A DNA stretch of 64,000 nt from Aliivibrio fischeri ATCC 7744 = JCM 18803 = DSM 507 (GTDB taxonomy: Bacteria; Pseudomonadota; Gammaproteobacteria; Enterobacterales; Vibrionaceae): contig NZ_CP092712.1 in NCBI RefSeq assembly GCF_023983475.1, positions 496,001 through 560,000 on the forward strand, in the 5' to 3' direction. Shown here in pieces: positions 1 to 64,000 of the stretch (the first letter of the stretch is position 1; every line of letters begins with the position of its first letter). The notes under the pieces were generated by a model. The model was not told where the DNA came from. It saw only the letters and a list, made by a program, of their open reading frames with translations, and did not search any database. A program made the translations under genes and the position numbers.

Positions 1-46
1 GAAACATTTTTAGTTGGTTTAGAAATAAGAATTTAGAGGTAGTGTT

Positions 47-1384
47 ATGGGTACTCAATTTCGTATGGATTCGGTTCCAGGCTCTTTAGTTGTTGTTGGT
101 GGCAGCTATGAACCTTGGTTAGCCGTTTTAGAACAAGTAGGTTGGCGTTGTCATCGTTGCTATGATCTTCGAGCAGCTCAAGCTCTGTTTGACGAGATTG
201 GGCCATGTATTGGTATTGTTGATTTAAGCCAAGATGATTTTAGTCTTAATGGCATTGCAACATTAGTAAATAACAATAAGCAAGTTCGTTGGATGGCTTT
301 CATCCGTGAGTCTCAGCTAAGTTCAGATACTATTTGCCAGTTCATTGTAAACTTCTGTATTGATTTCTTCACTGCACCGATTCCAGATGCTCAATTATTA
401 AGTACGATTGGTCACCAGCTAGGTATGCTTAAGCTAGAGCGTAAAGTATGGCCTAATATGGGTAATAAATCGGATCTAGGTATTTTAGGTGAAGCGCCTG
501 CGGTGAAACGTTTACGAGATCAAATTCGCCGTGTTGCTCCAACAGATGTTTCTATTCTTATTTCTGGTGAAAGCGGTGTAGGTAAAGATGCGGTAGCAAA
601 AGCAGTTCATGAATCATCAGGCCGTAATAAAGGTCCATTTGTTTCATTAAATTGTGGTTCGTTATCTGAAAGCAAGATTGAGCAGGAGCTGTTTGGTTCT
701 CATTCTTCGTCACCGGAAGAATCAAAATTATTCCAAGCCAATGGTGGTACATTATTTTTAAATGATATTAATGATTTGCCAGCTAGTCAGCAGCAGCATT
801 TATTACGATTCCTACAAGAAGGTAATATTGAGACTGAAAAAGGTTTTGTTGATTTAGATGTTCGTGTAATTGTTGCAAGCCACATTGATTTAGAAAAAGC
901 GATTGAAGAAGGCAGCTTTAAAGAAGAGTTGTATTATCGTTTAAATGTATTACGTATTCATGTTCCGTCTTTAAAAGAGAGAAGTTCAGATATCTCGGTT
1001 TTAGCAGAGCATTTCTTACAGCGTTATGCAAAAGAATACAATACACAAGCAAGAACGTTCCCTGAAGAAGCATTACAAACCATGCTACATTATCAATGGC
1101 CAGGTAATGTTCGTGAATTGGTAAACCAAGTGAAACGTGCTGTATTACTTGCCGATAGCATGACAATTGATCTTGAACATTTAGATTTACCACAACGCAG
1201 TGAAACTAAACGTAGTTTACGTGTTATCCGTGAAAACTCTGAGCGAGATGCATTATTGATGGTATTAGAATCTCATGATGGTCAAGTATCTTCAGCGGCA
1301 AAAGAGCTGGGTGTTTCACGAGCAACTATGTATCGTTTATTGAATAAACATAATTTAATTTCAGAGCCGAGAAGCTATAGCTAA
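47..1384 (+). CDS. vpsR: VpsR-like atypical enhancer-binding regulator
   Basis: This is a 445-residue NtrC-family regulator with a receiver-like domain (about 13-130), an AAA+ ATPase domain (about 145-370) and a Fis-type helix-turn-helix (about 412-436). Asp59 sits where the phospho-acceptor of VpsR lies. Walker A is GESGVGKD (174-181). The GAFTGA loop that contacts sigma-54 is absent: ELFG (214-217) runs into a serine-rich stretch. Walker B reads LFLND instead of the usual acidic pair. Vibrio cholerae VpsR has the same anomalies; it binds cyclic di-GMP and activates exopolysaccharide and biofilm genes with sigma-70 polymerase. The neighbouring mutH/rppH fits the Vibrio gene order. An AGAGGT ribosome site lies 6 bases before the ATG. 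The name rests on length, motif losses and synteny. Confidence 0.88.
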   Translation: MGTQFRMDSVPGSLVVVGGSYEPWLAVLEQVGWRCHRCYDLRAAQALFDEIGPCIGIVDLSQDDFSLNGIATLVNNNKQVRWMAFIRESQLSSDTICQFIVNFCIDFFTAPIPDAQLLSTIGHQLGMLKLERKVWPNMGNKSDLGILGEAPAVKRLRDQIRRVAPTDVSILISGESGVGKDAVAKAVHESSGRNKGPFVSLNCGSLSESKIEQELFGSHSSSPEESKLFQANGGTLFLNDINDLPASQQQHLLRFLQEGNIETEKGFVDLDVRVIVASHIDLEKAIEEGSFKEELYYRLNVLRIHVPSLKERSSDISVLAEHFLQRYAKEYNTQARTFPEEALQTMLHYQWPGNVRELVNQVKRAVLLADSMTIDLEHLDLPQRSETKRSLRVIRENSERDALLMVLESHDGQVSSAAKELGVSRATMYRLLNKHNLISEPRSYS

Positions 1385-1399
1385 CCGAGCTTTTGATTG

Positions 1400-1440
1400 A
1401 AAAAATAGGCTTACCTTGAATTAGGTAGGCCTATTTTTTT
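1400..1440. terminator. bidirectional terminator between vpsR and mutH
   Basis: An inverted repeat of about 15 bp (AAAAATAGGCTTACC against GGTAGGCCTATTTTT, one G-U pair) is flanked by A and T runs on both sides. It can therefore stop vpsR on the plus strand and mutH on the minus strand. The mutH stop codon begins inside its T run. Confidence 0.85.
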
Positions 1441-2107
1441 AGCTGAAGAATGAAGTTAATATAGAATGAGTAAATTGAGTTTTTAAATAAAAACCGCGAG
1501 GTAGCGTTTTTATCGGTTGCCCATTTTCACCATAAGCCTCAGTTAATGCTTGGCTGTTTGCTGCTTTAGGTCTTAATTGAAGAACTTCGCCATGTTTTGC
1601 TGTAATTGACTCAACCTTACCGAGCACAATTAAATCCATTAACTCTTCCCAATCTTGTTTTAATTGTTGTTCTTCTTCTAAAGAAGGTTGCCATAAAACT
1701 GGATATCCAACATGACGATCCCCTACAGGGATCTCTCTTTCTCCTTCTACAGGGATCCATAAAACATGAGCAAGCTTATGACGAACATGCGATTCTTCCC
1801 ATTGTAAGCTATGAACGCCTGTTAATGGGGCAACACAAACAAAGGTGGTTTCTAATGGTTTGCCAGTATAGCTGATTGGAATGGTTTTTAATTCGACTCC
1901 AAGATCAATGAAATCAGGTAGAGGTTTACTACCTGCTGAAGCGCCTAAATGCCATTCTAATAATTGACCAACCCAGCCTTTATCTCGCTTTAAGTTTTCA
2001 GGTACAGGTATGTTTGCTTGCTCTGCCAACTCAGATAGCGTATAGCCTGCAATGCTTTCTGATCGCTGTAATAATTCATCAATAGTATTTGGTGGTGGTA
2101 AGCTCAT
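1439..2107 (-). CDS. mutH: DNA mismatch repair endonuclease MutH
   Basis: MutH nicks the unmethylated strand at hemimethylated GATC sites when activated by MutS and MutL, which directs mismatch repair to the new strand. The 222-residue protein has the catalytic motif [11 protein letters not shown] with Asp65, Glu72 and Lys74, spaced as Asp70/Glu77/Lys79 in E. coli. Length matches the family (about 220-230). It converges with vpsR and is divergent from rppH across a long non-coding block rich in GATC. Its presence implies a Dam-methylating organism. Confidence 0.96.
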
Positions 2108-2704
2108 AAAGACTCTTCAACATGATTGAACGAATAGATTATCATATTATCAACATTATTTTTTGACCTAATTTGGATCTTAGTAAGTTATCCACAATAG
2201 TGTATATATTTTATTCATCTCTTATTTTTCTGGATCCATATACAGTGCTTTAATTTTGAATAACTCATTGACTTTTAGCTCTTATACTTAATCAGATAGC
2301 CTTAATTGTGGGTAATTAGCTTGTTGGTGGATCTTTAACCGATCTGTGTTTATATTATCCAACCACTTTTTCAGAGAAAAGATCAAAGTAAAGATCCTGA
2401 ATTTAACTTGTTGGTTTTATTGTTTTTTATGTATTTACTGTCTCTGTTTTTATTTTGTATTGAAAGAGCTAACTTTTATCGTTTGTGATTTATTTTTAGC
2501 TTCTGCACAAAGTTATACACAGAAAAGGTGAATAAATGTGGCTTATATCTCATTGTTGTGTTGATAAGTTAAGCAGTGATTAAAAGTTATTCAGAAAATC
2601 AGGTTATTTTGGTAAAACGTGACAAGAAAGCGTGATCCTGTTTGCTCAAAGAGCCGATCTGTGAAAAAATCAGAGTCAATATAAGTTTATGATGAGGTCA
2701 TCCA
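2108..2704. promoter_or_regulatory. 597-bp non-coding block, DARS2-like DnaA-box cluster
   Basis: No credible gene lies here. In E. coli the DnaA-reactivating sequence DARS2, which converts ADP-DnaA to ATP-DnaA, lies in this same mutH-rppH (ygdP) interval. The block holds an exact DnaA box TTATCCACA at 2188-2196 and another, TTATACACA, at 2513-2521. Next to the second are two inverted one-mismatch boxes: GGTGAATAA (2527-2535) and TGTTGATAA (2559-2567). The three boxes in 55 bp resemble the three-box DARS core. Eight GATC sites fall at 2176, 2233, 2330, 2341, 2381, 2393, 2634 and 2656, against about two expected by chance. CCGATCTGTG is repeated at 2339-2348 and 2654-2663. I could not place convincing IHF or Fis sites by eye. 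Function is inferred from position and boxes. Confidence 0.7.
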
Positions 2705-3217
2705 GTGATAGATGGCGATGGTTTCCGCCCGAACGTCGGGATAGTGATATGTAATAGCCATGGTCAAGTATTCTGGGCGAAGCGATACGGACAGCATTCG
2801 TGGCAATTTCCGCAAGGTGGTATTGATGATGGAGAGACTCCAGAACAAGCCATGTACCGTGAATTATACGAAGAAGTAGGTCTGACAAAAAATGATGTTC
2901 GTATTTTAGCAAGCAGCCGTCATTGGCTACGATATAAATTACCGAAACGTCTAGTTAGATGGGACTCTAAACCTGTCTGTATCGGACAAAAACAAAAATG
3001 GTTTTTGTTACGCTTAGAATGTGATGAATCCAAGGTTAATATGCAAAGAGATCGCTCGCCTGAATTTGATGGTTGGCGATGGGTAAGCTACTGGTACCCT
3101 GTAAGACAAGTGGTTTCATTTAAGCGTGATGTTTACCGTCGAGCACTAAAAGAGTTCGCGGTGATCGCTATGCCGTTTAAGGAACGAAAATTTAAAAGGA
3201 AAGGTAAAAAAGGTTAA
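2705..3217 (+). CDS. rppH: RNA pyrophosphohydrolase RppH (NudH)
   Basis: RppH removes pyrophosphate from 5'-triphosphorylated mRNA ends, opening the 5'-end-dependent RNase E decay route. The 170-residue protein carries a complete Nudix box at 38-60 (G-x5-E-x7-REL-x-EE-x-GL). The start is GTG in the context GAGGTCATCCA-GTG and gives the family N-terminus [10 protein letters not shown]. The C-terminus is strongly basic (KRKGKKG). It is followed 38 bp later by ptsP, the same rppH-ptsP order as in E. coli. Confidence 0.95.
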
Positions 3218-3255
3218 GCGGTCGATACCTTATATAACCTTAAGGATTGGCAAGC

Positions 3256-5517
3256 ATGCTTACTCAACTCAGGGATATAGTTGATCACGTAGCTAAAGCG
3301 GAGTCTCTTGATGATGCTTTAGCGTTGCTCGTGAAAAATACTCGTAACTCTATGCATACAGAGTGTTGCTCAGTCTATTTGATGAGTAATGATAACCTGC
3401 GCTTAGAATTAATGGCGACAGAAGGATTAAAAGCGAAACCCAAGACCGTTTCATTAGGTATTGATGAAGGTTTAGTTGGATTGGTTGCACGCAGTTGTGA
3501 GCCGCTAAACTTAGCTAATGCTTCTGTACACCCTTCATATAAATACATTCCTAGTATTGCCGAATATAAGTTTAATTCCTTTCTGGCAACCCCGATTATT
3601 TACCGACGTCAAAACCTTGGTGTACTTGTTGTACAGCAAAAGGAAAAACGTCAGTTTACTGAAGTTGAAGAATCCTTTTTAGTCACCTTATCTGCGCAAC
3701 TTGCAGTTGTACTTGCTCATGCTAAAGCTCATGAAAGTTGGTCGATTCAATTACAACCTCAATCGATTGAACAAAAGCAATTCAAAGGTATCTCTGCATC
3801 AAATGGTGTCGCTATTGCACCTTTGTGGTTTGATGATGCGCAACCCAGAATAGAATCCATTCTACCAAGTTCATGCCTTGATATAGAGCAAGAGCAAGAT
3901 CGTTTAGGTACTGCGGTTGAGTTAGCTTTAAAGGATTTCCGCCGAGCTAAAAAACGGTTTGAACAAGAGCTAAATACCGAGACGTTGGCTATTTTTGATC
4001 TTTTCACTCACTTATTAAATGATCCTATGTTGAAGGGGGATCTGAAAAAACAGATCAACCAAGGTGATTCTGCTGAGTGGGCATTGCGTCAAGTTATTGA
4101 GTCATATGCAGGGCGTTTTGAAAAAATGAGTGATTCATACCTCAGTGAACGAGCGAATGATGTTCGTGAGCTAGGGCAGAGATTACTTTATTTTTTAAAT
4201 TATGAAGGTAAGTTAGAGCTGGATTTAGCTCATCCCGTGATTTTAGTTACGACTCAGCTGACCGCTTCTATGTTAGCGAGTGTTCCTCAAGATAAATTAA
4301 AAGCCGTTATTTCGCTTGAAGGTGCGGCAAACTCTCACGCAGCCATTTTATCAAGAGCACTTGGTATCCCTGCCATTATGGGGGTGGAGTTTAACCCAAC
4401 TCACTATCATCAAAAATTAGCGATTGTTGATGGCTATAGTGGCGCTTTATATATCAAGCCGACAGAAGCGCTAATTCAAGAATATACAGAACTACAAAAT
4501 GAGGAGTTAGCCCTTTCTGAATTAATCACTCAGGATCTTGATAAACCTACATTTACACGTGATGAGCATCAAATGAAAATTTATTTGAATGCTGGGTTAA
4601 GTGCCGACACGAGTATTGCTGTTAATCAGGGTGTTGATGGCGTTGGGTTGTATCGAACTGAAATTCCTTTTTTATTGCAACAGCGATTCCCATCGGAAGA
4701 AGAGCAATATCTACAATACAAAACTATTTTAGAAACGTATCCGAAAAAGCCTGTGATTATGAGGACGTTAGATATCGGTGGTGATAAGCCATTACCGTAT
4801 CTGCCTATTGAAGAAGAAAATCCATTTTTAGGTTGGCGTGGTATTCGCTTTACTTTAGATCATCCTGATATCTTTCTTTTGCAATTAAAAGCGATGGTAA
4901 GAGCAAACATAGGTAATGGTAATTTATCCATTATGTTACCTATGATTTCAGGCTTACCCGAATTAAAGCAAGCAAGAAAGCTTATTAATCAAGCTTATGA
5001 AGAAGTGCTTGGTGAATCTGAAGGGGATTTTTCGCAACCTCGTATAGGTATGATGATAGAAGTGCCTTCTATGCTCTATTTGTTACCGAGAGTTGTTGGA
5101 TTAGTGGATTTTATTTCTGTAGGTACTAATGACTTAACTCAATACCTTTTAGCTGTAGATCGAAATAATGCACGAGTTTCACATGTCTATGAATCTTATC
5201 ATCCCGCCGTGTTACTCGCGTTAAAGCAAATAATTGATACGGCAAATCAATATAAATTACCTGTTAGTGTTTGTGGGGAGCTTGCGGGGGATCCAATTGG
5301 TTGCCTGTTACTGCTTGGTTTGGGCTATCAAAGTTTAAGTATGAATACCTCTAACGTAGCCAAAGTAAAATACATTATTAGGCAGGTATCGCAGCAAGAA
5401 GTTGAACAATTAGTTGCGACTCTTTTACATCACGATGATGCAGAGCAAATTTTAACTGATATGATTAGCTTCTTTGAAGAGAAAGAACTCTCAGGGTTTA
5501 TTCGAGCAGGCAGGTAA
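3256..5517 (+). CDS. ptsP: phosphoenolpyruvate-protein phosphotransferase PtsP (enzyme I-Ntr)
   Basis: This is enzyme I of the nitrogen-related PTS, which passes phosphate from PEP to NPr. It has an N-terminal GAF sensor domain (about 18-160), an enzyme I N-terminal region, a phosphohistidine domain with GAANSHAAILSRALG and His361, and a C-terminal PEP-binding TIM barrel (about 430-720). I chose ATG 3256 (MLTQLRDI) because AAGGA at 3242-3246 precedes it by 9 bases; an upstream in-frame TTG at 3247 is unlikely. The stop overlaps the next ATG by one base (TAATG), so translation is probably coupled. The NPr and IIA-Ntr genes are not in this window. Confidence 0.95.
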   Translation: MLTQLRDIVDHVAKAESLDDALALLVKNTRNSMHTECCSVYLMSNDNLRLELMATEGLKAKPKTVSLGIDEGLVGLVARSCEPLNLANASVHPSYKYIPSIAEYKFNSFLATPIIYRRQNLGVLVVQQKEKRQFTEVEESFLVTLSAQLAVVLAHAKAHESWSIQLQPQSIEQKQFKGISASNGVAIAPLWFDDAQPRIESILPSSCLDIEQEQDRLGTAVELALKDFRRAKKRFEQELNTETLAIFDLFTHLLNDPMLKGDLKKQINQGDSAEWALRQVIESYAGRFEKMSDSYLSERANDVRELGQRLLYFLNYEGKLELDLAHPVILVTTQLTASMLASVPQDKLKAVISLEGAANSHAAILSRALGIPAIMGVEFNPTHYHQKLAIVDGYSGALYIKPTEALIQEYTELQNEELALSELITQDLDKPTFTRDEHQMKIYLNAGLSADTSIAVNQGVDGVGLYRTEIPFLLQQRFPSEEEQYLQYKTILETYPKKPVIMRTLDIGGDKPLPYLPIEEENPFLGWRGIRFTLDHPDIFLLQLKAMVRANIGNGNLSIMLPMISGLPELKQARKLINQAYEEVLGESEGDFSQPRIGMMIEVPSMLYLLPRVVGLVDFISVGTNDLTQYLLAVDRNNARVSHVYESYHPAVLLALKQIIDTANQYKLPVSVCGELAGDPIGCLLLLGLGYQSLSMNTSNVAKVKYIIRQVSQQEVEQLVATLLHHDDAEQILTDMISFFEEKELSGFIRAGR

Positions 5518-6320
5518 TGACAGTGGATTTTGGTTCGCTTTTTGTTTTATATCTTTTGCTAGGTAGTCTCGTTGGCGTAATGGCTGGATTACTTGGAATT
5601 GGTGGTGGTTTGTTAGTTGTTCCCGCTTTATTGTGGTTATTACCTCAAGCAGGAATCGATAGTTCAATCGTAATGCAAATGGCATTAGGTACTTCACTTG
5701 CAACGATTATTTTAACTTCAACGTCATCTGCGTTGAACCATTTACGTTTAGGTAATGTCGAAGTAGCACTTATCCGTAGTTTGGCTCCTGGAGTTATTGC
5801 TGGTGGCTTTCTTGGTAGCTACGTTGCAGAATTAATTCCAAGCCAATATTTACCAAAAGTATTTGGCGTTATTGTACTTCTGCTTGCTTTACAAATGTTA
5901 TTAGCGCTTAAGTTTACAGCAACCAGAACTATGCCATCTCCGCTTAAAATTGCCGCTTCTGGTGGGGTTATTGGTGTTGTATCAAGCTTAGCTGGAATTG
6001 GTGGTGGTTCATTAACGGTACCTTATTTAAGTTTTCATGGCGTAGAAATGAGAAAAGCCATTGGTAGTTCTTCTTTGTGCGGAACCTTGATAGCACTTGC
6101 TGGCATGATAGGTTTTATTCTTCATGGAGTACAAGTAACTAACTTGCCTTCAATGAGTTTAGGGTATGTTTACTTACCTGCATTATGTGGTATTGGTGTT
6201 ACGTCTATTTTGACCACCAGAATTGGCGCAAAGTTAACATCGCATTTGCCGACATCAACGTTAAAAAAAATCTTTGCCATATTTCTAGTATTTATTGGCA
6301 GCAAAATGTTTTTAGGATAA
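5517..6320 (+). CDS. TSUP/TauE-SafE family membrane permease
   Basis: A 267-residue protein with about eight hydrophobic segments. It shows the internal duplication typical of the TSUP (DUF81) family: a glycine-rich GLLGIGGG at 24-31 and a second SLAGIGGG at 157-164. Family members are proposed to export or import sulfonates, sulfite or other small organosulfur anions. Nothing here identifies the substrate. It is translationally coupled to ptsP by TAATG and lies 12 bp before lgt, so it belongs to the rppH-ptsP-lgt operon. Confidence 0.85.
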   Translation: MTVDFGSLFVLYLLLGSLVGVMAGLLGIGGGLLVVPALLWLLPQAGIDSSIVMQMALGTSLATIILTSTSSALNHLRLGNVEVALIRSLAPGVIAGGFLGSYVAELIPSQYLPKVFGVIVLLLALQMLLALKFTATRTMPSPLKIAASGGVIGVVSSLAGIGGGSLTVPYLSFHGVEMRKAIGSSSLCGTLIALAGMIGFILHGVQVTNLPSMSLGYVYLPALCGIGVTSILTTRIGAKLTSHLPTSTLKKIFAIFLVFIGSKMFLG

Positions 6321-6332
6321 AAGAGAGTAGTC

Positions 6333-7184
6333 ATGAGTCAGGGGTATTTGAACTTCCCACATATAGATCCTGTATTAATTGAGATCGGTCCATTAGCGGT
6401 TCGTTGGTATGGATTAATGTATTTATTTGGTTTTATGTTTGCATTATGGCTTGCTAATAAGCGTGCAGATAAGCCAAATAGTGGTTGGACACGAGATCAG
6501 GTTAGCGACCTATTGTTTGCTGGATTTTTAGGTGTAGTGATCGGTGGCCGTGTTGGCTATGTGTTATTTTATAATTTCGGCTACTTCTTAGATAATCCAC
6601 TGTACTTATTTGAAGTATGGACCGGTGGTATGTCCTTCCATGGCGGTTTATTGGGTGTTATCTCAGCGATGCTTTGGTATGGATATAAGAATAACCGTAG
6701 CTTCTTTACGATTGCAGATTTCGTTGCACCATTAGTACCATTTGGTCTGGGAGCCGGTCGTTTAGGTAACTTTATGAATGGTGAGTTATGGGGACGTGTT
6801 ACCGATGTGCCTTGGGCTATGGTGTTCCCAACTGGCGGTCCTTTCCCTCGACATCCTTCTCAATTATATGAATTTGCTCTTGAAGGTGTTGTTTTATTCT
6901 TCATTCTAAATTGGTTTATTCGTAAGCCTCGTCCATTAGGCGCAGTTTCAGGTTTATTCCTATTTGGATATGGTACATTCCGATTCTTGGTCGAGTATGT
7001 ACGTCAACCTGATGCACAGTTAGGCTTGTTTGGTGATTGGATTTCAATGGGACAAATTTTGTCACTACCAATGGTGATTGGTGGTTTGTTAATGATGCTT
7101 TGGGCATTTAAACGTAACCTTTTTGCGACTGATGTAGAGCAAAATAAGACTAAATCAAAGAAATCGAAACAGAAAGCAAAATAA
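6333..7184 (+). CDS. lgt: prolipoprotein diacylglyceryl transferase Lgt
   Basis: Lgt moves diacylglycerol from phosphatidylglycerol to the lipobox cysteine of prolipoproteins, the first step of lipoprotein maturation in the inner membrane. The 283-residue protein has seven likely membrane spans. It carries the family motifs HGG (103-105, catalytic His103) and [10 protein letters not shown] (142-151, Arg143 and Asn146). The C-terminus is lysine-rich. A GAGAG ribosome site precedes ATG 6333. A strong terminator follows. The later lipoprotein enzyme LspA is encoded near 17 kb. Confidence 0.96.
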
Positions 7185-7214
7185 GCTAGAATAGCGTTAA
7201 TGATGATTTATAGT

Positions 7215-7243
7215 AATGGCCTCTCGTTTGAGGCCATTTTTTT
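7215..7243 (+). terminator. intrinsic terminator after lgt
   Basis: A perfect 9-bp stem AATGGCCTC / GAGGCCATT with a 6-base loop is followed by a T run. It ends the rppH-ptsP-lgt transcript just before thyA. Confidence 0.88.
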
Positions 7244-7267
7244 AACTAATTTTAAGAGAGCAGACCC

Positions 7268-8119
7268 ATGAAGCAGTATTTAGATTTATGCCAACGCATT
7301 GTAGATGAAGGAACTTGGATCGAAAACGAGCGCACAGGAAAGCGTTGTTTAACGGTGATTAATGCGGATTTAACTTATGATGTAGAAAATGGTGTTTTCC
7401 CTCTTGTTACAACGCGTAAGAGCTTTTGGAAAGCAGCGGTCGCTGAGATGATTGGCTATATTCGTGGTTATGATAACGCAGAAGACTTCCGCAAGATTGG
7501 CACTAAAACATGGGATGCGAATGCGAATTTAAATGATGCATGGCTCAATAACCCTCATCGTAAAGGTGATGATGATATGGGTCGAGTATATGGTGTGCAA
7601 GGTCGTGCATGGGCAAAACCAAATGGTGAGTTTGTCGATCAACTGAAAAAAATCATTGATGATTTAAGTCAGGGAATTGATGATCGTGGTGAAATTTTAA
7701 ATTTTTATAACCCTGGTGAGTTTGATATGGGTTGTTTGCGTCCGTGTATGTACTCACATCATTTTTCATTATTAGGTGATACATTATACCTAAATAGCAC
7801 TCAACGCTCTTGTGATGTGCCTCTAGGCCTAAACTTCAATATGGTTCAAGTTTATTTTCTATTAGCTATCGTGGCACAAATTACAGGGCATAAAGCAGGT
7901 AAGGCGTACCATAAGATTGTAAATGCACATATTTATGAAGACCAACTTGAGTTAATGCAAAATGTACAGCTAAAACGTGAACCGTTACAAGCGCCGATCT
8001 TTAAAATAAACCCTGAGATTAAGTCATTAGAAGATTTAGAAACATGGGTAACTATGGATGACTTTGAAGTGGTTGGCTATGAAAGCTATGAGGCTATAAA
8101 GTATCCTTTCTCTGTTTAA
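7268..8119 (+). CDS. thyA: thymidylate synthase ThyA
   Basis: ThyA methylates dUMP to dTMP using methylene-tetrahydrofolate. The 283-residue protein has catalytic Cys160 in [12 protein letters not shown] and the nucleotide-binding [13 protein letters not shown] (179-191). It is about 20 residues longer than E. coli ThyA and diverges around the folate-binding half, a variant I believe is usual in Vibrio. A GAGAG ribosome site lies before the ATG. The lgt-thyA order is as in E. coli. It is flanked by terminators on both sides and is probably transcribed alone. Confidence 0.95.
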
Positions 8120-8141
8120 TATTATTTATTAGATATAATAA

Positions 8142-8174
8142 AAAAGCCCCGAAGCATAACTTCGGGGCTTTTCT
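8142..8174. terminator. bidirectional terminator between thyA and nptA
   Basis: A perfect 13-bp stem AAAAGCCCCGAAG / CTTCGGGGCTTTT with a 5-base loop. A/T runs on both sides let it serve both convergent genes. Confidence 0.92.
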
Positions 8175-8192
8175 TTATTCGTATTTTTAGTC

Positions 8193-9338
8193 TTATACCG
8201 TTAGTGCTAATACACTACCTGGCAGGATAATAAATACAAAACCTAAATATCCAGCAACAACGCTTTTGTTACGGTTAGCCATTTCAGCAATCCACTCAGC
8301 ACCTTTAATTGGTAACTCACGTAGGAACGGAGTACCGAAGATAACCAATGTTGCGATAACATTAAAACATAAGTGAACTAATGCAATTTGTAGTGCAAAT
8401 ACTGCGTATTCACCAGATACCGCTGTCGCTGCTAGTAAAGCGGTTACACAAGTACCGATATTAGCGCCTAGAGTAAATGGATACACATCACGAACTTTAA
8501 GAACACCAGTACCAACCAGTGGAACCATTAGACTTGTTGTTGTTGATGATGATTGAACAAGAACTGTAACCGCAGTACCTGATGCAATACCGTGTAGAGG
8601 ACCGCGACCGATTGCGCTTTTAAGTAGTTCTTTTGCACGACCAACCATTAGGCTCTTCATTAGTTTGCCCATCAAGGTAATTGCGATGAACAAAATAGTA
8701 ATACCAAGAGCAATCATTAGTAGACCACCAGTCATGCTACCAAAGTTTGATAGTGGCTCTTGAATCGCACTGATTACCGGCTTTGTAATTGGCTTGATAA
8801 AATCAAAACCTTTCATGCTCATATCACCAGCGTTTAATAGTGGAGATACTAACCATGCTGATAGTTTTTGGAAAATACCAAACATCATCTCTAGTGGTAA
8901 GAAAATAGTTACCGCTAGTAGGTTAAAGAAGTCATGAACTGTCGCACAAGCAAAAGCACGTCTAAATTCGTTCTTACAACGAGCGTGGCCAAGACTTACT
9001 AGTGTATTCGTAACGGTTGTACCAATGTTTGCACCCATAACCATAGGGATAGCTGTTTCAACAGGTAAACCACCAGCAACTAATCCAACAATGATAGAAG
9101 TTACTGTTGAAGATGATTGAATTAATGCCGTTGCAACTAAGCCGATCATTAAGCCAGCAATAGGGTGAGCAGCAAATTCAAAAAGAACTTTAGCTTCTTC
9201 ACCTACAGACCATTTAAAGCCTGTGCCAACCATAGAAACCGCTAAAAGAAGAAGGTAAAGCATAAATGCTAAGTTTGCCCAACGCAGCATGCGCGAGGTA
9301 TTGCTCATTGTTGCTGCAGAAATTGATTGGGTATTCAT
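8193..9338 (-). CDS. nptA: Na+/phosphate cotransporter family protein NptA
   Basis: A 381-residue multi-span membrane protein of the Na/Pi cotransporter (SLC34/PF02690) family. It has the two internal repeats with QSSS signatures, QSSSTVTS at 74-81 and QSSSTTTS at 262-269, which line the substrate site. Each is paired with a GANIGT motif (103-108 and about 292). The V. cholerae homologue NptA is a Na+-dependent phosphate importer. It is divergent from nhaR across 415 bp and has a perfect inverted repeat about 80 bp upstream of its start. Confidence 0.9.
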   Translation of the reverse strand: MNTQSISAATMSNTSRMLRWANLAFMLYLLLLAVSMVGTGFKWSVGEEAKVLFEFAAHPIAGLMIGLVATALIQSSSTVTSIIVGLVAGGLPVETAIPMVMGANIGTTVTNTLVSLGHARCKNEFRRAFACATVHDFFNLLAVTIFLPLEMMFGIFQKLSAWLVSPLLNAGDMSMKGFDFIKPITKPVISAIQEPLSNFGSMTGGLLMIALGITILFIAITLMGKLMKSLMVGRAKELLKSAIGRGPLHGIASGTAVTVLVQSSSTTTSLMVPLVGTGVLKVRDVYPFTLGANIGTCVTALLAATAVSGEYAVFALQIALVHLCFNVIATLVIFGTPFLRELPIKGAEWIAEMANRNKSVVAGYLGFVFIILPGSVLALTV

Positions 9339-9753
9339 AGTAAAGCTCCGTACCGAGAAATTATGTTGTCGGTTTATTTGATCTGCTGCGATAGTAGATA
9401 ACGAATATTTCAGAAATATTACAGTGGAAGATAAAACTGTAATAAATGCGTCATATTCGATTATTTGAGTGAATGTGTGATTTTTACTTGTTTTAAGTTA
9501 TTGATATTGAATGATTTGAATGCGTTATTAGAAAATGGAATATAAATTATTTTTTGGGATTATTTTGTTCTATGTTGCGTTTGTATGACGCTTTTAAGAA
9601 TCTGGATGCGGAAAAAACGAATTATTTTGCTATTTATTATATTTTTTACGAAGTGTTTGCTATTACTGTAATAAATGACGTATCTTGCTTAAAGCAAAAC
9701 AATATTAACGATTATTGCAGTAATTCATAAAGTGAGTAATAAAAGGAATCGTA
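9339..9753. promoter_or_regulatory. nptA-nhaR divergent control region with ATTACAGT motifs
   Basis: This 415-bp AT-rich region has no gene. It holds a perfect inverted repeat TATTACAGT (9417-9425) / ACTGTAATA (9436-9444) with a 10-bp spacer. The 13-mer ACTGTAATAAATG occurs at 9436-9448 and again at 9665-9677. A related GCAGTAAT lies at about 9717-9724, and ATTACAGTAA recurs just after nhaR (about 10650). The spacing and dyad symmetry suggest operators for the LysR-type regulator encoded next door, but other regulators are possible. Confidence 0.55.
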
Positions 9754-10644
9754 ATGTCTCATTTAAACTATAACCATTTGTATTATTTTTGGATGGTATG
9801 CAAACAAGGCTCAGTAACTAAAGCGGCTGAGGCATTATTTCTTACTCCTCAAACGGTAACGGGTCAGATTAAAGCATTAGAAGATAGACTTGATGGAAAG
9901 TTAACTAAACGTAATGGTCGTAATATTGAGCCTACAGAGTTAGGGCAGCTTATTTATAAATATGCCGATCGTATGTTTGGTTTAAGTTATGAAATGCTAG
10001 ATATCGTAAATTATAGCCAACAGGCGAATGTATTATTTGATGTTGGTGTTGCTGATGCGCTTTCTAAAAGATTAGTAAGTAAGGTTCTTTCTACAACAGT
10101 ACCTGAAGATGCGTCCATTCACTTACGTTGTTTTGAATCAACACACGAACTATTACTAGAACAATTATCTCAACATAAATTGGATATGATCCTTTCAGAC
10201 TGTCCTGTAGATTCAAGCCAAAACTCAGGTTTATTCAGTAAAAAGTTGGGTGAATGTGAGATGAGCTTCTTTTGTTCAAAAGAACTTAAAGGAGTGACAT
10301 TTCCTGAGGTATTAGAAAAACATAAGGTACTAATCCCAGGTAGTCGTACTTCAATGGGAAGAAAAGTGGTTCAATGGTGCGATCAACAAGGCGTGACTCC
10401 TAATATTTTAGGCGAATTTGATGATGTTGCATTAATGAAAGCATTTGCTCGGGAAAATAATGCCGTCTTTTTAGCCCCTTCAGTATACATGAATGAAGCG
10501 GATTCTGATTTATCGCTACATAAGATTGCAGATGTTAGAGATCTTAAAGAAGAGTATTACGTTATTTTTGCAGAAAGAATGATACAGCACCCAGCAGTAA
10601 AAAGTATTTGTGAAGCAGACTTCTCTCATTTATTTGATTTTTAA
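9754..10644 (+). CDS. nhaR: LysR-family transcriptional activator NhaR
   Basis: A 296-residue LysR-type regulator. The N-terminal winged helix-turn-helix (about 5-63) contains [18 protein letters not shown], characteristic of NhaR, and the effector domain fills the rest. In E. coli NhaR activates the Na+/H+ antiporter nhaA in response to Na+ and also controls biofilm polysaccharide. nhaA is not adjacent here; the divergent neighbour is a Na+/phosphate transporter, so a Na+-linked regulatory connection is plausible. AAAAGGA lies 6 bases before the ATG. Confidence 0.92.
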
Positions 10645-10707
10645 TTTGCAATTACAGTAAGTAACAAGCTAAATTAGCCAGAGCTAAATTAGATGATAGG
10701 TATCCAT

Positions 10708-11004
10708 ATGGACTTACAAATGATGGAAGATAATGCACCACAAGCAGTGACATTATTAAAAGCGATGGCTAACGAACGTAGATTGTTCATTTTGTGTTTA
10801 CTATTAGATGGCGAATTGTCGGTAGGTCAAATTGCAGAAAAATTAGAATTAAGCCAATCTGCACTGTCACAACATTTAGGTTGGTTACGTCGTGATGAGT
10901 TAGTATCAACAAGAAAAGAATCTCAAACGGTCTTTTACTCATTAAATAGTCAAGAAGTAAGATCTGTGATTCAATTACTACACGATTTATATTGTCAAAA
11001 GTAA
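10708..11004 (+). CDS. hlyU: ArsR/SmtB-family regulator HlyU
   Basis: A 98-residue winged-helix regulator with the recognition helix around SQSALSQHLGWLRRDELV. It closely resembles Vibrio HlyU in MANERRLFILCLLLDGELSVGQIAEKLELS. In pathogenic vibrios HlyU relieves H-NS silencing of haemolysin and RTX toxin genes; no toxin gene is near it here. I prefer ATG 10708 because GATAGG sits 6-11 bases upstream; an in-frame ATG at 10693 would add five residues. The nhaR-hlyU-rpsT order matches other vibrios. Confidence 0.88.
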   Translation: MDLQMMEDNAPQAVTLLKAMANERRLFILCLLLDGELSVGQIAEKLELSQSALSQHLGWLRRDELVSTRKESQTVFYSLNSQEVRSVIQLLHDLYCQK

Positions 11005-11062
11005 GTTATAGAGAAAAGGAGAGGAAGGGGTTGTAAGAGTTTTTTCTTCAAATTGCAGATAT

Positions 11063-11090
11063 AAAAAAACCGACCTAAGTCGGTTTTTTC
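11063..11090. terminator. bidirectional terminator between hlyU and rpsT
   Basis: A stem of AAAAAACCGAC-type arms around a CTAA loop (ACCGAC / GTCGGT core), with A and T runs on both sides. It serves hlyU and the convergent rpsT. Confidence 0.9.
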
Positions 11091-11118
11091 TTATTTCTAA
11101 CTGAGAATCAAATTTCTA

Positions 11119-11379
11119 TTAAAGAGCTTTGATTGCAGCAGTGAAACGCGCTTTATGACGTGCAGCTTTATTCTTATGAATAAGGCCTTTAGTCGCCATG
11201 CGGTCTAGAAGTGGAGTTGCAGTTGCTAGTGCAGCAGTTGCAGCTTCTTTATCGCCAGCTTCGATAGCTGCGATAGTTTTTTTCATGTAAGTGCGCATCA
11301 TTGAACGACGGCTAGCGTTGTGCTGGCGACGTCTTTCAGCTTGAGTTGCGCGCTTCTTAGCAGATTTACTATTTGCCAA
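11119..11379 (-). CDS. rpsT: 30S ribosomal protein S20
   Basis: A small basic protein (86 residues) with the S20 sequence [33 protein letters not shown]. It binds 16S rRNA early in 30S assembly. I place the start at the TTG codon at 11377-11379, preceded by GGGAG. E. coli rpsT also uses a UUG start, which is part of its translational autoregulation. An upstream ATG would add 23 unrelated residues and is rejected. Confidence 0.96.
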
Positions 11380-11426
11380 GGGTCTAACTCCCAAAAACGT
11401 AGTTCGGTGACAATTTAAGGTCGGGA

Positions 11427-11455
11427 AATATGCACCCTTTGAACCCAAATGTCAA
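11427..11455 (-). promoter_or_regulatory. sigma-70 promoter of rpsT
   Basis: On the minus strand, TTGACA (11455-11450) is separated by exactly 17 bp from CATATT (11432-11427), about 50 bp before the TTG start. Confidence 0.7.
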
Positions 11456-11601
11456 ATGATTTGTGTAAAAACCAAGCTGTCTCAAACAAAAGTTTGATGA
11501 AACTGGCAAAACACGGTTAAGATGACGTGCATTCTAACAGCATTTTTTCCAGTTAGTAAGCTCTTTATGGTCATCATTACCATCTTTATGAGGTTTTTTT
11601 T

Positions 11602-13161
11602 GTGAGTAAACGACTTTTACGTTCTGGCTTAATAGTCAGCATCATGACTTTAGTGTCTCGAGTTCTCGGTTTAGTCCGTGATGTCGTGGTTGCAAATCTT
11701 ATGGGAGCAGGAGCATCGGCTGATGTTTTCTTCTTTGCAAATAAGATCCCCAACTTTTTACGTCGTCTATTTGCAGAGGGCGCTTTTTCTCAAGCATTTG
11801 TCCCTGTTTTAACTGAATATCATGCTAGTGGAGACGATAATAAGACACGAGAATTAATTGCAAAAGCCTCGGGAACATTGGGCGTATTAGTTACCATTGT
11901 TACCTTCTTTGGTATTATCGGCTCAGGTGTCGTTACCGCATTATTTGGGGCGGGATGGTTTATGGACTGGCTAAATGATGGTCCAGCAGCACCTAAATTT
12001 GAGCTGGCCAGCTTTCTTTTAAAAATTACCTTTCCTTATTTATGGTTTATCACATTTGTAGCCTTGTCTGGGGCCATTTTAAACACTCTTGGTAAGTTTG
12101 CCGTTTCTTCTTTTACACCTGTTTTCCTTAATATAGCTATTATTGCGTGTGCATATTTTGTCTCTCCTAATTTGGAGCAGCCAGAAATCGGTTTAGCAAT
12201 AGGTGTCTTTTTAGGCGGTTTAATCCAATTCTTATTCCAACTTCCATTTCTTTATAAAGCAAAGATGTTAGTTCGCCCACAATGGGGGTGGAATGATCCT
12301 GGTGTGGTAAAAATCAGAACCTTAATGATCCCAGCATTATTTGGTGTGTCTGTTAGTCAAATCAACTTATTATTTGATACCTTTATTGCCAGCTTTTTAG
12401 CGACGGGCTCGATCAGTTGGCTCTATTATTCAGATCGTCTGTTAGAGTTTCCTTTAGGGCTATTTGGTATTGCTATTGCAACCGTGATATTACCAGCATT
12501 ATCACGTAAACATGTCGATGCCGAAGGCGATGGATTCTCGCAAACTATGGATTGGGGGGTGAGAATGGTGATTTTACTTGGTATTCCAGCCATGCTGGGC
12601 TTAATGGTATTGGCCAAACCAATGCTCATGGTTTTGTTTATGCGTGGTGAGTTTTCTCCAAATGATGTACACCAAGCTTCTCTGTCCTTATTGGCTTACG
12701 CATCTGGTTTGCTGAACTTTATGTTAATTAAGGTATTAGCGCCTGGTTATTATGCTCGTCAAGATACTAAAACACCAGTTCGTTACGGTATCATTGCCAT
12801 GGTAACTAACATGTTCTTTAATGCTATTTTTGCTTATTTTTATGGCTATGTTGGTCTTGCTATGGCGACAGCATTATCTGCATTAGTTAATATGGTTCTC
12901 TTATATAGAGGACTGCATTTAGCAAACGTATATAAATTATCAAAAGAGACGGTATTTTTTGTATTGAAGCTAATTGTGTCAGGTGGTGTTATGGTATCTA
13001 TTTTACTGTGGCTGATGCCGAGCATGAGCATCTGGTTAGAGTGGAATTTGGCTAAGCGAGTGATGATGCTATTTGCCTTTATTGGTTTAGGTGCCACTTC
13101 TTACTTAATCACAGCAATTGTATTTGGATTGCGCCCTCGTCATTTAAGAGCATCAGTCTAA
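11602..13161 (+). CDS. murJ: lipid II flippase MurJ
   Basis: MurJ flips undecaprenyl-linked lipid II across the inner membrane for peptidoglycan synthesis. The 519-residue protein has about 14 membrane spans and the family signatures SRVLGLVRDVVVANLMGAGA (19-38) and FANKIPNFLRRLFAEGAFSQAF (about 45-66). The start is GTG (SKRLLRSG follows), with TATGAGG upstream. It lies before ribF-ileS-lspA, the order also seen in E. coli relatives apart from local differences. Confidence 0.95.
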   Translation: MSKRLLRSGLIVSIMTLVSRVLGLVRDVVVANLMGAGASADVFFFANKIPNFLRRLFAEGAFSQAFVPVLTEYHASGDDNKTRELIAKASGTLGVLVTIVTFFGIIGSGVVTALFGAGWFMDWLNDGPAAPKFELASFLLKITFPYLWFITFVALSGAILNTLGKFAVSSFTPVFLNIAIIACAYFVSPNLEQPEIGLAIGVFLGGLIQFLFQLPFLYKAKMLVRPQWGWNDPGVVKIRTLMIPALFGVSVSQINLLFDTFIASFLATGSISWLYYSDRLLEFPLGLFGIAIATVILPALSRKHVDAEGDGFSQTMDWGVRMVILLGIPAMLGLMVLAKPMLMVLFMRGEFSPNDVHQASLSLLAYASGLLNFMLIKVLAPGYYARQDTKTPVRYGIIAMVTNMFFNAIFAYFYGYVGLAMATALSALVNMVLLYRGLHLANVYKLSKETVFFVLKLIVSGGVMVSILLWLMPSMSIWLEWNLAKRVMMLFAFIGLGATSYLITAIVFGLRPRHLRASV

Positions 13162-13251
13162 ATTAAGAATTGCTTTTGTTCAGTGGTTTGAATGAGTACA
13201 TTAGTATATAATTCGTCAGTTTTTTTAAGCGAATAAATTGATATTGAGATA

Positions 13252-14184
13252 ATGGAATTAATCCGAGGTATTCACAATATTACGCCAGACCATAAAGGCT
13301 GCGTAATGACGATAGGTAATTTTGATGGTGTTCATTTAGGACATCAGCAAGTATTACAACAAGTTAAGTCTAAAGCTAAAGAGCTAGGCTTACCGTCTGT
13401 CGTAATGACTTTTGAGCCTCAACCTATGGAGTTTTTTGCAAAAGAAAAGGCTCCGGCACGATTAACTCGTTTACGAGATAAATTTGTTCAGCTTAAAAAG
13501 CTAGAAATAGAACGTTTATTATGTATTAATTTTAATCAGAAATTTGCAGAACAAAGTGCTGATGAGTTTGTCGAAGACTTGTTGGTGAGACTGTTGGGTG
13601 TTAAGTTTCTGGTTGTGGGTGATGATTTCTGTTTTGGTAAACACCGCAAAGGAAATTTTGCCATGTTGCAAGAAGCAGGTAAAAAACATGGCTTTGAAGT
13701 GGTGAACACACAAAGTTTTTGCCTACAGCAACAACGAGTAAGTAGCACAGCAATACGTTCTGCACTTTTACATAATAAATTAGATGATGTCGCAACCATG
13801 TTAGGGCGACATTATAGTATTACAGGTCGTGTATCCCACGGTCGAAAATTAGGACGAACCATAGGTTTTCCTACAGCGAATATCCCATTAAAACGTTGTG
13901 TTTCTCCTGTCTCTGGCGTGTATGTTGTGCAAGCTAAAGATAGCGAAGGGAAACAATTAGGTGGTGTTGCCAATATCGGTCATCGCCCAACGGTAAATGG
14001 CGCTCGTCAGCAACTTGAAGTTCATTTCTTTGACTATAAAGGAAATCTTTATGGCCAGCAGTTGGATGTTGAATTGCTTTATAAATTAAGAGACGAGCAT
14101 AAATTTGAGTCTTTTGACGCTCTAAAACAACAAATAGAATTAGATTCTCAGGCAGCGCGGGTGTGGCTGTCTGAAAATAGATAA
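13252..14184 (+). CDS. ribF: bifunctional riboflavin kinase/FAD synthetase RibF
   Basis: RibF phosphorylates riboflavin to FMN and adenylylates FMN to FAD. The N-terminal nucleotidyltransferase domain carries GNFDGVHLGHQ (22-32). The C-terminal kinase domain has GRTIGFPTANI (about 201-211) and NIGHRPTVNG. Length 310 matches the family. TATAAT at 13207-13212 may be its promoter. It lies 36 bp upstream of ileS, the conserved ribF-ileS-lspA arrangement. Confidence 0.95.
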   Translation: MELIRGIHNITPDHKGCVMTIGNFDGVHLGHQQVLQQVKSKAKELGLPSVVMTFEPQPMEFFAKEKAPARLTRLRDKFVQLKKLEIERLLCINFNQKFAEQSADEFVEDLLVRLLGVKFLVVGDDFCFGKHRKGNFAMLQEAGKKHGFEVVNTQSFCLQQQRVSSTAIRSALLHNKLDDVATMLGRHYSITGRVSHGRKLGRTIGFPTANIPLKRCVSPVSGVYVVQAKDSEGKQLGGVANIGHRPTVNGARQQLEVHFFDYKGNLYGQQLDVELLYKLRDEHKFESFDALKQQIELDSQAARVWLSENR

Positions 14185-14220
14185 CATTTCATTTCGCCCA
14201 AGTAACGGAATTAAGAATCA

Positions 14221-17079
14221 ATGAGTGACTATAAAGATACCTTGAACCTGCCAGAAACAGGATTCCCAATGCGTGGTAACTTGGCTAATCGTGAGCCAGA
14301 AATGCTTAAGCGTTGGTACGATGAAGACCTTTACGGTGAAATCCGTAAAGCGAAAAAAGGTAAGAAATCGTTCGTATTACACGACGGCCCTCCTTATGCA
14401 AATGGTGACATCCATATTGGTCACGCACTAAACAAGATTCTTAAAGACATTATTATTAAGTCGAAAACACTTTCTGGTTTCGATGCGCCGTATGTTCCAG
14501 GTTGGGACTGCCACGGTCTACCAATCGAATTAATGGTAGAAAAGAAAAAAGGTAAGCCGGGTCAAAAGATCTCTGCTGCTGAATTCCGTGAAGAATGTCG
14601 TAAATATGCGGCAGGCCAAGTTGAAGGTCAAAAAGAGAGCTTCAAACGTCTAGGCGTTATGGGCGAGTGGGATAAACCTTACCGCACAATGGATTTTGGT
14701 ACTGAAGCAAACATTATTCGTTCTTTAGGTAAAATTGCTGACCAAGGCCACTTATTGAAAGGTTTCAAACCTGTTCACTGGTGTACGGATTGTGGTTCTG
14801 CACTAGCTGAAGCGGAAGTTGAATACCAAGATAAAGTATCTCCATCAATTGATGTACGTTTTGTTGCCGCTGACGAAGCTGCTACATTAGCGAAATTCAG
14901 CACGCCTGAAGGCCATCAAGGTGAAGGTGAATTATCAGTTGTTATCTGGACAACAACACCTTGGACTCTTCCTGCAAACCGTGCTGTAGCATTACACGCA
15001 GATCTTGAGTACGTATTAGTACAAGTAGAAGCACACGGTGAGCAAAAAGCACAACGTCTGATCCTTGCATCTGAACTGGCTAAGTCAGTATTAGATCGTG
15101 CAAACATCGAACATTACCATAACTTAGGTTTTGCTAAAGGTTCTGATTTAGAGCTTCTTCAATTTAACCACCCATTCTACAACTTTACGGTTCCTGCAAT
15201 TTTAGGTGAACACGTAACGACTGATTCTGGTACAGGTATTGTTCATACCGCTCCTGGTCATGGTCAAGAAGACTTCGTGGTTGGTAAAAAATACGATTTA
15301 GAAATCGCAAACCCAGTTGGTTCAAATGGCGTATACCTTCCTGATACTGAGCTATTTGCTGGCCAACACGTATTCAAAGCTAACGATTCAGTTCTTGAAG
15401 TACTAAAAGAAAAAGGTGCATTACTGCATCATCACGCGTATGAGCACAGCTACCCACATTGCTGGAGACATAAAACGCCAATCATCTTCCGTGCAACGCC
15501 ACAATGGTTCATCTCAATGGATCAAGCGGGTCTTCGTGCAAAAGCGTTAGAAGAAGTGAAGAGTGTTGAGTGGATGCCTGAATGGGGTCAAAACCGCATT
15601 GAAGGTATGATCGAAGGCCGTCCTGAATGGTGTATCTCTCGTCAACGTACTTGGGGCGTGCCAATTGCTCTGTTTGTACATAAAGAAACCGCTGAATTGC
15701 ACCCTGATTCACTAGAGCTAATTGAAAAAGTAGCGAAACTAGTTGAAGAAAAAGGCATTCAAGCATGGTGGGATGTTGATGCCGCTGAGCTTATGGGCGA
15801 AGAAGATGCTGCAAACTACGAAAAAGTTTTAGATACTTTAGACGTATGGTTTGATTCTGGCGTAACTCACTTCTCTGTTGTTGATTCTCGTGAAGAATAC
15901 AACTTCCCAGAAGAAGAGAGAACGCACAGTGCAGATCTTTACCTAGAAGGTTCAGATCAACACCGTGGTTGGTTCCAATCGTCGTTGATCTCATCAGTAG
16001 CGATGAAAGGTAAAGCACCTTACCGCCAAGTACTAACACACGGTTTCGTGGTGGATGGTAACGGTCGTAAGATGTCTAAATCTATCGGTAACGTTGTTGC
16101 ACCTAAAGATGTAACAAACAAACTAGGCGCAGATATTCTTCGTCTATGGGTAGCATCTACTGATTACACTAACGAAGTTGCAGTTTCTGATGAAATTCTA
16201 AAACGTTCAGCTGACGCATACCGTCGTATTCGTAATACAGCTCGCTTCTTCTTAGCAAACTTAAGTGGCTTTAATCCAGCAACAGATATCGTTCCTGCAG
16301 AAGAAATGGTAGCGTTAGATCGTTGGGCTGTTGGTCGTGCATTTGCAGCACAGCAAGAGATTATCAAATCTTACGATGAATATAACTTACACGAAGTAAC
16401 TCAACGTTTGATGCACTTCTGTTCAATCGAAATGGGTTCTTTCTACTTAGACGTAATTAAAGATCGTCAATACACAGCGAAGAAGGGCGGCCACGCTCAA
16501 CGCAGTTGTCAAACGGCACTTTACTACATCGTAGAAGCATTAGTTCGTTGGATGGCTCCTATCATGTCATTCACTGCTGATGAAATCTGGAATGAAATGC
16601 CAGGTGAGCGTGAGAAATTTGTATTTACAGGTGAATGGTACCAAGGCCTGTTTGATCTTGCTGAAGGTGAAGAGTTCAATAATGAATTCTGGACTGATAT
16701 CCAAGCAGTTCGTGCTTCTGTAAATAAATTACTTGAAGCTGCTCGTGGTGAAAAAGTGATCGGTGGCGCACTTCAAGCAGAAGTAACGCTGTACGCTGAT
16801 GATGCATTAATTGCTAAAATCAACAAATTAGAAGATGAACTGCGTTTTGTTCTTCTAACTTCAGCTGCAACGGTTAAACCACTGAGCGAGAAAACAGAAT
16901 CAGCGAAAGCAACAGAATTAGATGGTCTGTTTGTTGACGTTGTTGCTTCTGAAGCGGCGAAGTGTGAGCGTTGTTGGCACCATGTTGCTGATGTAGGTAC
17001 TATCGAGGGCCATGAAGAAGTATGTGGTCGTTGTGTATCTAATATTGACGGCGAAGGCGAAGAGCGTAAATTTGCATAA
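14221..17079 (+). CDS. ileS: isoleucyl-tRNA synthetase
   Basis: A class I synthetase of 952 residues. It has the HIGH-type motif [11 protein letters not shown] (58-68), an editing domain, the KMSKS loop (617-621) and a C-terminal zinc finger with CERC and CGRC. It charges tRNA-Ile and edits valine. Codon use is that of a highly expressed gene. Its TAA overlaps the lspA ATG by one base, so the two are translationally coupled. Confidence 0.98.
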
Positions 17080-17594
17080 TGACTAGCGATAAGAAAACAT
17101 TACCGCTGCTTAAAGAATCAGGACTCCGCTGGCTATGGCTAGCGGGGATCATCTTTATGGCAGACATCAGCATCAAATTGTTTGTGATGAAAGAAATGGG
17201 TTATGGTTGGGCAAACCGCATTGAAGTATTGCCTTTCTTCAACTTTCTTTATGTTCATAACTATGGTGCAGCATTTAGCTTTTTAAGTGATCAAGCTGGT
17301 TGGCAACGTTGGTTTTTTACTGGCATTGCTATTAGCGTATGTGGTTTGTTAGTTTATTGGATGCGTAAAGCTCCGCAGAAAGATAAATTGAATAATATTG
17401 CTTATGCACTGATCATTGGTGGTGCTATTGGTAATGTTTTTGATCGCTTAGTTCATGGTTTCGTTGTCGATTATCTCGATTTTTATTGGGGTAACTATCA
17501 TTGGCCAGCATTCAATTTAGCGGATGCAGCTATATGTATCGGTGCGGGTTTGATCATTTTGGATGGTCTCCGCTCTGGTAAAAAAGAGCAATAA
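17079..17594 (+). CDS. lspA: lipoprotein signal peptidase II LspA
   Basis: LspA cleaves the signal peptide of diacylglyceryl-modified prolipoproteins, downstream of Lgt. The 171-residue protein has four likely membrane spans and the two catalytic aspartates, in GNVFDRL (Asp122) and FNLADAAI (Asp149). The [10 protein letters not shown] motif (60-69) is present. It is coupled to ileS by TAATG. Confidence 0.96.
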
Positions 17595-17616
17595 AACTCA
17601 TAGAGCATAATCAATG

Positions 17617-17650
17617 AACGCTACCCGAGCAGTCGAGTGGCGTTTTTTTT
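17617..17650 (+). terminator. candidate terminator or attenuator between lspA and fkpB
   Basis: An 8-bp stem AACGCTAC / GTGGCGTT (one G-U pair) with a 12-base loop is followed by eight T. The loop is large, so this may be a partial terminator inside the operon. Confidence 0.55.
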
Positions 17651-17665
17651 CAAGGAAAGATTGAA

Positions 17666-18094
17666 ATGAAAATAGAAAATAACAGTGAAGTTACCCTACA
17701 TTTCACAATAAAATTAAAAGATGGATCGGTTGCGGATAGTACACACAGTTCAGGTAAACCAGCAAAATTTACTATGGGTGATGGTAGCTTAAGTGAAAAT
17801 TTTGAGAAATGTTTACTTGGTTTAGAAGCTGAGCAAGCTAAAAGCATTGAATTATGTGCTGAAGATGCATTTGGCTTACCAAATCCTGATAATATACATC
17901 ATATGGATAGAAATCGTTTTGTTGGTGATGCTGCGGCTGAAGTCGGTACTATTATGGCTTTCAGTGGTCCTGATGGAATGGATATCCCGGGCATCATTAC
18001 AGAGATTGCTGGTGACTCAGTGACGGTTGATTTTAATCACCCATTAGCAGGTCAAGATGTTATCTTTGACGTAGAGATTGTAGCGGTTGGTTAA
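17666..18094 (+). CDS. fkpB: FKBP-type peptidyl-prolyl isomerase FkpB (SlpA)
   Basis: A 142-residue SlyD-like isomerase consisting of an FKBP domain with an inserted chaperone flap. Conserved pieces include FTMGDGSLSENFEKCLLGLE and NHPLAGQDVIFDVEIV. It lacks the histidine-rich tail of SlyD, which fits FkpB. In E. coli fkpB also sits between lspA and ispH. ATG 17666 follows AAGGAAAGATTGAA. Confidence 0.92.
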   Translation: MKIENNSEVTLHFTIKLKDGSVADSTHSSGKPAKFTMGDGSLSENFEKCLLGLEAEQAKSIELCAEDAFGLPNPDNIHHMDRNRFVGDAAAEVGTIMAFSGPDGMDIPGIITEIAGDSVTVDFNHPLAGQDVIFDVEIVAVG

Positions 18095-18118
18095 TCCAAC
18101 ACAATAAAGAGATAAAAA

Positions 18119-19063
18119 ATGAAAATAGTATTAGCTAACCCTCGTGGCTTTTGTGCTGGCGTAGATCGTGCCATTAGCATTGTTGAACGCGCTTTAGAGT
18201 TATATGAAGCACCTATTTATGTTCGTCATGAGGTAGTGCATAACCGGTTTGTTGTTGAAGGATTAAAACAACGCGGTGCTATTTTTGTTGAGGAATTGCA
18301 TGAAGTACCTGACGATAATATTGTTATTTTTTCAGCTCATGGTGTCTCACAAGCAGTTCGTAAAGAAGCGAAAGAACGAGCATTAACGGTGTTTGATGCA
18401 ACTTGCCCATTAGTGACAAAAGTGCATATGGAAGTGGCTCGTGCAAGTAAGAAAAATATTGAAGTTGTATTAATTGGTCACGCAGGACATCCAGAAGTCG
18501 AAGGTACAATGGGGCAGTATGCAAGTGATTCTGCTGGAATGTATTTAGTTGAAACACCTGATGATGTAATTAAATTAAATGTAAAAGATCCATCGAATCT
18601 TCACTATGTAAGCCAAACAACATTATCTGTTGATGAAACTGCTGATGTGATTGATGAGTTACGTCGAGTATTTCCTGACATTCAAGGGCCACGTAAAGAT
18701 GATATTTGTTATGCAACACAAAACCGCCAAGATGCGGTGCGTGATATGGCAAGCCAAGTGGATGTGATGATTGTCGTCGGTTCTAAAAACTCTTCAAATT
18801 CAAACCGCTTACGCGAATTATCTGAAAAACTAGGGACAACGAGTTATTTAATTGATTGTCCTGAAGATCTTAAAGAAGAATGGTTAACAGACCAAGCTAA
18901 AGTTGGCGTTACTGCTGGAGCTTCGGCTCCTGAAGAGTTAGTTAACCAAATTATTGAACAAGTAAAAGCATTTGGTGGAACGGCTGTTGAAGAATTAACT
19001 GGTCGTGAAGAAAATATGTTTTTTGAAGTGCCAAAAGAATTGCAAATCAAAACGGTATCTTAA
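18119..19063 (+). CDS. ispH: 4-hydroxy-3-methylbut-2-enyl diphosphate reductase IspH
   Basis: This is the last enzyme of the MEP isoprenoid pathway, reducing HMBPP to IPP and DMAPP. The three [4Fe-4S]-ligating cysteines are Cys12 (GFCAGVD), Cys96 (ATCPLV) and Cys197 ([10 protein letters not shown]). The catalytic Glu126 is in GHPEVEG. All match E. coli numbering. Length is 314 residues. It sits 24 bp after fkpB. Confidence 0.97.
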
Positions 19064-19093
19064 TACTTCACATAGTAGTGAATAAAAATTTAA

Positions 19094-19945
<852 letters not shown>

Positions 19946-19953
19946 TTATTATT

Positions 19954-19985
19954 AAGCCCGAATCAATGTGATTCGGGCTTTTTTT
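19954..19985 (+). terminator. intrinsic terminator after dapB
   Basis: A perfect 12-bp stem AAGCCCGAATCA / TGATTCGGGCTT with a 3-base ATG loop is followed by a T run. Confidence 0.93.
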
Positions 19986-20399
19986 AACTAAAGCCCTGTA
20001 ATGGTAATAACTTGAAGAGGAGATACTAACTATTTATCTTTAATTTATTATAATCACTTATTATTCACGAATAATGCTCGGTATATCTTAGTTTTTTCTA
20101 TTCTTATAAATCTAACTTCTTCTTGTTTTAAATTAAATTATACAGGGAGTGCTTATGGTTTTTTGTGGTTTTGTTTATGTTTTTAATTGAGATGGTTGTT
20201 TTTGTAACTTTTCTTTGCTGTTTATCGTTTGCTTTGATCTGATGCTTAAATTAATCATTCTGAAAAATGATTTTTTGATGCAAAAACTCATTAAGAGCAA
20301 AAAAGCATCAATTTTAGCTTTAAAAGTATCATTTTTGACCTTGTATATTGATTTTTAGTTTGAGTTGGCCGAAAAAGTTATTTAATAATGTGTTTTTGG
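19986..20399. other. AT-rich non-coding region upstream of carA promoters
   Basis: No gene is supported here. It contains a perfect dyad ATTATTC-AC-GAATAAT (20060-20075). A second inverted repeat, TTGATGC (about 20274-20280) / GCATCAA (about 20304-20310), is also present. An 11-codon open frame (ATG 20155, ending TGA) has a good GGGAG site 7 bases upstream, but nothing else supports it. In E. coli the upstream car region binds several pyrimidine and purine regulators; I recognise none of those sites here. Confidence 0.4.
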
Positions 20400-20428
20400 T
20401 TGACAGTTAATCTATACATCTCTAAAAT
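20400..20428 (+). promoter_or_regulatory. strong sigma-70 promoter of carAB (P1-like)
   Basis: A consensus TTGACA (20400-20405) is separated by exactly 17 bp from TAAAAT (20423-20428). Transcription would start near 20435, leaving about 100 nt of leader before carA. Confidence 0.72.
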
Positions 20429-20487
20429 TTCGCCAATTTGTCAAAAATCGAGCTTGTAGTTTGTTTTTTGGGTTTTAAAAAAATAGT

Positions 20488-20526
20488 TTTGCATATATAT
20501 TGATGTGAAATGAATGATTATTATGT
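20488..20526 (+). promoter_or_regulatory. tandem ARG boxes (ArgR operator) before carA
   Basis: Two 18-bp ARG-box-like elements lie at 20488-20505 (core TGCATATATATTGA) and 20509-20526 (core TGAATGATTATTAT), separated by exactly 3 bp. That is the classic two-box ArgR hexamer operator. Each has two mismatches to TGAATWWWWATTCA. They end just before the Shine-Dalgarno site and overlap an AT-rich, -10-like stretch, as E. coli carP2 does. Arginine repression is inferred. Confidence 0.68.
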
Positions 20527-20538
20527 TTGGAGGTTGTC

Positions 20539-21696
20539 TTGAGTAAATCAGCGCTGTTAGTCCTAGAAGATGGGACAGTGTTCCACGGTCAATCGATTGG
20601 AGCAGATGGCTCGGCCGTTGGTGAAGTCGTTTTTAATACCTCGATGACGGGGTATCAAGAAATTCTCACTGATCCTTCCTATTCTCAACAAATCGTTACT
20701 CTCACTTATCCCCACATTGGCAATACCGGAATCAATTCCGAAGACGAAGAATCTTCTTCAATCCACGCTCAAGGCCTTGTAATTCGCGATCTCCCTCTCT
20801 TAGCTTCAAACTTCCGCAGTGAACAAACCCTTTCTGAATATCTTAAGTCTCAAAATATCGTCGGCATTGCTGATATTGATACTCGTAAACTAACTCGAAT
20901 TCTTCGTGAAAAAGGTGCTCAAAACGGTTGTATCGTAGCGGGCACTAATTTAGATGAAGCATTTGCACTTGCTCAAGCAAAAGAGTTCCCAGGTCTTAAA
21001 GGCATGGATTTAGCAAAAGAAGTAACGACTTCTGAAGCTTATCAATGGAAGCAAGGTTCTTGGACATTGACTGGCGGTTTGCCAGAAGAAAAAGCAGACA
21101 GTGAATTACCATTCCACGTAGTGGCTTATGACTTTGGTGCTAAACGTAACATCTTACGTATGTTAGTTGACCGTGGTTGTCGTTTAACGGTTGTTCCTGC
21201 TCAAACTTCTGCAGAAGAAGTATTAGCAATGAATCCAGATGGCGTATTCCTATCAAATGGCCCCGGTGACCCTGCACCATGTACTTACGCTATTGAAGCA
21301 ACAAAAGTGTTCTTAGAAAAAGGTTTACCAATCTTTGGTATCTGTCTTGGTCATCAAATTCTTGCTTTAGCATCTGGTGCTCAAACCGTAAAAATGAAGT
21401 TTGGTCATCATGGTGCAAACCACCCAGTTAAAGACTTGGATCGTGATGTAGTAATGATCACTGCACAGAACCACGGTTTTGCAGCAGATGAAGAAACGCT
21501 ACCTGAGAATCTACGTGCGACGCACAAATCACTATTTGATGGCACGCTACAAGGTATCCACCGTACAGATAAACCAGCATTCAGCTTCCAAGGTCACCCT
21601 GAAGCAAGCCCAGGTCCACACGATGCAGCGCCATTGTTTGACCATTTCATTGAATTAATTCAGCAGTCTATTGCTGACAAGACAAACAAAGCTTAA
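20539..21696 (+). CDS. carA: carbamoyl-phosphate synthase small subunit
   Basis: The glutaminase subunit, which supplies ammonia to CarB for carbamoyl phosphate, a precursor of arginine and pyrimidines. The 385-residue protein has the class I amidotransferase nucleophile Cys269 in GICLGHQ and the His/Glu dyad in [11 protein letters not shown] chose the TTG at 20539 because GGAGG (20529-20533) lies 5 bases before it and the protein then begins [16 protein letters not shown] four codons earlier overlaps the Shine-Dalgarno site. It is 17 bp from carB. Confidence 0.95.
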
Positions 21697-21713
21697 TTCG
21701 GAGTAGTAATAAG

Positions 21714-24700
21714 ATGCCAAAACGTACTGATATTAAAAGCGTTCTAATTCTAGGTGCAGGTCCAATTGTAATCGGCCAAGCATGTGAATTTGACTACTCT
21801 GGTGCACAAGCGTGTAAAGCACTTCGTGAAGAAGGCTACCGCGTTATTCTTGTGAACTCTAACCCTGCAACAATCATGACTGACCCAGACATGGCTGATG
21901 CAACGTACATTGAACCAATTCATTGGGAAGTGGTTCGTAACATCATCGAAAAAGAGCGTCCAGATGCGGTATTACCAACAATGGGTGGTCAAACTGCATT
22001 AAACTGTGCGCTTGATTTAGAAAAACACGGTGTTCTTGCTGAATTCGGTGTTGAGATGATTGGTGCAACAGCTGATGCAATTGATAAGGCGGAAGACCGT
22101 TCTCGTTTTGATAAAGCAATGAAATCAATTGGTCTTGAATGTCCTCGTGCTGATACTGCAAAAACAATGGATGAAGCATATCAAGTTTTAGATATGGTTG
22201 GTTTCCCATGTATCATTCGTCCGTCATTTACAATGGGTGGTACTGGTGGTGGTATCGCTTATAACAAAGAAGAATTTGAAGAAATCTGTCGTCGTGGTTT
22301 GGATCTTTCTCCAACCAATGAACTTCTAATCGATGAATCCCTTATCGGTTGGAAAGAATACGAGATGGAAGTGGTTCGAGATAAGAACGACAACTGTATT
22401 ATTGTATGTGCGATTGAAAACTTTGATGCGATGGGCATTCACACGGGAGACTCAATCACGGTAGCACCTGCGCAAACACTAACAGACAAAGAATACCAAT
22501 TAATGCGTAATGCTTCTCTAGCTGTACTGCGTGAGATTGGTGTTGAAACGGGTGGTTCAAACGTTCAATTCGGTATTAACCCGAAAGATGGCCGTATGGT
22601 TATCATTGAAATGAACCCTCGTGTATCTCGTTCATCTGCTCTTGCTTCTAAAGCAACAGGTTTCCCAATTGCAAAAATTGCTGCAAAACTGGCAATCGGC
22701 TTTACGCTTGACGAGTTAATGAATGACATTACTGGTGGTGCAACGCCTGCGTCATTTGAACCAACAATCGACTACGTTGTTACTAAGATCCCTCGCTTTA
22801 ACTTCGAAAAATTCGCAGGGGCTAACGATCGCTTAACAACACAGATGAAATCAGTTGGTGAAGTGATGGCTATCGGCCGTAATCAACAAGAATCTCTACA
22901 AAAAGCACTTCGTGGTCTAGAAGTAGGTGCGACTGGTTTTGATGAGATGGTTGATTTAGATGCTCCTGATGCATTAACAAAAATTCGTCATGAACTGAAA
23001 GATGCAGGTGCTGAGCGTATTTGGTATATCGCAGATGCGTTCCGTGCGGGTATGTCTGTTGATGGTGTGTTTAATCTAACGAATGTTGACCGTTGGTTCC
23101 TAGTTCAAATTGAAGATTTAGTAAAAGAAGAAGAAGCGGTTAAAGCGGGTGGTTTTGCTAACTTAACTGCAGATGCACTTCGTAAACTTAAGCGTAAAGG
23201 TTTTGCTGATGCGCGTCTTTCTAAACTATTAGGTGTGGGTGAGAGTGAAATTCGCCGTCTGCGTGACCAGCATGATATCCACCCAGTATACAAGCGTGTA
23301 GATACGTGTGCTGCTGAATTCTCATCAGATACGGCTTACATGTACTCATCTTATGATGAAGAGTGTGAAGCAAACCCAACAGATAAAGATAAGATCATGA
23401 TCTTAGGTGGTGGTCCAAACCGTATCGGTCAAGGTATTGAATTTGATTACTGTTGTGTACACGCATCATTAGCATTACGTGAAGATGGCTACGAAACTAT
23501 CATGGTTAACTGTAACCCTGAGACCGTTTCTACCGATTATGATACGTCTGACCGTCTATACTTCGAACCAGTAACTCTGGAAGATGTACTAGCAATTGCT
23601 CGTGTTGAAAAACCAAAAGGTGTTATCGTTCAATACGGTGGTCAAACACCACTTAAACTGGCTCGTGCTCTTGAAGCAGCAGGTGTTCCAATCATTGGTA
23701 CAAGCCCTGATGCTATCGACCGTGCTGAAGACCGTGAACGCTTCCAAGTTGCAGTAGACCGTCTAGAGCTTCTTCAACCAGAAAATGCAACGGTTACTAC
23801 AATGGAACAGGCGATTGATAAATCAAAAGAAATCGGCTTCCCACTAGTTGTTCGCCCTTCTTATGTTCTTGGTGGTCGTGCGATGGAAATCGTATATGAT
23901 GAGCAAGACTTACGTCGTTACTTCAATGAAGCTGTAAGTGTTTCAAATGAATCTCCAGTACTTCTTGATAGCTTCCTTGATGATGCTATAGAAGTGGATG
24001 TAGATGCGATTTGTGACGGTGAGCAAGTGGTTATCGGCGGTATCATGGAGCACATCGAACAAGCGGGTGTTCACTCTGGTGACTCAGCATGTTCTCTTCC
24101 TGCTTATACGTTAAGCGAAGAAATTCAAGATGTCATGCGTGATCAAGTTCGTAAGCTGGCATTCGAGCTAGGTGTTCGTGGCTTAATGAATACACAGTTT
24201 GCTGTTAAAGATAACAAAGTATATCTAATCGAAGTTAACCCACGAGCTGCTCGTACGGTTCCATTTGTATCTAAAGCAACTGGTGCACCATTAGCTAAGA
24301 TTGCAGCGCGTGTAATGGCGGGTCAATCTCTAGAGTCTCAAGGCTTTACGAAAGAGATTATCCCACCATACTACTCAGTTAAAGAAGTGGTATTACCGTT
24401 CAACAAGTTCCCTGGTGTTGACCCATTGTTAGGCCCAGAAATGCGCTCAACGGGTGAAGTTATGGGTGTTGGTGCAACGTTTGCTGAAGCATTTGCTAAA
24501 GCTGAACTTGGCTGTAGCAAAGAATACCCAGAAGGTGGTCGTGCATTACTTTCTGTTCGTGAAGGTGATAAGAAACGTGTTGTAGATTTAGCAAAACATC
24601 TTGTTAAATTGGGTTACCAACTGGATGCAACTCACGGTACAGCGGTTATTCTTGGCGAAGCGGGTATTAACCCACGTCTAGTAAACAAGGTACACGAAGG

Positions 24701-24944
24701 CCGTCCTCACATTCTTGACCGTATCAAGAATGGTGAATACACCTACATTGTTAATACTGCAGCAGGTCGTCAAGCGATTGAAGATTCTAAAGTATTACGT
24801 CGTGGTGCACTAGCTGAGAAAGTAAACTACACAACAACGCTAAATGCAGCATTTGCTAGTTGTTTAGCGCATGAAGCGGATGACCGTAAAACGGTTAACT
24901 CTGTTCAAGAGCTACACGCTAAAGTGGCAGCTAAATACGCTTAA
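21714..24944 (+). CDS. carB: carbamoyl-phosphate synthase large subunit
   Basis: This 1076-residue subunit has two homologous ATP-grasp halves. The N-terminal half (carboxyphosphate site) begins [22 protein letters not shown] and the C-terminal half (carbamoyl phosphate site) begins [21 protein letters not shown], at about residue 560. An MGS-type allosteric domain forms the last 140 residues; in E. coli it binds UMP and ornithine. It forms an operon with carA and ends at a strong terminator. Confidence 0.98.
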
Positions 24945-24985
24945 TCGCGAAACAGGCTAAGTAACAATATTAGTTAAGTAATAAT

Positions 24986-25022
24986 AAAAATCCCGAAGAA
25001 TGAGAGTTCTTCGGGATTTTTT
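24986..25022. terminator. intrinsic terminator after carB
   Basis: A perfect 15-bp stem AAAAATCCCGAAGAA / TTCTTCGGGATTTTT with a 6-base loop. The A run and T run make it usable from both sides; dacB ends about 70 bp beyond on the other strand. Confidence 0.93.
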
Positions 25023-25093
25023 GGTTTATATCAAGATAACTAAACAGATTAGATTATTAATGGAATTAGTATTACTACTATTATTAGAAAACG

Positions 25094-26500
25094 CTACTCT
25101 TCTGATAATTCAATTAATTCTTGATAAAAGCTTTTCTCAAAGGTATCTATTGGTCGTTCAACCGGAGTGGCTCCTTCTTTTGCTACAACAGGGTGATAAT
25201 CTGCAACAAATTGAACGAACAACTGAGGCTCTTTATTTTCTAAACCAACAAATCCTGCCATATTATAGCTACCAAATAGTGAACCACTCTTGGATTTCAT
25301 GCTGCCTTTAATTGGCTCTTTACGCATGCTATTACGATACTTTAGGGTGCCATCAATACCAGAGGTTGGTAATAGCTCAATTAAACCTAGCTCTTTATCG
25401 TATTTATGAATGAATTGAAGAATGCTTTTCATTTGATTAGCGGTCATGCGGTTATTACGTGATAAACCAGAACCATCAACTAATACGGCATTACTTAAAT
25501 CAATATCCGCTTGTTTGAGTAAGATATCTTTAATTGCCGCGGTGCCATTGGTGAAGCTACCCGGTTGCTGATAGTTTAAATGACCTAACATCTTAGTTAA
25601 GTTATCAGCATAATGGTTATCAGACTTTTTGAGCATATGGCCTAACAATTCCATTAATGGTTTTGAGTTATGTTGTGCTAATACATTTAAGTTGGTTAAT
25701 TCAGCCTTTGGTGCGCCAAAACGAATTTCACCATTAAGTTTAATATTATGTTCAGCAAGGATTTTAGATACGGTTCTTTTTGTGAAATCTCTTGTATCTT
25801 GCACCGCAAATTTCAACGGAAGAGGTTTATTGCGCTTAACTAAACAGCCGTTTAGTTCATAATGGTTACCTTGAGTGGTTAACTCTAAGTCGCAGAACGT
25901 CGATTTTTGTTCTTCTCTGCTCACACTTTTAGCATAGCTAGAAAAAGAAATAGGCTGATGAATAGGTACAAAGACTCGGGTACTGCCATCCTCATGAGTG
26001 GTGATCGAAGCTTGAACACAGTTTTCATCAATACTTAATGCGCTTGATGGTGCGCTATAACAGACGCCTAAAATATCCCAAGGCCAGCCGACAGCTCGCT
26101 CATACCCAGTAAAGATACTTCCATCGATCCATAAATCACCTTGGATAGTTTTTAGTTCACTATCATTAAATAATTCAGAAAGTTGTTTTCGTGACAGAGA
26201 AGGATCACCAGAGAAAGTCAAAACAACATCTTTATCATCTTTATATAATGTTGTTGTAAACGTGAATTCAGTTCCTAAAGCCAAACGAGCTGCCAATGCA
26301 GTGGCAATTTTTAAGGTACTTGCTGGTGGCAATAGTTCATCTTGCTTTTGTTGAAACTCTATCTTATTTGATTGTAGATTTTCGACAGTAATAGCGGCTC
26401 TGCTACCAGATGGGAGAGAAGAAAGTGTCTCTTTAATATCAGCAATACTTGAAAAAGAAATGAGACTGAGTGCGATAAGGGAGTAACGGAAAAAAAACAT
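25094..26500 (-). CDS. dacB: D-alanyl-D-alanine carboxypeptidase/endopeptidase DacB (PBP4)
   Basis: A periplasmic class C penicillin-binding protein that trims and cleaves peptidoglycan cross-links. The 469-residue form starts at ATG 26500 and has a signal peptide (about 1-20). The active-site motifs are PASTLK (Ser61, Lys64), SDN (293-295) and KSG (404-406, where E. coli has KTG). Upstream in-frame codons would put 29 residues before the signal peptide, so I rejected that longer start. In V. cholerae dacB also neighbours ompU. Confidence 0.93.
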   Translation of the reverse strand: MFFFRYSLIALSLISFSSIADIKETLSSLPSGSRAAITVENLQSNKIEFQQKQDELLPPASTLKIATALAARLALGTEFTFTTTLYKDDKDVVLTFSGDPSLSRKQLSELFNDSELKTIQGDLWIDGSIFTGYERAVGWPWDILGVCYSAPSSALSIDENCVQASITTHEDGSTRVFVPIHQPISFSSYAKSVSREEQKSTFCDLELTTQGNHYELNGCLVKRNKPLPLKFAVQDTRDFTKRTVSKILAEHNIKLNGEIRFGAPKAELTNLNVLAQHNSKPLMELLGHMLKKSDNHYADNLTKMLGHLNYQQPGSFTNGTAAIKDILLKQADIDLSNAVLVDGSGLSRNNRMTANQMKSILQFIHKYDKELGLIELLPTSGIDGTLKYRNSMRKEPIKGSMKSKSGSLFGSYNMAGFVGLENKEPQLFVQFVADYHPVVAKEGATPVERPIDTFEKSFYQELIELSEE

Positions 26501-26591
26501 GATGAGCTCAATTTGAAAATAATGAGTTATCTTAACGTCTGTTGATAATGATGTGTAATGAATTAGAAAAAATTCAGAAGGAGTCACAAAT

Positions 26592-26615
26592 AAAAAACGC
26601 CCACCGAGGTGAGCG
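26592..26615 (-). terminator. intrinsic terminator after ompU
   Basis: On the minus strand, CGCTCAC / GTGGGCG (one G-U pair) closes a CTCG loop and is followed by six T. Confidence 0.8.
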
Positions 26616-26642
26616 CTTTATTTAAGTAAGAGTTAAGACTGA

Positions 26643-27611
26643 TTAGAAGTCGTAACGCATACCTAGAGCAACTTCGTCTTCTGTCATCGCTTTAGTGATA
26701 CCTTTTGATGCATCGTCATCAAGAAGGTTCAGGTTGTAAGAGATGTAAGTACGGAAGTTTGCGTTGAAGAAGTAAGTAGCATCAACAGCAAAGTTGTCAG
26801 CGTTTTCGTTGTTAGCAACAGTTAGAGCATTTGTATCGTGGTCAGCGTTGTTGTACGTCGCTGTGAATACAGTTTTGCCCATTGTGTAAGCACCAGCTAC
26901 TTCGAAACCTGTGTAGTCTAGGTCAACAACTTCACCTGTAGTGAATGTACCAGCGAAGTAGAAGTCGCCCATAGTCATCGAACCAGCAACCATTGCTTCG
27001 TTGTCTGTACCTTGATCAGCGTAACCAGCACCTAGTTTGAAACCAGAGTCACCGAATGCGTAGATACCAGAAGTAGAGAAGCCGTCGTTGCTTTCTTGGT
27101 TAGCTGCTGCATCATCAAAACGGTAGTTTGCTTTGAATGCGAAATCGCCAAATTGACCTTTGTAAGCAATTGCGTTGTCTTCACGGTCAGCTACTGCTAG
27201 TTTGTATGCAGCTGAGTTACCGTGGTAAGCCATGATATCAGTGAAGTCAGTGATAACACCTAGAGCACCATCGTTTTTACCGTAAGTTACTTCACCGAAG
27301 TTACCGCCGATACCTGCGTATGTGTAACGGTTTTCAAGGTTGCCGTTTGGATTTACTGCATCGTTAGTTGTAAATTCACCTTCCCAGAAACCAACACCGT
27401 ATAGGCCGTCAGAAATTTGAGTTGTACCTTTAAAGTTTAGACGGATACGAGTGTTATCTGCTGCGTCACCATCTTTCATAGCTAGACGTGCTTCAGCACG
27501 GCCACCCATTTCGATAGATTGTGCTTCGTCTTTATAAAGTTCTGCTGCGTTTACTGCACCAGCTGAAGTAATTGCTGCTACTGCTAGAGCTAATACTTTT
27601 TTGTTCATCAT
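26643..27611 (-). CDS. ompU: OmpU-type trimeric outer-membrane porin
   Basis: A 322-residue Gram-negative porin. It has a signal peptide cleaved after NA at residue 22 (mature start AELYKDEA), alternating beta-strand patterns, acidic loops and a C-terminal phenylalanine (MRYDF) needed for BAM recognition. Its position between dacB and greA matches ompU of V. cholerae. In vibrios OmpU is ToxR-activated and contributes to bile and peptide resistance; in V. fischeri it is linked to squid colonisation. Codon use is very biased, consistent with high expression. The first of two ATG codons is used; the second is equally possible. Confidence 0.88.
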   Translation of the reverse strand: MMNKKVLALAVAAITSAGAVNAAELYKDEAQSIEMGGRAEARLAMKDGDAADNTRIRLNFKGTTQISDGLYGVGFWEGEFTTNDAVNPNGNLENRYTYAGIGGNFGEVTYGKNDGALGVITDFTDIMAYHGNSAAYKLAVADREDNAIAYKGQFGDFAFKANYRFDDAAANQESNDGFSTSGIYAFGDSGFKLGAGYADQGTDNEAMVAGSMTMGDFYFAGTFTTGEVVDLDYTGFEVAGAYTMGKTVFTATYNNADHDTNALTVANNENADNFAVDATYFFNANFRTYISYNLNLLDDDASKGITKAMTEDEVALGMRYDF

Positions 27612-28196
27612 TATTCTAATTCCTATAAGGGTGGAGGAGATTAATTTCCATTTTAAATGAAACGAACTGTTTATAACTTCTTATGTCTAAGAATTACCAT
27701 CAGTTACCTTCACTGTTTCAATAAGACTATTTTCATGTGTAAAGGCACAAAAAGGTTAGTAAAACAATCTAAAAAGTGCAATTGAACAGCGTTTTTTATT
27801 ATTTTTGTGTGATGTTGATCGTTATTTTTCAGTTGGTTACGTAAATAGAAGAAAGTTTGTCTGATTTTTGCGGTAAATGTAAATTTATGTTTTTTTGATT
27901 TTTGTTTTGGATCTTTATGTGAGCTTCTTCTCATTTTATTTAAATTTATATGGTTTAAATTGTTGATATTCAATATTTGAGACGGACTTCTTAATTTGCG
28001 TACTCGTCATTTTTGAAAACAATTCGCAGAAAGAAACAATAGATAGGTGATAAAAAAACTTTCTTTGTTTAAACTAGAGGAAATTAATATTTAACAGAAA
28101 CACTTAAGGTCTACGCTCAATAGTCTGTTTATTGAGAGCCTTTGGTGGGATTTTTATTTGCTGAATTTCTGATTTCAGCTCTAGAGGTATATAAAT
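27612..28196. other. 585-bp ompU-greA divergent intergenic region
   Basis: No gene is supported here. The half next to ompU must hold its promoter; on the minus strand TTGAAA (27722-27717) is a candidate -35. A TGTGATGTTGATCGTT sequence near 27808 is a weak CRP-like match. The greA leader (about 28090-28196) can form two hairpins: CTCAAT / ATTGAG near 28117-28136, and GCTGAA / TTCAGC just before the AGAGG ribosome site. I could not identify ToxR boxes with confidence in this T-rich DNA. Confidence 0.4.
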
Positions 28197-28670
28197 ATGG
28201 ATAAGGTACCAATGACGGTACGTGGCGAAAAGCTACTGCGTGATGAATTAGAAGTATTATTAAAGCGTCGTCCTTTGATTTCAAAAGCGATCGGTGAAGC
28301 TCGTGAGCTAGGTGATTTAAAAGAAAATGCTGAATATCACGCAGCACGTGAAGAGCAAGGTATTTGTGAAGCACAGATCCGTGATATTGAATATAAGCTA
28401 TCTGTAGCTCAGGTTATTGATGTAACTAAAATGACCAACACTGGTAAAGTTATTTTTGGTACAACAGTGACTTTAATTGATGTGAATACAGACGAAGAAG
28501 TGAAATACCAAATCGTTGCTGATGATGAAGCGAACATTAAAGAAGGTCGAATTTCTGTAAATTCACCGATTGCTCGTGGCTTGATTGGTAAAATGGAAGG
28601 GGATGAAGTAAACATTCAAACTCCTGGCGGTACGAAAGAGTTCGAAATTGACGCTGTAGATTACATTTAA
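28197..28670 (+). CDS. greA: transcription elongation factor GreA
   Basis: GreA enters the polymerase secondary channel and stimulates cleavage of backtracked RNA. The 157-residue protein has an N-terminal coiled coil with the acidic tip [17 protein letters not shown] (about 41-57) and a C-terminal FKBP-like domain with [15 protein letters not shown] lies 9 bases before the ATG. Confidence 0.96.
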
Positions 28671-28692
28671 TATTTATTACTTGTATGAAACA

Positions 28693-28745
28693 CAAAGGCC
28701 GCATAGTTAACTCTACTATAAAGATAACTACTACGGCCTTTTTAA
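28693..28745. terminator. bidirectional terminator between greA and yhbY
   Basis: A long imperfect hairpin with the outer stem AAAGGCCG / CGGCCTTT and inner AGTTA / TAACT pairing, followed by a T run. It is usable by both convergent genes. Confidence 0.82.
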
Positions 28746-28769
28746 TTTCTTTAGACTAAATGAAAGAAA

Positions 28770-29066
28770 TTATTTTCTAGGAATTTCGATTTTACGATCT
28801 TCGCTAGGACGGTATAAAACAAGTGTTTTACCGATAACTTGAACTTTTTCAGCTTCTGTTTCACGGATAATTGCTTCAACAATCAGTTGTTTAGTATCAC
28901 GGTCTTCAGAAGCGACTTTAACTTTAATTAACTCGTGATGATTAAGTGCAATTTCAATCTCAGCTACTACAGCTTCTGTTAGACCATTTGCACCCATCAA
29001 TACAACGGGTTTTAGGTTGTGAGCAAGACCTTTAAGGTATTGCTTCTGTTTTGTGCTTAGGTTCAT
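28770..29066 (-). CDS. yhbY: ribosome assembly RNA-binding protein YhbY
   Basis: A 98-residue CRM-domain protein. It has the KGLAHNLKPVVLMGANGLTEAVV segment containing the GxxG loop and a basic N-terminus (STKQKQYLKG). It associates with pre-50S particles in E. coli. It is divergent from rlmE across 118 bp, the same arrangement as in E. coli. Confidence 0.93.
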   Translation of the reverse strand: MNLSTKQKQYLKGLAHNLKPVVLMGANGLTEAVVAEIEIALNHHELIKVKVASEDRDTKQLIVEAIIRETEAEKVQVIGKTLVLYRPSEDRKIEIPRK

Positions 29067-29184
29067 ATATACCCGATTTTTTCTATATTAAGGGTTGAAA
29101 ACAGCCTATTCTAACGCCATCTAAGCAGGAAGACTATTTTTTGTTGCAGTCTTCTAATTTTAATTAAGTATTTTTAGGTAATGC

Positions 29185-29814
29185 ATGAGTAAGAATAAAG
29201 TTTCAGCGAGCTCTGGTCGCTGGTTAAAAGAACATTTTGATGATAAATACGTTCTTGAGGCTCAAAAAAGGGGTTATCGCTCTCGTGCTATTTTTAAAAT
29301 TGAAGAAATTCAAAATAAAGACAAGCTTTTAAAACCAGGAATGACAGTCGTTGACCTTGGTGCTGCACCTGGTGGCTGGTCACAATATGCGGTTGAGCAA
29401 GTTGGTGATGAAGGGCAAGTAATCGCTTGTGATATTTTACCAATGGATTCCATTGCTGGTGTAAGTTTTTTACAGGGGGACTTTAGGGAAGAAGCAGTAT
29501 TGGATGCACTATTAGAGAGAATTCAACCTGATATGGTTGATGTTGTAATGTCTGATATGGCACCAAACATGAGTGGTAACTTAGCGGTAGATCAGCCTCG
29601 TGCGATGTACTTAGTTGAGTTAGCTTTGGATATGTGTCGTCAAGTTCTTGCACCAAATGGTAGCTTTACTGTAAAAGTATTCCAAGGCGAAGGCTTTGAT
29701 CAGTACTTGCAAGAAGTGCGTAATATGTTCAAAGTAGTAAAAATCAGAAAGCCTGATTCATCACGTGCTCGTTCACGTGAAGTCTATATTGTAGCGACTG
29801 GTTACAAAGGATAA
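29185..29814 (+). CDS. rlmE: 23S rRNA (uridine2552-2'-O)-methyltransferase RlmE (FtsJ)
   Basis: RlmE methylates U2552 in the 23S A-loop late in 50S assembly. The 209-residue Rossmann methyltransferase has the SAM motif [13 protein letters not shown] (55-67) and catalytic residues Lys38, Asp124 and Lys164 at the E. coli positions. It is followed 76 bp later by ftsH, the conserved rlmE-ftsH heat-shock pair. Confidence 0.96.
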
Positions 29815-29890
29815 GTTTTACGTAGTAGATACAGAATATAAACTGTAGTACTCTGTCTTTCATCTATTTAGTTAACGCGGGGTTAACACC

Positions 29891-31873
29891 TTGAGTGACA
29901 TGGCAAAAAATCTAATATTATGGCTGGTTATCGCTGTTGTTTTAATGTCGGTATTCCAGAGTTTTGGACCAGGTGATAGCTCTGGTCGTTCAATTGACTA
30001 TACGACTTTTGTTAAAGAAGTAGGTAATAGTCAAGTACAAGAAGCAACCTTTAATAATCGTGAGATTAAGGTAATGAAGCGTGACGGCACTCGTTACGTA
30101 ACATATATGCCAGTATTCCAAGATCCTAAGTTGCTTGATGACCTAATTAACCAAAATGTAATTGTTAAGGGTACGCCACCAGAAGAGCAGAGCTTACTTG
30201 AGTCTATCTTCATATCGTGGTTCCCAATGATTCTTCTTATTGGTGTTTGGATTTTCTTCATGCGTCAAATGCAAGGCGGCGGTGGCAAAGGAGCTATGTC
30301 CTTTGGCAAGAGTAAAGCCAAGATGATGACTGAAGAGCAAATCAAAACAACGTTTGATGATGTTGCTGGCTGTGATGAAGCAAAAGAAGACGTAAAAGAG
30401 TTAGTTGATTACTTACGTGAGCCAAGCCGTTTCCAAAAACTGGGTGGCAAAATTCCAACAGGTGTTTTATTGGTTGGTCCTCCAGGTACAGGTAAAACGT
30501 TAATTGCAAAAGCGATTGCCGGTGAAGCAAAAGTACCTTTCTTCTCAATTTCTGGTTCTGATTTTGTTGAGATGTTTGTTGGTGTTGGTGCGTCACGTGT
30601 TCGTGATATGTTTGAACAAGCGAAAAAATCATCACCTTGTATTATCTTCATTGATGAAATCGATGCTGTAGGTCGCCAACGTGGTGCAGGTGTTGGTGGT
30701 GGTAATGATGAGCGTGAGCAAACATTAAACCAAATGCTAGTTGAAATGGATGGTTTTGAAGGTAACGAAGGCATCATTGTTATTGCTGCGACGAACCGTC
30801 CAGACGTACTTGATGCAGCATTACTACGTCCAGGTCGTTTTGACCGTCAAGTTGTTGTGGGTCTACCTGACATCCGTGGTCGTGAGCAGATCCTTCAAGT
30901 TCATATGCGTAAAGTACCATTAGGTGCAGGCGTAGAACCGTCGTTAATTGCTCGTGGTACTCCAGGCTTCTCTGGTGCGGATCTAGCTAACTTAGTAAAC
31001 GAAGCTGCTTTGTTTGCGGCGCGTGGAAATAAGCGTGTTGTTTCAATGGTTGAGTTTGAATTAGCGAAAGATAAAATCATGATGGGCGCAGAGCGTAAAT
31101 CAATGGTTATGTCAGAAGAGACCAAAGAATCAACAGCATATCATGAAGCAGGTCACGCCATTGTTGGTCGTTTAGTTCCTGAGCATGATCCAGTATACAA
31201 AGTATCTATCATTCCACGTGGACGAGCGTTGGGTGTAACTATGTATCTACCAGAACAAGATCGTATCAGTATGAACCGTCAACATTTAGAATCGATGATT
31301 TCGAGTCTGTATGGTGGTCGTTTAGCTGAGGAATTGATTTACGGTGTTGATAAAGTATCAACTGGTGCGTCGAACGATATTGAACGTGCAACAGATATTG
31401 CTCGTAAAATGGTAACGCAATGGGGCTTCTCTGATGCTCTAGGTCCTCTACTGTATGCAGAAGATCAAGGCGACCCGTTCTCTGGTCACGGTGGTTCTCA
31501 TCAATCTAAGCATGTTTCTCCAGAAACGCTTCAACTGATTGATGCTGAAATCCGTACTATTATTGACCGCAACTATGCTCGTGCAAGACAGATCCTTGAA
31601 GATAACATGGATATCATGCATGCAATGAAAGATGCGTTAATGAAGTTTGAAACCATTGATGCTGGTCAAATTGATGATCTTATGGATCGTAAAACTGACA
31701 TTCGTGAGCCACAAGGTTGGGGAGATAATAACCCGCAGCCTCAAGCGAAGACTGAAACGCCAGTAGAAAAAGAAGAAACAGAATCAAAAGCAGAAGAGAA
31801 AGTTGAAGAAACAAAAGAACAACCAACTCCAACTGATGAAACAAAAAACGATTCTGAATCATCTGAAAAATAA
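29891..31873 (+). CDS. ftsH: ATP-dependent zinc metalloprotease FtsH
   Basis: A membrane-anchored AAA+ protease that degrades LpxC, sigma-32 and unassembled membrane proteins. It has two membrane spans (about 8-24 and 104-124), Walker A GPPGTGKT (196-203), Walker [11 protein letters not shown] (251-260) and the zinc site HEAGH (418-422). The C-terminal tail is acidic and Glu/Thr/Lys-rich. I use the TTG at 29891 because CGGGG lies 8 bases upstream; an in-frame ATG at 29900 (MAKNLILW) gives the 657-residue alternative. Confidence 0.96.
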
Positions 31874-31891
31874 GATGAAGTAAGATAAATT

Positions 31892-31919
31892 AAACCCCGA
31901 GTTATGCTCGGGGTTTTTG
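31892..31919 (+). terminator. intrinsic terminator between ftsH and folP
   Basis: A perfect stem AAACCCCGAG / CTCGGGGTTT with a 5-base loop and T run, 23 bp before folP. Confidence 0.85.
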
Positions 31920-31941
31920 TATTTATTAAAGGTGTAGAGTA

Positions 31942-32778
31942 ATGAAACTAATAAGCAAAAATAAATCCCTTTTATTAGATCGCTCTCATGTCATGGGCAT
32001 ACTGAACGTAACACCTGACTCTTTTTCGGATGGTGGCCAATTTACTCATCTGGATGCAGCACTTAAACAAGCTGAAAAAATGGTTAATGCTGGAGTGAGC
32101 TTTATTGATATTGGCGGCGAGTCAACACGACCTGGCGCGCCAGAAGTGTCATTGCAACAAGAATTAGACCGTGTATTACCGATTATTGAAGCGGTTCATC
32201 AACGATTTGATACATGGATTTCAATCGATACCAGTAAAGCTATTGTGATGCAAGAGGCAGTAAAAGCAGGTGCTGATTTAATTAATGATGTTCGAGCACT
32301 ACAAGAACCAAATGCACTACAAGTAGCAGCAGAAGCCAATGTTCCAATTTGTTTGATGCACATGCAAGGTCAACCTAGAACCATGCAATCTAATCCTTCT
32401 TACCAAGACTTGTTTTCTGATATATCTGACTTTTTAAGTGAAAGAATCGATGCATGCCAATCGGTTGGTATCGCAAAAGATAAGTTAATTCTCGATCCTG
32501 GATTTGGTTTTGGTAAAACCTTAGCGCATAATTACCTGCTTCTTGCTGAGTTAGAGCGTTTTCATCAATTTGGTTTACCGCTTCTTGCTGGGATGTCGAG
32601 AAAATCGATGGTTTTTAAGTTACTAGATGTAGAGCCGAAAATGGCAGTATCTGGTAGCTTGGCTTGTGCAACGATTGCAGCCATGAAAGGGGCGCAAATT
32701 ATTCGTGTTCATGATTTTGAACAAACGATGGATATCGTAAAGGTTTGCCAAGCAACTTTAGAACAATCTCCTCATTAA
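31942..32778 (+). CDS. folP: dihydropteroate synthase
   Basis: FolP condenses p-aminobenzoate with the pterin pyrophosphate in folate synthesis and is the sulfonamide target. The 278-residue TIM barrel has MGILNVTPDSFSDGG (18-32, phosphate loop), IDIGGESTRPGA and DPGFGFGKT. It is followed by glmM, as in E. coli. Confidence 0.96.
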   Translation: MKLISKNKSLLLDRSHVMGILNVTPDSFSDGGQFTHLDAALKQAEKMVNAGVSFIDIGGESTRPGAPEVSLQQELDRVLPIIEAVHQRFDTWISIDTSKAIVMQEAVKAGADLINDVRALQEPNALQVAAEANVPICLMHMQGQPRTMQSNPSYQDLFSDISDFLSERIDACQSVGIAKDKLILDPGFGFGKTLAHNYLLLAELERFHQFGLPLLAGMSRKSMVFKLLDVEPKMAVSGSLACATIAAMKGAQIIRVHDFEQTMDIVKVCQATLEQSPH

Positions 32779-32826
32779 AGAGTTGTTCAATTTAAATAAA
32801 TTATTAAAAAAAACATGGAGTACAAC

Positions 32827-34164
32827 ATGGCTGAACGTAAATATTTCGGAACCGATGGCGTTCGAGGATTAGTAGGGCAAGCACCTATCACACCTGATTT
32901 TGTTATGAAGCTTGGCTGGGCTGCAGGACAAGTTTTAGCTAAGCAAGGCACAAAAAAAGTCATTATTGGTAAAGATACACGTATTTCTGGTTATATGCTT
33001 GAATCAGCATTAGAAGCAGGTTTAGCAGCTGCTGGATTACAAGCTAAATTTACGGGTCCGATGCCAACTCCAGCTGTGGCTTACCTTACTCAGACATTTC
33101 GTGCAGAAGCAGGTATTGTGATTTCAGCTTCTCATAATCCATACTACGATAATGGCATTAAATTCTTCTCATCAGAAGGGACAAAACTTCCAGATGACGT
33201 TGAAATGGCGATTGAAGCAGAGCTTGATAAGCCAATGACATGTGTTGAATCTGCTTTACTTGGTAAAGCCTCTCGTCTTAATGATGCTGCCGGTCGTTAC
33301 ATTGAATTCTGTAAAAGTACCTTTCCTAAAGAGTTAAGTCTTGCTGGTTTAAAAATCGTTATCGATTGTGCAAATGGTGCAACGTATCATATTGCTCCGA
33401 ATGTATTTAAAGAGCTAGGTGCAGAGATCATCACAATCGGTTGTGAGCCAAACGGAACCAATATTAATCATGAAGTAGGTGCTACTGATGTTCGTGCTCT
33501 TCAAGCTAAAGTTGTTGAAGAAAAAGCGGATTTTGGTGTGGCATTTGATGGCGATGGTGACCGTATCATCATGGTTGATGAGTTTGGTGAAAAAGTAGAT
33601 GGCGACCAGATTGCGTACATCATTGCTCGTGACGCGCTACGTCGTGGTGAGTTAAAAGGTGGTGTGGTTGGTACATTGATGACAAATATGGGCATGGAGG
33701 TTGCTTTACGTAATCTTGGCATTCCATTTGTTCGTTCAGATGTTGGTGATCGCTATGTGATGGAAAAGCTTTTGGAAAACAATTGGTTAATTGGTGCTGA
33801 GAATTCAGGTCACGTTATCCTTTTAGATAAAGTAACGACGGGTGATGCGATTGTTGCAGCGCTTCAAGTTATTGCATCTATTGTTGGTAGTAAAATGTCA
33901 TTAAAAGAATTATGTGATGGCATGAGTATGTTCCCACAAATTTTAGTGAATGTTCGATTTGCAGGAGATAATGATCCTCTTGAATCGGAAGCAGTAAAAG
34001 CCGCTCAAGCTGATGTGGAAGCTAAATTAGGTGATAATGGCCGCGTATTATTACGTAAGTCAGGTACAGAGCCTTTAATTCGCGTTATGGTTGAAGGTGA
34101 AAATGCGGAATTGGTGACACAATATGCGCAGCAAATTGCGGATGCAGTGAAAGAAAGCTGCTAA
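32827..34164 (+). CDS. glmM: phosphoglucosamine mutase GlmM
   Basis: GlmM converts glucosamine-6-P to glucosamine-1-P for UDP-GlcNAc synthesis. The 445-residue protein has the phosphoserine loop [12 protein letters not shown] (Ser102), the metal loop DGDGDR (241-246) and the sugar-binding ENSGH segment. ATG 32827 follows GGAG by 6 bases; the ATG four codons earlier overlaps that Shine-Dalgarno site. Confidence 0.96.
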
Positions 34165-34315
34165 TTTGAGCAATTAAATGAAATTGAACGTTTTTTGTTA
34201 ATTTTAACTTGTCATAGTAGCCTAGTTTGGTTAATATCCTTCGGCCTCTTAATTGAGAGGGCGCTGGTGTTGCCAATAGGCTACCGGTACATTAATTAGA
34301 TACATGGGTGACGGA

Positions 34316-34648
34316 ATGCATACGATTCTACTTGTGATTTATCTGATTGCCGCAGTCGGTGTAATTGGCCTAGTATTGGTACAACACGGTAAAGGCGCAG
34401 ATATGGGAGCTTCATTTGGGGCTGGGGCATCAAATACTGTATTTGGCTCTAGTGGCTCTGGAAACTTTTTAACCCGAATGACTGCAATTTGTGCAACAGT
34501 ATTTTTTGTTATCAGTTTAGCATTAGGCAACATGTCTACGCATAAATCTGAAGGTTTTGATCTTAAATTAGATCAACAAGCGACAGAGCAAGTAACTGAC
34601 AACGCGAGCGATGTTCCTGCAACTGAAGACAGCGACGTTCCTCTTTAA
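34316..34648 (+). CDS. secG: protein translocase subunit SecG
   Basis: SecG is a small membrane partner of SecYE. The 110-residue protein has two membrane spans and the conserved GKGADMGASFGAGASNTVFGSSGSGNF loop between them, plus an acidic Asp/Glu-rich tail. ATG 34316 (MHTILLVIYL) matches relatives; an in-frame ATG at 34304 would add MGDG. The GGGTGA Shine-Dalgarno site lies rather close (4 bases) to the chosen start. tRNA-Leu begins 9 bp after its stop. Confidence 0.92.
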   Translation: MHTILLVIYLIAAVGVIGLVLVQHGKGADMGASFGAGASNTVFGSSGSGNFLTRMTAICATVFFVISLALGNMSTHKSEGFDLKLDQQATEQVTDNASDVPATEDSDVPL

Positions 34649-34657
34649 AAGAATTTA

Positions 34658-34742
34658 GCCGAGATGGTGAAATTGGTAGACACGCTAGCATGAGGTGCTA
34701 GTGCCTTATGGTGTGAGGGTTCAAGTCCCTCTCTCGGCACCA
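34658..34742 (+). tRNA. tRNA-Leu(GAG)
   Basis: An 85-nt class II tRNA including the encoded CCA. The acceptor stem is GCCGAGA / TCTCGGC. The anticodon stem CTAGC / GCTAG presents GAG (34692-34694), and there is a long variable arm and a GGTTCAAGTCC T-loop. E. coli leuU, also GAG, similarly follows secG. Confidence 0.95.
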
Positions 34743-34811
34743 TATTCAGACGAGAATCTGATTCTTGTAATAAAAGCATAAAGAAACTATAATTTCTTTG
34801 TTCTTTTCGGA

Positions 34812-34888
34812 CGCGGGATGGAGCAGCTTGGTAGCTCGTCGGGCTCATAATCCGAAGGTCGTCGGTTCAAATCCGGCTCCCGCAACCA
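34812..34888 (+). tRNA. initiator tRNA-fMet(CAT)
   Basis: A 77-nt tRNA with the initiator hallmark, an unpaired C1-A72 (C at 34812, CA-ACCA end), anticodon CAT and the T-loop GGTTCAAATCC. The anticodon stem is TCGGG / TCCGA, so the base pair next to the loop is G31-U39 (34843 and 34851). The usual three G-C pairs of initiator tRNAs are therefore reduced to two plus a wobble. Placement before rimP-nusA-infB matches metY of E. coli. Confidence 0.94.
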
Positions 34889-34960
34889 ATTACTTAAATA
34901 AGAGTTATTGCTATTATTTAAGTAAGTCACGCAAGTGGCATTCAGGGTCCAGCAGTATTA

Positions 34961-34985
34961 AACCCCGCAATTACGGGGTTTTTTG
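34961..34985 (+). terminator. intrinsic terminator after the tRNA genes
   Basis: A perfect 7-bp stem AACCCCG / CGGGGTT with a 6-base loop and seven T. It lies between the initiator tRNA and rimP. Confidence 0.85.
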
Positions 34986-35015
34986 CTATCTGAAACAGAC
35001 TGTTTTTTAAGAATT

Positions 35016-35035
35016 GGGCCTTGAGCCCTTTTTTT
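35016..35035 (+). terminator. second, weaker terminator or attenuator before rimP
   Basis: A short GGGC / GCCC stem is followed by a long T run, ending 18 bp before rimP. Together with the preceding hairpin it forms a tandem pair that transcription must pass to reach rimP-nusA-infB if the promoter is upstream of the tRNAs. Confidence 0.5.
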
Positions 35036-35052
35036 GTTTTCAGGGGATATCA

Positions 35053-35508
35053 ATGACAGGATTAGAAAGACAACTAACAGAAATGCTTGAGGCTCCTGTT
35101 GGTGCTTTAGGTTATGAATTGGTTGGTTTAGAATTCGTACGTGCGGGTGAACACTCAACACTACGTGTATTCATCGACCATGAAAATGGCATCTTTGTGG
35201 AAGACTGTGCAGAAGCCAGTCGTCAAATCAGTGCAGTAATGGATGTAGAAGATCCAATTACAGTAGCATATAACCTAGAGGTTTCGTCTCCAGGTCTTGA
35301 ACGTCCACTGTTTAAAGCAGCACATTATCAACAATTTGTTGGTCACGAGGTCAGCCTTGTATTAAAGATGCCGATGAATAACCGTCGTAAATGGAAAGGT
35401 GACATCCTTGAAGTTAACGGTGAAATTGTTACGGTTACAGTTGATGGTAACAATGAAGAATTTGCGTTAAGCAACATTTCAAAGGCGAACTTAGTTCCTA
35501 AATTTTAA
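35053..35508 (+). CDS. rimP: ribosome maturation factor RimP
   Basis: RimP assists 30S assembly. The 151-residue protein has an alpha/beta N-terminal domain with [14 protein letters not shown] and the conserved [15 protein letters not shown], then an Sm-like C-terminal domain. ATG 35053 follows AGGGGAT; an upstream in-frame ATG (35014) lies inside the attenuator hairpin region and is rejected. It is the first gene of rimP-nusA-infB. Confidence 0.95.
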
Positions 35509-35525
35509 GGCTTGAAGAGGCTAAA

Positions 35526-37013
35526 ATGAACAAAGAAATCTTAGCTGTTGTAGAAGCAGTATCAAATGAAAAAGCTGTTCCTCGTGAGCGAATTTTTGAA
35601 GCATTAGAAATCGCGCTTGCAACAGCAACAAAGAAAAAATCTGAAATGGAAATTGAAGTACGTGTTGCGATCGATCGCAAAACTGGTGACTTCGAAACAT
35701 TCCGTCGTTGGGTTGCAGTAGAAAACGTTGAAAATCCAACGCTTGAAATTTCTATTGAAGCAGCACAGTTTGAAGATGAAACTATCGAAGTTGGTGGTTA
35801 CATTGAAGATGATATCGAGTCAGTAACATTTGACCGTATTACAACTCAAACAGCGAAACAAGTTATCGTACAAAAAGTACGTGAAGCTGAGCGTGCAATG
35901 ATCGTTGAGCAGTTTATTGATAACGAAGGTGAGCTAATCACAGGTATCGTTAAAAAAGTAAACCGCGATGCAATCATCGTTGATCTTGGTAACAACGCTG
36001 AAGCGGTAATTTTACGTGAAGACCAACTTCCTCGTGAAAACTTCCGTCCAGGTGACCGTGTTCGTGGTCTGCTATATGCAGTTAAACCTGAAGCACGTGG
36101 TTTCCAATTATTCATGACACGTTCAAAAGGCGTAATGCTAACTGAATTGTTCCGCGTAGAAGTACCTGAAATTGGCGAAGAGCTAATTGAATTAAAAGGT
36201 GCAGCTCGTGATCCTGGTTCTCGTGCTAAGATCGCAGTTAAAACTAACGACAAACGTATTGATCCTGTTGGTGCGTGTGTTGGTATGCGTGGTGCACGTG
36301 TACAAGCTGTATCTGGTGAGCTTGGTGGTGAGCGTATTGATATCGTGCTTTGGGATGATAACCCTGCGCAATTTGTTATCAATGCAATGGCTCCAGCAGA
36401 AGTTGCTTCAATCATTGTTGATGAAGACAACAATACAATGGATATCGCTGTTGAAGCTGATAACCTAGCACAAGCAATTGGTCGTAGTGGTCAAAACGTA
36501 CGTCTAGCATCTCAACTGACTGGTTGGGAACTAAACGTTATGACGGTTGCTGATCTTAACAAAAAGCACCAAGAAGAAGCGCAAGGTTCTATTGATGCAT
36601 TCGTTAAGCATTTAGATATCGATGCAGACTTTGCTCAACTATTAGTTGAAGAAGGTTTCACTACTCTAGAAGAAATCGCTTACGTACCTGTAAATGAACT
36701 TCTAGAAATTGAAGAGTTAGATGAAGATACTGTTGATGCTCTACGTACTCGTGCGAAAGAAGCGTTAACAACATTAGCTCTAGCTCAAGAAGAATCATTA
36801 GATGGTGTTGAACCAGCTGAAGACCTACTTGCTCTTGAAGGCTTAGAGCGTGAGCTTGCTTTCAAACTTGCAGCTAAAGGTGTTATTACACTTGAAGACC
36901 TTGCAGACCAAGGTGTTGATGAACTGTCTGATATTGAAAATCTAACAGAAGAGCGTGCTGGTGAGTTAATCATGGCTGCTCGTAACATCTGTTGGTTTAG
37001 TGACGAAGAATAA
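35526..37013 (+). CDS. nusA: transcription termination/antitermination factor NusA
   Basis: The 495-residue protein binds RNA polymerase and modulates pausing, termination and antitermination. It has an N-terminal polymerase-binding domain (about 1-125), S1 domain (about 135-200), two KH domains (about 230-345) with [10 protein letters not shown] and [11 protein letters not shown], and two acidic AR repeats in the C-terminal 140 residues. It lies 17 bp after rimP and 24 bp before infB. Confidence 0.97.
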
Positions 37014-37037
37014 TAATAGCAAGCAAGGAGAAGCGGT

Positions 37038-39719
37038 ATGACAAAGCTTACGGTAAAAGCACTTAGTGAAGAAATTGGAACTCCAGTTGACCGCTTACTT
37101 CAGCAATTTTCGGATGCTGGTATTAATAAAAAAGACGGAGACTCTGTTTCTGAAGGTGAAAAACAATCTTTGTTAGTACACTTAAAGAAAGAGCATGGTA
37201 GTGCTGATGATAGTGCATCGCCTACGCGTCTAACTCTTCAACGCAAAACTCGTAGCACATTAAGTGTTGCGGGAAGCGGCGGTAAAAGTAAAGATGTGCA
37301 AGTAGAAGTTCGTAAAAAACGTACTTATGTAAAAGCAAGCGCACTTGAAGAAGAGAAAAAAGCTGAGCAACTGAAAGCAGAAGCTGAAGAACAAGCCAAA
37401 CGCGATGCAGAGGAAGCTGCAGTTCGCGAACTTGAACAAAAAGCACAACGTGAAGCGGAAGAGCAGGCGAAACGTGAAGCTGAGGCAGAAGCCAAAGCAA
37501 AACGTGAAGCTGAAGAAAAAGCGAAACGTGCTGAAGCTGATAAGGCTAAAAAAGAAATGACTAAGAAAAACGAACAAGCGAAAAAAGAAGCTGATGAGCT
37601 TAAAGCTCGTCAGGAACTAGAAGCGACTCGTAAAGCAGAAGCTGAAGCGGCAAAATTAGTAGAAGAAGCTCGTAAACTGGCTGAAGAAAATGAAGCTCGT
37701 TGGAAAGAAGAAGAGCAGAAGAAATCAGCAGCTGAAAAAGATGCAGATTACCATGTAACCACTTCTTCTCATGCGCGTGAAGCTGAAGATGCAGCTGATC
37801 GTAAAGAAGAGCAACAACCTCGCCGTCGTAAGAAAAAAGCAAAACCAGCAGAAGCTGCTGCTCCTCGTGGTGGTCGTAACCAACGCGGTGGTCGTAATAA
37901 GAAAGCACAAGTTAACAAACCTACTTCAATGCAGCATGGCTTTGATAAGTCAGCGACAGTTGCTAAGCAAGACGTTGCTATCGGTGAAACAATCGTTGTT
38001 TCTGAACTAGCAAGCAAAATGTCTGTTAAAGCAACAGAAGTAATCAAAGTTATGATGAAGATGGGCGCTATGGCGACTATCAACCAAGTGATTGACCAAG
38101 AAACTGCACAACTTGTAGCAGAAGAAATGGGTCACAAAGTTATTCTTCGTAAAGAAAATGAATTAGAAGAAGCAGTACTATCTGATCGTGACAACAGTGC
38201 TGAAGCTGAAGGTCGTGCTCCAGTAGTAACTATCATGGGTCACGTTGACCATGGTAAAACTTCTACACTTGACTACATTCGTCGTGCACACGTTGCTGAC
38301 GCTGAAGCTGGTGGTATTACACAACACATCGGTGCATACCACGTTGAAACTGACAACGGTATGATCACTTTCCTTGATACTCCTGGACACGCAGCGTTTA
38401 CCGCTATGCGTGCTCGTGGTGCTCAAGCGACAGATATCGTTGTTCTTGTTGTTGCTGCAGATGATGGTGTTATGCCACAAACAATCGAAGCTATCCAACA
38501 CGCAAAAGCGGCTGGTGTACCTCTGATTGTTGCTGTAAACAAGATCGATAAAGAAGGTGCTAACCCAGATAACGTTAAAAATGAGCTTGCTCAATATGAC
38601 GTTATTCCTGAAGAGTGGGGCGGAGAGAATATCTTTGTTCATATCTCAGCTAAGCAAGGTACCAACATTGACGGTCTTCTAGAAGCAATTCTTCTTCAGT
38701 CTGAAGTTCTAGAACTTACTGCTGTAAGAGAAGGCATGGCGTCAGGTGTTGTTGTTGAATCTCGCCTTGATAAAGGTCGCGGTCCTGTAGCAACAGTTCT
38801 TGTTCAATCAGGTACTCTTAACAAAGGCGATATCGTTCTTTGTGGTCAAGAATACGGCCGTGTTCGTGCTATGCGCGATGAAAACGGTAAAGATATTGAA
38901 TCAGCTGGCCCATCTATCCCTGTTGAGATCCTTGGTCTTTCAGGTGTACCTGCATCAGGTGACGAAGCAACAGTAGTTCGTGATGAGCGTAAAGCACGTG
39001 AAGTTGCAAACTACCGTCAAGGTAAATTCCGTGATGTTAAACTAGCACGTCAACAAAAAGCTAAGCTTGAAAACATGTTTGCTAACATGGAAGCGGGTGA
39101 AGTTGCTGAGCTAAACGTAGTACTTAAAGCTGACGTTCAAGGTTCTGTTGAAGCGATTGCTGATTCACTACTTAAACTGTCTACTGACGAAGTTAAAGTT
39201 AACATCGTAGGTTCTGGTGTTGGTGGTATTACTGAAACTGATGCAACTCTTGCAGCAGCGTCTAATGCAATCATTCTTGGTTTCAACGTTCGTGCTGATG
39301 CAACGGCTCGTCGTACTGTTGAAAACGAAAACCTAGATCTTCGTTACTACTCAATCATCTACCAATTGATCGATGAAGTTAAAGCTGCAATGGGCGGTAT
39401 GCTTGCTCCTGAGTTTAAACAAGAAATCATTGGTCTTGCTCAAGTTCGTGACGTATTTAAGTCGCCTAAACTTGGTGCAATCGCTGGTTGTATGGTTACT
39501 GAAGGTACGATTAAGCGTAGCAACCCAATTCGTGTTCTACGTGATAACGTAGTAATTTACGAAGGTGAGCTAGAGTCACTACGTCGCTTTAAAGATGACG
39601 TAGCTGAAGTTAAAAATGGTTACGAGTGTGGTATCGGCGTTAAGAACTACAACGACGTACGCGTTGGTGACCAAATCGAAGTATTCGAAATCGTTGAGAT
39701 CAAACGTACTCTTGACTAA
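37038..39719 (+). CDS. infB: translation initiation factor IF-2
   Basis: A GTPase that brings fMet-tRNA to the 30S subunit. The 893-residue protein has an N-terminal IF2-N domain (1-50), a long Ala/Glu/Lys-rich probable coiled coil (about 100-255), a basic [13 protein letters not shown] patch, and the G domain with GHVDHGKT (401-408), DTPGHAAF and NKID. Domains II-IV follow. It is co-localised with the initiator tRNA gene. The low-complexity coiled coil produces many spurious open frames on the other strand. Confidence 0.98.
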
Positions 39720-39782
39720 TTGACTATAATTACTAACGTTATCTTTTAAAGGTAAGTAGTAATCGGTTGTTGAATACACCAT

Positions 39783-39809
39783 GGGGGGCTGGTAATTACC
39801 AAGCCCCCC
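39783..39809 (+). other. strong GC hairpin upstream of rbfA
   Basis: GGGGGGCTGGTA pairs with TACCAAGCCCCCC across a tiny AT loop, with one bulged base. It lies 63 bp after infB and 23 bp before the rbfA start. No T run follows (ATCTTTC), so a plain intrinsic terminator is unlikely. An RNA processing or mRNA-stability element is more plausible. Confidence 0.75.
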
Positions 39810-39831
39810 ATCTTTCTAAGAGAGAAAAGAT

Positions 39832-40239
39832 ATGTCAAAAGAATTTAGCCGCACACAGCGTGTGTCGCAACAATTACAAAAAGAACTAGCAGTTATGCTA
39901 CAACGTGAAGTTCGTGATTCACGTATCGGTATGGTGACTATTTCTGATGTAGAAGTATCACGTGATTTAGCTTATGCAAAAGTATTCGTGACTTTCTTCT
40001 GTGTTGGTGATCAAACTCCTGAATCAAGCTTAGCCGCTCTAAAAGAGCACGAGCCATCATTACGTATGATGCTTGGCAAGCGCATTCGTTTACGTCTAAC
40101 TCCTGAAATTCGTTTTACTTACGACAACACACTTGTTGAAGGTATGCGTATGTCTAACTTAGTAACTGATGTTGTTAATACAGATAAACGTAAAATGGCA
40201 GAATCAGGCCGCACCGAATCAGATGAAGGTGAAGAGTAA
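39832..40239 (+). CDS. rbfA: ribosome-binding factor A
   Basis: A 135-residue KH-like protein needed for late 16S maturation and cold adaptation. Conserved segments are [17 protein letters not shown] and [27 protein letters not shown] lies 8-13 bases before the ATG. Its stop overlaps the truB ATG (TAATG). Confidence 0.95.
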
Positions 40240-41189
40240 TGGCTCGCCGTCGTAAGGGTCGTCCGGTTAATGGTGTTATCTTAATTGATAAACCAACAGG
40301 TATTACTTCAAACGATACTCTGCAAAAAGTTAAACGCATTTACTTTGCTGAAAAAGCAGGCCATACAGGTGCACTTGATCCTCTAGCAACAGGTATGCTT
40401 CCTATTTGCTTAGGTGAAGCAACGAAGTTTTCCCAGTTTCTTTTAGACTCTGATAAACGCTACCGTGTTGTCGCTAAACTAGGTGAGCGTACGAATACAT
40501 CAGACTCTGATGGTGAAGTGGTTCAAACTCGTGAAGTAAAAGTGGATCGCGGTCAGCTAGAGCGTTGTATTGCGAAATTCCGTGGTACAACGGATCAAAT
40601 TCCATCAATGTTTTCAGCATTAAAATACCAAGGTCGTCCTTTGTATGAGTATGCACGTGAAGGCATTGAAGTACCTCGCGAGTCACGTAAGATCACTGTT
40701 TATTCTATTGAATTGCTCCGTTTTGAAGGACATGAAGTAGAAATGGAAGTACATTGTTCAAAAGGTACTTACATTCGTACGATCACTGATGATTTGGGTG
40801 AAATGCTGGGTTGCGGTGCGCACGTAACTTATTTACGTCGTACAGGCGTGTCGAACTACCCATATGAGAATATGGTAACGATCGAAGACCTAGAAGCATT
40901 ACTTGAGCAAGCACATCGTGAAGAACGAGCTCCTCGTGAGTTGCTTGATCCATTATTAATGCCAATGGACTCAGCAGTACAAGATTTACCTGAAGTAAAT
41001 ATGATCCCTGAATTGGCAGATCATGTTTTACATGGTCAACCGGTACAAGTGTTTGGTGCTCCACAAGATGGCATCGTTCGTATGACATCGGGTGATGAAC
41101 GTTTATTCATTGGTGTTGGTCACATTGATGACGATGGTCGTGTTGCTCCTAAGCGTTTAGTTGTTTTTCGAGATGAAGAAGAAAAATAA
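40239..41189 (+). CDS. truB: tRNA pseudouridine55 synthase TruB
   Basis: TruB makes pseudouridine 55 in the T-loop of tRNAs. The 316-residue protein has catalytic Asp47 in [12 protein letters not shown], the [11 protein letters not shown]-type segment (here [11 protein letters not shown]) and a C-terminal PUA domain. It is coupled to rbfA by TAATG. Confidence 0.96.
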
Positions 41190-41214
41190 TTAATCCTGAG
41201 CTTCAAAAGAATAG

Positions 41215-41249
41215 AAAGAGCAAAAGCTGTTGGTTTTTGCTCTTTTTTT
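41215..41249 (+). terminator. intrinsic terminator between truB and rpsO
   Basis: The stem AAAGAGCAAAA pairs with the TTTTGCTCTTT arm and is followed by a T run. Confidence 0.85.
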
Positions 41250-41250
41250 A

Positions 41251-41278
41251 TTGCTTTATTATTGTTCATCCGTATAAT
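41251..41278 (+). promoter_or_regulatory. sigma-70 promoter of rpsO
   Basis: TTGCTT (41251-41256), a 16-bp spacer and a perfect TATAAT (41273-41278), followed by a GC-rich discriminator (TCGCCC). It lies just past the truB terminator. Confidence 0.65.
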
Positions 41279-41351
41279 TCGCCCTTCGCGTAGTGGCTGA
41301 ATCAGAGATTGGCTACTACAAATATTAAACTACTCTTATCAGGAGAGAATT

Positions 41352-41621
41352 ATGTCTCTGAATGCAGAAACTAAAGCAGCAATCGTTGCTGAATACGCAC
41401 AATCTGAAGGCGACACAGGTTCACCAGAAGTACAAGTAGCACTACTAACTGCTTCTATCAACCACCTTCAAGGTCACTTTGCTAATCACAAGCACGATCA
41501 CCACAGCCGTCGTGGTCTACTACGTATGGTTTCTAGCCGTCGTAAGCTTCTTGATTACCTAAAAGGCAAAAACCTTGCTCGTTACCAAGATCTAATCAAA
41601 CGTCTAGGCCTACGTCGCTAA
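41352..41621 (+). CDS. rpsO: 30S ribosomal protein S15
   Basis: An 89-residue four-helix protein that binds helix 22 of 16S rRNA. It has [34 protein letters not shown] and the C-terminal [21 protein letters not shown] lies before the ATG. E. coli S15 represses its own mRNA through a leader pseudoknot; I did not find a clear copy of that structure here. Confidence 0.97.
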
Positions 41622-41651
41622 TTTGCGATGTCTGTAAAGACAGTTTGACGA

Positions 41652-41679
41652 AAAGGAGCGTTTATCGCTCCTTTTTTTA
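41652..41679 (+). terminator. intrinsic terminator after rpsO
   Basis: A perfect stem AAAGGAGCG / CGCTCCTTT with a 5-base loop, followed by seven T. Confidence 0.9.
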
Positions 41680-41817
41680 TGCTCTAAAATCTCCTTTTTC
41701 ATTCCTGAAACTCGCATCTTCCCCTAATTGAGGTATACTGTGCCTCGTTGAAATTGCTCAGTAGTAATTTTGATAAAACTATCCAATTCATCATATTACA
41801 GTCACCGAAGTCGGCCA

Positions 41818-41877
41818 CTAGGTCGCGGCTATTACAAATTGTCTTTAGTGAAGTCAATTTGTACTAGTCGCGATTAG
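41818..41877 (+). promoter_or_regulatory. long stem-loop in the pnp leader (likely RNase III target)
   Basis: CTAGGTCGCGGCTATTACAA continuing into ATTG pairs with CAATTTGTACTAGTCGCGATTAG over about 24 bp with a few mismatches, leaving a 13-nt loop. It lies 82 bp upstream of pnp. In E. coli a comparable leader duplex is cut by RNase III, and PNPase then represses its own translation. The same role is inferred here. The rest of the 338-bp rpsO-pnp gap shows no gene. Confidence 0.7.
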
Positions 41878-41959
41878 TAGTATGTTGAATTATCAACTAC
41901 AAATTTCTTATTTTTGATAGCACAAAGTGCCATTTAACAATAAGAATAAAGGAAAAAAA

Positions 41960-44089
41960 ATGTTCGCGAATCCAGTCGTAAAATCATTTCAGTACGGTAA
42001 CCATACCGTTACTCTAGAAACGGGTGTAATTGCTCGTCAAGCTACAGCTGCTGTAATGGCAAGCATGGACGATACATCTGTATTCGTTTCTGTTGTTGCT
42101 AAGAAAGAAGCTGTTCCTGGTCAAGATTTCTTCCCACTAACAGTTAACTACCAAGAGCGTACGTACGCTGCAGGTAAAATCCCTGGTGGTTTCTTTAAGC
42201 GTGAAGGCCGTCCTTCTGAAGCTGAAACACTAACGGCACGTCTAATTGACCGTCCAATCCGTCCTCTTTTCCCTGATGCATTCAAAAACGAAGTACAGGT
42301 AATTGCAACGGTTGTTTCTATCAATCCTGAAGTTAACCCAGACATGATCACTATGATCGGTACGTCTGCGGCATTAGCTATTGCTGGTATTCCATTTAAC
42401 GGTCCTATCGGTGCTGCACGTGTTGGTCACATCAACGGTGAGCTTGTTCTTAACCCATCAAATACTGAGCTTGAAAACTCTAAACTAGACCTAGTAGTGT
42501 CTGGTACAGAAGGCGCAGTATTAATGGTTGAATCAGAAGCTGATAACCTAACTGAAGAAGAAATGCTATCTGCTGTTGTGTTCGGTCACGATCAACAACA
42601 AGTTGTTATCAAAGCAATCAATGAGTTTGCTGCTGAAGTTGCTACTCCTGCATGGGATTGGGTTGCTCCAGAAGAGAACACAGTTCTTAACTCACGTATT
42701 GCAGAACTAGCAGAAGCTAAATTAGTTGAAGCTTACCAAATTACTGAAAAAATGACTCGTTACGATCGCATTCATGAAATCGCGGCTGAAGTTAACGAAG
42801 TTCTAGTATCTGAAAATGAAGATGTGAACCTAAAAGAAGTTCACACTATTTTCCACGATCTAGAGAAAACTGTTGTACGTCGCAGCATCATCGCTGGTAA
42901 TCCACGTATCGATGGTCGTGAAAAAGACATGGTTCGTGCGCTAGACGTACGTACTGGTGTTCTTCCTCGTACACACGGTTCTTCTCTATTCACTCGTGGT
43001 GAAACTCAAGCTCTTGTTACTGCAACGCTTGGTACACAACGTGATGCTCAAATCATCGATAGCCTAATGGGTGAGAAGAAAGATCACTTCCTTCTACACT
43101 ACAACTTCCCTCCATACTGTGTAGGTGAAACTGGTTTTGTTGGTTCTCCTAAGCGTCGTGAAATTGGTCACGGTAAACTGGCTAAACGTGGTATCCAAGC
43201 GGTTATGCCTTCTATTGAAGAATTCCCATACACAGTACGTGTAGTTTCGGAAATCACTGAATCTAACGGTTCATCTTCAATGGCTTCTGTATGTGGTACA
43301 TCTCTAGCTCTTATGGATGCTGGTGTTCCAATTAAAGCATCTGTTGCTGGTATCGCAATGGGTCTTGTGAAAGAAGGCGACGATTTCGTTGTTCTTTCTG
43401 ATATCCTTGGTGACGAAGACCACCTAGGTGATATGGACTTTAAAGTAGCGGGTACTAATGAAGGTATCACAGCACTTCAAATGGACATCAAAATCGAAGG
43501 TATCACTAAAGAGATCATGCAGATCGCTCTAAACCAAGCTCAAGGTGCGCGTAAGCACATCCTTAAAGTTATGGATGAAGCAATCTCTGGTGCTCGTGAA
43601 GATATCTCTGAATTTGCTCCACGTATCCACACAATGAAAATCAGCTCTGATAAGATCAAAGATGTTATCGGTAAAGGTGGTGCAGTTATCCGTGCTCTTT
43701 GTGAAGAGACTGGTACAACTATCGAAATCGAAGACGACGGTACTATCAAAATCGCTGCAACTGAAGGTGCTGCTGCTAAAGAAGCGATTCGTCGCATCGA
43801 AGAGATCACTGCTGAAGTTGAAGTGGGTAAGATCTACACAGGTAAAGTTATGCGTATCGTAGATTTCGGTGCGTTCGTAACGGTTCTTGGTCCTAAAGAA
43901 GGTCTAGTTCACATTTCTCAAATCGCAGAAGAGCGTATCGAGAAAGTAGCTGATCACCTACAAGTTGGTCAAGAAGTGAAAACTAAAGTACTTGAAATCG
44001 ACCGTCAAGGCCGTATTCGTCTAAGTATTAAAGAAGCAAATGCTGAACTAAATCCAGCACCTGCTGCTGAAGCAAAAGACGCAGAATAA
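41960..44089 (+). CDS. pnp: polyribonucleotide nucleotidyltransferase (PNPase)
   Basis: A 3'-5' phosphorolytic exoribonuclease and degradosome partner. The 709-residue protein has two RNase PH domains, with [27 protein letters not shown] in the first and [16 protein letters not shown] in the second. A KH domain (about 555-610, with IGKGGAVIR) and an S1 domain (about 620-690, with [17 protein letters not shown]) follow. ATG 41960 is preceded by AAGGA at the right distance; an in-frame upstream ATG (41927) is rejected. Confidence 0.97.
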
Positions 44090-44127
44090 TCTTATTGATT
44101 ACAGTCTTTTGATTTAAAGCATGTTAT

Positions 44128-44156
44128 AAAGGGAGCAGAAATGCTCCCTTTTCTTT
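44128..44156 (+). terminator. intrinsic terminator after pnp
   Basis: The perfect stem AAGGGAGCA / TGCTCCCTT with a 4-base GAAA tetraloop is followed by TTCTTTT. Confidence 0.87.
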
Positions 44157-44209
44157 TAATATAGAGTCGCTTTTATTAAAAGAATTAGGTTTATCATAGG
44201 AGAAAATGA

Positions 44210-45193
44210 GTGAATTGGATTCGAGTAGCCTTAGTTGGCGCAGTATTAGTGTTGTCTGGGTGTGCATCTAAAGGGGATACATCAGGATGGGGATACCCTC
44301 CAATGGCAGTTCCTTTACAACCAAGTATCCAACAAGAGATCCAATTATCTCGTTTGGACCAATTGCTACAGCGCCCTGATGTGGATGATGTAACTCGTGC
44401 AAAAATGTATTATGAAAGAGGGTTAATTAAAGACAGTTTAGGTTTACGTGACTTGGCTCGTGTCGACTTTACTCAATCTTTAACGTTAAAACCAGATCAG
44501 AGTGATGTGTTTAATATCCTTGGTGTTTACTACACACAAAATACAGATTTTGATGGAGCTTATGAAGCGCTAGATTCAGCGTTAGAGTTAGATCCAAACA
44601 ACCAATTTGCTGAACGTAATTTAGCTATCGCTCTATATTATGGTGAGCGCTACGATCAAGCGTATGAGATTGCTCAAAAGCATTATAATGATGCACCTCG
44701 CGATCCATATCGTGCTATTTGGTTGTATTGGATTGGCTTAGAAGTGGATGCAAAAGCCGCAACAGAAACCTTCCAAAAACAATATCAACAAAGAACAGAT
44801 GAAGATTTTGGATGGGATCTTGCAGGACTTATTCTAAAAGAAACTTCTGAAGATGAGTTTTTGAAAAAAATCTTAACTACAACTCGTAATAATGTCGCAT
44901 TGGCAGAAAAACTAACAGAAGGTTATTTTTACTTAGCTAAGCGTTATCAATACGAAGGTGATTATCCAAACGCAATTGCTTTGTATAAGTTAAGTATGTC
45001 GAACAACGTTTATGAGTATGTAGAACATCGATATTCGTTTGTGGAACTAGGTAATATCTATAAAGCTTTACGTGATTTGCAAGAGCAAAAAATAAAAGAG
45101 CAGCAAGCACAAGAAGCGAAAGAAACACCGGTTGCACCACAGGAAACAAGTACTGAAAAAGAGATGCTAAAAGAAGAAGCAACAGCAGAATAA
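44210..45193 (+). CDS. nlpI: outer-membrane lipoprotein NlpI with TPR repeats
   Basis: A 327-residue lipoprotein with the lipobox LSGC (Cys18) followed by Ala, so outer-membrane sorting is expected. TPR-like repeats span about 60-270 (for example AKMYYERGLIKDSLGLRDLARVDF). In E. coli NlpI is an adaptor for the Prc protease and for peptidoglycan endopeptidases. The start is GTG with ATAGGAG 7 bases upstream. The Glu/Gln-rich C-terminal tail (about 290-327) extends beyond the 294-residue E. coli protein. The pnp-nlpI order is conserved. Confidence 0.92.
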   Translation: MNWIRVALVGAVLVLSGCASKGDTSGWGYPPMAVPLQPSIQQEIQLSRLDQLLQRPDVDDVTRAKMYYERGLIKDSLGLRDLARVDFTQSLTLKPDQSDVFNILGVYYTQNTDFDGAYEALDSALELDPNNQFAERNLAIALYYGERYDQAYEIAQKHYNDAPRDPYRAIWLYWIGLEVDAKAATETFQKQYQQRTDEDFGWDLAGLILKETSEDEFLKKILTTTRNNVALAEKLTEGYFYLAKRYQYEGDYPNAIALYKLSMSNNVYEYVEHRYSFVELGNIYKALRDLQEQKIKEQQAQEAKETPVAPQETSTEKEMLKEEATAE

Positions 45194-45212
45194 TTAGCTA
45201 CATTAGTATAAT

Positions 45213-45246
45213 AAAAAAGCCTTATTCATATGGATAAGGCTTTTTT
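45213..45246 (+). terminator. intrinsic terminator after nlpI
   Basis: AAAAAAGCCTTAT pairs with ATAAGGCTTTTTT, followed by more T. The insertion sequence begins only about 8 bp beyond it. Confidence 0.9.
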
Positions 45247-45254
45247 GTATTCAA

Positions 45255-45278
45255 TGTCTCGTCCTGAAATGTGTTTAC
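45255..45278 (+). repeat. left terminal inverted repeat of the IS
   Basis: Begins TGTCTCGTCCTGAAATGTG and matches the right end at 20 of 24 positions. It overlaps a perfect hairpin AAATGTGT-TT-ACACATTT (45267-45284) just before orfA. Confidence 0.88.
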
Positions 45279-45295
45279 ACATTTAGGACTTTTAT

Positions 45296-45694
45296 ATGAC
45301 AAATCAAGAAAAAACAAAGAATAAGCGAACTCAACGCGATTATTCATTAGGCTTTAAATTGCAGCTTGTTGCCGCTATAGAAAAAGGCGATATGACCTAT
45401 AAGCAAGCTCAAAACATTTATGGCATTCAAGGTCGATCTACCGTACTTACTTGGTTAAGAAAACACGGTAAGATGGACTGGTCTCAATCACCTAAGATTA
45501 TTATGCCTAAATCCCCGAAAGCGAAAGAATCGCCTGCACAAAAAATTAAACGTTTAGAGCGAGAGCTTGATGATGAAAGAATGCGTAATTTATTACTTAA
45601 TGAAGTAGTGAATATCATGGACGCAGAACATGGTGCAGGCCTTAGAAAAAAGTATATTGCCAAGGAGCAAGAAGTCTTCAAAAGCAGAAAATGA
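45296..45694 (+). CDS. IS3-family OrfA (DNA-binding transposase subunit)
   Basis: A 132-residue protein with an N-terminal helix-turn-helix (about 14-62, YSLGFKLQLVAAIEKGDMTYKQAQ then GRSTVLTWLRKHG). It also has a C-terminal region suitable for a leucine-zipper-like coiled coil (IKRLERELDDERMRNLLLNEVVNIM). In IS3 elements OrfA binds the terminal repeats and modulates transposition. Its stop TGA overlaps the orfB ATG. Confidence 0.9.
   Translation: MTNQEKTKNKRTQRDYSLGFKLQLVAAIEKGDMTYKQAQNIYGIQGRSTVLTWLRKHGKMDWSQSPKIIMPKSPKAKESPAQKIKRLERELDDERMRNLLLNEVVNIMDAEHGAGLRKKYIAKEQEVFKSRK
45646..45652 (+). other. A-AAA-AAG slippery heptamer for -1 frameshifting
   Basis: In the orfA reading frame the heptamer is aligned as A AAA AAG, the best bacterial -1 slippery signal. 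The -1 frame then stays open from 45652 to the orfB ATG at 45691 and continues through orfB. An AAGGAG sequence at 45661-45666 is close by. An OrfAB fusion transposase is therefore expected, as in IS150 and IS911. Confidence 0.8.
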
Positions 45695-46524
45695 TCAGCT
45701 TAGAGCGAGCTAGTCAGCTACTTGGCATTACAAGACAATGTATATACCAACAAGAACGTAGAGCTCTGAAACGTGCCGTTGAACTTTCACCGGTTAAAAA
45801 TATGGTGCAAGAAATTCGTCGATATATGCCTCGTATTGGAGGTAAAAAATTATATTTTTTACTTAAGCCCAAATTCATCACTCATGGCATAAAGTTAGGC
45901 AGAGATAACTTTTTTTCCTATTTAAGAAATGAGTGCTTATTAGTAAAACCTAAACGAAGTTATACAAAAACTACCTATAGTAAGCATTGGATGAAAAAAC
46001 ATCCTAATTTACTTAAAGAAGTAACACCTCAAGCATCTGAAGAGGTTTTTGTTAGTGATATCACTTACGTTCAATCACAAAAAGGTATTCATTATTTATC
46101 TTTAGTAACAGATGCTTATAGTCGAAAGATAATGGGATATGAATTAAGTGATGAAATGAAAGCTACTGATGTAGTCAAAGCTCTTGATATGGCGATAGAT
46201 AGCCGTCAATATCAAAGGAGTACGATTCATCATTCAGACCGAGGATTACAGTATTGTTCAAAGGTTTATCAGGAAAAATTGAATAAAAATGATATTAAGC
46301 CATCAATGACGGATGGTTATGATTGCTATCAAAATGCATTAGCAGAGCGAATAAATGGGATACTTAAACAAGAGTTTCTTTTGTATGACTGTAAAGATTT
46401 AGAGGAGTTAAGGCATTTAGTTGAAGAATCTATTTTTATTTATAATGAAATGCGGCCACATTTAAGCTTGGGAATGAGTACACCAAATCAAGTACACAAA
46501 AAAGCCAAGTGCGTACGCACTTAG
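45691..46524 (+). CDS. IS3-family OrfB (DDE transposase catalytic part)
   Basis: A 277-residue rve-type integrase core with the catalytic triad Asp123 (FVSDITYV), Asp183 (HHSDRGLQYCS) and Glu219 (NALAERINGILKQE). The D183-E219 spacing is the DD(35)E pattern of the family. It is made mainly as the frameshifted OrfAB product; the internal ATG may also give OrfB alone. The final codons lie inside a 16-bp perfect palindrome. Confidence 0.92.
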   Translation: MISLERASQLLGITRQCIYQQERRALKRAVELSPVKNMVQEIRRYMPRIGGKKLYFLLKPKFITHGIKLGRDNFFSYLRNECLLVKPKRSYTKTTYSKHWMKKHPNLLKEVTPQASEEVFVSDITYVQSQKGIHYLSLVTDAYSRKIMGYELSDEMKATDVVKALDMAIDSRQYQRSTIHHSDRGLQYCSKVYQEKLNKNDIKPSMTDGYDCYQNALAERINGILKQEFLLYDCKDLEELRHLVEESIFIYNEMRPHLSLGMSTPNQVHKKAKCVRT

Positions 46525-46530
46525 CTTTCA
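46500..46530 (+). other. palindrome spanning the orfB stop codon
   Basis: The 16-bp perfect palindrome AAGTGCGTACGCACTT is extended by AAAGC / GCTTT arms across one mismatch. It overlaps the TAG of orfB. It may end IS transcription or block read-through from outside, although no long T run follows. Confidence 0.7.
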
Positions 46531-46540
46531 ATTAAAAATC

Positions 46541-46564
46541 GTCAACGTATTTTAGGACGAGACA
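46541..46564 (-). repeat. right terminal inverted repeat of the IS
   Basis: Read on the minus strand it begins TGTCTCGTCCTAAAATACG. It is followed directly by the CAA target duplication. Confidence 0.88.
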
Positions 46565-46581
46565 CAAAAGAAAATTCAAAA

Positions 46582-47460
46582 TTACATTTGAATGTCTAAT
46601 CCAGCAATGTTGTGCCAGTAACCATTACAATGACGAGCATCTTTTAAAGCAAACTTTGCAGAACCTGTTTCATTTGCTTTGAATTTGCTTACTTCATCAA
46701 ATGTTTCAACACTTAATGGACTTAAGCGTACCACGTCAACTAGGCTACTCATGCTTGGTAAGTCATTAATCAAGTTGTAGCAATAGCCAGATTGAGTTTG
46801 AATACCATTTAAGGTAAATACTTCCTGACCTTCTTGGCTATTAACTGTAATACCAGTTGGGTATTTAATACAGCACGTTTCGCATTCATCTTTTGGTTTA
46901 TTCTCAGCACGAGCAGTAAAGCAGCGAGCAGAATACGCAAGAGGAAGATAACCGTAACTGAATACTTCGGTTTCAAATTTATTGCGGATACCAAGTTCAT
47001 CACATTGAGTTAATACATTCTGTAGCCATTCACGAGAAAGCTCTACAGGCATACACCAACGGGTCATCCCTTGCTTTAAAAAGATGTTTAAGGTTTGAGC
47101 GTTATAGCAGTTAACTGCTGGACCAACAACAAATGGGACTTTGCTCTCTGATGCAAGTTGAATCGCAGACACATCATTAGCTTCGATAATAAAATCACCA
47201 TTATCAATGTACTTTTTCATTACATTAACTTCACTTGGTGCTTCTAATAAAGCCATGGTAGATAAAACAACTTGTTTACCTGAATCTGAAATATCCTTAG
47301 CAATAGCAAACCAATCTTTAGGTTTCATTTCTCGGCGTTTTGAACAAACACTTTCACCTAAATAAATAATATCAGCTTCACTATTGGTTGCTTGTTGATA
47401 AAACGACTCAACGTTTTCTTTAGACCAAAAGTATAGGAGTGGACCTAATGCGTATTTCAT
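46582..47460 (-). CDS. ubiV: O2-independent ubiquinone hydroxylase subunit UbiV
   Basis: A U32-family protein of 292 residues. The four [4Fe-4S] cysteines known for UbiV are present at Cys39, Cys180, Cys193 and Cys197 (CETCC segment), the same numbering as in E. coli. With UbiU it hydroxylates ubiquinone precursors without oxygen, using prephenate as oxygen donor. GGAG lies 6 bases before the ATG, and the gene starts 9 bp after ubiU, so the two form an operon. The IS lies just past its 3' end without touching it. Confidence 0.94.
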   Translation of the reverse strand: MKYALGPLLYFWSKENVESFYQQATNSEADIIYLGESVCSKRREMKPKDWFAIAKDISDSGKQVVLSTMALLEAPSEVNVMKKYIDNGDFIIEANDVSAIQLASESKVPFVVGPAVNCYNAQTLNIFLKQGMTRWCMPVELSREWLQNVLTQCDELGIRNKFETEVFSYGYLPLAYSARCFTARAENKPKDECETCCIKYPTGITVNSQEGQEVFTLNGIQTQSGYCYNLINDLPSMSSLVDVVRLSPLSVETFDEVSKFKANETGSAKFALKDARHCNGYWHNIAGLDIQM

Positions 47461-47469
47461 GATGTTCTC

Positions 47470-48471
47470 CTATTGCCACTTCTTATGATAAGCACCAAGA
47501 GTGGTTTGTGTCCCCTCTGATACATTCGCTAATGTTGCATCCCATTTAGGTTCTACCGCATAGCCTTCAGGATTTGCTTTGTAGCTGTCGATAGCTGCAC
47601 GCCATGTACGAGTCACTTGCTCAACATAAGCAGGGCTGCGTTGACGGCCTTCAATTTTCACTGATGCAACATTGGCTGCAAATAATTCAGGAACTAAAGA
47701 TAAGGTATTTAAACTGGTCGGTTCCTCAAGGGCATGGAAGGTTTTACCTTCTACATCAAAGCGTCCTTTACATAGGGTTGGATAGCCGGCATTTTCACCT
47801 TCACCATAACGATCGATTAAAATATTATTTAAACGAGACTCCAGCCCATTATCGGTTTCTTGCCAACGAACGTATTTTGCAGGAGAGCAAGCACCTACAG
47901 TATTTGGAGATTCGCCTGTCATGTATGATGATAAGTAACAACGACCTTCAGACATGATACATAGACTACCAAAAGCGAAGACTTCTAAATCAACATCTGA
48001 GGTTAAATTGCGAGAAAGTTGTTTAACTTGATGAATAGATAACACTCGTGGCAAAACAACACGTTTAATATTGAAATTCTTTTTATAGAAATCAATAGCG
48101 GCAACATTGGTTGCAGATGCTTGTACCGAGAGGTGTAGCTCTAAATCAGGGTAGGTCGTTGCAGCGTATTCTAGTACAGCAATATCAGAAATAATAAGCG
48201 CATCAATTCCCATTGCTGCTGCGTTATCTACGGCCTTTGTCCAACGGCTAAATCCATCTGGGTGAGCAAATGTATTTAAGGCAACATGAATATGTTTATT
48301 TTTGTCGTGAACATATTGCACAGCTTTCTCAAGCTTTTTACCTGTAAAGTTTAAGCCTGCAAAATGGCGAGCATTCGTGTCGTCTTTAAAACCGATATAA
48401 ACAGCATCGGCACCGCAATCAATTGCGGTTTTTAGTGCGGGCAAATTACCGGCTGGGCAGAGGAGTTCCAT
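47470..48471 (-). CDS. ubiU: O2-independent ubiquinone hydroxylase subunit UbiU
   Basis: A 333-residue U32-family protein and partner of UbiV. The cluster-binding cysteines are Cys171, Cys178, Cys195 and Cys234 (CIMSEGRC, GACSPAKY, TLCKGR). The U32 signature FAFGSLCIMSEGRCYLSSY is intact. It starts MELLCPAGNLPALKTAID, as in other U32 proteins. It is the promoter-proximal gene of ubiU-ubiV, and the accessory ubiT lies 2.4 kb away on the opposite strand. Confidence 0.94.
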   Translation of the reverse strand: MELLCPAGNLPALKTAIDCGADAVYIGFKDDTNARHFAGLNFTGKKLEKAVQYVHDKNKHIHVALNTFAHPDGFSRWTKAVDNAAAMGIDALIISDIAVLEYAATTYPDLELHLSVQASATNVAAIDFYKKNFNIKRVVLPRVLSIHQVKQLSRNLTSDVDLEVFAFGSLCIMSEGRCYLSSYMTGESPNTVGACSPAKYVRWQETDNGLESRLNNILIDRYGEGENAGYPTLCKGRFDVEGKTFHALEEPTSLNTLSLVPELFAANVASVKIEGRQRSPAYVEQVTRTWRAAIDSYKANPEGYAVEPKWDATLANVSEGTQTTLGAYHKKWQ

Positions 48472-48626
48472 AAGAATACCTAATTACAAAAATCTGATGC
48501 TCTATGATAATAGTAACAAAATTTTGAAACTTGATATAAGGCAGGTTTTTAGTTGTTTTGTGTTTTAAATAAAGACTTGAGATAGATTGAGGTTCAACCT
48601 GAGTTTTTGCTCTTTTTAAATTTATA

Positions 48627-48680
48627 ATCGACTGTAATACCTAGAAAGTGGTGGGTTTTATCTAGGTATTAAGTTCGATT
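48627..48680. other. large inverted repeat between ubiU and the GGDEF-EAL gene
   Basis: TAATACCTAGA (48635-48645) pairs perfectly with TCTAGGTATTA (48661-48671) over a 15-base loop. An outer AATCGA / TCGATT arm is separated by 3-base internal loops. It lies directly after the stop of the minus-strand GGDEF-EAL gene and upstream of ubiU. No T run follows, so it may be a weak terminator, a processing site or an operator. Confidence 0.65.
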
Positions 48681-48688
48681 ATTTCTAT

Positions 48689-50716
48689 TTATCTAGCGCG
48701 TTTGTTTTGTACTAATAACGCTTCAATCTCATGTTTTGGTTGAGGTTTGTAGAAATGGAATCCTTGAATGGAATCACAATTTAAGCTTGATAATAGCATC
48801 GCTTGTTGTCTTGTTTCGACCCCTTCAGCAACGATATCCATGTTTAAATTTTTACCTAAATTAATTACGTTTTCTATGATCGTAATTTGCTTGGGTAATG
48901 TGTCTATTTCATTAATAAACCCGCGATCGATTTTTAACTCATCTAATGGGAAGCGTGCTAGATAAGCTAAAGAAGAGTATCCGGTACCAAAGTCATCAAT
49001 CGATAAAGTAAAGCCAAGCTTTTTTATTGCATCCAACATTTGAATAGCATGTTCGCCATCACTCATTACTGCACTTTCCGTTAATTCTAACGTGATGCAG
49101 TTAGGATCAACCTGTGTGGTCTTAAGAAGTCGCTCCATATATTCAATTAATTGAGGATTACCAAATTGCTCTGGTGACAAGTTAATTGCAATACGACCAG
49201 GTAAGATCCCTTGATTCTTCCATTCTTTAACGGTTTGGAAAACCTCGCGCATCACGACTTTGCCTAAGGTTTCAATTAAACCAGATCGCTCAGCAACAGG
49301 GATGAAGCGAGCTGGACTGATGTAACCTTCAACAGGGTGCTTCCATCGAACTAAGGCTTCTGCTCCATTAATTCTAAAATCACGAGCACTTACTTTTGGT
49401 TGGTACCACACTTCAAGTCCATTATTTTGAAGTGCTTTTTGTAATTCGATCTCTAACCAAAGACGCATGCGTGCTTCTTTGTTCATTTGATCATGAAATT
49501 TAATTAAACGGTTTCTACCTCGATCTTTTGCTTCATACATGGCGGTGTCAGCATTTTGCAATAAACTGCGAGCATCACTGCCGTCAGCTGGATATTGAAC
49601 ACTACCAATGGAGCAAGCAAGGCGTTTTGAGAAGTGAACAAGATCGAATGGTTGATTGATTAAATTGATGATCTTTTCAGATAATTGCTCAAGAACTTGG
49701 TTATGCTCAGGCTTTGGAAACAGTATTCCAAATTCATCCCCACCTAAATGACCGACGACGGCGTGTTTTGGTAATAGTTTCTGTAAGCGATTGGAGATCT
49801 CTTTTAAGACGCGATCCCCAATATGATGCCCAAGTGAATCATTAATATTTTTAAAGTTATCGATGTCTAAATAGAGCATGAAAAAAGGAATATCTTCTTT
49901 AATCATTTTCTCTATAACATGGGTAAAGCCGTGGCGGTTGTAAATCCCAGTTAATAGATCCACTTGAGAAGCGGCAATATGGTTGCTCATTGCAATTTGC
50001 TTCTTGTTTTCTTTTAAAATAACAAGGTGAGCTGGACTTCCTAATATGTGAGTTTCTTCAACCGTTAATATTAATTCGGCACGCAGAGAGCAATTAGCGG
50101 TAGTTCTTACTGTTAATTGTTGTTCAGAAGGTAAGTTTGAAATTAACTCTGATAAGCATTGAGTGCGAGAAGGGGAGTGTAAAAGTTGCTCAATACTTTC
50201 GCCAATAAACTCAGTTGGGTTGTTGAACCCAAGCATTTTAGCTGACGCTCCGTTAGCAGAGACAATGATATCTCCTTCAATTAAAAAGACGGAGTCACTT
50301 AATAGCTCTGTGAGTTTGTGATACTTAGATTCGCTTTCTTTTAGAGAGTTGAGAAGTTGTTGGCGTTCTGAGGTGTCGACAGCGTGAAATACAATATAAG
50401 TGGTATCTTCTTCATGAATAGGGAAGAGACTAAAATGTAGGCTGGTATCAAAACGATGGTCATCTAGCGTAATTTCAGCTTCAATTTTTTCACCGTTTAA
50501 GGCTCGGTCGTAATAGGCTTTTAATGATGAGTAAAAATGTTTACCTAAAATTTCAGAATCGCTTCGGCCACAAAGAGATTCACGGTTTAACCCACTAAGT
50601 TCACAGTAACGGTTGTTTACTGTTATGTATTTATGGTCTTTGTCCAAAATAGCAAACAGAAATGGACTGTTATCTGTAAGCAAAGGAAGCCAATGTTGTA
50701 TTTGAGAGAGAGACAT
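48689..50716 (-). CDS. PAS-PAS-GGDEF-EAL cyclic di-GMP signalling protein
   Basis: A 675-residue protein with two PAS domains (about 10-120 and 130-240), a GGDEF domain with intact GGDEF (325-329), and an EAL domain with intact EAL (453-455), LELTESAV and DDFGTGYSSL. No RxxD inhibitory site precedes GGDEF. No transmembrane segment is visible, so it is probably cytoplasmic. Both cyclase and phosphodiesterase activity are possible; which dominates cannot be read from sequence. A PAS ligand such as haem, flavin or another cofactor is unknown. It lies between ubiU-ubiV and ubiT, which hints at a redox input. Confidence 0.9.
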   Translation of the reverse strand: MSLSQIQHWLPLLTDNSPFLFAILDKDHKYITVNNRYCELSGLNRESLCGRSDSEILGKHFYSSLKAYYDRALNGEKIEAEITLDDHRFDTSLHFSLFPIHEEDTTYIVFHAVDTSERQQLLNSLKESESKYHKLTELLSDSVFLIEGDIIVSANGASAKMLGFNNPTEFIGESIEQLLHSPSRTQCLSELISNLPSEQQLTVRTTANCSLRAELILTVEETHILGSPAHLVILKENKKQIAMSNHIAASQVDLLTGIYNRHGFTHVIEKMIKEDIPFFMLYLDIDNFKNINDSLGHHIGDRVLKEISNRLQKLLPKHAVVGHLGGDEFGILFPKPEHNQVLEQLSEKIINLINQPFDLVHFSKRLACSIGSVQYPADGSDARSLLQNADTAMYEAKDRGRNRLIKFHDQMNKEARMRLWLEIELQKALQNNGLEVWYQPKVSARDFRINGAEALVRWKHPVEGYISPARFIPVAERSGLIETLGKVVMREVFQTVKEWKNQGILPGRIAINLSPEQFGNPQLIEYMERLLKTTQVDPNCITLELTESAVMSDGEHAIQMLDAIKKLGFTLSIDDFGTGYSSLAYLARFPLDELKIDRGFINEIDTLPKQITIIENVINLGKNLNMDIVAEGVETRQQAMLLSSLNCDSIQGFHFYKPQPKHEIEALLVQNKRAR

Positions 50717-50905
50717 AGTGTTACCGCTTTAGTAAAGAAGACCAATAACTTCCAGAAATATAATGTTTATTTATAAGACGAACAGTAAAATATACATTGA
50801 AAGAATCCCTATTTTCTACCTTTAATCGTAATAAGTGCTTTTTTTGATAATAAACAGGTTAGATATCACTCTATCAATTTATACTTGCCCCTAGTTATCG
50901 ACCAA

Positions 50906-51442
50906 ATGTTATGGAAATTAAGTGTGATTAATCAAATTCGTTCGAAATTAGTAGAAAATGCGGCCTCTGTTTTAAAAACTCCTGCAAAGTTAGTTCCTGT
51001 TTCAATCCAACAGAAGATGTTACTCGAAGGATTAAAACAAGTTTTTCATGAAGCACTTGAAGATGGTGATTTTGAGTTTTTAGAAGATAAATGGCTTAAA
51101 GTTTCGATTCTTGATCTCGAATTAGAATGGTTTATCAGCTATCAAGATGAAAAACTGGTAGTCTCAAATAAAACAGAGAATGATGATGTGAGTTTCAGTG
51201 GGCAGTTAAATGATTTGATTTTAATTGCAGGCCGAAAAGAAGATCCTGATACTTTGTTTTTTCAACGTCGCCTAAAAATTGAAGGCGATACAGAGCTTGG
51301 TTTGGAAGTGAAAAACTTAATGGATAGCGTTGATCTTGATTCGTTACCAAAACCATTAAATCAAGCATTAATGACGTTGGCGAACTTTGTACAGCAAGGT
51401 TTGCAGAAACCAGAAGTTAAAGAGACCATGAATGCTTATTAG
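50906..51442 (+). CDS. ubiT: ubiquinone biosynthesis accessory factor UbiT (SCP2 domain)
   Basis: A 178-residue SCP2-fold lipid-binding protein that supports anaerobic ubiquinone synthesis together with UbiU and UbiV. The diagnostic segment is AGRKEDPDTLFFQRRLKIEGDTELGLEVKNLMD. The start is uncertain: ATG 50906 gives MLWKLSVINQIRS but has no good Shine-Dalgarno site. A TTG at 50885 and a GTG at 50924 are alternatives; the GTG best matches the E. coli length. Its 3' end overlaps yhbS by 11 bases. Confidence 0.9.
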   Translation: MLWKLSVINQIRSKLVENAASVLKTPAKLVPVSIQQKMLLEGLKQVFHEALEDGDFEFLEDKWLKVSILDLELEWFISYQDEKLVVSNKTENDDVSFSGQLNDLILIAGRKEDPDTLFFQRRLKIEGDTELGLEVKNLMDSVDLDSLPKPLNQALMTLANFVQQGLQKPEVKETMNAY

Positions 51443-51935
51443 AACTGAAGCTCCAGCTGATATTCTGACGGTTGACCGTTTAGTTCGCACTGCATTTGAT
51501 ACTGAAGCAGAAGCGAAATTAGTGATGTCTTTGCGTGAAAACAGTCATTTAACACTTGCATTAGTTGCATGTAGTGATGATGGTGAAGTGATTGGTCATT
51601 GCTTATTTAGTCCAGTTACCCTTAATGGTGACGATTTAAACTGGCAAGGATTAGCTCCTTTATGTGTGAAAAAGGAGCATCAAAAACAAGGTATTGCTGA
51701 GGAATTAGTAAAAGAAGGCCTAGAGATGCTGACTGAACTGGGGTATCCCGTTGCTGTCGTATTAGGTGATCCTAATTACTATCAACGTTTTGGTTTTGAA
51801 TCAGCGACGAATTACGATATGCACTCTAAATGGGAAGTTCCTGAAGGTGCTTTTATGATTAAAGCCTGTTCTTCTGAGTTTATTGAAGGGAAATCAGGGT
51901 TAATCGAGTACTGTCCTGAATTTGATTTATTATAA
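51432..51935 (+). CDS. yhbS: GNAT-family N-acetyltransferase YhbS
   Basis: A 167-residue GNAT protein with the acetyl-CoA loop KKEHQKQGIAEELVKEGL and the YhbS-type VVLGDPNYYQRFGFESA. E. coli YhbS has the same length and also follows ubiT (yhbT). The substrate is not established from the sequence. It overlaps ubiT by 11 bases, so it is translationally coupled. Confidence 0.88.
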   Translation: MLIRTEAPADILTVDRLVRTAFDTEAEAKLVMSLRENSHLTLALVACSDDGEVIGHCLFSPVTLNGDDLNWQGLAPLCVKKEHQKQGIAEELVKEGLEMLTELGYPVAVVLGDPNYYQRFGFESATNYDMHSKWEVPEGAFMIKACSSEFIEGKSGLIEYCPEFDLL

Positions 51936-51945
51936 ATAGACGAAA

Positions 51946-51979
51946 AGAATGCTCGTCTTGCTATGAGCATTCTATTTTT
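51946..51979. terminator. bidirectional terminator after yhbS
   Basis: A perfect 9-bp stem AGAATGCTC / GAGCATTCT with a 10-base loop. ATTTTTA follows on the plus strand and TTTTCG on the minus strand, so both convergent genes can use it. Confidence 0.8.
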
Positions 51980-51987
51980 ATTGGCAG

Positions 51988-52455
51988 TTAGCGCTTTAAT
52001 CCCCATACTTCCACCTTGGCTTTTTTCACCACTCCCGCAGCATTTAATGTCAGGTTTCCCCAACTTTTATATTGTAATTCCAGAAAATCAAATTTGGATT
52101 TATCCGTTCCTGGTAATTTATAAGTTCGAGAACTCATTCCCTTTGTTAATGTACCCATGGTTTTTAATTGTTTAGTTGAGCCATCAGTCATGGTTACTTT
52201 CATATTTTTTATGCTGACAGTACCTTGCACACATTTGATTTTTATCTTGGAAAATTTACGCTCACTAAGAAAAGGCAGGGGCTCTACTTTATCTTCCTCT
52301 TGCTCAAAGTTAACCGTTTTATCGCCAATCAGTATCCAATCATCTTTATCTTTCGCATAAACAGTATTTATTGATACAGCATTAATAAGTAAAACAAGAG
52401 CAATCATTGAAAGAAAAGAGGAGAAAGCGGTAGTAGTAATTAATTGTTTTTTCAT
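51988..52455 (-). CDS. hypothetical secreted protein
   Basis: I do not recognise this 155-residue protein. It has a clear signal peptide (basic MKKQ, hydrophobic core, cleavage after VYA at about residue 34). A lysine-rich mature part of about 120 residues with alternating polar/hydrophobic segments suggests a beta-sandwich (for example KIKIKCVQGTVSIKNMKV and FDFLELQYKSWGN). There is a single cysteine, in KCVQG. It resembles the general pattern of small periplasmic DUF2541-type proteins, but I cannot confirm that. It is convergent with yhbS and divergent from holD. Confidence 0.75.
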   Translation of the reverse strand: MKKQLITTTAFSSFLSMIALVLLINAVSINTVYAKDKDDWILIGDKTVNFEQEEDKVEPLPFLSERKFSKIKIKCVQGTVSIKNMKVTMTDGSTKQLKTMGTLTKGMSSRTYKLPGTDKSKFDFLELQYKSWGNLTLNAAGVVKKAKVEVWGLKR

Positions 52456-52665
52456 TAGCCATAGTCTTAATACAAAAATGAGGGGCTAAAGTATTGAATC
52501 AAAATACATGCAAAGTCAGGAGTAGGTTAAAATGTCACTGTGTATAACATTTGAGACAAAGTGGCGTTGCTCAGTAATGATGAGTGTGTGTTCCTAGTGT
52601 GTATAAGTAGCATCAAATCTAGAATATTGATAAGATTCTCCACCTTAGATAAGCAGGTGAATGAT

Positions 52666-53067
52666 ATGCCCCAACAAGCACTACAGTTTTTAAATGAGAT
52701 GGATATTTCAGTTTGGCAGGTTCGTCAGACAAGCTATTTTCCAGCATTAGAAAACACAACATTATCGTTACCTGAAACTTGTCAGTTATTATTTGTAGCT
52801 CCTGCTATACCGACAGAACGTGATGCTTTTCTATTTGGAAAAGTGCTTGCGAGTATGAAGCTGTCGCCTGAGCAGGCGTTATTTCTTTCCTCTGAGTCAT
52901 TAGAATATATTGGTGAGCATCATTTAGATTGGTGCTGGTTCTCTGGGGTATCAACCACAGAGCTAGAAGGCGTTAAAATATTAACCTCTCCTTTATTGTC
53001 AGAGATGCATTCTAATACTCAATCACGACGTGATTTATGGCGACAAATTTGTTCTTATGACAATTAA
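52666..53067 (+). CDS. holD: DNA polymerase III psi subunit
   Basis: Psi bridges the clamp loader to chi and single-strand binding protein. The 133-residue protein ends SRRDLWRQICSYDN, matching the psi C-terminus. It has the psi core PETCQLLFVAPAIPTERDAFLFGKVLASM. ATG 52666 is preceded by AGGTGA at 5 bases; the reading frame is open 35 codons further upstream without family similarity. holD-rimI adjacency is conserved in E. coli, and the two overlap here by 11 bases. Confidence 0.88.
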   Translation: MPQQALQFLNEMDISVWQVRQTSYFPALENTTLSLPETCQLLFVAPAIPTERDAFLFGKVLASMKLSPEQALFLSSESLEYIGEHHLDWCWFSGVSTTELEGVKILTSPLLSEMHSNTQSRRDLWRQICSYDN

Positions 53068-53503
53068 AATTCAAACAATTTCTGAATCTCATTTAGATGA
53101 TATTTGGCGAATAGAAAGAGCTGCTCATTCACATCCTTGGGCTGAATCTATGATCAGAGAGCTTGATAGTCGCTGTGCTCAGCATCGAGTCATGTTAGTT
53201 GATGAGCAAGTCGTGGGTTACTTTTATGCTCAAAATGTTGTCGGCGAAGTGACTTTATTGAATATTGCGATAGATCCTGCTCATCAAGGTAAAGGGTTCG
53301 GACGTAAGTTAACTGAATTTTTTATTGATATGTGTATGGAGCAAAAAGCTGAATCAGCATGGCTCGAAGTGCGTGAAAGTAATACTAAAGCTATCTCACT
53401 ATATGAGTCTGAAGGGTTTAATGAAGTGACTCGCCGTCATGATTATTACCCAACAAATAATGGCAAAGAAGACGCTATTATTATGAGCTTTATATTTTTC
53501 TAA
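53057..53503 (+). CDS. rimI: ribosomal protein S18-alanine N-acetyltransferase RimI
   Basis: A GNAT enzyme of 148 residues that acetylates the N-terminal alanine of S18. It has the acetyl-CoA motif DPAHQGKGFGRKL and the RimI-typical WLEVRESNTKAISLYESEGF. ATG 53057 lies inside the end of holD (11-base overlap), so translation is probably coupled. Confidence 0.93.
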   Translation: MTIKIQTISESHLDDIWRIERAAHSHPWAESMIRELDSRCAQHRVMLVDEQVVGYFYAQNVVGEVTLLNIAIDPAHQGKGFGRKLTEFFIDMCMEQKAESAWLEVRESNTKAISLYESEGFNEVTRRHDYYPTNNGKEDAIIMSFIFF

Positions 53504-53522
53504 ATTCCTTACTTTAGATAAG

Positions 53523-53548
53523 AGGCGAGTTTGCGTATAATCTCGCCT
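53523..53548 (+). promoter_or_regulatory. candidate prfC promoter within an inverted repeat
   Basis: A TATAAT (53535-53540) sits in the 12-base gap of a perfect 7-bp inverted repeat AGGCGAG / CTCGCCT. The repeat could be an operator over the -10 or a hairpin ending rimI transcripts. No good -35 is visible. Confidence 0.45.
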
Positions 53549-53599
53549 AATTATTACATGTTCTATCCTTTCTGAAATCTTACAGGATTATCAACGCTT

Positions 53600-55180
53600 A
53601 TGTCTTTTTTACAAGAAGTGGGTAAACGCAGAACGTTTGCCATCATTTCTCACCCGGATGCGGGTAAAACAACCATTACTGAAAAAGTATTATTATTCGG
53701 AAACGCGATTCAAAAAGCGGGTACCGTAAAAGGTCGTGGTTCAAACCAGCACGCAAAATCAGACTGGATGGAAATGGAAAAAGAACGTGGTATCTCTGTT
53801 ACTACGTCAGTAATGCAATTTCCATTCAACGATTGTTTGGTTAACTTACTTGATACTCCTGGACACGAAGATTTCTCGGAAGATACTTATCGTACACTAA
53901 CTGCTGTTGACTCATGCTTAATGGTTATTGATGCAGCAAAAGGTGTCGAAGATCGTACTCGTAAATTAATGGAAGTTACGCGTTTACGTGATACGCCAAT
54001 CGTAACCTTCATGAACAAATTAGACCGTGAAGTACGTGACCCAATGGAAGTGCTTGATGAAGTAGAAAGCGAGCTAGGTATGGCTTGTGCTCCTATTTCA
54101 TGGCCTATTGGTTGTGGTAAAGAATTTAAAGGTGTTTACCATATTCACCGTGACGAAACGATTTTATATGAATCAGGTCATGGTCATGAGATCCAAGAAG
54201 TACGTACGATCAAAGGTCTTGATAACCCTGAACTGGATGCTGCAGTTGGTTCTGATTTGGCTGAAAGTGTTCGTGAAGAACTAGAACTTGTTATGGGTGC
54301 ATGTCCTGAGTTTGATCATGAGCTTTTCCTTGCTGGTGAATTGACACCTGTGTACTTCGGTACTGCTCTTGGTAACTTCGGTGTTGACCATATGCTAGAA
54401 GGTCTTACTGACTGGGCTCCTGCGCCACAAACACGTCAAGCAAATGAGCGTGATGTTGTAGCTACAGAAGATAAGTTCTCTGGTTTTGTCTTTAAGATCC
54501 AAGCAAACATGGATCCTAAACACCGTGACCGTATTGCCTTTATGCGTATTGTATCTGGTACATACACACAAGGCATGAAGATGAACCATGTTCGTACAGG
54601 TAAAAACGTCAGTATTTCTGATGCAGTAACCTTTATGGCTGGTGACCGTTCACGTGCTGAAACGGCTTATGCTGGTGATATTATCGGTTTACATAACCAT
54701 GGTACCATTCAAATTGGTGATACCTTTACTCAAGGTGAAAGCTTGAAGTTCTCAGGTATTCCTAACTTTGCACCAGAATTGTTCCGTCGTATTCGTCTGA
54801 AAGATCCTCTGAAGCAAAAACAACTACTTAAAGGTCTAGTTCAATTATCTGAAGAAGGTGCGGTACAAGTATTCCGTCCACTTCAAAACAATGACCTTAT
54901 TGTTGGTGCCGTTGGTGTGCTTCAGTTTGACGTGGTTGTAGCTCGTCTTAAAGCAGAATATAACGTTGAAGCGATTTATGAAGGCGTGAGCGTTGCAACA
55001 GCTCGTTGGGTTGATTGTGCTGATGGTAAGAAAATGGATGAGTTCCAACGTAAGAACCAAGCTAACTTGGCGCTTGATGGTGGTGACAACCTAACTTACA
55101 TCGCACCGACAATGGTGAATCTAAATCTTGCTTCTGAGCGTTTCCCAGATGTTCAATTTAGAGCGACGCGTGAGCACTAA
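53600..55180 (+). CDS. prfC: peptide chain release factor RF3
   Basis: A GTPase of 526 residues that recycles RF1 and RF2 after termination. The G1 loop is SHPDAGKTT (17-25), with DTPGHEDF (G3) and NKLDR (G4); RF3-specific domains II and III follow. The Shine-Dalgarno-like AGGA lies unusually far (about 13 bases) from the ATG. Confidence 0.96.
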
Positions 55181-55207
55181 TTAATCAGTTGCTTATCAAA
55201 TAAATAA

Positions 55208-55236
55208 AAACGGGGTCTTAACGGACTCCGTTTTTG
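55208..55236 (+). terminator. intrinsic terminator after prfC
   Basis: AAAACGGGGTC pairs with GGACTCCGTTTT (one wobble), followed by a T run. Confidence 0.8.
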
Positions 55237-55324
55237 TATCTATAGTAATACCAATGCACTTATATCCATCTACTCATTCAGGTTCGTATTATTCATTGAT
55301 ACGTTAGATAAAAAGGAAGCATGA

Positions 55325-55438
55325 ATGTTAAAGTTAATTAAATTATGGATACGAAAGTATGATGCATGGTGTGAGTCATTAGGCTTAACACCAGAAAACA
55401 AGCGCAGTTGTGTTCCTTATAAAAAAGAAGAAGAGTAA
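55325..55438 (+). CDS. 37-residue conserved mini-protein (DUF5363-like)
   Basis: A 37-codon gene encoding MLKLIKLWIRKYDAWCESLG then LTPENKRSCVPYKKEEE. It has a short amphipathic basic N-terminus, two cysteines and an acidic tail. The pattern RKYDAWCESLGLTPENKRxCVPY matches, from memory, small gammaproteobacterial proteins called DUF5363, of unknown function. AAGGA precedes the ATG by about 8 bases. Its TAA overlaps the next ATG (TAATG), so it is coupled to the TatD-family gene. Confidence 0.8.
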   Translation: MLKLIKLWIRKYDAWCESLGLTPENKRSCVPYKKEEE

Positions 55439-56214
55439 TGACTTTTACGTTCATTGATTCACATTGTCATTTTGATTTTGCTCCTTTTAAAAATAATGAA
55501 GTGTCCTACTTACAAATGGCAAAGGATAAAGGCGTTACAACGCTCGTTGTACCCAGTGTGAATCAATCAAACTGGAATCAAGTTAGTGCGTTGGCACATC
55601 AATTTGATGAGATTTACTACGCATTAGGTATTCATCCACTATTTATTACTCCAAGCTATGAAAGGGAGTTAGAAAACTTAGGGAAGTTACTTGATGGAAA
55701 AAATAAAAAATGTGTAGCGATTGGCGAGTGTGGATTGGATTTCTGGCATCAAGAAAGTGATAAGGAAACACAGCTCTCTGTTTTTCGTCAACAGTGTTTA
55801 TTGGCAAAAAAGCATCAACTTCCTTTGATCATTCACAGTCGTAAAAGCCACGATATGGTATTAAAGCTGTTGAGAGAAATTCGGCCAGAGAGAGGTGGTG
55901 TGATTCATGGTTTCAGTGGTAGCTTGCAGCAGGCTAATCAATTTATTGAATTAGGTTTCTATATTGGTGTTGGTGGCGTGATCAGTTACGAAAGAGCTAA
56001 GAAGACCAAAATGGTCATTTCACAGCTGCCTTTAGATAAAATTTTATTAGAAACCGATGCGCCAGACATGGCAGTATTTGGCTTTCAAGGCGAAAAAAAT
56101 ACTCCGGATAAAGTACAAAATATATTCGAATATTTGTCTTTGATTAGAAAAGAATCAATGCAAACGATTTCGGAAACTGTTTATAAAAATACCACCTCTT
56201 TGTTTGGGATTTGA
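55438..56214 (+). CDS. yjjV: TatD-family metal-dependent hydrolase YjjV
   Basis: A 258-residue TIM-barrel metallo-hydrolase of the TatD deoxyribonuclease family. Metal ligands are in DSHCHFD, IGECGLDFW, IIHSRK, GVIHGFSGS and LLLETDAPDM. E. coli YjjV is the closest named relative by length and motifs; its cellular substrate is not firmly known. It is translationally coupled to the upstream 37-residue gene. Confidence 0.9.
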   Translation: MTFTFIDSHCHFDFAPFKNNEVSYLQMAKDKGVTTLVVPSVNQSNWNQVSALAHQFDEIYYALGIHPLFITPSYERELENLGKLLDGKNKKCVAIGECGLDFWHQESDKETQLSVFRQQCLLAKKHQLPLIIHSRKSHDMVLKLLREIRPERGGVIHGFSGSLQQANQFIELGFYIGVGGVISYERAKKTKMVISQLPLDKILLETDAPDMAVFGFQGEKNTPDKVQNIFEYLSLIRKESMQTISETVYKNTTSLFGI

Positions 56215-56264
56215 GTTACCAGTCATTTCTTTAGTTGTAATTGATGATTATTTAGAAACACCTT

Positions 56265-56359
56265 AGTGATAATGATCACAATTATGAATGAGTAAAGCAT
56301 GTATCAGCCACGATTATGTGACAACAGCATTACTTTCTTTGTGGTTCAATGAGTATAAT
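56265..56359 (+). promoter_or_regulatory. CRP-like sites and promoter of nupC
   Basis: AGTGATAATGATCACA (56265-56280) matches the CRP consensus at 9 of 10 key positions. A second half-conserved site TGTGACAACAGCATTA lies at 56317-56332. A perfect TATAAT is at 56354-56359. Taking +1 at about 56366, the sites centre near -93.5 and -41.5, the same spacing as CRP sites in E. coli deoP2. CytR often binds between such sites, but I did not identify its octamers. Confidence 0.68.
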
Positions 56360-56412
56360 CGCCCCCGCTAATTTGAAACACGCCAACAATAAATTTAGGG
56401 AAAACTTTAACT

Positions 56413-57645
56413 ATGAGCCTGCTAATGAGTTTGGTTGGGATCGTGGTACTGCTAGGTATAGCTGTACTTCTTTCTGATAACCGTAAAGCAATCAATCTAC
56501 GCACTGTCGGTGGCGCTTTTGCTATCCAATTCTTCTTAGGCGCATTTGTACTTTATGTACCTGTGGGTCGTGATGTACTTTATGGTGCATCGGAAGCTGT
56601 TGCTAACGTAATTAACTACGGTAACCAAGGTATCGAATTCTTATTCGGTGGTTTATTTGGTGGCGGCGGTTTCGTATTCGCACTACGTGTACTTCCTGTA
56701 ATCGTATTCTTTGCTTCTTTAACTGCTGTTCTTTATTACCTAGGCATCATGCAAATCGTGATTAACTTCCTAGGTGGTGCATTGCAGAAAGCACTTGGCA
56801 CATCTCGTGCAGAATCACTATCTGCTACAGCTAACATCTTTGTTGGTCAAACAGAAGCGCCTCTAGTTGTGCGTCCGTTTGTTCCTAAAATGACTCAATC
56901 TGAGCTATTTGCAGTAATGTGTGGTGGTCTAGCATCTGTTGCTGGTGGTGTACTAGCTGGTTATGCTTCTATGGGCGTGCCTCTAGAGTACCTAATCGCA
57001 GCATCATTCATGGCTGCACCTGGTGGTCTTCTATTTGCTAAAATCATCAAGCCAGAAACAGAACAACCAATTGAACAACTAGATGCTCTAGATAACGAAG
57101 GCGATGACAAACCAGCTAACGTAATCGATGCTGCTGCTGCAGGTGCTGCAACGGGTATGCAACTTGCGTTAAACGTAGGTGCAATGCTTCTTGCGTTCAT
57201 CGGTTTAATCGCTCTAATCAATGGTATCTTAGGTGGTATCGGTGGTTGGTTCGATATGCCTCATATCACTCTAGAACTGATTCTTGGTTACATCTGTGCT
57301 CCTTTAGCATTCTTAATCGGTGTTCCATGGGAAGAAGCAACAATCGCAGGTTCATTCCTTGGTCAAAAACTGGTAGTTAACGAATTCGTTGCATACCTAA
57401 ACTTTGCACCTTACCTAGCTGATGGCGCAGAAGTGGTTCTTTCTGAGAAAACAGAAGCAATCATCTCATTCGCACTATGTGGTTTCGCAAACCTTTCTTC
57501 TGTAGCGATTCTACTTGGTGGTCTAGGTAGCCTTGCACCAGCACGTCGTCACGACATCGCTCGCATGGGTATGAAAGCGGTTGCTGCTGGTACATTATCA
57601 AACTTAATGTCAGCAACAATTGCAGGTCTATTCCTATCTCTATAA
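56413..57645 (+). CDS. nupC: concentrative nucleoside transporter NupC
   Basis: A 410-residue CNT-family permease that uses an ion gradient to import nucleosides. It has an N-terminal, a gate (Nucleos_tra2_N) and a C-terminal domain, with the family motifs FVGQTEAPLVVRPF, GGLASVAGGVLAGYA and CGFANLSSVAILLGGLG. A likely cytoplasmic acidic loop lies around residues 215-240. The deo catabolic genes follow downstream, so import and breakdown are clustered. Confidence 0.94.
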   Translation: MSLLMSLVGIVVLLGIAVLLSDNRKAINLRTVGGAFAIQFFLGAFVLYVPVGRDVLYGASEAVANVINYGNQGIEFLFGGLFGGGGFVFALRVLPVIVFFASLTAVLYYLGIMQIVINFLGGALQKALGTSRAESLSATANIFVGQTEAPLVVRPFVPKMTQSELFAVMCGGLASVAGGVLAGYASMGVPLEYLIAASFMAAPGGLLFAKIIKPETEQPIEQLDALDNEGDDKPANVIDAAAAGAATGMQLALNVGAMLLAFIGLIALINGILGGIGGWFDMPHITLELILGYICAPLAFLIGVPWEEATIAGSFLGQKLVVNEFVAYLNFAPYLADGAEVVLSEKTEAIISFALCGFANLSSVAILLGGLGSLAPARRHDIARMGMKAVAAGTLSNLMSATIAGLFLSL

Positions 57646-57674
57646 TCGTATAGAGCAGAACAGATAATCATTAT

Positions 57675-57706
57675 AAAACCCGCATTATGTGCGGGTTTTT
57701 TTATGT
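57675..57706 (+). terminator. intrinsic terminator after nupC
   Basis: The perfect stem AAACCCGCA / TGCGGGTTT with a 5-base loop is followed by a T run. Confidence 0.92.
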
Positions 57707-57932
57707 CTATTGCTCATAAAAAAGTGTGATGAATAAATGCGTTAAACTCACATTTTTTTATGCAAAAAGTTTGAGATGCAAACCGATTGCGTTATCACAC
57801 AAAAACAATCAAGCAAAATTATATTGATATAATGAATCCATAATAAAAGAGAGAAGAACAGCTAGGTTAAAAAAACGAGCTATGGTCTACACTATAGTTA
57901 AAGCACACATAACCTAAAAATGAGAGTCAATT

Positions 57933-58103
57933 ATGAATGAAGTTTTACTATCTATGTTCGCAGGTTTGATTGTTGGAGTTGTTTTCTCTGCAATTAAACT
58001 GCCTATTCCTGCACCTCCAGTTCTTTCTGGTGTGATGGGAATTGTCGGCGTTTACGCTGGTGCAGTAGGTTATCAATGGATTGTTGAACGTTTCTTTTCA
58101 TAA
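57933..58103 (+). CDS. XapX-domain small membrane protein
   Basis: A 56-residue hydrophobic protein: MNEVLLSMFAGLIVGVVFSA is followed by IKLPIPAPPVLSGVMGIVGV and a YAGAVGYQW segment. It predicts two membrane spans around a PIPAPP turn. The VGxxFxxxxxPxPAPPxxxGxxGxxG pattern is that of XapX/DUF1427, often found beside nucleoside (xanthosine) genes; function unknown. GAGAG lies upstream of the ATG. Its placement between nupC and deoC supports a nucleoside link. The 287 bp before it otherwise hold only the nupC terminator and AT-rich DNA. Confidence 0.82.
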   Translation: MNEVLLSMFAGLIVGVVFSAIKLPIPAPPVLSGVMGIVGVYAGAVGYQWIVERFFS

Positions 58104-58121
58104 TCTCAGTGTCTTTCTCTG

Positions 58122-58246
58122 GAAACATTGTTTCTCTAGTGCCTCAAAAGAAGTATTGATAAGATGAAGCAATGTTTCAACGGTGTCTCATGATGAGACG
58201 TTAACAAAATCAGTATTTTATTTATTAGAAAATGGAATAAATACTG
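58122..58246. promoter_or_regulatory. cluster of dyads upstream of deoC
   Basis: Three symmetric elements lie in the 276-bp gap before deoC. GAAACATTGTTTC (58122-58134) is a perfect odd palindrome; its left part is also repeated inverted as CAATGTTTC at 58170-58178. GTCTCATGATGAGAC (58185-58199) is another odd palindrome. CAGTATTT / AAATACTG arms (58211-58218 and 58239-58246) flank 20 bp. None matches the E. coli DeoR operator. They may bind a LacI- or DeoR-type repressor. Confidence 0.5.
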
Positions 58247-58379
58247 GCGGCAAAATGGATATTGATTGGGCTTAATATATTGCCCAATTCTTCAAGGAAT
58301 CAAGTCCGCTCATTTGCTGTTGAACGTACTTAACCTGAACAGCAAAACTATCAAAGAATTCTATCTATCGGAGATAACA

Positions 58380-59156
58380 ATGAGCGATTTAAAAGCAGCT
58401 GCACTACGTGCATTAAAGTTGATGGATTTAACAACACTAAACGATAACGATACAGACGAAGCGGTAATTGCACTTTGTAAAAATGCAAAAACAGCAGTAG
58501 GTAATACAGCGGCTGTATGTATCTACCCTCGTTTTATCCCTATCGCTAAGAAAACGCTGCGCGAACAAGGCACACCAGAAGTACGCATTGCAACAGTAAC
58601 TAACTTCCCTCACGGTAATGATGATATTGAGATTGCTGTTGCTGAAACAAAAGCAGCGGTTGCTTATGGCGCAGATGAAGTTGATGTGGTTTTCCCATAC
58701 CGCGCTCTTATTGCTGGTGATGAAACAACAGGTTTTGAACTGGTTAAGCAATGTAAAGAAGCATGTGGTGATGTTCTTCTTAAAGTAATCATCGAAACTG
58801 GTGAATTAAAAGAAGAAGCATTAATCAAAAAAGCATCTCAAATCTGTATTGAAGCAGGTGCTAACTTTATTAAAACCTCAACAGGTAAAGTGCCAGTAAA
58901 TGCTACACCTGAATATGCTCGTATGATGCTTGAAGTTATCCGTGATATGGATGTAGCGAAAACAGTTGGTTTTAAACCTGCTGGCGGCGTTCGTACTGCT
59001 GAAGATGCACAAGCATACCTAGCGATGGCTGATGATATTCTTGGTGGCGATTGGGCTGATAACATGCACTACCGTTTTGGTGCATCAAGCCTACTGACTA
59101 ACCTATTAAATACATTAGAAGTAACAGAAGAAACGGCTGATCCATCAGCTTACTAG
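58380..59156 (+). CDS. deoC: deoxyribose-phosphate aldolase
   Basis: DeoC splits 2-deoxyribose-5-P into acetaldehyde and glyceraldehyde-3-P. The 258-residue class I aldolase has the Schiff-base Lys165 in FIKTSTGK and the second lysine in [14 protein letters not shown] 58380 follows CGGAG; the frame is open upstream but without similarity. It is the first gene of the deo cluster. Confidence 0.96.
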
Positions 59157-59199
59157 TTTCTCGTTACTTGATTTATAGCTAAGAAATAAATCGACTTAG

Positions 59200-60603
<1,404 letters not shown>

Positions 60604-60613
60604 GGAATAAAAC

Positions 60614-61834
60614 ATGAAACGTGCAATAATTTTAGTACTCGATTCATTTGGAATTGGTGCAGCAGGCGATGCTGATAAATTCGGTGATGTAGGCTCAGAT
60701 ACGATGGGCCACATTGCAGAGCAGTGTGATAAAGGATTAGCAGATAATGGTAACCGTAAAGGACCGCTAACGCTTCCGAATTTATCTAAACTTGGTTTAG
60801 CGATGGCAGGTAAAGAATCGACTGGCAAATTTTCTGCTGGTTTAGATGCAAACGCTGAAATTATCGGTGCTTATGGTCATGCTGCTGAGTTGTCTTCAGG
60901 TAAAGATACACCATCTGGCCACTGGGAAATTGCAGGTGTACCTGTTTTATTTGATTGGGGCTATTTTACGGATAAAGAAAATAGCTTCCCGAAAGAACTA
61001 ACCGATCGCATTTTAGAGCGAGCGAATCTTCCTGGCTACTTAGGAAATTGCCATGCATCGGGCACACAAGTGCTAGATGATTTAGGTGAAGAGCACATGA
61101 AAACAGGCATGCCTATTTTCTATACTTCTGCTGATTCTGTATTCCAAATTGCATGTCACGAAGAAACGTTTGGTTTAGATAACCTATTAACGCTTTGCCA
61201 AATCGCACGTGAAGAGCTTGAAGATTACAATATTGGTCGAGTGATCGCTCGTCCATTTATTGGTCCGGGTAAAGGTCAGTTTGAACGTACAGGTAACCGT
61301 CGCGATCTTTCTGTTGAGCCACCAGCGGCAACGATTTTACAAAAATTAGTCGATGAAAAGGGTGGTCAAGTTCATTCGATTGGTAAAATCTCTGATATCT
61401 ATGCGGGTTGCGGTATTACGAAGAAAACCAAAGCAACGGGTATCCCTGCATTATTTGATGCAACTAAAGAAGCGATTGAACAAGCGGGTGACAACACTAT
61501 CGTATTCACTAACTTCGTAGATTTTGATTCAGCATACGGTCACCGCCGTGATGTAGCAGGTTATGCTGCGGCATTAGAATACTTTGATGGGCGTCTTCCT
61601 GAAATCATGGATATGCTACAAGAAGATGATATTTTGATCCTGACTGCCGATCACGGTTGTGATCCTACATGGCCAGGTACAGATCATACACGTGAGCACA
61701 TTCCTGTTCTTGTTTACGGTCATAAGGTACCAGCAGGCTCATTAGGTCGTCGTGATACCTTTGCCGATATCGGTCAAACTCTAGCAGAGTATTTTGAAAC
61801 CTCTGATATGGAATATGGAAAATCTTTCCTATAA
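60614..61834 (+). CDS. deoB: phosphopentomutase
   Basis: DeoB interconverts (deoxy)ribose-1-P and -5-P, feeding DeoC. The 406-residue alkaline-phosphatase-superfamily enzyme has Mn2+-binding motifs in [10 protein letters not shown] (Asp10), [10 protein letters not shown] and [10 protein letters not shown]. The catalytic threonine region [12 protein letters not shown] is present. A perfect intrinsic terminator lies only 9 bp past its stop. Confidence 0.96.
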
Positions 61835-61842
61835 AAATAAAT

Positions 61843-61874
61843 AAGCAGTAGAGCCTTTCTCTACTGCTTTTTTT
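61843..61874 (+). terminator. intrinsic terminator between deoB and deoD
   Basis: The perfect 11-bp stem AAGCAGTAGAG / CTCTACTGCTT with a 5-base loop is followed by seven T. It separates deoD from deoC-deoA-deoB, so deoD depends on read-through or on a promoter in the short gap. Confidence 0.9.
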
Positions 61875-61905
61875 CTATTTTAAGTAAACACAAAGGATAT
61901 AAATT

Positions 61906-62622
61906 ATGGCAACTCCACATATTAATGCTGAAATGGGTGATTTTGCAGACGTAGTACTTATGCCGGGTGACCCAATCCGAGCTAAATACATTGCTGAGAC
62001 ATTTCTTGATGATGTAGTTCAAGTATGTGATGTTCGTAATATGTACGGTTTCACTGGTACGTATAAAGGTCGTAAGATTTCTGTTATGGGCCACGGTATG
62101 GGGATCCCTTCATGTTCAATTTACATGACAGAACTGATTAAAGACTTTGGCGTTAAAAAAGTTATCCGTGTAGGTAGTTGTGGTGCGGTAAACGAAGGCA
62201 TTAAAGTTCGTGACGTCGTTATTGGTATGGGCGCATGTACAGATTCAAAAGTGAACCGTATTCGCTTTAAAGACCATGACTTTGCGGCTATTGCTGATTA
62301 TGAAATGGTTCGTAATGCAGAGCTAGCAGCGCAAGCTCGTGGTATTGATGTAAAAGTGGGTAATCTTTTCTCTGCTGAACTTTTCTATACGCCAGATCCA
62401 AGCATGTTTGATTTAATGGATAAATACGGCATTGTTGGTGTTGAGATGGAAGCTGCGGGTATGTACGGTGTTGCTGCTGAATACGGTGCAAAAGCATTAG
62501 CAATTTGTACTGTATCTGATCACATTAAAACAGGTGAGCAAACGACATCTGACGAGCGTGCAACGACATTTGATGAAATGATGCTGATTGCATTAGATTC
62601 AGTATTACTTGGCGACAAATAA
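61906..62622 (+). CDS. deoD: purine-nucleoside phosphorylase
   Basis: DeoD phosphorolyses purine (deoxy)nucleosides. The 238-residue trimer/hexamer-type enzyme has [18 protein letters not shown] and [10 protein letters not shown], and the catalytic aspartate in [10 protein letters not shown]. The ribosome site ACAAAGGA precedes the ATG by 9 bases. Confidence 0.96.
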
Positions 62623-62651
62623 CACGTATAACGAAAACCGTTAGAAATGAA

Positions 62652-62686
62652 AAAGGCGATGAGGTTAATTTCATCGCCTTTCTTTT
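62652..62686. terminator. bidirectional terminator between deoD and ytjB
   Basis: The perfect stem AAAGGCGATGA / TCATCGCCTTT with an 8-base loop has T-rich flanks in both directions. Confidence 0.88.
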
Positions 62687-63282
62687 TATGCTTTACCACC
62701 AAACAATGTGGTGATTGGTTTGGAAGCATCTTTTCTTTTTCTTAGTAACCCCATAATCAGCATCCCTGAAACCAAACTGATTGCGAGCATACCAAACATT
62801 AAACGGTCACTTTTACGATAGTGGTGATTTGCAAAGCCGGTCAATGTTGATTTTTCAAATGTCACACGTAAAAAGCCAAGTAGATGGTCATCTTTAATGA
62901 TAGGTTCAATCAACTGCTGACGACCAATACCATCAATAGACAATGGCGTATTTAACCCAGTAATTTGAGAAGCCGTTAGTGCATTATCACTTTTTCCTAA
63001 GATTCTACCTTCAGCGTCATATATTGTGGCATCAAAAACTAAACGCTCTTTAGCAAGGTTATTCGTTAACTGGAATAATGCTTCATGGTTATCTTCTTTA
63101 ATACTATCAACGGCAAATAAGGCCGCTTGTCGAGTCATTGTTCGGCTAAGATCTTGTAATTGTTTGTTTTGAATAACTTGGTTACTGTCACTGATGATCG
63201 TACTGTTGATCAAAATAAAGTAACTGAATGCCATTAGAGAAAGCAGCATCAATCCTTTAATGACAAAGTTTTGAGAAAGCAT
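62686..63282 (-). CDS. membrane protein YtjB (Smp/AhpA)
   Basis: A 198-residue protein with an N-terminal membrane span (about 9-29), a periplasmic domain (about 30-155) and a second span (about 162-182) before a basic tail. It resembles YtjB/Smp, which is encoded divergently from serB in E. coli, as here. Function is poorly known. ATG 63282 follows AGGTGG by 5 bases; a GTG at 63291 lies inside that ribosome site and is unlikely. Confidence 0.85.
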   Translation of the reverse strand: MLSQNFVIKGLMLLSLMAFSYFILINSTIISDSNQVIQNKQLQDLSRTMTRQAALFAVDSIKEDNHEALFQLTNNLAKERLVFDATIYDAEGRILGKSDNALTASQITGLNTPLSIDGIGRQQLIEPIIKDDHLLGFLRVTFEKSTLTGFANHHYRKSDRLMFGMLAISLVSGMLIMGLLRKRKDASKPITTLFGGKA

Positions 63283-63416
63283 TACAACCACCTAATAAGA
63301 TATGAATGCAGTAATTATACTGAATTTATCGAAAAAAAGCAGTTTATGTCATTTGCCTCTTGCTCTACTCCTCTTCAATCGGTATTTTTTAGACAGGACA
63401 AGAAAGGATGCAAATC

Positions 63417-64000
63417 ATGGATAGGATAATCCCATTTTCAATAAAGAAACACATACCATTATTAAATCGTTTTAGTTCAACCTTAACAACGACGCAATTC
63501 GACGTTAAAAAAACAGGTTGGATTATTTACGGTCCTCAATTATCACCTCGTCATTTTGATGATATTGATTTTTTTGTCGGTTATAAAACGCAACTAATTA
63601 AAACTTGGAAAGTTGGTTATTACGAAGTTGCAGCTATAGCTGGTGCGCTTACAGAAGAGCATAAAATTATCGTTGATGCGCTCGGTTTAGATTACGCAGA
63701 GATGAAAGATATTCCTGATCTATCAAAACCAGGGATCATTTTATTTGATATGGATTCAACGGCGATTGAAATCGAATGTATTGATGAAATAGCGAAATTA
63801 GCGGGTGTTGGTGAGCAAGTTGCAGAAGTAACAGAAAGAGCAATGCAAGGTGAATTAGATTTTAAAGAGAGTCTGATTCAACGTGTAGGTACTCTAGCCG
63901 GAGCTGATGAAGCTATTTTAGCTAAAGTAAAATCAGAGTTACCTTTTATGTCTGAAATCAGAGAGTTGGTTGCTACCATGCATAAATACGGTTGGAAACC
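63417..64000 (+). CDS. serB: phosphoserine phosphatase SerB (5' part, runs off the window)
   Basis: SerB carries out the last step of serine synthesis. The visible 194 codons contain an N-terminal domain (about 1-100) and the start of the HAD phosphatase core with LFDMDST (Asp111 nucleophile, Asp113) and IECIDEIAKLAGVG. The 3' end lies outside the window. AAGGA precedes ATG 63417; an in-frame ATG at 63408 would add three residues. Confidence 0.93.
   Translation, partial: MDRIIPFSIKKHIPLLNRFSSTLTTTQFDVKKTGWIIYGPQLSPRHFDDIDFFVGYKTQLIKTWKVGYYEVAAIAGALTEEHKIIVDALGLDYAEMKDIPDLSKPGIILFDMDSTAIEIECIDEIAKLAGVGEQVAEVTERAMQGELDFKESLIQRVGTLAGADEAILAKVKSELPFMSEIRELVATMHKYGWK

Follow-up and report, generated by a model that had tools for sequence, protein, structure and literature searches.

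Is the DNA between mutH and rppH in Aliivibrio fischeri an orthologue of the DnaA-reactivating element DARS2 of E. coli, and if so, which of its distances are held fixed and how far does its design extend beyond the family? The question was raised by a sequence-only reading of the window, that is, the whole stretch of 64,000 nucleotides analysed here, whose first letter is position 1 of the coordinates below. That reading had pointed to a lone perfect DnaA box, a tight trio of further boxes and eight GATC sites in a gene-free block.

Results

The block and its genomic setting

The genome belongs to the Vibrionaceae and consists of contigs of 2,970,859 and 1,532,347 bases (C1 and C2), the first of which contains the window. 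The list of open reading frames places divergent genes on either side of a block of 597 bp (2108-2704): mutH on the minus strand (1439-2107, 222 residues), of which the block is the upstream region, and rppH on the plus strand (2705-3217, 170 residues, with a GTG start at 2705). E. coli MutH matches this genome with 65% identity at C1:497445-498101, and RppH is, among named relatives, closest to its counterparts in Aliivibrio (98-99%). The block thus occupies the same gene interval as E. coli DARS2, as had been claimed, and it is indeed gene-free, since the only listed reading frame of at least 60 residues within it has 61 residues (2346-2531). An Rfam scan of window positions 1-8000 gave no structured-RNA match at the gathering score. 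A second, weak match of the block elsewhere in the genome covers 56 bp at 77%. Two genomes of Vibrionaceae are reduced in size (2.1 and 2.6 Mb), and their rppH matches are interrupted by in-frame stops.

On the assumption that ori1 is next to mnmG and that the contig is circular, the element is about 506 kb from ori1, or 34% of half of contig 1, as against about 957 kb (41%) in E. coli. The distance between mnmG and rppH, worked out by hand, is 475-673 kb in 16 of 32 complete or near-complete Vibrionaceae genomes, these 16 being the ones that need no wrap round the contig end. We draw no weight from the chromosomal position of the element.

DnaA boxes and GATC sites exceed chance

With the consensus TTWTNCACA and mismatches counted, the block holds 11 DnaA boxes at no more than one mismatch, three of them perfect (2188, 2513 and 2660). 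The corresponding chance means are 2.5 and 0.14, and the observed counts were reached by none of 2000 first-order Markov copies; slices of 597 bp from the whole window contain 1.39 boxes on average, and 0.16% of them reach 11. Perfect boxes are not enriched over the window as a whole (7 found against 11.65 expected). A chance cluster of boxes is rejected by this simulation together with the conservation described below. The eight GATC sites are all present (2176, 2233, 2330, 2341, 2381, 2393, 2634 and 2656), a high number for this window (slice mean 1.9, with eight reached by 0.9% of slices), but only two of them are well conserved, 2330 being kept in 47 and 2341 in 36 of 57 Vibrionaceae sequences, whereas each of the other six is found in 13-18 of the 57.

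The three-box core is identical in layout to that of E. coli DARS2

Box scanning and comparison of triads define a core of three boxes: an outer box TTCTGCACA (2501-2509, plus strand), a perfect central box TTATACACA (2513-2521, plus strand) and a facing box TTATTCACC with one mismatch (2527-2535, minus strand). The core at 2501-2535 runs TTCTGCACA-AAG-TTATACACA-GAAAA-GGTGAATAA and that of DARS2 in E. coli K-12 runs TTCTTCACA-ACT-CTATCCACA-GAAAA-GGTGAATAA; box order, orientation and the 3- and 5-bp spacers are identical. According to the relevant passages of PMC8682772, boxes I and II of the E. coli element form an opposed pair. The triad in the window has two mismatches, while of 300 Markov copies one reached three and none reached two. 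Apart from it, the 64-kb window has a single place with fewer than seven mismatches, namely a five-mismatch reading of the same boxes on the opposite strand.

The trio that had been proposed at 2513, 2527 and 2559 is real as far as the boxes go, but the third member of the core is the plus-strand box at 2501 rather than the minus-strand box at 2559. The latter, TTATCAACA (2559-2567, one mismatch), is a further conserved box 46 bp past the central one. E. coli has TTATAAACA at the same +46 offset, and a box with at most one mismatch occupies this position in 58 of 62 Vibrionaceae and 35 of 36 Enterobacterales. Besides 2501-2509, the sequence-only reading had missed the inverted box at 2307-2315, treated below, and a perfect inverted box, TTTTTCACA (2660-2668, minus strand), which was found by box scan and alignment close to the rppH start and may belong to the rppH promoter. 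The box scan and the Vibrionaceae alignment also reveal a conserved box-like TTATTCAGA at 2587-2595 (plus strand).

Box B, box V and the IHF-type site keep their distances from the core

On the mutH side of the core, box B (TTATCCACA, 2188-2196, plus strand) lies 325 bp from the central core box. It is perfect, as had been noted, but it cannot be called isolated, since its equivalent is 320-326 bp from the core (sd 1.17) in all 62 Vibrionaceae loci, with a perfect sequence in 50 and one mismatch in 12. Across the same 62 loci the distance from mutH to box B varies from 61 to 349 bp (sd 78) and that from the core to rppH from 190 to 194 bp (sd 1.0). Among the Enterobacterales, box B reads TTATCCACA in 36 of 36 loci and is placed at 313-316 bp in 35 and at 296 bp in one. 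Box B is the centre of a second triad (at most five mismatches) in 30 of these 36 loci and, with the Vibrionaceae groups as we assigned them, in 7 of 15 Photobacterium-group loci; no second triad surrounds it in the 18 Aliivibrio-group, 9 Enterovibrio-group or 20 Vibrio-group loci. Four loci of Rheinheimera and Alishewanella, with gaps of 376-377 bp, yielded no box B.

The equivalent of box V, TTACCCACA (2307-2315, minus strand), has one mismatch in the window and is perfect in about half of the Vibrionaceae; at no more than one mismatch it is found in 59 of 62 Vibrionaceae, and it is perfect in 36 of 36 Enterobacterales. It is followed, at 8 bp in both species, by an unstranded block TTGGTNGATCTTT (2324-2346) that aligns with the E. 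coli stretch past box V. From published passages on the E. coli element we infer that its Fis sites FBS2-3 lie in this very stretch. At the FBS2-3 position of the window the Fis consensus GNNYANNNNNTRNNC has no match at one mismatch or fewer, even though the E. coli-like block is there. A putative IHF-consensus site, TAACTTGTTGGTT (2404-2416, plus strand, one mismatch), starts 109 bp before the central core box. The IHF consensus is matched at no more than one mismatch in 34 of 62 Vibrionaceae compared with 10 of 62 shuffled segments, the remaining 28 having matches with two or three mismatches only, and the best site falls at -109 or -108 in 35 of the 62.

Relative to the central box, the offsets in E. 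coli and in the window are -316 and -325 for box B, -197 and -206 for box V, -180 and -189 for the TTGGTNGATCTTT block, -99 and -109 for the IHF-type site, and +46 in both for the inverted box. Everything leftwards from the IHF site is therefore displaced outward by 9-10 bp, which is about one helical turn, so that the direction of the bend would be kept. In the sections of PMC4245941 on site placement, moving the E. coli IHF site outward by 10 bp was milder than by 5 bp, though shifts of either size towards the core did harm.

The element travels with mutH

To follow the core we used 111 rppH loci (80 named ones, 30 further family members including this genome, and E. coli), which were selected through RppH and not through the core. 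A triad with at most four mismatches lies upstream of rppH in 104 of them. The seven misses comprise one locus with only 199 bp of contig ahead of rppH and six Morganellaceae (Providencia, Photorhabdus, Morganella and Proteus) that have no mutH beside rppH and no triad at five or fewer mismatches in the 3 kb upstream of rppH. At the mutH loci of these Morganellaceae, a triad (at most four mismatches) adjoins mutH in 6 of 6, and in 6 of 6 a second triad (at most five mismatches) follows 313-316 bp further on. Because these bacteria, in which the two genes are apart, keep the triad at mutH, the element goes with mutH and not with rppH; the same six, with no triads at rppH, lead us to reject an rppH promoter role for the core.

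An alignment of 57 distinct Vibrionaceae mutH-rppH gaps shows a conserved footprint that covers, on the left, box B (2185-2197), a LexA-like palindrome (2230-2245), box V (2307-2315) and the block 2324-2346 and, on the right, the IHF-site stretch from 2398, the core (2501-2541), the boxes at 2559 and 2587, and 2656-2676. Lack of conservation among relatives would have spoken against the proposed element; the boxes are conserved, and so is their location.

In an order-wide sample of 40 hand-picked mutH-upstream regions, one to five per family, a triad was found in 20 at no more than six mismatches and in 17 at no more than three. Of the 20 regions lacking a triad, seven have rppH no more than 230 bp from the mutH end, five have gaps of 390-1085 bp and the remaining eight have no rppH in the stretch. 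With half of the sampled mutH regions lacking a triad, the mutH location has been lost or was never gained in several families.

The LexA-like palindrome of the footprint (unstranded, CTG-N10-CAG) lies between box B and box V, and in the 57 aligned sequences CTG-N10-CAG is kept in 24 and TG-N10-CA in 56. This putative damage-responsive site inside the DARS2 block probably serves mutH. In V. parahaemolyticus, LexA binds the mutH promoter, according to a passage of PMC3323433.

Partner elements and factors in the same genome

A Fis orthologue is encoded, with 81% identity to E. coli Fis over 98 residues, and IHF genes are presumably present as well. A DARS1-type triad lies upstream of uvrB (C1:1033495-1033528), with a good facing pair and a poor outer box; it has two mismatches to the search pattern and four over all three boxes. 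The uvrB upstream region of E. coli likewise holds a DARS1-type triad. A third triad is found on the second contig (C2:1105503-1105547), upstream of a reading frame resembling an FAD-type oxidoreductase.

Triads recur across the Gammaproteobacteria, often at priA

The triad pattern, at no more than two mismatches, was matched in 223 of 276 evenly drawn gammaproteobacterial genomes. When spacers were lengthened by 1 bp as genome-scale controls, the same genomes gave 6 of 276 for the facing pair and 5 of 276 for the outer-central spacer, and triads as a chance product of box-rich genomes are rejected by this difference. In a phylum-wide draw the pattern occurs in 105 of 199 genomes, with several families outside the class having none. 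Neither are the triads a by-product of oriC or dnaA clusters, an explanation that we reject because the E. coli dnaA and oriC stretches contain no triad at six or fewer mismatches, nor do the Aliivibrio mnmG and the following 7.5 kb at five or fewer. Beside the triads of 30 class-wide loci, no protein matching E. coli dnaA, dnaN, mnmG, mioC, mutH or rppH was found.

Eight of these 30 triads lie directly upstream of priA (L122, L123, L124, L136, L137, L139, L140 and L144). PriA was called by NCBIfam for L122, L124, L137, L139 and L144 and by comparison of place for L123 and L136; L140 we take to be priA from its N-terminus, as we recognised it, and from its place in the PriA search. Other triads in the class are directly upstream of xerD (L143), xseA (L130) and tdk (L138). 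These neighbours may lean towards DNA repair and replication genes.

The priA set was then made up of the first 70 listed PriA matches among the 276 genomes, with a query from a genome that was itself found through a triad. A triad with at most three mismatches lies within about 400-500 bp upstream of priA in 44 of the 70, always in the same orientation, while eight other spacings gave 0, 1, 0, 0, 11, 0, 0 and 0 of 70, the 11 belonging to a 5/5 spacing variant. The stretches upstream of priA in E. coli and in the A. fischeri genome contain no triad. Within the 180 bp examined, the IHF consensus is matched at no more than one mismatch in 27 of the 44 modules compared with 14% of Markov copies, and 23 of these 27 best sites start at -108 to -112; this offset of about -110 is the one seen in Vibrionaceae DARS2. 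A perfect Fis consensus starts at -82 to -68 in 20 of the 44 modules and in 0.7% of Markov copies. Part of the conservation in these modules could belong to a divergent neighbour gene (rpmE in E. coli), so the Fis-like palindrome may have another reading.

Discussion

Because the core, the gene linkage, the IHF-type site, box V and the block aligning with the presumed Fis region all match the E. coli layout, we conclude, with a probability of roughly 0.87, that the block is a DARS2 orthologue that would recharge DnaA by the mechanism known from E. coli. By homology with E. coli DARS2, as described in passages of PMC4245941 and PMC8682772, it should speed the release of ADP from DnaA under the control of IHF and Fis. 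ADP-DnaA would bind the core boxes at 2501 and 2513 on the plus strand and at 2527 on the minus strand, and the facing pair 2513/2527 would set two DnaA AAA+ domains head to head and so loosen the ADP. IHF at about 2404 would introduce a bend and, together with Fis bound close to box V (2307-2346), would activate the complex before initiation; apo-DnaA would then leave and take up ATP, giving more ATP-DnaA for the origin of chromosome I. As to box B (2188), we infer from its fixed distance to the core that it probably steadies or tunes the same folded complex. It may tune rather than drive, since boxes IV-VI of E. coli DARS2, presumably including box B, were dispensable for overinitiation from plasmids in the part of PMC4245941 concerned. 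In the DnaA ChIP-seq data excerpted from PMC11317965, three peaks occur at E. coli DARS2, of which peak 2969501 is listed with the double box at box B; the peak table names NC_000913.2, although its oriC values fit the.3 record.

The strongest competing explanation, which we nevertheless consider improbable, is that the boxes form a DnaA-responsive operator for the transcription of mutH, rppH or both, with no nucleotide exchange. The promoters of both divergent genes do lie in the block, as does a LexA-like site that probably serves mutH, E. coli DnaA also controls genes by promoter binding (passages of PMC11317965), and triads elsewhere stand upstream of priA, xerD and tdk. However, about 400 bp separate the mutH start from the core, which remains at that gene when rppH is elsewhere, and the distances of the IHF site, box V and box B are those of E. 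coli DARS2, for which nucleotide exchange is shown in the sections of PMC4245941 concerned. The operator and exchange roles of the block could coexist.

Many DnaA boxes together with an IHF-type site are also what datA has, so that the cluster might instead be a sink for DnaA or a site of ATP hydrolysis, since datA promotes ATP hydrolysis and not ADP release (passages of PMC8682772 and PMC4585315). The location and box order are those of DARS2 and differ from those of datA as described, and we regard this possibility as very unlikely. Least likely of all, to the point of being hardly credible, is an action on chromosome II like that of crtS. With its five GATC sites and a single putative DnaA box (PMC6090056, in the part describing it), crtS offers some resemblance, but the element discussed here is shared with one-chromosome Enterobacterales, six of its eight GATC sites are poorly conserved, and its distance from ori1, if ori1 is next to mnmG, is about 506 kb against the approximately 800 kb given for crtS in V. 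cholerae by the same passages; crtS was judged by position and host range.

The preferred reading remains that of a DARS2 orthologue, and its likeness to the E. coli element extends from the mutH-rppH interval and the identical order, orientation and spacing of the core to the sequence in which box V, the FBS-like block, the IHF site and box B are arranged. It differs in that the Aliivibrio parts from the IHF site leftwards are 9-10 bp further from the core, in that box B has lost its two partner boxes, and in the LexA-like site, which belongs to the Vibrionaceae block. DARS1 of E. coli, in the uvrB promoter, has the same triad architecture at a different gene, and passages of PMC8682772 report no requirement for IHF or Fis there. 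The novelty implied by the sequence-only reading was overstated, since V. cholerae DARS-like sequences at uvrB and mutH are in print (passages of PMC6090056), and a figure legend of PMC8682772 includes V. cholerae among its species. The V. cholerae DARS2-like sequence, likened here by its description, is in the same family and at the same location as the Aliivibrio block. The locus is therefore a DARS2 orthologue in a family in which DARS2 was already known. Apparently new, as far as we have seen, are the rigid distance of box B, the linkage test in the Morganellaceae, the displacement by one turn and, most of all, the triads found across the class with their priA modules. Our searches of the open-licence literature gave no paper dealing with DARS elements located at priA or beyond the E. 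coli group, although one may exist.

A broader proposal, for which we see about as much chance of being right as wrong, is that DARS2 is one instance of an ancestral gammaproteobacterial module for recharging DnaA, in which a triad with rigid 3/5 spacing would be preceded by an IHF site, about 110 bp ahead of its central box, and often by a Fis site about 78 bp ahead of it. This module would be placed at mutH, with a short form at uvrB, in the branch of E. coli and Vibrio and at the priA promoter in much of the rest of the class; the 109-bp IHF spacing of Vibrionaceae would be the older one, and the E. coli spacing of 99 bp would be shorter by one helical turn. If this proposal is true, DnaA recharging, and perhaps the expression of replication-restart genes, would be tied to the initiation cycle in that part of the class too.

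The locus makes it possible to ask, in a host with two chromosomes, whether chromosome I is timed by DARS2, and the comparison reveals which spacings within the DARS2 complex are kept constant in evolution. Among these, the placing of box B is about as strict as that of the core itself, and an in vivo DnaA peak is listed with the E. coli equivalent of this box (PMC11317965). Should the modules at priA prove to be genuine DARS elements, the recharging of DnaA by DNA would be class-wide and not a trait of E. coli-related species, as a passage of PMC4245941 words it, and the repeated association of triads with repair and restart genes would become testable. Sequence comparison suggests that DARS-type switches may be more widespread than described.
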